Shown piece after piece: positions 1-38,027 of a stretch of 38,027 bases of DNA. Where the stretch lies: NCBI GenBank assembly GCA_030427935.1, contig JAUICI010000014.1, forward strand, positions 1-38,027, given 5' to 3'. The DNA is from Bacteroidia bacterium. GTDB taxonomy: Bacteria > Bacteroidota > Bacteroidia > Flavobacteriales_D > Crocinitomicaceae. The translations under genes were made by a program, and so were the position numbers. The notes below the pieces were generated by a model. That model was not told the DNA's origin, did not search any database, and saw nothing but the letters and a program-made list of their open reading frames with translations. The first letter of the stretch is position 1, and every line of letters begins with the position of its first letter.

Positions 1-87
1 AAAGAAATAGTAGAGACTTCATTGTAAATATTTGATTATGAATATAAGAAGAAAATTAGCCATCGCGTAAAGTAAAGTACAAGAAGC

Positions 88-3000
88 TTACCAAACCCTA
101 AAATCTACCGTCTGATTCTCAATTCTGGAAGTTGGTTTTTGCTGACCTTTGGAGAGCTCGAATACTTTTTGTTGGATGTATTGTTGTAGTTCCGAAAGCC
201 AGATCTCTTTGTCTTGGTTTAAGTCGGCTTCTTTGCTTCGGATTCCGTTGAGCAAGCAATAAGTGAACAGTCCATTGTTCCAGTCTGCACCCTCCATGGC
301 AAATTCCATTCCACCTGCACTAGAAATCACTGTAGCTCCGGTTCCTTTTCTTAAATCCGTAAACAAGGATTTTGATAATTCACTTGTACTTTGCATGCCT
401 AGTTTTGGTGCAGCTGCTTTTCCTACGGCTCTAAACTGAATGTCGCCTTCTTGTTTGGTGGTGTTGGCAATGAGTTCCACTTCCTCTTTATCTATTTCTC
501 CTGAATGACAAGCATCAATCAATAAAGTCTTTTTTAGTGGTTTGATTCCATCCAGCAAAGCTTCCAAGTCTGAGTAGGCAATCCCTTTTTCTGCTGGTTT
601 TTGAAAATCCATGTCATAAGAAGCAAAATAATAATCCAACTCCTCATCCAAAACCCCATGACCTGCTATGAAAATCATCACTTCATCGTTGATTTCTGCC
701 GATTTTAGAAAAGTTTTGAGTCCTTGAATGTTTTCTTTGGTTACTTGTTGGTTCGTTAAGACTTTACTGTGCACCTGTTCGAAGACTTTATTCTTTTCAA
801 AAAGCTGGGCAATATCTTGAGCGTCTTTTCCTGCATAAGTGAGGTTATAGTCTTTTTGCTGAAACTCACTAACGCCAATTGTAATCAAATATAGATCCGG
901 TTTTGCTTTTCCTTTGGTGCATTCAATTTCCATGGTTTCCTTATAGCTTTCCGCACCTGCTTGGTTCAAAACTGACACTTGAATCTTGTTATTACCTTTG
1001 GCTAGACCCAATTTTATTTTTTGAGCATATTCTTTTACGTTCTTGTTTCGAAGCGAGATTCCATTGCTACCATAAACTGCTACATCATTGATCCAGATAT
1101 TGATGCGATCCAACTTGTACAAATCGTCTTTCATTTTCAGATTCAATTCGATCTGGTTTTCTCCAGTGATTGTTGGCATTTCTTCGAAGTTTTCAATCTT
1201 AATCTCCGGGATATGAAAGTCATCCTTTAACATTTCTTCGGTAAAGCCCATTTTTTTCAATCTTTTCTGATAGGCGCGGTGATAAGCCTGAACCAAGGAA
1301 GAATCCGCATAACCTAATCGATCTAAAATGATGTCGGGGCGGTTGTATTTTAAGTCGAATTGTTCGAAATCATAATACTTCTCTCCCTGTTTAAAAAAGA
1401 CTAAATCCTTAAGATTTTTGGAACCCATATAGTAGTTGTCAAAAGAATAAAAAATGTACTCCCCATCCTCGTTAACCTCAAGCTTAACAAAGCTCTCCAA
1501 AAGTTTGTCTTTCAATTGATTTTGAAAGGACAAACGACCTATTCCGTAGTTGTAATATAATTCGATTGTCCTACCAAAGGGTGTGTTTTTTACCTCTACT
1601 ACTTCATAATTTTCACTTCCTGTATAGGTTATTACATTTCCATTTTCAGGAAGATAATTAACATAGTAGTTTATTTGATTTTCATATGCCCTCTCAATAA
1701 TTGTGTCTAAATCAATACGGTCAATTTCTTTATCCCTCAGATGAAACCCTCCTGTACTTAGATCGAAAAAATAAACTTGACCACTATCTGAAGAAATCAT
1801 CAGTTTGCTATCGTTAAATTGTACTTTTCTGATGTCTAGTTTTCGCTTCATATTAAAACGAGATTTAGATGAATAAATCCTTTCGTTTTCAGCACTATTG
1901 TAGTTATCAGGGCAAGGGATTATTTCCTCTCTATCGAAATCATAACAATCTGGAACATCTCCGTCAAAAGAGCCACCGACCAATCGATTTTTCCCAACAA
2001 AACCATGATTCGTATAGGGAATATGTAATGGGACATTAAATGGTGGCTTTAGCTGTTTGTTTCTTTCCAAATCCCACAATTCGAAAATTGGTGGGTCATA
2101 TTGTAAGTCATAGAGTATTGCTCGATTATACTTTTCAGAATAGAACCCTTTTATACTGTCTTTTCTACTCAATCTAAAGGGAAAGATCATTTCTGTATTT
2201 GGAAATATTTTATAGCGATCATCAATAGTTTTGATGCCCAATGGATTGTAATACTCCCATATGCCTACCTTCAAATCCTTTTTGAAATTCCCTTTCGCTC
2301 TCAGAGTTTTTGAAGCGTAAAAATACTTCCAGGTAGAGTCCTTATGATGATCCTGGAAATAGAAAATAGGCCGTGACACACCCAATCCTTCATAATAATC
2401 AATTGTAATTCCGCCAACATTGCCAGGCACCAACTGTCTTCCATAAGAATGAAATGAACCATCTGGATAGTAAATGGTATCACTCAAAATGGAATCTTCA
2501 ATCAATATATGTCTTCGTTTTTCTCCTTCTTGATAGAAAAAATCGAACTCAACAACCTCCTTATCATTCAAAAAGCCTTTTCCATATAAATTTCCTTCAC
2601 GATCATAAATTATTATTTTTCCATCGTAGGTTTCTTTTCTTGGTACTCTTTGTTCTTCCATCATCAATTTTCCATTCCGATGAAATCTGCGGTAAACATT
2701 TCCTTCAGTGTAACGATCCACTGTGTTTTTCCCCTGATACGAAATCTTATATATAAATGGCTGTGAATCTAATCCGTCCAAATTTCCATACCAAATTTTA
2801 CCAGTGGCCAACTTCACCCTTTTCTGGAAGTTGAATTCACCGTCTATTATCAAAGGCAAATAATTTTCAATGTCGTATTTAGGAGTTAGAATGCTGTCTT
2901 TATCTACATCAAGATAATAAAACTGACCACTGCTATCTTTAGAAGCGGCAATACCAAACGTCAGTTGATTCATTTCAGGTAGCCAAATACCAGAATTCAA

Positions 3001-3930
3001 TGGCTCGTACTCCTTTAACTCATAACTTCGTTCATAACGATATTCGTTCTCTGTGTCATCAGGATCTTCTTCAAATTTTTTCTCTACAACAGTAGGTTTA
3101 CCATTCTTCCATCCAATTGCCATTGTCCAAAAAATAGCCCCGTAATCTCCAAATGTTCGATCCGATTGAATGGAGTCAAACTCTGGACTTAAAACAACTT
3201 GAATAGTTTTTGGGTTAAACCTATGACTCACTTCAAACAAGCCAATTTTTCCAGTTTTGGCATTTCTAACTCTATGTAAGCTTGAAGTTTCTGAGGAATG
3301 AAAATCGTAAAGACTATCCAGCTTATACTTCTTCATCAATTTAAGCTGATTCTTATAACTATTCTCATAAAACACCGCATTAAAAGCATCATCTAGTTTA
3401 TCCGATTGTAGGTATTCAAGAAATGATTTAAAGGACTCGTTATTTGGGAAAAGTAAAACATTTCCGAGTTTCTCATCCATTTTTCTCTGTGCGAATCCGC
3501 TTTCTAAATCTTGGATGTATTTTGTGGTTTTAGACTCAAAACTCGTTCGGATATTCTCTAAATAAATCAGAGATTGGTCATAGACGGCAATCATCTGTTT
3601 TCCTTTATTGGGAATAAAAGGAGCTGGTTTCATTATTTCCTTTCGTGAGGCTTCTATTTGTCTTTTGTAACCCTCAATCTCCTGTGCTATTCTTTCTTTT
3701 TCGTCTTTTACCGCAGTTAGTGCATTTTGCTTCTCGTTTTCAATCTCCTCTTTTGGAAATTCGCGATCAGTAAAGATCGAATTTGAGCTATCCCATGCAT
3801 CAGCTACAGCTTGTTTAAAATCAGCATTATAGTAGGAAAGCTCTTCGAAGAAACCCAATAATTTAGATGGTTCAACTTGCGCATTGGAATAGATGCTTAG
3901 TAGCAATGAAAAAGTCAGAATAATCCTCAT
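88..3930 (-). CDS. Secreted caspase-like (C14) protein with MORN-like and WD40-like regions
   Basis: An exported caspase-family cysteine peptidase, or a scaffold built on that fold. I start it at the ATG ending at 3930 (MRIILTFSLLLSIYSNAQ, a clear signal peptide) and not at the upstream in-frame start at 3951, which lies inside a TATATTTG -7 box. After a charged, probably coiled region (about residues 55-150) come antitoxin-like/MORN-type repeats (about 400-560; lines such as GNVYRRFHRNGKLMMEE and GIWEYYNPLG), a propeller-like middle, an Ig-like segment (about 930-1005) and the C14 domain (about 1010 to the end). The catalytic pair is visible: His in IFIAGHG (about H1091) and Cys in LLIDACHSG (about C1141). 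Family knowledge: bacterial caspase homologues cleave after basic residues and often accompany signalling repeats; substrate here is unknown. It stands alone, downstream of the S37 peptidase on the same strand. Confidence 0.9.
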   Translation of the reverse strand: MRIILTFSLLLSIYSNAQVEPSKLLGFFEELSYYNADFKQAVADAWDSSNSIFTDREFPKEEIENEKQNALTAVKDEKERIAQEIEGYKRQIEASRKEIMKPAPFIPNKGKQMIAVYDQSLIYLENIRTSFESKTTKYIQDLESGFAQRKMDEKLGNVLLFPNNESFKSFLEYLQSDKLDDAFNAVFYENSYKNQLKLMKKYKLDSLYDFHSSETSSLHRVRNAKTGKIGLFEVSHRFNPKTIQVVLSPEFDSIQSDRTFGDYGAIFWTMAIGWKNGKPTVVEKKFEEDPDDTENEYRYERSYELKEYEPLNSGIWLPEMNQLTFGIAASKDSSGQFYYLDVDKDSILTPKYDIENYLPLIIDGEFNFQKRVKLATGKIWYGNLDGLDSQPFIYKISYQGKNTVDRYTEGNVYRRFHRNGKLMMEEQRVPRKETYDGKIIIYDREGNLYGKGFLNDKEVVEFDFFYQEGEKRRHILIEDSILSDTIYYPDGSFHSYGRQLVPGNVGGITIDYYEGLGVSRPIFYFQDHHKDSTWKYFYASKTLRAKGNFKKDLKVGIWEYYNPLGIKTIDDRYKIFPNTEMIFPFRLSRKDSIKGFYSEKYNRAILYDLQYDPPIFELWDLERNKQLKPPFNVPLHIPYTNHGFVGKNRLVGGSFDGDVPDCYDFDREEIIPCPDNYNSAENERIYSSKSRFNMKRKLDIRKVQFNDSKLMISSDSGQVYFFDLSTGGFHLRDKEIDRIDLDTIIERAYENQINYYVNYLPENGNVITYTGSENYEVVEVKNTPFGRTIELYYNYGIGRLSFQNQLKDKLLESFVKLEVNEDGEYIFYSFDNYYMGSKNLKDLVFFKQGEKYYDFEQFDLKYNRPDIILDRLGYADSSLVQAYHRAYQKRLKKMGFTEEMLKDDFHIPEIKIENFEEMPTITGENQIELNLKMKDDLYKLDRINIWINDVAVYGSNGISLRNKNVKEYAQKIKLGLAKGNNKIQVSVLNQAGAESYKETMEIECTKGKAKPDLYLITIGVSEFQQKDYNLTYAGKDAQDIAQLFEKNKVFEQVHSKVLTNQQVTKENIQGLKTFLKSAEINDEVMIFIAGHGVLDEELDYYFASYDMDFQKPAEKGIAYSDLEALLDGIKPLKKTLLIDACHSGEIDKEEVELIANTTKQEGDIQFRAVGKAAAPKLGMQSTSELSKSLFTDLRKGTGATVISSAGGMEFAMEGADWNNGLFTYCLLNGIRSKEADLNQDKEIWLSELQQYIQQKVFELSKGQQKPTSRIENQTVDFRVW

Positions 3931-3948
3931 AAAACAAAATCGAAAGCA

Positions 3949-3956
3949 CAAATATA
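3949..3956 (-). promoter_or_regulatory. -7 promoter element of the caspase-like gene
   Basis: TATATTTG on the minus strand matches the Bacteroidota -7 consensus TAnnTTTG and lies 18 bases upstream of the ATG at 3930. There is no good TTG at the -33 position. It argues against translation starting at 3951. Confidence 0.45.
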
Positions 3957-4037
3957 ATCGTTTAATGCCTCGTTTTCCAGATCAATCTAAAGGTGCAAGT
4001 TCTAACCTTATTGACTAATTAATAGGGGTTTTTATCA

Positions 4038-5351
4038 CTAGGGCTTCACTACAACCTCCGTTTCCAACCATTTCTCCAGAATCCCTAAAATCTCCTTTTT
4101 GGTCTTCTTGTCGAAATGCTTGATTCGGGTTCCGTGGTGACCTTTGGGATGGTAATAAGCTCTTAAACCTCTTTCTTCCGCTTCTTTTGTTAAGCGAACT
4201 CCGGTTGCACCCCAGGTGTCCATCCCTCCATTAATGAACAAGATTTTCTCGGCCTCTTTTTGAATGAACGTATTGACTTTGGCCATGGGTTCTGGATCAA
4301 ATTCCTTTGTAATTCCTTTTGGAAATGCGAAATCAAACAAATAGGTTGTTTTCTGCGACAAATATTCTTTGAAGGGTTCCACTTCATATCCATAAACTCC
4401 CTCTTGAGTAAGCGCCGCCCAGAAATAAGGTCTCAATTCTTCTACTCCTTCTTTTTCGAAGAATGAAATTCCACTCACTTCCAAAACATGAGAAAGCAGA
4501 GACGCTGGACTTGCTTCTTTTCCAGGTATGTCTTTGAAGTCTGTACTTCCCCATTGCCAGAAAGCAAAAGAGTATTCCAAAACATAGTATTCAAAAGCCT
4601 TCTCTAGCGGAAAATCCCAAGCCAGCTTATTCTCTTTGGCCCAAATTTTCATTAAAGGAAGAATCTCCTTTTTGGCCTTCAAACATCTCAATTGAAAATC
4701 CTGAATTTGTGCTCTTTGATCTTTGGTGCCAACGGTTTTTAAAAACTCGTAAATTCGTTCGTCTTCTCTTTTGAAATTTAAAGGCGCTACATAGCAAACA
4801 CTCACATCGACATCCTCAGGATAGATTGATCGATGAATCATGGTAGTTTGACCCCCCTTTGAAATTCCAGTAGTTATGGTCTTGGATTTTGGATAAACTT
4901 TCTTTTTGATGGCTTCAATAATCCGGTGATGATCCAAGGCAGCATTTTCGATTGTCAGGTGTTCCCATGGCACCTCTCCGTCATCTGGTAAAGCATCCTT
5001 AAAAAAACGATGTTCGATGGCAATTTGATTACCCTTAAACATGATCGGAAGTTCTCCCGCCCGAGCCGAATGAATGGAATACCCTTCTAATTCAAATACA
5101 ACTGGAGCTTTAAAGTCAACATGACCAATAACCACTCTTTGTTTGAATTTTACACTTTCAGCATTTGAGGGATCCACACTTTGTTCAAAATAAAACTCAT
5201 ACGCTTCCGTGAAATGGTTGGTAGCGGAAATGGCTTTAATCTTGCTAACTTCTGGAATACTTTGAAGTTTCTTAAATAAAGCTGATTTGTCTTGGGAAAA
5301 ACCGAATACAGCAATAAAAACTAGGGATAAACTACCTATAAACTTTATCAT
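4038..5351 (-). CDS. S37-family (PS-10-type) secreted serine peptidase
   Basis: A predicted alpha/beta-hydrolase peptidase of the S37/PS-10 family, whose studied members release tripeptides from the N-terminus of peptides outside the cell. The protein (437 residues) begins with a signal peptide (MIKFIGSLSLVFIAVFGFSQ). The nucleophile elbow is TTGISKGGQT with Ser164; the likely acid is Asp378 in INGGMDTWGATG and the base is a His in KGHHGTR (405 or 406). The order Ser-Asp-His and the length fit the family. The gene has 107 bases to the caspase-like gene downstream and a 215-base upstream gap shared with a divergent T9SS gene. Nothing is truncated. Exact substrate preference cannot be read from the sequence; the family call is confident. 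Confidence 0.88.
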   Translation of the reverse strand: MIKFIGSLSLVFIAVFGFSQDKSALFKKLQSIPEVSKIKAISATNHFTEAYEFYFEQSVDPSNAESVKFKQRVVIGHVDFKAPVVFELEGYSIHSARAGELPIMFKGNQIAIEHRFFKDALPDDGEVPWEHLTIENAALDHHRIIEAIKKKVYPKSKTITTGISKGGQTTMIHRSIYPEDVDVSVCYVAPLNFKREDERIYEFLKTVGTKDQRAQIQDFQLRCLKAKKEILPLMKIWAKENKLAWDFPLEKAFEYYVLEYSFAFWQWGSTDFKDIPGKEASPASLLSHVLEVSGISFFEKEGVEELRPYFWAALTQEGVYGYEVEPFKEYLSQKTTYLFDFAFPKGITKEFDPEPMAKVNTFIQKEAEKILFINGGMDTWGATGVRLTKEAEERGLRAYYHPKGHHGTRIKHFDKKTKKEILGILEKWLETEVVVKP

Positions 5352-5519
5352 CTATTTAATTATAAATCCAACTAAGGAATAACATAATTCAAGCCAAAAG
5401 CCTGCGCGTCTTGTTATTAGCAAAGATGCAAACAATTCTTGAATGATTTTCAGAATATTTTAGCTCTGTTTGCTTAAATCCGATTCTTTGGGTGAAAAAT
5501 CTGGAATAATCATGCTGTT

Positions 5520-5549
5520 TTGACTTCTATAGGAATTCGTCTAAATTTG
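5520..5549 (+). promoter_or_regulatory. Promoter, TTG-N19-TAAATTTG
   Basis: TTG at 5520-5522 and TAAATTTG at 5542-5549 are separated by exactly 19 bases, a full match to the Bacteroidota housekeeping promoter (TTG-N19-TAnnTTTG). It lies 17 bases before the ATG at 5567. Confidence 0.75.
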
Positions 5550-5566
5550 TAGAAAGACTTACACTT

Positions 5567-7246
5567 ATGATGAGACCCAATCTTTTCCTTTTATTTCTTT
5601 TGATTCATTTTAGTCTTACTGCTCAAATGGAATGGCTATACATGCAAGGCTCACCTGATAATGATGAAGCGATGCATGTACTAACCGACTCAGACAACAA
5701 TCTTTATGTTATCGGAACTGTCCAAACGACCATGGACATGGATCCTGGAATGGGGCAAGAACTCTATAATGGAATGAATAGTCACCACATGTTTATTCAG
5801 AAGTTAACTCCCAATCGAGATCTGATTTGGTATCGAATCGTTGATGGGGCCTATCCTCATGACGCCACTATTTCAAATAATGATGAAATCTATATTGTAG
5901 GCCGACATTACGGTTCTCTATCATATCCTGGGGAGTCTGGAATGATAACACTTCCGTCTAGCACAAGTAGCGATGGGTTCGCTCTAAAAATGGATATCAC
6001 AGGAAATTTTAATTGGGGGAAATCCATTTATGGAGATGATATCGATGAAGTCAATGCTGTTATTTGCGATGACTTAGGGAATATTTACATGATTGGTTCC
6101 TACAGAGAAAATATTGATTTGGACCCTTCAAGTGGACAAGCCATTTTAAACATGGATCCAAGTGCATTTCAAGGAATGAGTAGTTTTTTTACTCAATGGG
6201 ATTCTTATGGTAATTATCAATGGGGGCATCACTTTGAAAATACCGATAATCAAGGAAAAGACATTCTGGTTGATTCTGATTATAATTTTTATGTTCTGGG
6301 GGTTTTTAAAGATTCATTAAACACGGATTTGGGATCTGGTGCTGATTTTATATATTCAAATACACCAGCACATTATATCGTCAAATACGATTCTACTCGT
6401 AATGTTTTATGGCATCGAAATGGGGATGGTGAAAGTATTCCATTCTCATCTGCTGTCTCCATATTCAACCAGGGAGCTGTCGATTTTGATGACAATGTTT
6501 ATGTTGCAGGTTATTACAAAGGAGTTCAGGATTTTTCATATGGAGACTCTACTCAAGCGCTTATTGATACAAGTTATACCACAAGTTTATTCCTTGAAAA
6601 ACTAGATGAAAACGGGGATCAAATTTGGATACATTTATTCAAAAATGATAACACGCATTTAGATCAAATTCATGATGTGAAAATTTCTGCGACAGGAGGT
6701 TTGTACATTACAGGCGAGTTCGTTGATTCCATCAATTTTGATCCTTTTGGGACCAATGGAATTATTGATGAAGATGAAGCAATCCTATTTTTAAATAAAT
6801 ACGACTTGAATGGAAACTTCATTTGGACAGAATACCTTCATGGTTTCTGTAGCGATAATATTGGTCGTTCCATTGCCATAGATTCCGATGAAAACGTTTA
6901 TGGTTGTGGAATCGTTTCCAACTATATATATGATTTGGATCATAATCCACTAAATGCACAAGGAATTGATGGGGTAGTCTTTAAAATTGGTGGAACCGCC
7001 ACTATCACAAACCCATCTAGCGCATCTGTAATCTCTTTTTATCCCAACCCTGTTGAATCCATTCTCTATTTTTCAAATAAACTAAACGGCACCATAAAAC
7101 TTCATGACTTGAGAGGACAATGCTTGCTAGAAAAAATAGTTCAAGATTTCGACCAATTGAATATGGAAAACCTATCTTCTGGTACCTACATTTTTTCCAT
7201 TCAAAATGAAAAGGGCTTATCTACTAAAAAAGTGGTTAAAAAATAA
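5567..7246 (+). CDS. Secreted seven-bladed beta-propeller protein with T9SS sorting domain
   Basis: A 559-residue protein exported by Sec (signal peptide ending LLIHFSLTAQ) and then probably across the outer membrane by T9SS. Seven copies of a motif like DxDxNxYVxG start near residues 40, 104, 167, 235, 306, 374 and 438, about 65 residues apart; this is the SBBP-type repeat and its number suggests one seven-bladed propeller. A type A sorting domain follows from about residue 490 (FYPNPVESIL, then SSGTYIFSI) and ends with VVKK. Aspartate-rich loops such as MDMDPG and IDLDPSSG may bind calcium, which is inference. No enzymatic motif is seen, so an adhesin or carbohydrate/protein-binding role is possible. 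A second ATG directly follows the first (MM). Confidence 0.85.
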   Translation: MMRPNLFLLFLLIHFSLTAQMEWLYMQGSPDNDEAMHVLTDSDNNLYVIGTVQTTMDMDPGMGQELYNGMNSHHMFIQKLTPNRDLIWYRIVDGAYPHDATISNNDEIYIVGRHYGSLSYPGESGMITLPSSTSSDGFALKMDITGNFNWGKSIYGDDIDEVNAVICDDLGNIYMIGSYRENIDLDPSSGQAILNMDPSAFQGMSSFFTQWDSYGNYQWGHHFENTDNQGKDILVDSDYNFYVLGVFKDSLNTDLGSGADFIYSNTPAHYIVKYDSTRNVLWHRNGDGESIPFSSAVSIFNQGAVDFDDNVYVAGYYKGVQDFSYGDSTQALIDTSYTTSLFLEKLDENGDQIWIHLFKNDNTHLDQIHDVKISATGGLYITGEFVDSINFDPFGTNGIIDEDEAILFLNKYDLNGNFIWTEYLHGFCSDNIGRSIAIDSDENVYGCGIVSNYIYDLDHNPLNAQGIDGVVFKIGGTATITNPSSASVISFYPNPVESILYFSNKLNGTIKLHDLRGQCLLEKIVQDFDQLNMENLSSGTYIFSIQNEKGLSTKKVVKK

Positions 7247-7353
7247 ATTCATCCCCTTATAGAATCAGTCTAAATAAGGGCTCATGTGACAATCATCACT
7301 CTTTTTCGAAATTGACCTTTGTAATTTGCCGTGAATTACTAAAATGTCATACT

Positions 7354-8961
7354 ATGAAAAAGATACTCTTACCACTACTGACTTTTGCTTCCATTTTTGG
7401 ATGGGCGCAGACTCCTGAAGAGTTTGCCATCGAAATCGAACCACTTACTATTGCAACTGCACCGGGTGTGCATTCCTATTCTTTTGGTCAAACCACAGAT
7501 CACAAATGGGTTATCATCGGAGGTCGAATTGATGGTTTACATCAAAGACAACCTTTTGCCGCTTTTCTTGAGCAAGACAATAACAAAAATGTTTTCGTAA
7601 TCGACCCGATAACCGAGGAAGTTTGGTCGTCCGACTTAAGTGTCTTATCCGACTCCTTATTTGAACAATTGCAGTCGACGAATCAAAATTTTCAGCAAAG
7701 AGACACCATGTTGTACATTATTGGGGGATACGGAAGAAGTAATTTGGCAAATGATCATGTGACTTTTCCAAATGTTACTGCCGTTTCACTGGATGAGCTT
7801 TCGGATGCGGTAATCAATCAAAGTTCAATCGTACCATTTTTCCGCCAAATTGTGGATACGAATCTGAAAGTAACGGGAGGACAATTGGCACTTTTAGACG
7901 ATACCTTTTACCTTGTCGGAGGTCAGTTATTTGATGGCCGATACAATCCGATGGGGCCTGATCATGGGCCAGGATTTGTCCAAAAATACACGAATGAGAT
8001 ACGCACTTTCAATATCGATGATGATGGGGTGAATCTTTCTATTTCGAATTTTACGGTACAGACCGACACAATTAATTTACATAGAAGAGATTATAATATG
8101 ACTCCCCAAATATTCCCAAATGGAGATCGAGGCTTTACAGCTTGGTCGGGTGTTTTTGATTATAGTGATTTACCCTATTTGAATTCGGTAGACATTACAC
8201 CTGCTGGTTATACTGTTAATAATACATTTAATCAATATTTGAGTCAATACCACAGTGCAAAACTTCCGGTATTTGATAGTACCGCGAACACCATGCATAC
8301 TATATTCTTTGGAGGCATGAGTCAATTCCAGTTAGATTCTACTGGAAATTTAGTGGAAGACCAAGAGGTGCCTTTTGTTCGCACGATCAGTCGAATCACT
8401 CGCTATTCCGATGGCTCGATGTCAGAAATTGATTTAGGTTATATTCGAATGCCTACTTTAGTTGGAGCTGGAGCTGAATTCATTCCGATTAGATCTTTTT
8501 ATAATGATGATGAAATATTAAAACTAAATCCAATACCTCAAAACAAAACCTTAGTGGGCTATATTTTTGGTGGAATTGAATCGACAGCAGCAAACATTTT
8601 CTTTTCCAACGATGGAACTCAGAGTTCAGCGAGTAATGTCATTTTTAAGGTTTTTATTAATAAATCCACTGCGAGTTTGGATGAAAATGAATTAACGGAT
8701 AAAACCATTCTTAATTTAAAGGCTTATCCCAATCCATATAAAGGCAAATTAAACTTAGAGTTTTTCAGCCCAAAACATGGAACCTATTCCATTACCATGC
8801 ATGATGCTCAAGGAAAAATGGTTTATGAGGAAGAATTTAAAATTGCAGAAATCGGCACAATTCAAAAGAAGCTGAATCCCTCTAAACTGGAGTCTGGAAG
8901 CTACTTCTTGAGAATTACAGATGGAATTCATGTAGATAGTATTAAGATCATTAAGAAATAA
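7354..8961 (+). CDS. Secreted kelch-like protein with T9SS sorting domain
   Basis: I start this at ATG 7354 (MKKILLPLLTFASIFGWAQ), a typical signal peptide; the in-frame extension to 7312 adds 14 residues that do not look like a signal sequence. The mature part has kelch-like Gly-Gly strands (VIIGGRID, YIIGGYGRS, YLVGGQLFDG, IFFGGMSQF, YIFGGIES), so a propeller is likely. The C-terminus (about 455-535) is a type A sorting domain: KAYPNPYKGKLNLEFF, then ESGSYFLRITDG and IKIIKK. It follows the other T9SS protein by 107 bases and its stop shares one base with the start of the M28 peptidase (TAATG), so the two are probably co-transcribed and translationally coupled. Function is unknown beyond an exported propeller. 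Confidence 0.82.
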   Translation: MKKILLPLLTFASIFGWAQTPEEFAIEIEPLTIATAPGVHSYSFGQTTDHKWVIIGGRIDGLHQRQPFAAFLEQDNNKNVFVIDPITEEVWSSDLSVLSDSLFEQLQSTNQNFQQRDTMLYIIGGYGRSNLANDHVTFPNVTAVSLDELSDAVINQSSIVPFFRQIVDTNLKVTGGQLALLDDTFYLVGGQLFDGRYNPMGPDHGPGFVQKYTNEIRTFNIDDDGVNLSISNFTVQTDTINLHRRDYNMTPQIFPNGDRGFTAWSGVFDYSDLPYLNSVDITPAGYTVNNTFNQYLSQYHSAKLPVFDSTANTMHTIFFGGMSQFQLDSTGNLVEDQEVPFVRTISRITRYSDGSMSEIDLGYIRMPTLVGAGAEFIPIRSFYNDDEILKLNPIPQNKTLVGYIFGGIESTAANIFFSNDGTQSSASNVIFKVFINKSTASLDENELTDKTILNLKAYPNPYKGKLNLEFFSPKHGTYSITMHDAQGKMVYEEEFKIAEIGTIQKKLNPSKLESGSYFLRITDGIHVDSIKIIKK

Positions 8962-10166
8962 TGAGAGCATTCTTCATCTTGCTTTTATTGATAAGCACGC
9001 CGTTTGCTTTTGGTCAAATTTCACAATTGAAAAAGGACATTTCAGTACTTGCCAATGACTCCTTGGAAGGCCGACTTACCGGGACCAAAGGAGAGCGCAT
9101 GGCTGCGAATTATATCGCCAAAAGATTTCAGGAAATTGGTCTTGAAAAAATGAGTGATGATGAAGAAACATACTTTCAAATTTTTTCAAAAAAAACAAGA
9201 AGTCACCCACACGACAATGCTTTTACGGGTCCTGTTATTGAGGGCCGGAATGTCATTGGATTTATTGACAAGAAGAAAGAAAAAACCATTGTGATCGGAG
9301 CGCATTACGATCATTTAGGATGGGGTGCATCGGGCTCTCTTCATACAGGAGAAAAAGCCATACACAATGGTGCGGATGATAATGCAAGTGGAGTTGCAGC
9401 TATTTTAGAAATCGCTCAACGATTGAAAAATAAACCTATGAATCACAACATCCTATTTCTTGCCTTTTCAGGTGAAGAAATGGGTTTGTTGGGTTCGAAC
9501 TATTTCGTCGATCACCCTTCATTTCAATCTTTTGATGTGGATCTCATGATCAATTTGGACATGGTTGGGCGATTGAATCAAGAAAAAAAACTAGCCATCA
9601 ATGGTGTGGGGTCATCACCACAGTTTATTCCGGCGCTGACTAAGCAAAATACAGATTTCCATTTTGTGTTCGATTCTACCGGAATAGGACCAAGTGATCA
9701 CACTTCTTTCTATTTGGATTCTATTCCAGCAATACACCTGTTTACTGGTCAGCACGAAGATTATCACCGACCAAGTGACGACGTAGAAAAGATTAATTTT
9801 CAGGGGCTAGATCAAATTTGTGATTTTGTTGAACGCGTGGTCTTGGATATTGATCAATTAAAAGAAATCGTATTCCACAAAACAAAAGAACCTGAACAGA
9901 AAAGGTATGCTTTTAAAGTGACTCTGGGCATCATTCCCGATTATCTATACGATGGAAAAGGTTTAAAAATTGACGGAGTAAAAGAACAGAAAACAGCTGA
10001 TTTAGCAGGGATCAAAAAAGATGACATCATTCTAAAAATGGGAGAACATGAAATCCTTTCGATTTATGATTATATGAAAGTTCTAAAAACCTTAGACGAA
10101 GGAGATCAAATAAAGGTTTTAATCCAAAGAGAAGGCACTAACCTAGAGAAAACGGTCAGTTTTTAG
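8961..10166 (+). CDS. M28-family zinc aminopeptidase with C-terminal PDZ domain
   Basis: A secreted or periplasmic di-zinc exopeptidase that would remove N-terminal residues from peptides. After a signal peptide (to about G18) the M28 fold shows its metal and catalytic residues: His115 in GAHYDH, Asp140 in GADDNASG, Glu172-Glu173 in FSGEEMG, Asp200 in INLDMVG and His269 in DYHRPSDD. From about residue 318 to the end is a PDZ-like domain (GLKIDGVKE, ADLAGIKKDDIILKMG), a common fusion in Bacteroidota M28 enzymes. The start codon overlaps the stop of the kelch-like gene by one base, so coupled translation is likely. At 401 residues it is full length. It complements the S37 and M43 peptidases of this window in peptide breakdown. 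Confidence 0.92.
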   Translation: MRAFFILLLLISTPFAFGQISQLKKDISVLANDSLEGRLTGTKGERMAANYIAKRFQEIGLEKMSDDEETYFQIFSKKTRSHPHDNAFTGPVIEGRNVIGFIDKKKEKTIVIGAHYDHLGWGASGSLHTGEKAIHNGADDNASGVAAILEIAQRLKNKPMNHNILFLAFSGEEMGLLGSNYFVDHPSFQSFDVDLMINLDMVGRLNQEKKLAINGVGSSPQFIPALTKQNTDFHFVFDSTGIGPSDHTSFYLDSIPAIHLFTGQHEDYHRPSDDVEKINFQGLDQICDFVERVVLDIDQLKEIVFHKTKEPEQKRYAFKVTLGIIPDYLYDGKGLKIDGVKEQKTADLAGIKKDDIILKMGEHEILSIYDYMKVLKTLDEGDQIKVLIQREGTNLEKTVSF

Positions 10167-10202
10167 CAAATTATGATGCCATTAAAGGCCAATTAGTATA
10201 GA

Positions 10203-12647
10203 TCAAACTCTAATTCCAATAATACACACATCATCTATTTGTTCAATATCGCCGCGCCATTGCTCAAAGAAAGTGTCTAGCTTTTGCTTTTGGGCTTCCA
10301 TCTCCAAGTCTTGGATCGATAGCAATAAGTTTTTGAAATTCTTGGATTTTAGCTTCTTCCCCTTTTCACCTCCAAACTGATCGGCATAACCATCTGAAGA
10401 AATATAAATGGTATCACCTTCTTTCAACTCTAATTCATGCGTCTTGAAAGGTTGTGGATCATGGAATTTTCCGATAGGTTGTTTGTCCGCCTTCACTTCA
10501 ATCAATGTGTATTCTTTTACTTTGGAAATGCTAATTCGATCTGAAGTTTCGGCGGAGAACCCCGCCTTGATTTCTTCCACTTCCGTTGATCCTTTTCGAA
10601 TGATCCAAAGTGGATTGTGGGCACCGGAATACTTGAGTTTGGAGCAAGAGTCTGGAGCAACAGAACCTGCACCCTCTTGCACTTGCTCGATACTCACAAC
10701 TGCAATATCCATCCCATCTTTGACCTCATCATCACTCTTTTCAAACTCCTTTATAACTAATTCTCTAGTTGTATCCAGAATCTTTCCAGGATCCCTAAGT
10801 TTTTGCTCGCGAACAGATCGATTCAAGCCATTCACACAAACAACAGAAACCATCGCTCCCGGAACTCCATGACCTGTACAATCAGCTGCAGCGATTAAAA
10901 CAGTAGCATGTCTGGAGTCTTGAGCAACAGGACTTCTACCCTCTTGCTCTTGCTCATTACTCTTGCTGACCTCCAACCAATAAAAATCCCCAGCAACAAT
11001 ATCCTTCGGTTTATACAACACAAAAGATTGTGGCAAATGCTTCTTCACTAAATGGTCAGGAGGAAGTATGGCACTTTGAATTCTTTTGGCGTAGGTGATA
11101 GAATCCATGATCTCGGTGTTTTTCTCTTCCAGTTCCTCGTAGGCTTCATCTACCTTTTCCTTTTGATCTTCAATAATATTTTTTTGCTTCTTGGTAATGC
11201 GGAAGCGATTGAAAATAAAACCGGCAAATACCAAAACCAAGGTCAATCCTCCAAAAAGAAAATAGGATTGTTGTTTTCTTTGATTGTTTTCTGCTTTTTC
11301 TTTTGCTAATTCGGCCTCCGCAACTTTTTGTTCTTCGGCATTTCTGATTGAGTCGGCAGCTGCTTGTTTTTCGTATTGGTATTTGTATTCTTGTTTGAAG
11401 AGTTCTTTTTTGTTTTGATCACTCTGTAAAGAATCTCTTGAAGCAATATAGCGCTCCATATTCAGAAGAGCCAATTTGCTTTTTCCTAATTCTTTATACG
11501 ATTTCCATAAGGTAAAAGAAGCCATTTTCAATTCGAAAATCTCGCCAACAGTATCAGAAATACCTTTGGCTCTTTCCGCATGTTGAATCGATTTACGATA
11601 GTTCTTTTTATTGAAATAATAAATGGCAATACTGTTCTCAGCGCTCGCAATTCCAATTGGATCTTTGATCTCTTCACAAATTTTTAATGATTGCGTGAAT
11701 AATTCGAAGGCTTCTTCGTCTTGACCCAATTTCTCTTTAACTGTACCCATGCTGTTTAAGGTAATCGCCTCTCCAAGTGGGTCATCCAATTGCTTACTTA
11801 AGCCCAAACTCTTCCTGTAAATATCAAAAGCATCCAAATATTTGGTCGTAGCAAGTTTTTCAAGTCCTTCCTCAAGTAATTTATCCCCTTGCATTTTGAT
11901 TAATACCCCAATATTATAAGAGGTATTTGCCATTCCCTTTAAGTCTTCAATCTTGCTGCTTATTGTCAAGCTTTTCTGATACAATTCGAGCGCCTTGTCT
12001 ATTTCGCCAAGATTCTTATAGATGATCCCAATATTATTTAAGGAAGTAGAAATGCCTTGCTGATCATCTAAATCTTCTCTGATTTTAAGACTTTTCTGGT
12101 GCATTTGAATAGCGAGATCGTATTTACCTTGATAATCGTAAATCAAAGCAAGATTGTTTAAGGTCGAGGACTGACCTTCCTTATCATTCATGGAAGTTTT
12201 TACATCAAGACTTTTTTGATAAAACTCAATTGCATCTTTGTACTTACCCTGATTGTAATACACATTCCCAATATTATTCAAAGCTCTACCAACACCGTCC
12301 AAATCTTGGGCTTCTTCATATAATTCTTTAGACGCTAAATAAATGGTAACGGCTTTTTCATAGTCACCTTGGATGTAATAAGAAGAGGCCTCCACATTTA
12401 ATGCAAGCGCCTTAAACTTTGGCAAGTTTTTCTCTTCTGCATAGGCATATTGGATTTTTGAAAGCGCTCGTGCACTATCTGGATTCTTGTAAATAAAACC
12501 CTTCATTGTGAAAGCGTAAAGGGCATCCAATCGAACGGTATCTAGTTTCTTGTCGTCGGACCAAATACCCCATAGGCTATCCAAGTTTTTCTGATTCCAA
12601 GCAAGAAAAGACAAGCCAAAAAATAAAAAGGTTAGTATGGATTTCAT
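10203..12647 (-). CDS. TPR sensor with membrane segment and SpoIIE/PP2C-type phosphatase domain
   Basis: A predicted signal-transducing Ser/Thr phosphatase. I use ATG 12647; the codon before it (12650) is TTG. Order: signal sequence (residues 1-18), about eight TPR units (60-400; repeats such as ALNNIGNVYYNQGKYKDAIEFY), one membrane helix (about 458-480, FLFGGLTLVLVFAGFIF), a coiled coil (EDQKEKVDEAYEELEEKN), then the SpoIIE domain from about 512 (SITYAKRIQSAILP) to the end, with metal-binding Asp in GDFYW and DCTGHGVPGAM. So TPRs face the periplasm and the phosphatase the cytoplasm. Known relatives act on anti-sigma antagonists; the partner is not encoded here. Odd: two related short peptide inserts, at about residues 565-578 and 654-667, break the domain at hairpin turns (see the repeat entries). 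It is divergent from the universal stress gene. Confidence 0.88.
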   Translation of the reverse strand: MKSILTFLFFGLSFLAWNQKNLDSLWGIWSDDKKLDTVRLDALYAFTMKGFIYKNPDSARALSKIQYAYAEEKNLPKFKALALNVEASSYYIQGDYEKAVTIYLASKELYEEAQDLDGVGRALNNIGNVYYNQGKYKDAIEFYQKSLDVKTSMNDKEGQSSTLNNLALIYDYQGKYDLAIQMHQKSLKIREDLDDQQGISTSLNNIGIIYKNLGEIDKALELYQKSLTISSKIEDLKGMANTSYNIGVLIKMQGDKLLEEGLEKLATTKYLDAFDIYRKSLGLSKQLDDPLGEAITLNSMGTVKEKLGQDEEAFELFTQSLKICEEIKDPIGIASAENSIAIYYFNKKNYRKSIQHAERAKGISDTVGEIFELKMASFTLWKSYKELGKSKLALLNMERYIASRDSLQSDQNKKELFKQEYKYQYEKQAAADSIRNAEEQKVAEAELAKEKAENNQRKQQSYFLFGGLTLVLVFAGFIFNRFRITKKQKNIIEDQKEKVDEAYEELEEKNTEIMDSITYAKRIQSAILPPDHLVKKHLPQSFVLYKPKDIVAGDFYWLEVSKSNEQEQEGRSPVAQDSRHATVLIAAADCTGHGVPGAMVSVVCVNGLNRSVREQKLRDPGKILDTTRELVIKEFEKSDDEVKDGMDIAVVSIEQVQEGAGSVAPDSCSKLKYSGAHNPLWIIRKGSTEVEEIKAGFSAETSDRISISKVKEYTLIEVKADKQPIGKFHDPQPFKTHELELKEGDTIYISSDGYADQFGGEKGKKLKSKNFKNLLLSIQDLEMEAQKQKLDTFFEQWRGDIEQIDDVCIIGIRV
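10647..10688 (-). repeat. In-frame 42-bp repeat, copy 2, inside the SpoIIE domain
   Basis: This segment codes for EQVQEGAGSVAPDS and matches the segment at 10914-10955 at 35 of 42 bases by my count. It lies where homologues usually have a short turn between strands (after GMDIAVVSI and before KLKYSGAHNPLW). Most likely a dispersed short repeat that inserted in frame. Confidence 0.65.
10914..10955 (-). repeat. In-frame 42-bp repeat, copy 1, inside the SpoIIE domain
   Basis: Codes for EQEQEGRSPVAQDS, in the loop between GDFYWLEVSK and VLIAAADCTGHG. It is read in the same frame and orientation as the copy at 10647-10688, with seven mismatches. Reading frame and flanking motifs of the phosphatase are intact. 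Confidence 0.65.
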
Positions 12648-12723
12648 CAAAGTAATCAGTATTTTGAGTTGGATTCAATATACGAAAATTACTAATTTTA
12701 ATACGAAAAAAAGCCCGATCAGA

Positions 12724-13551
12724 ATGAGCAAAGTCATTATCCACCCAACAGATTTTTCAGAATGTGCAGACAATGCGCTTCAATATGCCGTTGAAATTGC
12801 AAAAGCAACTGAAAGTAAGATTGCAGTTGTTCATTCTCTCGATTACAGTGAGATAAGCGTCACAAGTAGAAATGCGCAGGCTTTAAATGAAAACTCGAAC
12901 AATCTTGAAAAAGAAGCCAAACAAAGACTACTCGAAATAGGCGAACGAGTGCAGAAGCAAGGGGTCCCATGTGAGGCTTCGATTCACTCGGGTCGGATTG
13001 GATATTGGTTGCCCGATTACGCAAAAGAGAAAGAAGCCCTATATATCGTGATGGGTACAGTTGGAGCAGACACTTTACAAAACAAAATAATTGGAAGTCA
13101 TACCTTCGATATCATTAAAAAAACGATGGTTCCTGTCTTGGCGGTGCCTAATGAGGCGAGCGTCAAAGACTTCAAAGATTTTGTTTACCTGCAAGACCAC
13201 AAAACACCTGATATGATTCCATTGAATAATCTGGCTCAAATCGGCAAGACTTTTAATGCCAATATTGATGTTATTCATTTTCTGGAAGACCCAAAAAATA
13301 TTGAGGATCAGAAACAGTTCGAGCAATTACAAGTAGCGGTAAAAAAAGAAATCGATTTTGAATTTAATTTCATCCTAAAACCCACAGAAGACTTACATGA
13401 AAGCATTCAGGAAATTGCCAAGGAAAAAAATCCTGATTTGTTGGCACTCGTGATGAGACATCAAAACTTTTTCCAGCGATTATTCAAGGGAAGTTTAACC
13501 GAAAAACTGATCAATTATTCACATATTCCTATTCTCGTATTTGAACAATAG
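12724..13551 (+). CDS. Universal stress protein, two UspA-like domains
   Basis: A cytoplasmic stress protein of 275 residues. I start at ATG 12724 (MSKVIIHPTDFSECADNAL), the usual UspA N-terminus; the in-frame extension to 12637 would run into the start of the divergent phosphatase gene. The first domain (1 to about 143) has the DFS motif and GTVGADTLQNKIIGSHT, a weak form of the ATP-binding G-x2-G-x9-G signature, and ends in PVLAVP. The second (about 147-275) is degenerate at its N-terminal part and ends in a similar GSLTEKLINYSHIPILVFEQ. Tandem UspA proteins of this size are common in Bacteroidota. Its stop codon lies one base from the stop of the convergent CHAT gene. Binding of ATP is plausible but not proven. 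Confidence 0.88.
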   Translation: MSKVIIHPTDFSECADNALQYAVEIAKATESKIAVVHSLDYSEISVTSRNAQALNENSNNLEKEAKQRLLEIGERVQKQGVPCEASIHSGRIGYWLPDYAKEKEALYIVMGTVGADTLQNKIIGSHTFDIIKKTMVPVLAVPNEASVKDFKDFVYLQDHKTPDMIPLNNLAQIGKTFNANIDVIHFLEDPKNIEDQKQFEQLQVAVKKEIDFEFNFILKPTEDLHESIQEIAKEKNPDLLALVMRHQNFFQRLFKGSLTEKLINYSHIPILVFEQ

Positions 13552-13552
13552 G

Positions 13553-16552
13553 TTAATCCACCAAAACAAAAGCAGCCCAAAAATAAGGATCATACTTTTG
13601 TCGCATTATTTTTTGCGTAGCGCTAAATGCCTCTTTTACATCCTTTATCTCAAAAAGGTTTTCATAAAAATGCGTCATGAATTCAGCTGTTTCTTTGTCT
13701 GGAACTTGCCAGAGCGACATCAGAATATAATGCGCACCTGCAATTTTAAATGCGCGCTGTAAGCCGTAAACCCCTTCACTTCCTTGAATATCTCCCAATC
13801 CTGTCTCGCAGGCTGACAAAACCACAAGTCCTGTATTGGTCATATCTAAATTCGACACTTCTTTTGCTGTTAAAACCCCATCTTCACCATCAGAAACTGA
13901 CTCTGTATTCCAAACCCGATTCGCTCCGGCTAAAGTTAAACCTGTTCGCATCATGGGGTTTTTGTTCCTCAGAAAGACCGATGTCCCAAACCCTCTCTTT
14001 CCAACCGAATTCCCTCGAAATTCAAGGGTTTGAATATATTCTGTTTCAAGCTGATTTCTGACTTTTTCTGGATCTGGATAAAAGAATCCGTGCGTAGATA
14101 AATGCAGAATATTGGATTTTGAAGCCAAGTCTTTTAGTCGCTCTTCTTTGGCTTCCTTTCCAAATAAATAATTCACATGAATCCCATTTTGAACTAAAAG
14201 CTTATTGATTGCATCAGCCTCAGTTTTGGTTCCAGGTAGGTAGGACCATATTTCTTCATTATCCTCTCCGGTATTATAATCAACACCGCCAAAAAGGGTT
14301 GTGGTACCTTTGTATAAATTTGAACTATTTTCTCTGTTCGAAAAGGCAAAATTTCGATGTTCCAGATTCATGTTATCACACAGTAAAACGCCCTCTTTTT
14401 TGCTTAAAGCACTAAAAGCCACACGATGCAAGAGTCCTGCTGGGGAATAATAAATTTTTCGATATTTCTTACTTGTTTTTTCTAGTGGTTTCCATACCAA
14501 TTCGAATAATTTTCCTTGTGGATCATAAAGTTTTTCAATTCGAATATTATCTGTTCCTGAAACCTCGTTAAAAGCAGATTCTAATTCAGATTCCAGGAAT
14601 AGCGGAATCAATTTAGGGCTCTTCATCTTCGCGTCGAGAAGTAAAGCACAATAGCGGATACTATCTTCTCCTTCTTCAAAACGAACAAATTCAATTGCAA
14701 GTTCCTTCGGTTTTAATTCCGATTGAATGGTCTTCCAACTTTTTTGTTTTCTATTTCGAAGCTCTTCAAAAACTCCGGATTTTTTTACTAATTCCTGTTC
14801 CAATTCTTTTGCTTTCGCTTCCATTTCGAGAAGATCATTTTCTTTCTTCCCGGCCTGATTGAGCTTGGCTGTTATCTGTTTTTTCAAAGAGAGCCATTCG
14901 TCATATACTTTGAGTAAATCCGGATTACCAGACCTAGAAATAGCAAACCGCATTTGCGTACTAGACCTCAACACAATTCCTTTTCGAAAGAGAGAAAGAT
15001 CATAAGCATTCTCTACTAATTTTTGATTGCTTTTTCTATAAGTCGTGCTCATCGAGAAAAACTGATCAAAATGTGTATTAATTGTCCCCAAATAATCTGC
15101 TTTTCCCTTTTCTGAGAGGAAAGCAAAGTTCTTCCAAACGTTATCCTTAATCCCTTTGATACTTTGTAAGGCAAATTTTTCAGCATTTTCAGGATCTCCT
15201 TGAACAAGGTAAAAATGGCTCAATTTCATCAGAGAGGCAGATGTTTTTGGATGCTGCTGACCCAGACTTTCTTCTAAAATCTGAATGGTTGCATTCAATT
15301 CTTGTTCTGCTTTTTTCATCTCACCAATTTTCAGGTACACTTCCCCAAGTTTTAATTTACTAGCTGCAACATCCTCATGATTTTTGCCCAAACTGTTTTG
15401 CCTGATTTCCAATGCTTTTTCGAAGAGTTTTTGAGCTTCTTTAAATTCTTTCTTCTTGGCGTACAAACTGGCAATCGAATACAAATTATAACCGTAAGAC
15501 GGATGCTCCTTTCCGACTGTGTTTTCAAATAATAACAAAGACTCCTTCATTCTCTTCTCAGCTATTGAATCTTTATCTAAATAAGACCAAACAATAGCGT
15601 AATTTAAGTTCAGTCCTGCATAATAAGGATGATTTTTTCCGAGTGTTCTTTCAACCAATGCTAGCCCTCTTTCAAACATGGGCAAGGCAGTTTCCAGATC
15701 GCCAAGATCTCGGTACAATCCCGCCATATTGTTCAAAATCACAAAGTATTCGTAACGCATCGTATCTTGGTACTTTTCCCATGAGGATTTGGCTTCCACA
15801 TAATAATTCAAAGCCACTTCGTATTCGCCTAAAGAGGACTTTAAATCCCCAAGATTCAGGCAAGAAACGGCGTAACCATAATCCTCCTTCCCAGCTAGTA
15901 ATTCATTGTATTTCCGGCATTCCAGATAATATTCGTAGGCCTTATCATAGTTTCCGACCGTTTGTTGCAAGAGTGCCACATTATTGCATAGTTGCGGATA
16001 ATCGGGATCTTTTTTATCTCTGTTTTTCCATAATTCTAAGGCTTCATTGTAATACAAAAACGCTTGTTCATATTTACCAGCATGGCTGTAAGAATCACCT
16101 AAAAGTTGACAAGTTTTTACATAGGATCTGTGCTTTTTTCCAAAGACCTCAGCATAGGTTTCTCTTGATTGTGCAATTGTAGAAATGGCTTTTTCATAAT
16201 CTCCTATCATTGTATAGCAATAACCCGCTTCACTGTACATGAAAGCAAGATCTTTATTATGAGTGGAACCAAGTTCTTTATAAACTCGAACACATTTTAA
16301 AGCCAGATCAAGAGCCTGACCCCATTTTTCATTCCACCGATCAACTTTATACATGTAATATAAAACATTGGCCAGATTCGTATCTATTTTCGTAGTATCC
16401 AACTGATTGTAAACATCTACATAGAAAGTGCGAGCCGAATCACGATAACCTTCCTCGTGAAGATTTCTCGCTTTTTCATAGGTTTTCAGCCAATCTTGTG
16501 AGAAGGAAATGGACGAAAGACACAAAAGTGAAAGTGTGAGGAGTAATTTCAT
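13553..16552 (-). CDS. TPR repeat protein with C-terminal CHAT (caspase-like) protease domain
   Basis: A 999-residue protein combining a signal peptide (MKLLLTLSLLCLSSISFSQ), an array of ten or so TPR units (about 25-480; e.g. YEKAISTIAQSRETYAEVFG, YDKAYEYYLECRKYNELL) and a CHAT domain from about residue 640 to the end. The putative catalytic pair is intact: His821 in LHLSTHGFF and Cys915 in VVLSACETGLG; downstream are GVYGLQRAF and the conserved SLWQVPD. CHAT proteases are relatives of separase and caspases; TPR-CHAT proteins elsewhere (for example Craspase) are activated through a partner bound by TPRs. Here there is no CRISPR locus or other obvious partner, and the signal peptide points to an extracytoplasmic place. 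The gene converges with the universal stress gene, stops separated by one base. Confidence 0.9.
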   Translation of the reverse strand: MKLLLTLSLLCLSSISFSQDWLKTYEKARNLHEEGYRDSARTFYVDVYNQLDTTKIDTNLANVLYYMYKVDRWNEKWGQALDLALKCVRVYKELGSTHNKDLAFMYSEAGYCYTMIGDYEKAISTIAQSRETYAEVFGKKHRSYVKTCQLLGDSYSHAGKYEQAFLYYNEALELWKNRDKKDPDYPQLCNNVALLQQTVGNYDKAYEYYLECRKYNELLAGKEDYGYAVSCLNLGDLKSSLGEYEVALNYYVEAKSSWEKYQDTMRYEYFVILNNMAGLYRDLGDLETALPMFERGLALVERTLGKNHPYYAGLNLNYAIVWSYLDKDSIAEKRMKESLLLFENTVGKEHPSYGYNLYSIASLYAKKKEFKEAQKLFEKALEIRQNSLGKNHEDVAASKLKLGEVYLKIGEMKKAEQELNATIQILEESLGQQHPKTSASLMKLSHFYLVQGDPENAEKFALQSIKGIKDNVWKNFAFLSEKGKADYLGTINTHFDQFFSMSTTYRKSNQKLVENAYDLSLFRKGIVLRSSTQMRFAISRSGNPDLLKVYDEWLSLKKQITAKLNQAGKKENDLLEMEAKAKELEQELVKKSGVFEELRNRKQKSWKTIQSELKPKELAIEFVRFEEGEDSIRYCALLLDAKMKSPKLIPLFLESELESAFNEVSGTDNIRIEKLYDPQGKLFELVWKPLEKTSKKYRKIYYSPAGLLHRVAFSALSKKEGVLLCDNMNLEHRNFAFSNRENSSNLYKGTTTLFGGVDYNTGEDNEEIWSYLPGTKTEADAINKLLVQNGIHVNYLFGKEAKEERLKDLASKSNILHLSTHGFFYPDPEKVRNQLETEYIQTLEFRGNSVGKRGFGTSVFLRNKNPMMRTGLTLAGANRVWNTESVSDGEDGVLTAKEVSNLDMTNTGLVVLSACETGLGDIQGSEGVYGLQRAFKIAGAHYILMSLWQVPDKETAEFMTHFYENLFEIKDVKEAFSATQKIMRQKYDPYFWAAFVLVD

Positions 16553-16582
16553 TTAGCGAGTTTTCACTAAATATAAAGAATT

Positions 16583-17812
16583 CTAAAATAGATTATTCGA
16601 AACCGAAAGCTTCTTTTCGCCGACCAATTCTTCAACCAACTTACCTGTAGCAGGTGCTAGGGATAGTCCCATCATGGCATGACCTGTTGCAAGAATAAAG
16701 TTGGATACTTTTGTTGATCTCGAAATTAATGGTAAGCCCGTCGGCGTACAAGGTCTAAATCCATGCCAAATTTCTTCTTTTTTTGGTTGCTCAATTTGAA
16801 GATTTGGATAAAAGGCATTAATTGTATTCACGATTCCCTGAACTCTTTTCAGATTGATTTTGTGATCTTTAGTGTGCGTAACCTCAAGTGTACCACCAAA
16901 CCGAATTTGATCTCCCATAGGAGTCACAGCCACCTTCCCTTCACAAAGAATGCTAGGAATTGTTGGAGCCTGCTCCTGTTTGGTAAGATTAAAACTATAG
17001 CCCTTCCCAGGTAATATAGAAATTTGAATTCCTAATTTTCTGGCAATCATCGGACTCCAAGAACCAGCTGAAAGAACCACTTCGTCTGCTAGGAATTCTC
17101 CTTGATTGGTGGCTATTTTTGTGATTTTTTGATTGAAAACAGTAAAATCTTCAACTATAGTTTTCGTTTGTAATTTGACGCCTAACCGCACCAACTGATC
17201 TTTTAAAAATTTGTTGAAATTATTCGGAATCAAATGTGCATCTGATTTATAGTGAACGGAACCGATTACATCTAGATCCAGACCTGATTCAAGTTTGGAA
17301 GTTGCCTCTTTATCCAAGAAATCGACTTTCAAACCCATTTTTTCCGCCTCTTTTCCCGCATGAATCTCTTCTTCGCCAACTTTGTCTGTCCGATAAAGCA
17401 TCAACAAGCCTTTTTCCTCGTAAGCAAAGTCATTCTTTCCTTCGGCAAATTCCTGATACAATTCCTTACTCAATAAAGACAAATCTCTTAAAGCCGGCAT
17501 GGAAGCTTCCACATGTTTTTGATTCGCATATCGGTAAAATTGATAACCCCACTTCAACAACTCAGAGCTAAGTCTTGGCCGAACATAAAACGGACTTTTA
17601 GAGTTGAACATCCATTTGACACCTTTTGCAATCATTCCCGGTTGTGCCATCGGAATAACGTGAGAAGGTACAATCATGCCCGCGTTCCCATAAGAACAGC
17701 CGTCTTCCATATCGGAAGCATCGATTATCGTAACGTGATTACCCGCTTTTGCAAGATAATATGCTGAACATAGTCCAACCACTCCTCCTCCTATGATCAC
17801 ACATTTCTTCAT
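16583..17812 (-). CDS. FAD-dependent D-amino acid dehydrogenase, probably D-hydroxyproline dehydrogenase
   Basis: A DadA-type flavoprotein (409 residues) with an N-terminal dinucleotide-binding motif (VIIGGGVVGLCSAYYLAKAG) followed by the acidic end of beta-2 (TIIDA), and a C-terminal FAD-contact segment (FRPCTPTGLPLI, TGHAMMGLSLAPATG). As last gene of the hydroxyproline operon it most likely oxidises cis-4-hydroxy-D-proline, the epimerase product, to 1-pyrroline-4-hydroxy-2-carboxylate. Its start overlaps the epimerase stop by one base (TAATG arrangement). Membrane-linked electron transfer to quinones is usual for DadA relatives. A generic D-amino acid specificity cannot be excluded from sequence; the substrate call is from context. 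Confidence 0.88.
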   Translation of the reverse strand: MKKCVIIGGGVVGLCSAYYLAKAGNHVTIIDASDMEDGCSYGNAGMIVPSHVIPMAQPGMIAKGVKWMFNSKSPFYVRPRLSSELLKWGYQFYRYANQKHVEASMPALRDLSLLSKELYQEFAEGKNDFAYEEKGLLMLYRTDKVGEEEIHAGKEAEKMGLKVDFLDKEATSKLESGLDLDVIGSVHYKSDAHLIPNNFNKFLKDQLVRLGVKLQTKTIVEDFTVFNQKITKIATNQGEFLADEVVLSAGSWSPMIARKLGIQISILPGKGYSFNLTKQEQAPTIPSILCEGKVAVTPMGDQIRFGGTLEVTHTKDHKINLKRVQGIVNTINAFYPNLQIEQPKKEEIWHGFRPCTPTGLPLISRSTKVSNFILATGHAMMGLSLAPATGKLVEELVGEKKLSVSNNLF

Positions 17813-18819
17813 TAGATCACTTGAAAACCGAATGCATACGGATCGTCTTCGTCAATTATGATTGTATTATAACCTGTTATTCTTGCCCAACCTTCTATTG
17901 AAGGAACAATCGCTTTTTTACCGGCCAATTCAGTTTCTTCTTCAATTCTTCCTGTGAACTTGGATCCAATGATACTTTCATGAACGAATTCATCTCCTTT
18001 CTTCAATTTTCCCTTTGCATACCACTGCGCCATTCTTGCTGAAGTCCCCGTTCCACAAGGAGATCTATCAATCGCCTTGTCTCCATAAAAAACGGCATTT
18101 CTTGCTGACGCATCATCTGATAAGGTATCTCCAGTCCACAATAAATGCGACAAACCACCAATATTTGGATTCTCAGGGTGATTAAAACTATATTTTTCGT
18201 TCATTCTTTTGCGGATGACTCTACTCCATGAGATTAATTGATCCGCTGTATAATCTTGAATTCCTGAAAAGTTCTCTTGTGGATCTACAATGCAGTAATA
18301 ATTGCCTCCGTAAGCAACATCAACTGTCAGCTCCCCTAAATCTGGGCAATCAATAGTTAAGCCTTCCGAGTGCAAATAGGATTTAATATTCGTTAGTTTG
18401 ACAGATTTACATTTATCGCCTTCCATTGTATAATCTACCTGAACCAATCCAGCCGGGGTTTCTAACCTCAGCTTTCCTGGAACTTTTGGAATGACTAATT
18501 TTTCCTCAATCATCACAGTTACCGTTCCGATAGTTCCGTGTCCGCACATAGGCAAACATCCACTGGTTTCGATATACAAAACTGCGATATCATTCTCAGG
18601 GTTTTCAGGAGGATACAAAATAGATCCACTCATCATGTCGTGGCCCCTTGGTTCGAACATCAATCCTTGTCTTATCCAGTCGAATTCTTCAAGAAAGTGC
18701 AGACGTTTATCCATGATGGACTTACCTCGAAGATTGGGTCCGCCTGCTTTTACAACACGAACCGGATTTCCGCAGGTATGCGCATCTATACACTCAAACT
18801 TCTGATAGATTTTCGACAT
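17812..18819 (-). CDS. 4-hydroxyproline 2-epimerase (proline racemase family)
   Basis: Interconverts trans-4-hydroxy-L-proline and cis-4-hydroxy-D-proline, the first step of the pathway. The 335-residue protein carries both catalytic cysteines of the family: Cys92 in MCGHGTIG and Cys255 in DRSPCGTGTSARMA. Having both separates it from the trans-3-hydroxyproline dehydratase branch, which lacks the second one (Thr there). The N-terminus CIDAHTCGNPVRVVKAGGP is typical. Proline racemase activity is an alternative, but the neighbours (deaminase, semialdehyde dehydrogenase, D-hydroxyproline dehydrogenase) favour hydroxyproline. The ATG directly follows the stop of the aldehyde dehydrogenase gene with no gap. 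Confidence 0.92.
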   Translation of the reverse strand: MSKIYQKFECIDAHTCGNPVRVVKAGGPNLRGKSIMDKRLHFLEEFDWIRQGLMFEPRGHDMMSGSILYPPENPENDIAVLYIETSGCLPMCGHGTIGTVTVMIEEKLVIPKVPGKLRLETPAGLVQVDYTMEGDKCKSVKLTNIKSYLHSEGLTIDCPDLGELTVDVAYGGNYYCIVDPQENFSGIQDYTADQLISWSRVIRKRMNEKYSFNHPENPNIGGLSHLLWTGDTLSDDASARNAVFYGDKAIDRSPCGTGTSARMAQWYAKGKLKKGDEFVHESIIGSKFTGRIEEETELAGKKAIVPSIEGWARITGYNTIIIDEDDPYAFGFQVI

Positions 18820-20340
18820 CTATTTCAATTCTTTAGGCAATAACTCTGATGGGAATGACTGATATGAAATCAATCGCATCCATCTTTTGATGGAATTTAA
18901 TCCTACTGCCGTAAATCTCGAATCGGAAGAGGCTGGATAAGGGCCTCCATGGTTCATCGCTGGACAAACTTCCACTCCCGTTGGCACACCATTCCAAATT
19001 ACACGGCCAACTCGATAAGAAAGGGTTTCCACAATATTTGAAATAGAACTAATTTCTTCGTTTTCTGCTATAATGGTTCCAGTCAACTGACCCTCCAGTC
19101 CTTCGATAATCTGAATCAATTCCGCTTCATCTTTGCAACTAACAATAATTGAAAATGGTCCGAAAACCTCTTGATGCAATTTCGGATTCTCTAAAAAGGA
19201 AGCTCCCGAAACTCTTGCTACTGCTTGATCCGCAAAATTTCCTTCTGCACTTACTAATGAAGTAATCACTTCAACTCCATTTTGAGAAGTCACCTCCGCT
19301 TTTAAAGAAGAAAAGGCCGATTTAATATTAGGTCCGAGCATCACCATCGGTTCAATTTCCACAATTTTTGAAGCCAAAGTGCTGGCAAACTGATCCAATT
19401 CAGGAGAATCAATCGCTAATAAAAGACCTGGATTTGTGCAAAACTGACCGGTTCCCAAAGTAATTGAACCTGCGTAAGTTGCTGCCCACTTAGCAGCGCC
19501 ATTTTCAAGTGCTTTTTGAGAAATCACTACAGGGTTGATCGATCCCATTTCAGCAAAAACGGGAATGGGTTCTGGTCTTTCAGCGGCTAAATCCATCAAG
19601 GCGCGACCTCCTCGGATGGACCCCGTAAAACCAACCGCTTTAATTTTCGTGTCTTTGACTAATTGTTGACCCACCTGGATTCCTCTAGAATTCAAATTTG
19701 AGAAAACACCATTTGGCATTCCGGTTTTTTCGGCAGCTTTGATGATCGCTGAAGCCACCAATTCACCTGTTCCCGCATGCATGGGATGAGACTTCACAAC
19801 CACTGGACAGCCGGCTGCCAAAGCAGAAGCTGTATCTCCACCGGCTGTTGAATAGGCTAATGGAAAATTAGAAGAACCAAAAACGGCCACAGGTCCTAAG
19901 GGAATTACGGATAATCTCAAATCCGGCTTTGGCATTGGTTCCCTATCCGGTATTGCCGTATCAATATCCGTATGCCTCCAGTTTCCTTTTTTCAGCATTT
20001 CAGCCATAGACCTCAACTGGAAACAAGTTCTTCCTCTTTCCCCTTGAGCTCTACCTTCGGGTAAGCCCGATTCTGTGCAATAGACCGAGATCAACTCTTC
20101 TCCTAAAGCTTCGATCTCATCCGCAATTGCATTTAAAAACTCAGCTCTTTTTTCATCTGAAACATTGCGATATGCTTTAAAAGCTTGCCAAGCCAGTTCA
20201 GTTGCTTCCGCAATTTCTTCAGATGTTGCTTCTGTAGACTCCCATTCATTTTGAATGTTCAGCTTTGGATTGATTGTCTTAAAAGTATTAGAACCAGAAG
20301 CTTTTAACTGGTTTCCGATATAGTTTTTTCCTGTGATCAT
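18820..20340 (-). CDS. Alpha-ketoglutarate semialdehyde dehydrogenase (NADP-type ALDH)
   Basis: Oxidises 2,5-dioxopentanoate (alpha-ketoglutarate semialdehyde) to 2-oxoglutarate, the last step of hydroxyproline breakdown. The 506-residue aldehyde dehydrogenase has the catalytic Cys301 in LGTGQFCTNPG and the general base Glu264 in VFAEMGSINP. The cofactor strand reads VVVKSHPMHAGT (Lys183-Ser184-His185), the pattern of NADP-preferring semialdehyde dehydrogenases of this subgroup. It is three bases downstream of the deaminase stop-to-start junction (stop of the deaminase at 20344, start here at 20340), and abuts the epimerase start, so all four genes form one transcript. Length and motifs are complete. 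Confidence 0.92.
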   Translation of the reverse strand: MITGKNYIGNQLKASGSNTFKTINPKLNIQNEWESTEATSEEIAEATELAWQAFKAYRNVSDEKRAEFLNAIADEIEALGEELISVYCTESGLPEGRAQGERGRTCFQLRSMAEMLKKGNWRHTDIDTAIPDREPMPKPDLRLSVIPLGPVAVFGSSNFPLAYSTAGGDTASALAAGCPVVVKSHPMHAGTGELVASAIIKAAEKTGMPNGVFSNLNSRGIQVGQQLVKDTKIKAVGFTGSIRGGRALMDLAAERPEPIPVFAEMGSINPVVISQKALENGAAKWAATYAGSITLGTGQFCTNPGLLLAIDSPELDQFASTLASKIVEIEPMVMLGPNIKSAFSSLKAEVTSQNGVEVITSLVSAEGNFADQAVARVSGASFLENPKLHQEVFGPFSIIVSCKDEAELIQIIEGLEGQLTGTIIAENEEISSISNIVETLSYRVGRVIWNGVPTGVEVCPAMNHGGPYPASSDSRFTAVGLNSIKRWMRLISYQSFPSELLPKELK

Positions 20341-20343
20341 ATT

Positions 20344-21264
20344 TTATACTAAAGTTGGTTTGTATTCTGGTATAACTGGTCTTGATTTCATACCGGCTTC
20401 AATAATCTCCAACACTTGTTTTCTCTCTTCACCAATTAAAGGCAAACGTGGAGCTCTAACGTTCTCCGTTCCAATTCCCGTAGCTACTTCAGCCAATTTA
20501 ATATTCTGAACTAATTTAGAATTAATATCCAATTCCAACAAGGGTAAAAACCAAGCATAAATGGCTCTCGCTTCCTCAATGCGCCCTTGCTGAATCAATT
20601 CAAAAATGCAAACCGTTTCCTTTGGAAAAGCACAAACCAATCCTGCTACCCATCCATCTGCTCCCATCAACAATTCTTCCATGGCTAAAGTATCCACTCC
20701 ACAAAGCAATTTGAACCGATCTCCAAATTTATTTTTCATTCGGGTGACATTTGAAATATCTCTTGTTGATTCTTTTACTGCTTGGATATTCTCATACTGC
20801 GCTAATTCTTCAAACATTTCCAGAGTAACTTCAATTCCGTAATCTACTGGGTTATTATAAACCATTATAGGAAGATTTGTAGATTTTGCAACCTCTTCGT
20901 AATACGTTACGGTTTCACGATGATCTGCTTTATATCTCATTGGAGGCAACATCATCAATCCAGAAGCTCCATCTTCTTCAGCTTTCCTTGCTGAGTCGAT
21001 TGCCGCTTTTGTAGTTTGCTCTGCAATATTGATAATCACTGGCACTTGACCATTTACAATTCGAACAGCTTCTCGAACAAGAGTTCTTTTCTCTTCTTCT
21101 TCTAATGTGCTCGCTTCACCTAATGTTCCACCTAAAATAATTCCAGTTACCCCAGCATCTAACTGAGCCTGAATATTTGTTTCGAACATATCTAGATCCA
21201 ATTGATCATCATCTGTGAATTTTGTCGTTACAGCTGGCATTACGCCTCTCCAATTTACTGACAT
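20344..21264 (-). CDS. DHDPS-family lyase, probably 1-pyrroline-4-hydroxy-2-carboxylate deaminase
   Basis: A (beta/alpha)8 lyase of the dihydrodipicolinate synthase/N-acetylneuraminate lyase family, 306 residues. Schiff-base Lys164 sits in QAVKESTRD, Tyr136 in MVYNNP, and the substrate-carboxylate loop reads GGTLGEASTL (46-54). Position as first gene of the hydroxyproline operon indicates that it deaminates 1-pyrroline-4-hydroxy-2-carboxylate to alpha-ketoglutarate semialdehyde. True lysine-pathway DapA is unlikely because of the neighbours. A -7 box on this strand lies at 21294-21301, giving a leader of about 25 bases. Regulation is probably by the AraC protein encoded at 22093. Confidence 0.9.
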   Translation of the reverse strand: MSVNWRGVMPAVTTKFTDDDQLDLDMFETNIQAQLDAGVTGIILGGTLGEASTLEEEEKRTLVREAVRIVNGQVPVIINIAEQTTKAAIDSARKAEEDGASGLMMLPPMRYKADHRETVTYYEEVAKSTNLPIMVYNNPVDYGIEVTLEMFEELAQYENIQAVKESTRDISNVTRMKNKFGDRFKLLCGVDTLAMEELLMGADGWVAGLVCAFPKETVCIFELIQQGRIEEARAIYAWFLPLLELDINSKLVQNIKLAEVATGIGTENVRAPRLPLIGEERKQVLEIIEAGMKSRPVIPEYKPTLV

Positions 21265-21293
21265 AAATATTTGATTTTAATTTATTTCTGAAA

Positions 21294-21360
21294 CAAAAGT
21301 AAGGAAGTAAAGTCACGGTTTTTGAACAGAATACTATCGGGGAATGATACTATTTTATCT
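21294..21360 (-). promoter_or_regulatory. Promoter and candidate operator of the hydroxyproline operon
   Basis: On the minus strand TACTTTTG (21294-21301) matches the -7 consensus. Upstream of it are two ATACTAT half-sites on the plus strand, at 21331-21337 and 21347-21353, 16 bases apart start to start, the second extending to ATACTATTTTATC. Tandem half-sites about 1.5 helical turns apart are compatible with AraC-type binding. A near-identical site lies at 22028-22040. Confidence 0.45.
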
Positions 21361-21380
21361 TGTTGAATAATATTCTGATA

Positions 21381-21420
21381 GGTAGAGGGGTAGAATGGTG
21401 GAGAGGTGGAGGAGATGTAG
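21381..21420 (-). repeat. Family B repeat, inverted copy (B1)
   Basis: The reverse complement of this segment aligns with the right part of the copy at 21965-22020, 29 of 32 bases by my count, ending in ACCCCTCTACC in both. Confidence 0.6.
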
Positions 21421-21421
21421 T

Positions 21422-21445
21422 AGGGGCCGAACGGCCCCTTTGTTT
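21422..21445 (+). terminator. GC-rich hairpin, terminator-like
   Basis: AGGGGCCGAACGGCCCCT is a perfect palindrome followed by TTGTTT on the plus strand; on the minus strand it is preceded by an A-rich stretch just after the stop of the four-helix-bundle gene but has no T-run after it. It may stop transcription in either direction, more convincingly on plus. Confidence 0.5.
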
Positions 21446-21448
21446 ACA

Positions 21449-21793
21449 CTATAATGACCTTATTAGGCCGTAGATACAGCCTGAAACACGATTACATTGC
21501 GACAATAACTGATCTCTTTGTTCAAGGTTAAGATATCCTAATCGATTACCTAAATACGCCATGGACTTGACTTCTCCACAGGAACCTTTCCCTATATAAA
21601 GAAACCTCTGAAATTCTTTTTGATAATTTCGATCAAATCCTTCTGCAACATTATTTGAAATGGATACGGATGCTCTTTGAATTTGGTCTTTAAATCCATA
21701 ATCTTTCACATGATCATGGAATTGATAAACTTGAACAGCAAGGTCTTGACTCAACTTCCATGCGTCAAGATCCTCGAATCTTTTAATTCTCAT
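21449..21793 (-). CDS. Four-helix-bundle protein (S23, rRNA intervening-sequence family)
   Basis: A 114-residue protein of the family first found as ORFs inside 23S rRNA intervening sequences. Family signatures are all visible: the N-terminal FEDLDAWKLSQDLAVQVYQF, QIQRASVSISNNVAEGF, FLYIGKGSCGEVKSMAYLG and a last helix that begins near LEQRDQL. The known structure is a four-helix bundle that forms a pentamer; the cellular role is not established. The gene is not in an rRNA here but in the space between the hydroxyproline operon and the AraC regulator, enclosed by inverted family B repeats. It is not likely to belong to the pathway. ATG 21793 is the usual family start. Confidence 0.92.
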   Translation of the reverse strand: MRIKRFEDLDAWKLSQDLAVQVYQFHDHVKDYGFKDQIQRASVSISNNVAEGFDRNYQKEFQRFLYIGKGSCGEVKSMAYLGNRLGYLNLEQRDQLLSQCNRVSGCIYGLIRSL

Positions 21794-21874
21794 TTTTAAT
21801 GATTTAAGTGGTTAATATGCCCAAATATAGAAATAATTGTTTTGGTGAAGCGGCGTAGGAGTGAATGGTGAATC

Positions 21875-21938
21875 GTAGAGAGGTAAATGATACAAATTCG
21901 CAGCCCTCTACCTCTCCACCATTTAACCCCACTACCAT
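21875..21938 (+). repeat. Family B repeat, direct copy (B2)
   Basis: Imperfect inverted structure: GTAGAGAGGTAAATG at the left and CCACCATTTAACCCCACTACC at the right, which can fold back. The same order of elements is seen at 21965-22020. Confidence 0.6.
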
Positions 21939-21964
21939 TGAAAACACAAAAGACAAAGGTTGGT

Positions 21965-22020
21965 GAAGAGGTAAATGATAGAAATCCCCTCCACCTCCCC
22001 ACCATTTAACCCCTCTACCA
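21965..22020 (+). repeat. Family B repeat, direct copy (B3)
   Basis: Shares AGAGGTAAATGATA at its left and CCACCATTTAACCCC at its right with B2, and 29 of 32 bases with the reverse complement of B1. It ends 72 bases before the AraC start codon. Confidence 0.6.
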
Positions 22021-22027
22021 AATTCTC

Positions 22028-22040
22028 ATACTATTTTACC
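22028..22040 (+). promoter_or_regulatory. Candidate AraC operator upstream of its own gene
   Basis: ATACTATTTTACC matches 12 of 13 bases of the site at 21347-21359 before the hydroxyproline operon, in the same plus-strand orientation. A site shared by regulator gene and target operon suggests common control. Confidence 0.4.
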
Positions 22041-22080
22041 CCGTAAAACCAACTTCTTACCTATTTATAGATAATATCAC

Positions 22081-22088
22081 TATACTTA
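22081..22088 (+). promoter_or_regulatory. Possible -7 element of the AraC-family gene
   Basis: TATACTTA is a weak match to TAnnTTTG and ends exactly four bases before the ATG at 22093, the same distance as for three other genes of the window. If used, the transcript would be leaderless or nearly so. Confidence 0.3.
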
Positions 22089-22092
22089 CACC

Positions 22093-22950
22093 ATGAAAGT
22101 TTTACCATTCAAAATACCGAAGCCGGAAAATAGCGCATTGATCTACCAAGTAGATAAAGGAATTACGTTCTATGACCAGCTTCATGCACATGAGGAAATT
22201 CAGATTTCAATTGTGCTTTCAGGGTCGGGTAATTTAATAGTAGGTGACACCATCAATCGATATGAGGAAAACGATGTTTTTGTGTTTGGTCCACAGTTGC
22301 CTCATTTATTTCAAAGCGATGAATCCAATCAAGATTCTCATATGCTCACTTTATTCTTTGCAAGAGATTCATTCGGGGAAAGTTTCTTTAATCTTTCTGA
22401 GTTCGATGAGATGAAAGAATTCTTTCACAAGTCAGCAATGGGTATTCGAGTGCAATCCAATTTGAGAGACCTGAAAAAGGAGTTTTTGATGTTGGAAAGT
22501 TTGTCCAAATTGGAACGCGTATCTGCCTTCTTTAAGATTGTTAAATTAATTATTGAAGCTGATTCCAAACCCTTATCAACTTTTATTTACGAAAAGCACT
22601 TTACAGAAGAAGAAGGAAGCCGAATGAGTAAAGTCATGAGTTACGCCATGCAAAATTTCAGGAGAGAAATTACCCTAGATGAAATTGCGGACATTGCGAA
22701 TATGACTCCGAATGCTTTCTGCAGGTATTTTAAAAAGCGGACCAATAAAACTTTCTTTCAGTTCTTGATCGAAATACGCTTGGAAAATGCTTGCAAATTA
22801 CTCTCTCAAACAAGTGAACTTTCGGTTGCCGAGATTTCTGATCAATCCGGTTTCCGAAACATCGCTTTTTTCAACAGAAAATTCAAAAGCTATAAAAACA
22901 CCACTCCAACTACTTTCCGAAATGAAAATCTGGTCGTCAAATCATTATAA
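22093..22950 (+). CDS. AraC-family transcriptional regulator with cupin sensor domain
   Basis: A 285-residue regulator. The N-terminal cupin (about 20-100) contains HAHEEIQISIVLSGSGNL and EENDVFVFGPQLPHLF, a fold that commonly binds the inducer. The C-terminal AraC DNA-binding domain (about 185-280) has two helix-turn-helix units: ITLDEIADIANMTPNAFCRY and LSVAEISDQSGFRNIAFFNR, then FKSYKNTTPTTFR. It is divergent from the hydroxyproline operon with only the repeat-bounded four-helix-bundle gene between, so it is the likely activator of that operon with hydroxyproline or an intermediate as effector; this is inference from position and the shared ATACTATTTTAYC site. Confidence 0.9.
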   Translation: MKVLPFKIPKPENSALIYQVDKGITFYDQLHAHEEIQISIVLSGSGNLIVGDTINRYEENDVFVFGPQLPHLFQSDESNQDSHMLTLFFARDSFGESFFNLSEFDEMKEFFHKSAMGIRVQSNLRDLKKEFLMLESLSKLERVSAFFKIVKLIIEADSKPLSTFIYEKHFTEEEGSRMSKVMSYAMQNFRREITLDEIADIANMTPNAFCRYFKKRTNKTFFQFLIEIRLENACKLLSQTSELSVAEISDQSGFRNIAFFNRKFKSYKNTTPTTFRNENLVVKSL

Positions 22951-23040
22951 TAAAGTTAAGATTCCAATTATTTAATAACAATGATGAGGGATTTTAAATA
23001 AGTAAACCTACATTTGAAGTTCTTCTCAATAGAGTAGAAG

Positions 23041-23066
23041 TAGATGATTGATTCGATGTTAAAGGG
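23041..23066 (+). repeat. 26-bp direct repeat before a terminator, copy 1
   Basis: Begins TAGATGATTGATTCGATGT and matches 24557-24582 at 23 of 26 bases. Both copies run straight into a terminator hairpin and together flank the M43 gene. Confidence 0.6.
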
Positions 23067-23087
23067 AGTTGTGACGGCTCCCTTTTT
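23061..23087 (+). terminator. Rho-independent terminator after the AraC gene
   Basis: GGGAG and CTCCC arms around a nine-base loop, preceded by AAA and followed by five T. It is 110 bases after the AraC stop. Confidence 0.7.
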
Positions 23088-23226
23088 CTATTTCCATGCT
23101 CTGCAAACAACTCATTTCGAGATATTTTTAACAAAAGTCGCTCTTTTTGTTAAGGCTTAAGAATCATAGGATAATTTAGTACAAAACCTTGCCAAAATCG
23201 CTATCACTATTCCTTGTTTTCTCCTC

Positions 23227-23234
23227 TACTTTTG
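23227..23234 (+). promoter_or_regulatory. Possible -7 element of the M43 gene
   Basis: TACTTTTG fits TAnnTTTG, 23 bases before the ATG at 23258. No TTG at the expected -33 spacing, so the call rests on the -7 box alone. Confidence 0.4.
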
Positions 23235-23257
23235 TTAAAATCATGAATTTTTAAGTT

Positions 23258-24559
23258 ATGAAAAAAGTAGTATTATGCATGACCCTACTCATTGGCATAC
23301 AAAGCTTTGGGCAAAATGGACAAAACACTTTAAGGTGTGGACAAGAACTTCATTATGAAGACCATTTAATGAATCATCCAGAAGTAGTTCAGGAACGTCA
23401 AGAATTAGAAAATTTTACCAAGAACTTTGTTTTGAATTATAACCCAAATAACAAAGTTGCTTCAATTACGATTCCTGTAGTTTTTCATGTAAACGACCCC
23501 AATAATCCTCAAAAAGTCACCATGGCTCAAGTCCAATCAGCCATTGATATTTTGAATGAGGATTTCACTGCGACCAATTGGGATATTGGAAATATTCGAA
23601 CAGAGTTTTCTTCCATAATTGCGAATATGGACATCAATTTTTGTTTGGCAACGAAAGACCCTAATGGTAATGCAACAACAGGAATTACCTATCATTATAA
23701 TAATTACAATGGAAGAGAACCAGATGGCTACGGGACTTCAGTAAAAAGCGTTGAATACTGGCCTGGTGATGAGTATTTGAATATATGGATTGTCAATTAT
23801 GTAGAAGACGATAATGATCTGTATCGATCCGGTTGGGCTTTCTTACCAGACAGCTGGGTGGCCTCAAATAATTTAGATGGAATCGTATACAATCACAGAT
23901 ACTTAGGCTATACCGGTTCTTCTGATGTATCTGGAACATCTTCCTGGCAGCAAGAAATGGCCAGAGTACTGACGCATGAAGTTGGTCATTATTTAAACTT
24001 GTATCACACCTTTGAAAACTATTGTTCGTCTCCCGGAGATTATGTGAACGACACGCCACCAGTTTATTACCATGGTTCGACAAATTGTGATCAAATTGGA
24101 GATAAATGTTCTGGTGTAACTGTAGTGAATGATCAAAACTATATGGATTATACTTACTGTCCATCCATGTTCACCACAGGTCAAAAAGCTCGGGTTGTGG
24201 CGGCACTTAACTCTTCAGTAGCAGGAAGAAACAATTTATGGACTACTGGAAATTTGCAAGCCACGGGTTGCACTACCTCAACAGCAAGTTTGGACGAGTA
24301 TGATGATATCGCATCAACCAAATTATTTCCAAATCCAGCGCATACCGAAATCAATTTGCAATTCAATCTTTCAAAGACCACGGATTTAGATATTTATATC
24401 CAAAATTTAGCTGGACAACTGGTACAATCGCATTCCATGACCGCCACTGGGACCGAGATTAAAACAATTTCCATAGACGAACTAAAAGCGGGCGTTTACT
24501 TTGTAAATGTTCGCAGCCAAGAAGCTAGTTACACCTTAAAACTAGTTAAGCATAAGTAG
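23258..24559 (+). CDS. Secreted M43-family zinc metalloprotease with T9SS sorting domain
   Basis: A pappalysin-like (M43) protease of 433 residues. A signal peptide (MKKVVLCMTLLIGIQSFGQ) is followed by a propeptide-like stretch and the catalytic domain (about 65-325). The zinc motif is HEVGHYLNLYH with His240, Glu241, His244 and His250; position 247 is Asn where the classic metzincin motif has Gly. The Met-turn is NYMDYTYCPS with Met296. A C-terminal type A sorting domain (about 355-433) contains KLFPNPAHTEINLQF and LKAGVYFVNVRS, so the enzyme should be exported by T9SS and anchored or released. Family members cut extracellular proteins. The TAG stop lies within a 26-bp repeat shared with the upstream intergenic region, and a terminator follows. 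Confidence 0.92.
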   Translation: MKKVVLCMTLLIGIQSFGQNGQNTLRCGQELHYEDHLMNHPEVVQERQELENFTKNFVLNYNPNNKVASITIPVVFHVNDPNNPQKVTMAQVQSAIDILNEDFTATNWDIGNIRTEFSSIIANMDINFCLATKDPNGNATTGITYHYNNYNGREPDGYGTSVKSVEYWPGDEYLNIWIVNYVEDDNDLYRSGWAFLPDSWVASNNLDGIVYNHRYLGYTGSSDVSGTSSWQQEMARVLTHEVGHYLNLYHTFENYCSSPGDYVNDTPPVYYHGSTNCDQIGDKCSGVTVVNDQNYMDYTYCPSMFTTGQKARVVAALNSSVAGRNNLWTTGNLQATGCTTSTASLDEYDDIASTKLFPNPAHTEINLQFNLSKTTDLDIYIQNLAGQLVQSHSMTATGTEIKTISIDELKAGVYFVNVRSQEASYTLKLVKHK

Positions 24560-24582
24560 ATGTTTGATTCGATGTAAAAAGG
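24557..24582 (+). repeat. 26-bp direct repeat before a terminator, copy 2
   Basis: Begins TAGATGTTTGATTCGATGT; its first three bases are the stop codon of the M43 gene. Three mismatches to 23041-23066. Confidence 0.6.
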
Positions 24583-24585
24583 TAA

Positions 24586-24611
24586 AGGGGCGCTTCGGTG
24601 CCTCTTTTTTT
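24586..24611 (+). terminator. Rho-independent terminator with TTCG tetraloop after the M43 gene
   Basis: AGGGGCGC-TTCG-GTGCCTCT gives an eight-pair stem (two G-T pairs) followed by seven T. It closes the M43 transcript and argues that the next gene has its own promoter. Confidence 0.85.
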
Positions 24612-24635
24612 ATGTCAAAACCCTATCTTTACCTC

Positions 24636-25778
24636 GTGAGTCGAAATTCTATTATTGCCGCACTTTTATTGACGATCATCCTTTACTTTTTGCAAGGGAT
24701 CATTCGCCCGAAACCCGATTATAATTGGGATTCCATTCCCTATATGAATTTGGTTTTGAAGTATGATGGCGTGGAAAACGATTCGATCCGACATGCAGAA
24801 ACCTATAAAACCCTTCACGCACAAGTTCCAGAAGAAGAATGGAAAAAATTGGCGGAAACTGATCATTGGTATAGACTTCGAAACTATCAGTCTTGGGAAG
24901 TTGGAACGGAAACCTTGCCTTTCTATTCCATAAAGCCACTGTATATTGTCAATTGCTGGGTTTTCTATAAAATGGGCTTTGATTTGTACGACTCCACATG
25001 GATTCCGAATTTCTTTTGTTATTTCTTTATCGCACTCGCTTTCTTCATATATATCGATAGCAAGAAAAATTACTGGATTGCCTTTTTTGCTACCTTGTTT
25101 ATCATGCTTACGCCTTTCTTTCTAGAATTGTCGATCCTGAGTACACCAGATGCCTTGGGCACTTTAATCTTCATGGCCATTACCATATTGTATCTCGAAA
25201 AAAGATCGATGTGGATTATACTAGGAGCAAGTATTGCAGCAATTCTGATTCGTCCGGATCATTTGGTTATCTGCGGACTCCTTTTCGGACTGTTGGCCTT
25301 GGAAAAAAACAATTGGATGGATCGCATAAAGACGGCTTTAATTCCATCTGTGATTCTGCTCACCGTTCACTTCTTAAACTATAAACTGAATGGAAATCCG
25401 GGTTGGAAGGTCTTATTCATGCACTCTTTCCAAGGGAATATTCATCATCCTGTTTCAGGAATTGAGAATCGGGTTTGGGAGTGGTCGGAGTTTATTAAAA
25501 CACATAAAAACCACATCCATTCCATTTCCTTTTTACTCTGGTTACTGCTGATCCCAACACTTTTAATGTTGCCAAAAAAAATTCGAATTCCAGAATTATT
25601 GAAACGAAGAGACTTCCTTTTGTTTGTGGCAATTGTGGTAGCCACTTTGATCAAGTTTGTATTATTCCCCTATACCATCGACCGCTATTTTGCACCTTTC
25701 TATGCGGCAGGTATCTTATTGATGATTTACCGGATTGGAAGAAATTCAGACAACTCAAAAACGGAAACTTATGGCTAA
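24636..25778 (+). CDS. Multi-pass membrane protein, glycosyltransferase-39-like topology, function unknown
   Basis: An integral membrane protein of about 380 residues with roughly eight to ten hydrophobic helices. The start is uncertain: ATG 24612 lies directly after the terminator T-run, whereas GTG 24636 follows a TATCTTTA box by four bases, an arrangement seen at two other genes here; I prefer GTG. The open frame reaches back to 24564 but would then include the terminator. A first helix (SIIAALLLTIILYFLQGII) leads into a loop with NWDSIPYMNLVLKYDG, and charged motifs such as ILIRPDHLVICG and PYTIDRYFAPFYAAG recall dolichyl-phosphate-mannose-type glycosyltransferases, but I see no decisive catalytic motif. 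The stop overlaps the next gene by eight bases. Confidence 0.7.
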   Translation: MSRNSIIAALLLTIILYFLQGIIRPKPDYNWDSIPYMNLVLKYDGVENDSIRHAETYKTLHAQVPEEEWKKLAETDHWYRLRNYQSWEVGTETLPFYSIKPLYIVNCWVFYKMGFDLYDSTWIPNFFCYFFIALAFFIYIDSKKNYWIAFFATLFIMLTPFFLELSILSTPDALGTLIFMAITILYLEKRSMWIILGASIAAILIRPDHLVICGLLFGLLALEKNNWMDRIKTALIPSVILLTVHFLNYKLNGNPGWKVLFMHSFQGNIHHPVSGIENRVWEWSEFIKTHKNHIHSISFLLWLLLIPTLLMLPKKIRIPELLKRRDFLLFVAIVVATLIKFVLFPYTIDRYFAPFYAAGILLMIYRIGRNSDNSKTETYG

Positions 25779-26154
25779 AAAAGGAGGCATGCCGAGCTAC
25801 AAAACGGTTGATGATTATATTGCAGTGCAATCAGAAGAAGCTCAAATAATGCTTCAAGAAATACGAAAAATTATTCATGATTCCATACCAGATGTAGTGG
25901 AATTGAAAGACAAAAAAGTACCCACTTTTGTTTTAACACCAACGGATTCAAAAGACATTCAACTGATGATGGCAGCCTACGCCAAATTCGTGAGTTTTTA
26001 CCCTTTTCCAGGAACCACGGAAGCCTTTGCAGAACAACTGAAAGAATACAAACAAGGCAAAGGATCTGTTCAGTTTCCATTTAACCAACCACTTCCAAAA
26101 GAGTTAATCGCTGAAATGGTGAAGTATAGAAGGGATGAGCTTGTGGGGTTTTAA
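25771..26154 (+). CDS. DUF1801/YdhG-like small protein
   Basis: A 127-residue cytoplasmic protein. I use ATG 25771 (MAKKGGMPSYKTVDDYIAVQ); the longer frame to 25735 would sit inside the upstream gene. Family features are the N-terminal YKTVDDYIAVQSEEAQIMLQEIRKII segment, a PTF strand, AKFVSFYPFPGTTEAF and KGSVQFPFNQPLPKELIAEMVKYR, as in the iron-chaperone-like YdhG/DUF1801 family. Function in this organism is unknown. It overlaps the membrane protein gene by eight bases, so they are probably in one transcript. Its stop codon TAA falls inside the left arm of a family A repeat, so the last residue may be set by that repeat. Confidence 0.82.
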   Translation: MAKKGGMPSYKTVDDYIAVQSEEAQIMLQEIRKIIHDSIPDVVELKDKKVPTFVLTPTDSKDIQLMMAAYAKFVSFYPFPGTTEAFAEQLKEYKQGKGSVQFPFNQPLPKELIAEMVKYRRDELVGF

Positions 26155-26239
26155 ACGCAGAGGCGCAAAGGTTTCGCAGAGAGCGCTAAAGAAATTTCCT
26201 CCCCGAACTCTGCGCATTCTCTCCGTCTCTGCGTTTAAA
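26150..26239 (+). repeat. Family A palindromic repeat, copy A1
   Basis: Ends are perfect inverted 13-mers, TTTAAACGCAGAG (26150-26162) and CTCTGCGTTTAAA (26227-26239), with inner GCAGAG/CTCTGC elements. It shares 28 consecutive bases (26153-26182 region) with the reverse complement of A4. It fills the space between two convergent genes. Confidence 0.75.
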
Positions 26240-26266
26240 CCTTCCATCTGTTGTACAAATTCTATA

Positions 26267-27154
26267 CTAATTTATCCCAAACCAACCAATACCCTTAATC
26301 TCATGGTACTCCTTTGGTAATTTAGTTAAAACCCTCCCTGTAGCTTTTCCTTGTCTATAATTGTTGGGGGTTTTCGATTGCAGATAATACCCTTTTTTAT
26401 CTGGATGATGCATGATGTATTCAATTGTATCCAAACTCATACCTCTCCATCTATATTTATAAAGTTCAACTTCTCCTGGGTGATCATAATCAAAACCTCT
26501 GACAATTCGATTCTTTGTGTCAAATGTGGCATTTAGAAACATTTTTGATGGTTCAAATAATTGACTTTTAGAATTTCTCAAACTCACATGAAACCCATCA
26601 GCAAGGCAACATCCAGATGGCGGATATGTCTGAATAATATAATCTTTTGAACCATCTCGATTGACATCGAAAATGGTGTCATTTACAAAAGAGGCATATT
26701 CTACTGTATCCTCAAATTCAAGTCTTAATTGTTTGTTTATTTTTCTATAAATAAAGATATAATCTGCTCCTGGCATGTCGATTTTTACAAGCGCATGGAT
26801 GCTATTGCTTTCAAATAGTTTTCCCATTTCTATTTCAACAAAATAATCTGGCGCGTATTGACTTGGGACTAGCTTAAAACTCTCCTTCAAATTACCAATT
26901 CCTTGATGACTTCGAATCCTTTCTCTAGCTATCCCTATTACTTCTAATAGGTCTAAACTATCATTTGGTTCAGCCAACTCATTGATATTTTCTTTCTGAT
27001 TTTTTAATGTATCTTTTGGTTCTAGACTCTTCTCGTCACTAGATTCCATAGGATAAATTATTTGAAAATTCGACTTTTCTTCATCACAACCAAAAAAAGA
27101 TAGGACAACTAAGATTAAGGCAAGAGAGCAATTTTTCATGATGTATTTTTTCAT
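26267..27154 (-). CDS. Predicted lipoprotein of unknown function
   Basis: A 295-residue exported protein whose N-terminus (MKKYIMKNCSLALILVVLSF) ends in a lipobox, FFGC, so it is probably lipid-anchored; the codon at 27175 would put seven extra residues before a good start and ATG 27139 is also possible. A Glu/Ser/Lys-rich linker follows (about 25-70). The globular part includes IFDVNRDGSKDYIIQTYP, a calcium-loop-like DxNxDG motif as in FG-GAP/VCBS-type proteins, next to a PPSGCC cysteine pair. I do not recognise the family. It is convergent with the DUF1801 gene, with repeat A1 between them, and divergent from the GxxxExxY gene, with repeat A2 between. Confidence 0.75.
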   Translation of the reverse strand: MKKYIMKNCSLALILVVLSFFGCDEEKSNFQIIYPMESSDEKSLEPKDTLKNQKENINELAEPNDSLDLLEVIGIARERIRSHQGIGNLKESFKLVPSQYAPDYFVEIEMGKLFESNSIHALVKIDMPGADYIFIYRKINKQLRLEFEDTVEYASFVNDTIFDVNRDGSKDYIIQTYPPSGCCLADGFHVSLRNSKSQLFEPSKMFLNATFDTKNRIVRGFDYDHPGEVELYKYRWRGMSLDTIEYIMHHPDKKGYYLQSKTPNNYRQGKATGRVLTKLPKEYHEIKGIGWFGIN

Positions 27155-27255
27155 GAAATTAAAGCTCAAAATCATAGAAGAAAAGGAAAGAGCTTTAAGC
27201 TTATAATGCCATTTATTTTTCGAAAGTTTTTAGGAATTATTCGAAGTTTGATTGA

Positions 27256-27344
27256 AAACGCAGAGACGCAAAGGTTTCGCAGAGAGCGCTAAAGAAATAT
27301 ACCTCACCGAACTCTGCGTGAACTCACCGCCTCTGCGTTTAAAC
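27256..27344 (+). repeat. Family A palindromic repeat, copy A2
   Basis: Starts AAACGCAGAGACGCAAAGG and ends CTCTGCGTTTAAAC. Same orientation as A1, opposite to A3 and A4. Confidence 0.75.
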
Positions 27345-27408
27345 AAATTAAACGGATATAAGTATTTATCATAACCCGAGAATCATTGTGAATTCCCAAT
27401 TTTGGGAA

Positions 27409-27786
27409 ATGACAGAAAATGAAATTTCATCCGCGATCTTAGATAGTGCAATTACTGTACACCGTAAGCTTGGTCCAGGATTACTGGAAAAGACCTATGA
27501 AGAATGCTTGTATTACGAATTATTTCAGAAAGGATTAAAAGTTGAAAAACAAAAACCCCTTCCCTTAGTCTATAAAGAAGCAAAACTCGAAGTCGGATAT
27601 CGAATAGATCTTTTGGTTGAAAACAAAGTTATCGTTGAAATAAAAGCAGTTGAAAACATAAATGATGTACACTTGGCCCAAACCTTGACTTACCTCAGAC
27701 TCTCCGAAAGAAAGTTAGGCCTTCTCATCAATTTCAATGTTGCCTTACTGAAAAACGGATACAAACGAGTGGTCAATAACTTATAG
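27409..27786 (+). CDS. GxxxExxY-family protein, PD-(D/E)XK nuclease-like
   Basis: A 125-residue protein of the GxxxExxY family, which is classed with PD-(D/E)XK nuclease folds. I use ATG 27409 (MTENEISSAILDSAITVHRK), the usual family start, over the in-frame GTG at 27388. Visible signatures: LGPGLLEKTYEECL (Glu27, Tyr30), then the nuclease core Asp67 in GYRIDLLV, Glu77 and Lys79 in VIVEIKAV, and Gln91-x3-Tyr95 in LAQTLTYLRL, which resembles the RecB-type QxxxY motif. These fit an active metal-dependent nuclease, though no family activity is established to my knowledge. The gene is enclosed by inverted repeats A2 and A3, with four bases between its stop and A3. It has no obvious link to either neighbour. 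Confidence 0.9.
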   Translation: MTENEISSAILDSAITVHRKLGPGLLEKTYEECLYYELFQKGLKVEKQKPLPLVYKEAKLEVGYRIDLLVENKVIVEIKAVENINDVHLAQTLTYLRLSERKLGLLINFNVALLKNGYKRVVNNL

Positions 27787-27790
27787 ATTT

Positions 27791-27864
27791 GTTTAAACGC
27801 AGAGTTCGGTGAGGTATATTTCTCTTGCGCCCTCTGCGCGAACTTTGCGTCTCTGCGTTTAAAC
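27791..27864 (-). repeat. Family A palindromic repeat, copy A3
   Basis: Ends are perfect inverted 14-mers, GTTTAAACGCAGAG and CTCTGCGTTTAAAC. It is inverted relative to A2 and sits between the convergent GxxxExxY and PLP-enzyme genes, two bases from the stop of the latter. Confidence 0.75.
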
Positions 27865-27865
27865 C

Positions 27866-29692
27866 CTATAACTCATCCACAAAATCTTTAAAAACCTGCT
27901 TATGCTTCTCCAAATCCAAATCTGGAGCCAGAGCCACACGAACAATATAGTCCTTGTCCCCTTCTTTGGTAGTTCCCTGAGTGGAAGTCGCCGGGATTGT
28001 CCAGTAACAACCTTTAAGCTGACCATAACTCACACAAAACTTACTCTCATTCGGGATTTCCTCGATCATTTTATTGATGAGCTTCAAGTTTAGGGCTCTT
28101 TTGTAAGCTTCTTTTTCTTCTTCGGTATTTCCTTTTGTTGGAAGGTCTAAGGAAAAAACAGACGGAGTGAAAGTCTGACTAGCCAATTCCTCAGAAACAA
28201 AATTGATTTTCGCATCAGGCAATTGCGCTTCAATGAAGGTCACAAACTCTCTGGTGTTTTTGTACGCATCCGCAATTCTTTGAATCATGGATGGCATTTG
28301 TTCAGCCAGTAAATCCAATTGTAAAGGTGTCGCTTCATTGTCGCAAATCTTCAGGTGTTTTTCGATCTTGTCCATCAATCCACTCGCTTTTTTGTTGGCT
28401 ACCGCATAACCCGCCGTACATTTTCCACCGCTTGGGAATTTGGATCCACTCACATAAGCAATCGTTCTAACTGAAGCCAACATCTCTTCATCACCTAAAA
28501 AGTGCACATTCGGACAAAATGTTTGATCTAGTATAAAAACAGGATCTACAGAAACTCCACCATTTTTGGTTTTTCTTTCTTTTGATAAAGCTTCCTTCAG
28601 TTTAATCATGTCCGGAACCTCAACTCTCGGATTCGTTGGGATTTCCACGATAATAAAAGGAACTGCATCCATCTCAGCAATTTTATTCAGGACCGTTTCT
28701 GTGCTCTGAACCATATCATGCTCTCGATCTACCGGCAAATCCATCACTTCAACATTGTCCAGACAAGCCGCTACTCTTCTCGCTTGATCATTCGTTCCCC
28801 CGTAACAATTCGGTGGTACAATAATCTTGATGTCTTTCCCCGGATGATTTTCCAAAGCATCTTCAATCAAGCCCATCACAATTCCATACTGCATCGATAA
28901 ACCGCTTGAAGCAATCGTCACTTTCGAATTGGCAACGGTAATGTCTTTGACTATTTGAGAAACTTTAGCTTTTGAATCATTCTTATAACTTGGATCTGAA
29001 TCAATTCCCACCAAATTTTTTAGTGCAATCAGCGTATTCGAGGGTGTCATGGCAATCGTCTCCCTTCTTCTCACATGCTGAATCTCGGAAACATAAGCTG
29101 AATCTTTGGTAATGATTATACTCCCCAATTCTGAATTTGTATTCACAAGAAAATCCGCTTTTGAACCCAATTCAAAATCACACACATTTTGCTTTTCTGA
29201 AATGAAAACAATGCTTCCATCAAAATCCATGATCTCCTCCTCCGATTCCACTTGTTGAAGATCAAATTGATAACCATAAACTTGTTTTAAAGCTTCTACA
29301 TCAAAACAATCAGGCAATTGATCCTTAAAAGCGATCAATGTGTTCTTTCCAGCCAATAAGTTTTTTCTCAAAACCGCCATGATTGGAGTCGTTTTGGAAG
29401 AAAAAGAAATGACTTGATCCGCCTTTAAATCATGCATATTTGCTATCGTCCATTCCAATACACAGGACAATGGGTGACCTAAACGGATATAATCAAAAGC
29501 TGTTGGTAGCTCTTTCAATGCAGTGGCATCGACATTATTTAAAGTAAAAAGCGTTTCGAACTTCTCTAAAAACTGTGTTTTTGCCTGACTCTCGTCATAA
29601 ATATCCAATCGATGTGTGGTTAAATTCACCCAATCTTGAGGAATATTTTCTACCATGTTTTTGATAAAGTCTTGAAGGCTTTTGTTTTCCAT
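27866..29692 (-). CDS. Long PLP-dependent enzyme of the Cys/Met metabolism family
   Basis: A 608-residue fold-type I PLP enzyme. The C-terminal two thirds (about 230-608) has the family landmarks of cystathionine gamma-synthase/lyase-like enzymes: ASSGLSMQYGIV (261-272), PPNCYGGTND (293-302), VEIPTNPRVEV (349-359), Asp389 in FILDQTF and the PLP lysine Lys418 in YVSGSKFPSGGK. Typical family members have about 400 residues; the extra N-terminal part (about 60-229) looks like a worn first copy of the same domain (YIRLGHPLSCVLEW, FSSKTTPIMAVLRKNLLAGK, VNTNSELGSIIITKD) without a PLP lysine. Substrate cannot be assigned; sulfur amino acid metabolism is the family default. It is convergent with the GxxxExxY gene. 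Confidence 0.82.
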   Translation of the reverse strand: MENKSLQDFIKNMVENIPQDWVNLTTHRLDIYDESQAKTQFLEKFETLFTLNNVDATALKELPTAFDYIRLGHPLSCVLEWTIANMHDLKADQVISFSSKTTPIMAVLRKNLLAGKNTLIAFKDQLPDCFDVEALKQVYGYQFDLQQVESEEEIMDFDGSIVFISEKQNVCDFELGSKADFLVNTNSELGSIIITKDSAYVSEIQHVRRRETIAMTPSNTLIALKNLVGIDSDPSYKNDSKAKVSQIVKDITVANSKVTIASSGLSMQYGIVMGLIEDALENHPGKDIKIIVPPNCYGGTNDQARRVAACLDNVEVMDLPVDREHDMVQSTETVLNKIAEMDAVPFIIVEIPTNPRVEVPDMIKLKEALSKERKTKNGGVSVDPVFILDQTFCPNVHFLGDEEMLASVRTIAYVSGSKFPSGGKCTAGYAVANKKASGLMDKIEKHLKICDNEATPLQLDLLAEQMPSMIQRIADAYKNTREFVTFIEAQLPDAKINFVSEELASQTFTPSVFSLDLPTKGNTEEEKEAYKRALNLKLINKMIEEIPNESKFCVSYGQLKGCYWTIPATSTQGTTKEGDKDYIVRVALAPDLDLEKHKQVFKDFVDEL

Positions 29693-29716
29693 AATCTACT
29701 GTTTTTATACGGTTGA

Positions 29717-29724
29717 CAAAGGTA
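29717..29724 (-). promoter_or_regulatory. -7 element of the PLP-enzyme gene
   Basis: TACCTTTG on the minus strand fits TAnnTTTG and lies 24 bases before the ATG at 29692. Confidence 0.45.
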
Positions 29725-29791
29725 TTTAATTATTCGAAAACCGAGAACACATTAGATTCTTTGATTTCTAAACAAGCTCATCCAAAATTTA

Positions 29792-29799
29792 TATCTTTG
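29792..29799 (+). promoter_or_regulatory. -7 element of the BNR-like lipoprotein gene
   Basis: TATCTTTG fits TAnnTTTG exactly and ends four bases before the ATG at 29804. With initiation a few bases after the box, the mRNA would have almost no leader. Confidence 0.5.
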
Positions 29800-29803
29800 A
29801 CTC

Positions 29804-30793
29804 ATGAATTTTAACCTATACTATAAGAAAACCGCTTATCTTCTTCTATTTATTCCCTTGCTTTTTTCTGGATGCTCCAAGGATCTGGGTGTTGTAGAAT
29901 ACAAGCTGAGCATGAATACAGAAGTATTAAACCCAACAACCGACTTCGACTTGGTTCAGATGTGTGTTTTGTCGGAACAGGAAATCTTTGTTATTGGGCT
30001 CCACGATAGTTTGGAAACAGTAGCTCTGTATAAAACTGTTGACGGTGGACAAAACTGGCAAGAAATCAGTCTACCAATGACAGGAATTCAGAATGTAAAA
30101 GGGTTTCTTTTTCTAGACAGTCAAAACGGAGCTCTAATTGTAAATGAAAGTTTGTATCGAAGTCAGGACGGTGGACAAACATGGACATTAGCTGGTTTGA
30201 GTGGGTATACAGGAATAAAAGCTGGAACAAATGATTTTTATGCTTTTGCAGATCAATATGTATTTGACGGCGAAGTCTATTTTTTCCCAATTGGTGGAAG
30301 CAGAACTGTTGCCCATCAATTTGATTCCGATCTGGTTTATATTGAAAGATCCTTTAGCGCCGGAGACAAAACATTTTTTGTATATACCAATCATTTTTAC
30401 ACAAGCATCGACGGTTTCGATTTCTTAAGCGAAATGGAATTTAACATGCCATTTAGTCCAACCATTAATGCATATGAAGAGCCCATGGATATTGCTTTTG
30501 GAAATGGTGAATATGTTGCCGTACATAAACAGGGGAAAATCATCTATTTAAATGGTTCAACTTGGTACAATCACCATACAAGAGATTATTCAGCTATTGA
30601 TTTCCGCAATGATTTTTTTATCGCTGTTGGAGACCGAACCATCAGCTCCAATTATTTGGGGAAATGGATGGATGTCATCAATCTAGATGGACTAGCTTTC
30701 CAAGAATATTTTAGAGATGTAAAAATCATAGGCGCATCCTCATTCTATGTTTCTGGAAATAGAGGATTGTTTTACAAATGCTCATTTGAATGA
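29804..30793 (+). CDS. BNR/Ycf48-like repeat lipoprotein
   Basis: A 329-residue protein with a lipoprotein signal (FIPLLFSGCSKD, lipid site at Cys of SGC). Two clear sialidase-type Asp-box/BNR motifs are seen, TVDGGQNWQEI and SQDGGQTWTLA, and weaker ones follow, so a beta-propeller related to Ycf48/photosystem-stability-factor proteins is likely. No sialidase catalytic set is visible. It overlaps the next gene by four bases (ATGA), which indicates an operon of an exported propeller and a beta-barrel-like outer membrane protein. The role is unknown; a binding or assembly function at the outer membrane fits the pair. Confidence 0.8.
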   Translation: MNFNLYYKKTAYLLLFIPLLFSGCSKDLGVVEYKLSMNTEVLNPTTDFDLVQMCVLSEQEIFVIGLHDSLETVALYKTVDGGQNWQEISLPMTGIQNVKGFLFLDSQNGALIVNESLYRSQDGGQTWTLAGLSGYTGIKAGTNDFYAFADQYVFDGEVYFFPIGGSRTVAHQFDSDLVYIERSFSAGDKTFFVYTNHFYTSIDGFDFLSEMEFNMPFSPTINAYEEPMDIAFGNGEYVAVHKQGKIIYLNGSTWYNHHTRDYSAIDFRNDFFIAVGDRTISSNYLGKWMDVINLDGLAFQEYFRDVKIIGASSFYVSGNRGLFYKCSFE

Positions 30794-31530
30794 AAAAACT
30801 AACACTATCCCTTATTTTTCTGTTCGCACTAATTTTTGGACAAGCCCAAGAAGAGGTAATGGACTCTTTACAAACAGACACCCTTCAAACCGATTCCGAA
30901 AATGAAAAAGCCCTCTTGGAAATTGTTTTCGGTTTTGATGCAGGCTATACCAATACAACATTTAAGCCCCTGAATGCCACGGGTATTTATTCATCATCCA
31001 TGTGGACATATGACCAGAAAGATCACACAGGAGAGCATACTCGAGATAAATTCAAAATTAACGGTGTTTGGTTCTGCGGAAACATTGGGATTCGGCTTCC
31101 TGTATACCGTATTAAAGGATTTGAACTAGGTGTTGGTTTATTAGGCGGATTTGGACTTCAGAGACAAACTTCCATATCCATTGATGACTCGGAAATAGAG
31201 AATGACTATTTTGAATATCTACATTCGCTTTATTGGGATGTCAGAGCAGAAGCTTATTTCAATTATTATTTCAATCCGGCATTCCGCCTCACGATTCGAG
31301 CAGGAGTTAAATTGATGCGAACCGATCAAATGTACACTCTGCCTAATCTAGAATTTGGAATAGGCTTTAAATATGTTGAAATCGGGGTTTCAGGAAACTT
31401 TGTCAACTACACCTATTACCGTGAATTCACCACAGGCGAAAGAGAAGTTGCAAAAGTGATCAACTATCCTGTATCTGGATTTATCAGAGGTACTATCCCC
31501 ATCAAAAAGAAGAAGAAGGCTGAGGAATAA
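30790..31530 (+). CDS. Outer-membrane beta-barrel-like protein
   Basis: A 246-residue exported protein with a signal peptide (MKKLTLSLIFLFALIFGQAQ) and a linker rich in Thr, Asp and Gln. The rest has alternating polar/hydrophobic strands with many aromatic residues (e.g. FELGVGLLGGFGLQRQTSIS, AEAYFNYYFNPAFRLTIRAG, LEFGIGFKYVEIGVSG), typical of small outer membrane barrels of about eight to ten strands. It ends in a lysine cluster (IKKKKKAEE). The start overlaps the stop of the BNR-like gene (ATGA). Repeat A4 follows the stop by 16 bases. No specific family is recognised. Confidence 0.78.
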   Translation: MKKLTLSLIFLFALIFGQAQEEVMDSLQTDTLQTDSENEKALLEIVFGFDAGYTNTTFKPLNATGIYSSSMWTYDQKDHTGEHTRDKFKINGVWFCGNIGIRLPVYRIKGFELGVGLLGGFGLQRQTSISIDDSEIENDYFEYLHSLYWDVRAEAYFNYYFNPAFRLTIRAGVKLMRTDQMYTLPNLEFGIGFKYVEIGVSGNFVNYTYYREFTTGEREVAKVINYPVSGFIRGTIPIKKKKKAEE

Positions 31531-31546
31531 GGATGTAGATTTTTGA

Positions 31547-31638
31547 AAACGCAGAGACGGAGAGTTTTCACAGAGTTCGGGGAGGAGTTCTGAATTTCTC
31601 TTGCGCCCTCTGCGAAACCTTTGCGCCTCTGCGTTAAA
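31547..31638 (-). repeat. Family A palindromic repeat, copy A4
   Basis: Left end AAACGCAGAGACGG, right end GCGCCTCTGCGTTAAAA. Its reverse complement matches A1 closely, including CTCCCCGAACTCTG. Same orientation as A3. Confidence 0.72.
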
Positions 31639-31684
31639 ATAAAAATCTGTTTACCATCAAAATCCCTCTCTTTAGCACACCCAC

Positions 31685-31717
31685 TAATTTTGCATTGTGC
31701 ATTTTTAATTTTGCATT
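31685..31717. repeat. Short TAATTTTGCATT direct repeats
   Basis: TAATTTTGCATT occurs at 31685-31696 and 31706-31717, with GTGCATTTT between. It resembles the degenerate TGCATTTT-type repeats often seen between Bacteroidota genes, and it would lie at the -33 side of the lysS promoter. Confidence 0.5.
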
Positions 31718-31726
31718 AATAAGACC

Positions 31727-31734
31727 TATCTTTG
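31727..31734 (+). promoter_or_regulatory. -7 element of lysS
   Basis: TATCTTTG fits TAnnTTTG and lies 27 bases before the lysS ATG. The -33 position holds TTA in place of TTG at 19-base spacing. Confidence 0.5.
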
Positions 31735-31761
31735 CCCATTCAAATTTTTTAGAATAACACA

Positions 31762-33477
31762 ATGAGTACAAGAGAACTTTCCGAACAGGAGATCCAAAGA
31801 CGTGAATCCCTTCAAAAATTGAGAGATTTGGGTATTGAGCCATATCCGGCAGCACAGTACCACTTAACGCATCTTTCTAAAGACATCAAAGAAAACTTTG
31901 AAGAAGGTGCCAAGGTCAAGATCGCGGGTAGATTAATGTCGAGAAGGATTCAAGGAAAAGCCTCTTTTGCTGAATTGCAGGATTCTGAAGGTAGAATTCA
32001 GGTATATTTTAATCGAGATGAAATCTGCACGGGTGAAGACAAAACTCTTTACAACGAGGTTTACAAAAAGCTATTAGACATCGGAGATTTCATTGGAATT
32101 GAAGGTGAGCTATTCAAAACTCAAGTAGGTGAAATGACCGTTATGGTGAAAGATTTTACCGTACTTTCAAAGTCTCTAAAACCATTGCCTTTACCAAAAA
32201 CGGATGCAGAAGGAAACGTGCACGATGCCTTTACCGATCCTGAACAAAGATATAGACAACGATATGCCGACTTAGTGGTCAACCCACAAGTAAAAGAAGT
32301 ATTTGTAAAGAGAACAAAGCTTTTTAATGCGATGCGTCAGTATTTCAATGATGCTGGTTATTTCGAAGTTGAAACTCCAATTTTACAACCAATTCCTGGT
32401 GGAGCTGCAGCAAGACCATTTGTTACACATCACAACTCTTTGGATATTCCTTTATACATGAGAATCGCCAACGAACTGTACTTAAAAAGATTGATCGTAG
32501 GAGGATTTGATGGTGTTTATGAGTTCTCTAAAAACTTCAGAAATGAAGGAATGGATAGAACGCATAATCCAGAGTTTACAGCAATGGAAATCGATGTTTC
32601 CTACAAGGATTATAACTGGATGATGGATTTCACAGAGAAATTATTGGAACACTGTGCAATGGCGGTAAATGGAACTACAAAAGCTACTTTCCAAGGACAG
32701 GAAGTTGATTTCAAAGCGCCATACAAAAGAATTTCCATGAGAGATTCCATCTTGGAATTTACTGGATTTGATATTAATGGAAAGTCTGAAAAAGAACTTT
32801 ACGATGCTGCAAAAGGAATGGGAATCGAAGTGGACGATACCATGGGGAAAGGAAAGTTGATCGATGAAATTTTTGGTGAGAAATGTGAAGGAAACTACGT
32901 TCAGCCAACTTTCATTACAGATTACCCAATAGAGATGTCTCCACTTTGCAAGAAGCACAGAGATAACCCGGAATTAACTGAAAGATTTGAGCTGATGGTT
33001 TGCGGTAAGGAAATAGCCAATGCTTATTCTGAGCTAAACGACCCTATAGATCAAAGAGAAAGATTCGAAGCTCAAGTTGCACTTGCTGACAGAGGTGATG
33101 ATGAAGCCATGTATATCGACCAGGATTTCTTAAGATCCTTAGAATATGGAATGCCTCCAACTTCAGGTCTTGGAATTGGAATCGATAGATTGATTATGTT
33201 CTTAACGGATAACCCATCAATTCAGGAAGTCTTATTCTTCCCGCAAATGAAACCAGAGGTGTTTAAGACTGAAAAAACACTTGAATTAAAAGACAATGAA
33301 AAGGTGATTTACGACATCATTTCAGATCGTAAATCAATGAATTTGAATGATTTAAAAGATGCTTCAGGGCTATCAAACAAGCAGTGGGATAAAGGAATTA
33401 AGGCGCTTGGCAAGCTTGGAGTGACCAAAGTGACTAAAACTGAAGAGTCATTGATAGTAGACTTTGTAGAGGATTGA
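31762..33477 (+). CDS. lysS: Lysine--tRNA ligase, class II
   Basis: Charges tRNA-Lys with lysine in the cytoplasm. The N-terminal OB-fold anticodon-binding domain (about 50-150; VKIAGRLMSRRIQGKASFAEL) is followed by the class II catalytic core: motif 1 region around FFEVETPILQPIPGGAAARP, motif 2 in FRNEGMDRTHNPEFT (about 255-270) and motif 3 in GLGIGIDRL (about 470). At 571 residues it is some 65 longer than the E. coli enzyme; the surplus is a C-terminal segment (about 505-571) that looks like a small winged-helix (VIYDIISDRKSMNLNDLKDA, KQWDKGIKALGKLGV), a feature I associate with Bacteroidota LysS. A terminator follows. This housekeeping gene marks the left side of the integrase-linked region. 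Confidence 0.97.
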   Translation: MSTRELSEQEIQRRESLQKLRDLGIEPYPAAQYHLTHLSKDIKENFEEGAKVKIAGRLMSRRIQGKASFAELQDSEGRIQVYFNRDEICTGEDKTLYNEVYKKLLDIGDFIGIEGELFKTQVGEMTVMVKDFTVLSKSLKPLPLPKTDAEGNVHDAFTDPEQRYRQRYADLVVNPQVKEVFVKRTKLFNAMRQYFNDAGYFEVETPILQPIPGGAAARPFVTHHNSLDIPLYMRIANELYLKRLIVGGFDGVYEFSKNFRNEGMDRTHNPEFTAMEIDVSYKDYNWMMDFTEKLLEHCAMAVNGTTKATFQGQEVDFKAPYKRISMRDSILEFTGFDINGKSEKELYDAAKGMGIEVDDTMGKGKLIDEIFGEKCEGNYVQPTFITDYPIEMSPLCKKHRDNPELTERFELMVCGKEIANAYSELNDPIDQRERFEAQVALADRGDDEAMYIDQDFLRSLEYGMPPTSGLGIGIDRLIMFLTDNPSIQEVLFFPQMKPEVFKTEKTLELKDNEKVIYDIISDRKSMNLNDLKDASGLSNKQWDKGIKALGKLGVTKVTKTEESLIVDFVED

Positions 33478-33520
33478 TAAAATCAATATTTTCAAGTATT
33501 TTAGCATATGAGTTATTAAA

Positions 33521-33550
33521 AATCACAGCCCTTAAAGCTGTGGTTTCTTT
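33521..33550 (+). terminator. Rho-independent terminator of lysS
   Basis: AATCACAGC and GCTGTGGTT form the stem, with a short loop (CCTTAAA) and the T-rich tail TTTCTTTT. Confidence 0.75.
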
Positions 33551-33589
33551 TGTTATAATCTTGTTATTAATTTGTTATATTTACCAATA

Positions 33590-34726
33590 ATGCCAAGTGT
33601 TCACCTCAGAGAAAGAAAATTGAAAGATGGAGTTATAGGATTCTACCTTGACTTTTATGTTGGTGGAAGTCGATACTACGAGACGCTGGATATTAAAATT
33701 AGACCTGAGTACGACAAAGAAGTAAAGAAAGCTTTAAGAGATAAAGCAACATCTATTCTTTACTCCAAGAGATCTGATATTTTAGTAAATAAGCACCCAG
33801 AAGTGTTTAAGAAAGAACTACAAAAAGGACGAGGAAACTTCTTTATTCTATTTGAGAAAATGAGGGAGAAAAGAATGGAAACTTCACCAAATACTCATGG
33901 CGTATGGCTGAATACTGAAAAACTATTAGAGAAATTTCATGGATCTAGGGAGTTACAATACCGACATGTTACATTAAACTTTTGCCAAAAATTCTTAGCA
34001 TTTCTTAGAAAATATAAACATCCAACAAAAGGAAACTTTGCTAATAGCACTATTCTAACATATTATCGAAAATTTCAGAGCGCTGTAAAGGAAGGTCATA
34101 AAATGGGACTGATAAAAGAAGACTATTCTTCAATGATTAAGCACCCACCAAAAGATAAGCGAGATGAGATAACACGAGACACACTTACTATTGAAGAGAT
34201 CAGAGCAATCAAAGAAACACCGTTTTATAACCCAGAAATTAAAAATGCATTTTTATTTGCCTGCTTTACTGGATTAAGAGTTTCTGATCTCCGTGGGTTA
34301 CTCTGGAAAAACATATCACAGATAAACGCTGAGGACAAAAGCTCTCCTATTTACATTGTAGAATTACATCAAAAGAAAACGAAAAAGCCTGTTGTCATCC
34401 CGTTCACCCAGGAAACATTTGATTTAATAGGAAAACAACGTGGTCTTGATGATGATAACGTATTTACAATTCCAGATCAAAGCGGTTCAGCTAGTAGAAC
34501 AATACGAAGGTTAATAAAACGTGTAGAATCTCCTTCGTTAAAGAGGAAGAAAATTACATTTCACTCGGCACGCCATACTTTCGGTACTATGTGCGTAAAT
34601 TCCTTCGGTGATTTGTATACAACACAACGCCTAATGGGGCATTCGGATCACAAGAGTACAATTGGTTATGCACAAAAAGAGTTGAGTTCCCTTATAAATG
34701 CAATTGGAGAATTGCCAAAGATATGA
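33590..34726 (+). CDS. Tyrosine recombinase (site-specific integrase)
   Basis: A 378-residue integrase of the type found on Bacteroidota integrative elements. I use ATG 33590 (MPSVHLRERKLKDGVIGFYL), which begins with the arm-type DNA-binding domain; a SAM-like core-binding domain follows (about 85-185), then the catalytic domain. Active-site residues: Arg230 in FTGLRVSDLRG, a Lys in HQKKTKKPVVIPF, His325 and Arg328 in HSARHTFGT, His351 in LMGHSDHKST and nucleophile Tyr360 in IGYAQ. It should catalyse insertion and excision of a linked element. It lies directly after lysS and before metal-resistance genes on the same strand, so it probably drives a genomic island that extends past the window end. 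No att site pair can be seen because the other end is not included. Confidence 0.92.
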   Translation: MPSVHLRERKLKDGVIGFYLDFYVGGSRYYETLDIKIRPEYDKEVKKALRDKATSILYSKRSDILVNKHPEVFKKELQKGRGNFFILFEKMREKRMETSPNTHGVWLNTEKLLEKFHGSRELQYRHVTLNFCQKFLAFLRKYKHPTKGNFANSTILTYYRKFQSAVKEGHKMGLIKEDYSSMIKHPPKDKRDEITRDTLTIEEIRAIKETPFYNPEIKNAFLFACFTGLRVSDLRGLLWKNISQINAEDKSSPIYIVELHQKKTKKPVVIPFTQETFDLIGKQRGLDDDNVFTIPDQSGSASRTIRRLIKRVESPSLKRKKITFHSARHTFGTMCVNSFGDLYTTQRLMGHSDHKSTIGYAQKELSSLINAIGELPKI

Positions 34727-34734
34727 TACCTTTG
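34704..34734 (+). promoter_or_regulatory. Promoter inside the integrase 3' end, for the His-rich gene
   Basis: TTG at 34704-34706 and TACCTTTG at 34727-34734 are separated by 20 bases, one more than the usual 19. The box ends four bases before the GTG start at 34739. Confidence 0.5.
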
Positions 34735-34738
34735 AACC

Positions 34739-35233
34739 GTGAATCAAATAAAAAGTTCTATATCAATTATTTTCCTTATTATTTACTTAATAGGATATGG
34801 ACACTCTCTAATACCCCACTGCGAGACCAATTGTGATGGAACTGAAGACATACACAAGCATAGCCATGAGCATCAACACTATGATCATAATGATTTAGCC
34901 GTAACGGAACATAATCATGTTTCGCATGGTGACCATTTTGATGAAGGTTGGATGGACTACGTAGTTTGTCTATTTAATGATTTGGAACATCATGGAACTG
35001 GATGTCATACAGAACATATAGTAAGTCAAGAAAATGTTCAGTTTAAAAACTCGTCAAAACAAGACGAAGATTATGACCAAACTTCAGGTTTTTCCATTTT
35101 CTTGAATTATCCGCTTATAGGTCAAAAAATAACAACAACTTCGAATCTTGTCAATGGACCACCCATGCGGTTTGACAGTCAAGCCTATCTATTTACCTTA
35201 CCCCAAAGGGGGCCTCCATTTTATTCTTGCTAA
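34739..35233 (+). CDS. His-rich exported protein, probable metal-binding partner of the efflux pump
   Basis: A 164-residue protein starting at GTG 34739. An N-terminal hydrophobic segment (SSISIIFLIIYLIGYGHSLI) acts as signal or anchor. Next comes a very His-rich stretch (about 27-95) with HCETNCDG, HKHSHEHQHYDHND, TEHNHVSHGDH and HHGTGCHTEH, which would bind Zn, Cu, Co or Ni in the periplasm. The C-terminus ends in LPQRGPPFYSC, similar to small proteins encoded before CzcA/CusA operons in Bacteroidota as I remember them. It is followed by the RND pump gene after 106 bases. Metal storage, chaperone or sensing is inference; the metal is not known. Confidence 0.78.
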   Translation: MNQIKSSISIIFLIIYLIGYGHSLIPHCETNCDGTEDIHKHSHEHQHYDHNDLAVTEHNHVSHGDHFDEGWMDYVVCLFNDLEHHGTGCHTEHIVSQENVQFKNSSKQDEDYDQTSGFSIFLNYPLIGQKITTTSNLVNGPPMRFDSQAYLFTLPQRGPPFYSC

Positions 35234-35252
35234 GAGTTCTCATTGAACTCCG

Positions 35253-35287
35253 TTTGAACGTTCAGTACTGATCAACATTTGAACGTT
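35253..35287 (+). promoter_or_regulatory. Two TTTGAACGTT direct repeats before the efflux pump
   Basis: TTTGAACGTT occurs at 35253-35262 and 35278-35287, 25 bases apart start to start; the first continues to the palindrome TGAACGTTCA. They lie in the leader of the RND gene and may be regulator-binding sites. Confidence 0.35.
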
Positions 35288-35296
35288 AAAGTTATT

Positions 35297-35314
35297 TCCT
35301 GTCTTTTGGCAGGA
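35297..35314 (+). other. Small hairpin in the leader of the efflux pump gene
   Basis: TCCTGTC-TTTT-GGCAGGA can form seven pairs (one G-T). There is no T-run after it, so it is not a convincing terminator; it ends 25 bases before the ATG. Confidence 0.35.
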
Positions 35315-35339
35315 TAATGTTGAACAAGAATAAATTCTT

Positions 35340-38027
35340 ATGATCAATCGAATAATAAATTTTTCAATAAAAAATAAGCTATTGATCGGCCTTATGACGG
35401 TTGCATTAATAGCAGGTGGAATTTGGAGTATGACCAAAGTACCACTTGATGCCGTTCCTGATATAACCAATAATCAGGTGCAAGTAATCACGCAAGCGCC
35501 AAATTTGGGAACCGAAGATATTGAGCAGTTTGTCACTTATCCAGTGGAGATTGCAATGTCAAATTTACCAGGAGTGGTAGAAATCAGATCTATCTCCAGA
35601 TTTGGTTTATCAGTGGTGACCATTGTATTTGAGGATGATATGGGCACCTATCTTCCCAGGCAGCTCGTTTCTGAAAAACTCAATGAAGTAAAAAAAGACA
35701 TCCCGTCAGAATTTGGTGAACCTGAAATGGGTCCTATTTCTACGGGATTAGGAGAGATATACCAATATACCTTAGAGGTGGATGAAGAGTATAAAGATCA
35801 ATACTCACCAGCTGATTTAAGAACCTTTCAAGATTGGATTATCAAGCGTCAAATGTCAATGGTACCAGGAGTAGTCGAAGTCAATGCTTTTGGAGGAGAT
35901 GTTAAACAATATGAAGTTGCCGTTGATCCTGACAAGTTGAGACGAATGGATGTCACAATGATTGAAGTGTTTGCAGCTTTAGAGGCAAACAATCAAAATA
36001 CAGGTGGGGCCTATATTGAAAAGGATCACTATGCCAATTTCATTAGAGGAGAAGGATTAGCAAGAACGCTTGAGGATATAGAACATATCGTAATTAAAAA
36101 TGTAAATGGAATTCCAATAACAATCAAAGATGTTGCTACCGTAAAATTCGGTAAGGCTGTTAAATATGGTGCATTTACCAAAGATGGTGAAGGAGAAGCT
36201 GTGGGTGGTATGATTCTCATGCTTAAAGGAGCGAATTCTAATGATGTTATTACTGCTGTAAAAGAAAGAGTTGAAGAAATACAAAAATCATTACCTGAAG
36301 GTGTACGAATAGAACCATTTTTGGATCGAAGTGACTTGATTGCAAAAACTACAGGAACTGTAAGTCAGAACCTAATTGAAGGGGCGCTCATAGTGATTTT
36401 TGTTTTGGTTTTCCTACTTGGAAACTGGAGAGGTGGGTTAATCGTTGCTTCTACCATCCCACTGTCATTATTGTTTGCATTTATTCTTATGCATGTTTTT
36501 GGCGTTTGGGCCAACTTGATGAGTTTGGGCGCTATTGATTTTGGGATTATAGTAGATGGTGCTGTCATTATTGTTGAGGGAACTGTATTTGCACTTCATG
36601 CCAAGCTTTTAAAAGGAGAAAAAATAGATTCTGAAGAACGAGATGAAATAGCAGAAAAATCAGCTAGTAAAATGATGAACTCTGCCTTTTTTGGTCAGCT
36701 TATCATACTTATAGTATTCATTCCAATACTCGCACTACAGGGCGTTGAAGGCAAAATGTTTCAACCAATGGCATTGACCTTTATGTTTGCCATGATCGGA
36801 GTCATGATCTTGTGTCTCACTTACGTTCCAATGATGTCAGCTTGGTTTTTAAGAGCCGGGAGTAAGAAAAAGTCGTGGGGTGATAAAGTAGTAGAATTCC
36901 TTGAAAAGATTTATGAAAAAGCTCTAGGAGGTGTTTTGAAAGTAGGGAAATGGGTTGTATTTGGAGCTGTTGGATTATTAGTCTTTGCGGTACTCATCTT
37001 CAACAAGATGGGAGGTGAATTCATCCCTGAATTAGATGAAGGAGACCTTGCTTTTCATGCTATTCTGAAACCAGGATCTTCATTAACAGAAACGATTGAA
37101 ACAACTACTGAAATTGAGCAAATTGTAATGGATGAATTTCCTGAAGTAAAACACATTTATAGCAGAATCGGTGTTGCTGATGTTCCGACTGATCCTATGC
37201 CCATGGATATTGCAGACGTATTCGTTATTCTTCATCCTGAAGATGAATGGGAATCAGGTATTTCCAAGACCGAACTGATCGACAATATGAAAGAACGATT
37301 AGAAGAAGTGCCAGGAGTCAACTATGAATTTACACAACCTATAGAGATGAGATTCAATGAGCTGATCACTGGAGTTCGCGAGGATGTAGCTATCAAACTT
37401 TATGGTGACGATTTGAATATTTTGACTGAAAAGGTCGCAGAGATTGAACAGCTCATAGCTGGCATTGACGGTATTGGTGATATGAAATCTGAAGCTACAA
37501 GTGGCTTACCACAGATCACAGTTCATTATAACAGAGCTAAAGTTTCTCAATATGGATTACAGATTAGTGAACTTAATAGTCTCATTCAAACTGCATTTGC
37601 CGGAGGTACGGCAGGAGTCATTTTTGAAGGTGAAAAGCGATTTGATTTGGTAGTTAGGCTGGATGAAGAGCATAGAAAGGGCATTGACGATATCAAAAAT
37701 CTTTATGTAATGACCTCAAACGGTTCGCAGATTCCAATGAAGGAAGTTGCAGCTATCAGTTACCAATCCGGCCCAATGCAAATTTCACGCGATAACACAA
37801 ATAGAAGATCATATGTTGGAATCAATGTGCGTGGAAGAGATGTGAAATCGTTGGTCGAAGAGATAAAGCTAAAACTAGATAAAGAATTGACTTTACCTCC
37901 AGGATATTATATCCGATATGGTGGAGCATTTGAGAACTTAGAACGAGCAAGTGCAAGGCTACAAATAGTCGTTCCAATTGCTTTAGGACTAATCTTCATT
38001 TTAATTCTGTTTGCGCTAAAATCATTC
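35340..38027 (+). CDS. CusA/CzcA-family heavy-metal RND efflux pump, cut by the window end
   Basis: Inner-membrane proton-driven pump that moves metal ions out through a CusB/CzcB adaptor and an outer membrane channel. The frame is open for 896 codons from ATG 35340 without a stop or shift; complete members have about 1030-1050 residues, or more when fused to a channel, so the last transmembrane block is missing. N-terminus: first helix LLIGLMTVALIAGGIWSM, then VPLDAVPDITNNQVQV. The heavy-metal signature in TM4 is DFGIIVDGAVIIVE with Asp400, Asp406 and Glu413, equivalent to the proton-relay residues of CzcA. Later helices appear around 450-500 and 535-560, and the periplasmic part contains EFIPELDEGDLAF. 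Metal specificity (Cu/Ag or Zn/Co/Cd) is not decided by what I can see. It follows the His-rich gene and an integrase. Confidence 0.93.
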   Translation, partial: MINRIINFSIKNKLLIGLMTVALIAGGIWSMTKVPLDAVPDITNNQVQVITQAPNLGTEDIEQFVTYPVEIAMSNLPGVVEIRSISRFGLSVVTIVFEDDMGTYLPRQLVSEKLNEVKKDIPSEFGEPEMGPISTGLGEIYQYTLEVDEEYKDQYSPADLRTFQDWIIKRQMSMVPGVVEVNAFGGDVKQYEVAVDPDKLRRMDVTMIEVFAALEANNQNTGGAYIEKDHYANFIRGEGLARTLEDIEHIVIKNVNGIPITIKDVATVKFGKAVKYGAFTKDGEGEAVGGMILMLKGANSNDVITAVKERVEEIQKSLPEGVRIEPFLDRSDLIAKTTGTVSQNLIEGALIVIFVLVFLLGNWRGGLIVASTIPLSLLFAFILMHVFGVWANLMSLGAIDFGIIVDGAVIIVEGTVFALHAKLLKGEKIDSEERDEIAEKSASKMMNSAFFGQLIILIVFIPILALQGVEGKMFQPMALTFMFAMIGVMILCLTYVPMMSAWFLRAGSKKKSWGDKVVEFLEKIYEKALGGVLKVGKWVVFGAVGLLVFAVLIFNKMGGEFIPELDEGDLAFHAILKPGSSLTETIETTTEIEQIVMDEFPEVKHIYSRIGVADVPTDPMPMDIADVFVILHPEDEWESGISKTELIDNMKERLEEVPGVNYEFTQPIEMRFNELITGVREDVAIKLYGDDLNILTEKVAEIEQLIAGIDGIGDMKSEATSGLPQITVHYNRAKVSQYGLQISELNSLIQTAFAGGTAGVIFEGEKRFDLVVRLDEEHRKGIDDIKNLYVMTSNGSQIPMKEVAAISYQSGPMQISRDNTNRRSYVGINVRGRDVKSLVEEIKLKLDKELTLPPGYYIRYGGAFENLERASARLQIVVPIALGLIFILILFALKSF

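Follow-up and report, generated by a model that had tools for sequence, protein, structure and literature searches.

Why does a gene for a small four-helix-bundle protein of the S23 family lie between inverted copies of a short repeat, in the space between an AraC-family regulator and a hydroxyproline operon? S23 proteins were previously known mainly from inserts in ribosomal RNA genes. The locus was found in a stretch of 38,027 nucleotides from a Crocinitomicaceae bacterium (the window). The initial annotation had placed the gene between one inverted and two direct copies of a repeat termed family B, with AraC and the hydroxyproline operon as neighbours, and both statements held. In an unprompted repeat search, 21381-21412 paired with 21905-21936 in inverted orientation (88% complementary), and 21904-21937 and 21987-22020 came out as direct copies (91% identical). 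The parts of the locus are as follows.

20344-21264, minus strand: dihydrodipicolinate-synthase-family (DHDPS) gene of the hydroxyproline operon, left neighbour
21347-21357, no strand: ATACTATTTTA, DHDPS-side copy of the AraC/DHDPS intergenic motif; candidate target-site duplication
21381-21412, plus strand: outer arm downstream of S23, degenerate 7-9 bp repeats of GGTRGAG type
21423-21438, no strand: GGGGCCGAACGGCCCC hairpin seen in the sequence, terminator-like, between the S23 stop and the outer arm
21449-21793, minus strand: S23 (four-helix-bundle, 23S rRNA IVP) gene, 114 aa; PF05635 (E 5e-31), TIGR02436
21841-22021, no strand: two successive palindromic modules, seen in the sequence, that hold the upstream arms
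21905-21936, minus strand: inner upstream arm, inverted copy of 21381-21412
21988-22019, minus strand: outer upstream arm, inverted copy of 21381-21412; local score 26/32 against the left arm
22028-22038, no strand: ATACTATTTTA, AraC-side copy in the same orientation; candidate target-site duplication
22093-22950, plus strand: AraC-family regulator, right neighbour, which lies beside DHDPS in 11 genomes
27256-27866, plus strand: GxxExxY (PDDEXK_3) unit with its own inverted arms, a second example of the plan

From outer arm to outer arm the unit measures 639 bp, and each right-hand arm copy belongs to a small palindrome (about 21841-21938 and 21961-22021). S23 is its sole gene; no transposase could be recognised, a criterion for insertion sequences that the unit fails. 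It also fails the location criterion for a 23S rRNA intervening sequence (IVS), as it lies between araC and DHDPS and outside any 23S rRNA gene, but it meets another IVS criterion, a terminal inverted repeat that could pair as a stem round the S23 reading frame. The arm itself is a degenerate 7-9 bp array and was scored as meeting the criterion of tandem 7-bp (STRR-type) repeats. Our reading is that this feature is likely to be a mobile-type DNA element of 0.5-0.75 kb, here called the S23 unit, which carries one gene and private inverted arrays of degenerate 7-8 bp repeats. As parts of this reading, the unit probably entered the space between araC and the hydroxyproline operon within the lineage that led to this bacterium, and it is likely to be the intergenic counterpart of the S23-encoding 23S rRNA intervening sequences.

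The arrangement was scored by local alignment of the 300 bp upstream of a gene with the reverse complement of the 300 bp downstream, a score of at least 16 counting as a match. Controls were 648 other genes of the same genomes, cleared of S23 genes, and mismatched flank pairs from the same loci. The window S23 gene scores 29, a region of the distribution that control genes rarely enter: 25/648 (3.9%) reach 16, and only 5/648 (0.8%) reach 20. In the genome of the window there are nine S23 genes, eight of which could be evaluated, the ninth (L005) being truncated by a contig end; seven of the eight score 21-36 and one scores 15. Across the Bacteroidota, 81 of 116 non-redundant S23 loci (70%) reach 16, with a median of 19, against 3.3% of mismatched pairs from these loci (Fisher p 6e-41 relative to small control genes), and no arms were detectable at about 30% of them. 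Cyanobacteria together with some Beggiatoaceae gave 28/32 passing loci (mismatched pairs 17%), and the remaining non-Bacteroidota (Verrucomicrobiota, Planctomycetota, Victivallaceae, Parabeggiatoa and others) gave 15/25 (mismatched 4%).

The repeats themselves differ from unit to unit. At every S23 gene of the window's genome with both sides readable, a different short repeat stands upstream and its reverse complement downstream, the units including TTTAGAC, AGTTCTA, GGGACTTG, TAGGTAA, ATTAAGG/ATGAAGG and AAGTAAAAGG. Seven is the commonest repeat period in the flanks of the 116 Bacteroidota loci and eight the next, and the cyanobacterial arms are heptamers of STRR type, such as TCAGTTA, AGTCATT, CAGGGAA and GGGAATA. 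In 61/65 and 22/28 units the S23 strand is the G-rich one in the upstream arm, a fixed polarity relative to the gene. What recurs is the architecture and not the arm sequence: the arms are private to each unit and match only each other. The expectation that S23 genes of this genome and its relatives would carry such arms was met for the architecture, but the sharing of family B failed. The window arm has no second match in 439 kb sampled (about 11% of the genome), where shuffled arms also gave zero matches, and family B was rejected as a dispersed repeat family on this sample.

Arrays alone do not mark S23 genes. In 442 kb of the window's genome, 37 arrays of 6-9 bp units were called (one of them a run of N) where about one was expected, and only six of the 37 are associated with S23. 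None of 26 solo arrays in this genome has an inverted partner within 700 bp, which led us to reject the idea that they are REPIN-like palindromes. Similarly, TAACTGA arrays form 102 clusters at 80 loci in many bacteria, of which only five make a close inverted pair; one of these five encloses the sole S23 gene present at the 80 loci. Since solo arrays and TAACTGA clusters are so rarely paired, it is the paired inversion and not the arrays themselves that marks such genes. The strongest inverted flanks in a six-frame scan of 290 genes belonged to GxxExxY, S23, one GxxExxY neighbour that shares the GxxExxY palindromes, and REP-type Y1 transposases. In the window's genome, two transposase genes of the Y1 type (RAYT/IS200-like; L081:9537-10083 and L075:9451-9855) are each bounded by hairpins whose sequence is particular to that gene.

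The parallel with the GxxExxY layout, also drawn in the initial annotation, held. The GxxExxY unit of the window has an inverted score of 52, and inverted flanks were found at 69% of 26 non-redundant GxxExxY loci. Like the S23 unit, GxxExxY (TIGR04256) combines one small gene with inverted short-repeat arms and has gene-less palindromes nearby; unlike S23, it encodes an unrelated PDDEXK protein, and a CRCARAG theme of about 10 bp is common to its arms in different genomes. The window itself contains two such palindromes without a gene, at 26150-26239 and 31547-31639, both of the CGCAGAG type found in the arms of its GxxExxY unit. Elsewhere in the window's genome a GxxExxY pseudogene (L077:5537-5914) retains matching arms (score 22). 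A GxxExxY unit at L196 (G019, 1310-2773) is present as a tandem duplicate of 765-bp segments that are 99.6% identical and 699 bp apart; this duplication is recent and may show the unit boundaries.

Genomes in which AraC and the hydroxyproline operon are directly adjacent, which the initial annotation had proposed to look for, were found. Eleven genomes of the same family have araC and DHDPS side by side in divergent orientation, with an intergenic region of 119-282 bp that holds neither S23 nor arrays, and DHDPS orthologues adjoining AraC without S23 are 69-79% identical to that of the window. Most of the 11 empty sites contain a single copy of a conserved motif of type GGTAAAATAGTATCA, which is more degenerate in the most distant genomes and doubled in one. 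In the window the motif occurs on both sides of the S23 unit in the same orientation: the order is araC-49 bp-motif-71 bp-DHDPS in G008 and araC-53 bp-motif-unit-motif-78 bp-DHDPS here. About ten species have GGTAAAATAGTATCA in the space that separates araC from the hydroxyproline operon (window 21345-21359; L093, L142-L151), and this motif is likely to be an AraC operator. An insertion that duplicated 11-13 bp would produce the doubling seen here, which remains a possibility. However, over 65 + 26 units there was no excess of target-site duplication at the outer ends, and because no general duplication is seen at other units, the motif pair of the window may instead be a doubled operator.

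Comparison of related genomes shows that gene and arms are inherited, lost and copied as one block, although no transposition has been observed. In three species of one genus, with flanks about 85-94% identical, most S23 units are shared, but others come or go as whole blocks. At one site G064 and G090 have a unit whose terminal inverted repeat is perfect over 17 bp, and G076 has none, the boundaries being the outer arm ends; the empty site in G076 carries a solo palindromic array. Another site is filled in G076 and G090 and empty in G064. Movement is slow, since these species have retained orthologous units at shared sites. At one intergenic site of sister species (L109 versus L117 and L123), different S23 genes with different arms are found, and gene and arms have been replaced together.

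Copying is visible in a member of the Nostocaceae (G511), which has three S23 units that are 84-95% identical, have the same GGTAATT arms and lie at unrelated sites. The same genome contains at least eight derivatives with an internal deletion, each about 410 bp long, which are dispersed and have constant ends and unrelated flanks. Their fixed ends, TGACC...TTTGAC, are accompanied by an end hairpin. These S23-derived elements (L364-L373) read TGACCGAAGGTCTTCGACCTTC...CCCTTTGAC at their constant ends. The end hairpin and the fixed TGAC hint at site-specific insertion. This evidence, near-identical copies and deleted derivatives alike, is confined to a single genome. The broader proposal of a general class of repeat-bounded one-gene elements is supported by these data; that such an element is moved by its own protein has not been established.

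The S23 protein of the window scores 107.5 bits with PF05635 (curated cut-off 33.8) and 100 bits with TIGR02436 (curated cut-off 24). Its AlphaFold (AF2) model is a four-helix bundle with a pLDDT of 95, and the closest structures are the S23 proteins 2GSC (TM 0.91, E 2e-6) and 2RLD, followed by Avd (4DWL, TM about 0.77). Six polar residues are 94-99% conserved in 138 sequences, five of them (Q37, R40, S44, N48 and E51) lying on helix 2 and the sixth, E74, on the following helix, helix 3; no known catalytic motif was recognised. Orthologous S23 pairs have dN/dS values of about 0.00-0.14, and S23 is kept by strong purifying selection. An Avd-like protein adjoins a reverse transcriptase at L413 (G002, 1455-1854, minus strand), and this RT-adjacent relative, a single case, has none of the six near-invariant S23 residues. 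RVT_1 was not found in the window's genome or in its congener G001, which has 13 S23 genes, and Y1_Tnp was not found in G005, G019 or G030, which have 7, 6 and 5 S23 genes, respectively. The units can thus exist without a reverse transcriptase or a Y1 transposase in the genome, and both were rejected as required partners.

A mechanism can be proposed by inference only. S23, a ring-forming four-helix protein, would recognise the paired ends of its unit, either as DNA or as the hairpin that they form, and would serve the maintenance or movement of that unit; the catalyst of movement is not known. The simplest guess is that the ends would be kept matched by homogenisation during copying.

The alternative that survives best, although we consider it unlikely, is an RNA element, in which the arms are kept for pairing in the transcript and RNase III cuts the stem to free the S23 message from neighbouring transcripts. 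In its favour, the window unit is predicted to fold with a minimum free energy of -217.5 kcal/mol (z -10.3), the arms forming the outer stem; heptamers and RNase III excision are features of the S23 insert of Coxiella (PMC4990558); the G-rich upstream arm has a fixed polarity; and Avd, a relative by fold, is part of a solved DGR ribonucleoprotein (8UB7). By analogy with Coxiella, RNase III could cut the arm stem of the S23 transcript, excision here being inferred. Selection on pairing of the sense RNA should, however, leave an asymmetry of G.U wobbles between the arms, and none is seen: mismatches compatible with G.U on the S23 RNA strand number 217, against 236 of the opposite kind (p 0.40). 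The arms thus behave as DNA ends that match each other; as the former mismatches are no commoner, RNA pairing is not evidently what keeps the arms alike, and we rejected it as the driver of arm similarity. Perfect inverted repeats in DNA are moreover enough to explain the fold. The RNA-element reading may nevertheless coexist with that of a mobile unit.

Very unlikely is a passenger model, in which S23 genes, or units moved in trans by other transposases, settle in pre-existing array hot spots. Solo arrays of the same unit types are indeed common in the window's genome, one occupies the empty site in G076, and the derivatives in G511 have fixed ends and an end hairpin, features that a transposase from elsewhere might require. 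Against this, none of the 26 solo arrays is part of an inverted pair, the arms are private and are copied along with the gene, the empty araC/DHDPS sites lack an array, and Y1_Tnp is missing from several S23-rich genomes. A host gene with a cellular role (regulation, defence or a DGR-like accessory function) and arms that are its regulatory or terminator sequences would fit the strong purifying selection and the long persistence at orthologous sites, but is also very unlikely given its patchy presence, the many paralogues per genome at unrelated sites without conserved neighbours, arms that differ between paralogues and the lack of an RT partner.

The mobile S23 unit remains our preferred reading, and a bolder version can be put forward with reservation, as we consider it less likely than not to hold. 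S23 would be the dedicated maintenance or mobility factor of widespread, unnamed minimal elements with private inverted short-tandem-repeat ends; the STRR and TAACTGA arrays of cyanobacteria, Beggiatoaceae and Bacteroidota would be by-products, and 23S rRNA intervening sequences would be members that landed in rRNA genes. No function has, to our knowledge, been assigned to S23 proteins or to 23S rRNA intervening sequences in decades, nor are the heptamer arrays by which cyanobacteria are fingerprinted known to have an accepted origin. A unit with paired private repeats offers a testable origin for these arrays and a reason for the conservation of S23. It is also a compact system for asking how the two ends of an element can stay matched when it has a single gene and no recognisable transposase.

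Part of this picture is already known. The 23S rRNA insert of Coxiella contains an S23 reading frame, a terminal inverted repeat and tandem heptamers (GACAGAT) before S23; the heptamers vary between strains, and RNase III cuts the transcript (PMC4990558). This insert bears out the link to 23S rRNA intervening sequences that had been drawn for the window. Beyond it, no published connection between S23 and repeats was found in the open-access literature searched (subscription papers and preprints were outside the scope), nor were the generality of the arrangement, the private arms, the presence or absence of whole blocks or the tie to cyanobacterial heptamers. The papers on TAACTGA repeats of Beggiatoaceae, cyanobacteria and Bacteroidetes (PMC4679880) and on G-rich heptamers (PMC4692102) showed no mention of S23 or intervening-sequence genes in a word search.

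Among known systems, the intervening sequences of Coxiella and Leptospira, whose mobility was reportedly proposed long ago by others, share with S23 units the S23 reading frame, the terminal inverted repeat, heptamers beside the reading frame and a similar size; in contrast, the S23 unit is intergenic, its arms are private arrays, and its protein is under purifying selection and not decaying. An insertion sequence has terminal repeats common to all copies, whereas S23 arms are private to each unit, except in the recent copies of G511. RAYT genes with REP/REPIN sequences likewise combine one small palindrome-bounded gene with gene-less repeat relatives scattered in the genome; the S23 unit, however, has no HUH/Y1 protein, and its 7-8 bp tandem units differ from unit to unit. 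The dispersed gene-less palindromic pairs typical of RAYT/REPIN systems are not seen among the solo arrays of the window's genome (0/26). Avd of diversity-generating retroelements (DGR) has the same fold as S23 but adjoins a reverse transcriptase, whereas the window's genome is without RVT_1. In the repeats themselves there is a likeness to the heptamer arrays, namely the STRR arrays of cyanobacteria, reportedly described by Mazel et al. in 1990, the TAACTGA repeats and the G-rich heptamers. These are the same 7-bp tandem arrays, described in print as solo repeats, unlike the paired arms of S23; in cyanobacteria such arrays form the arms of S23 units, which may explain the puzzling short repeats known from these organisms since about 1990.
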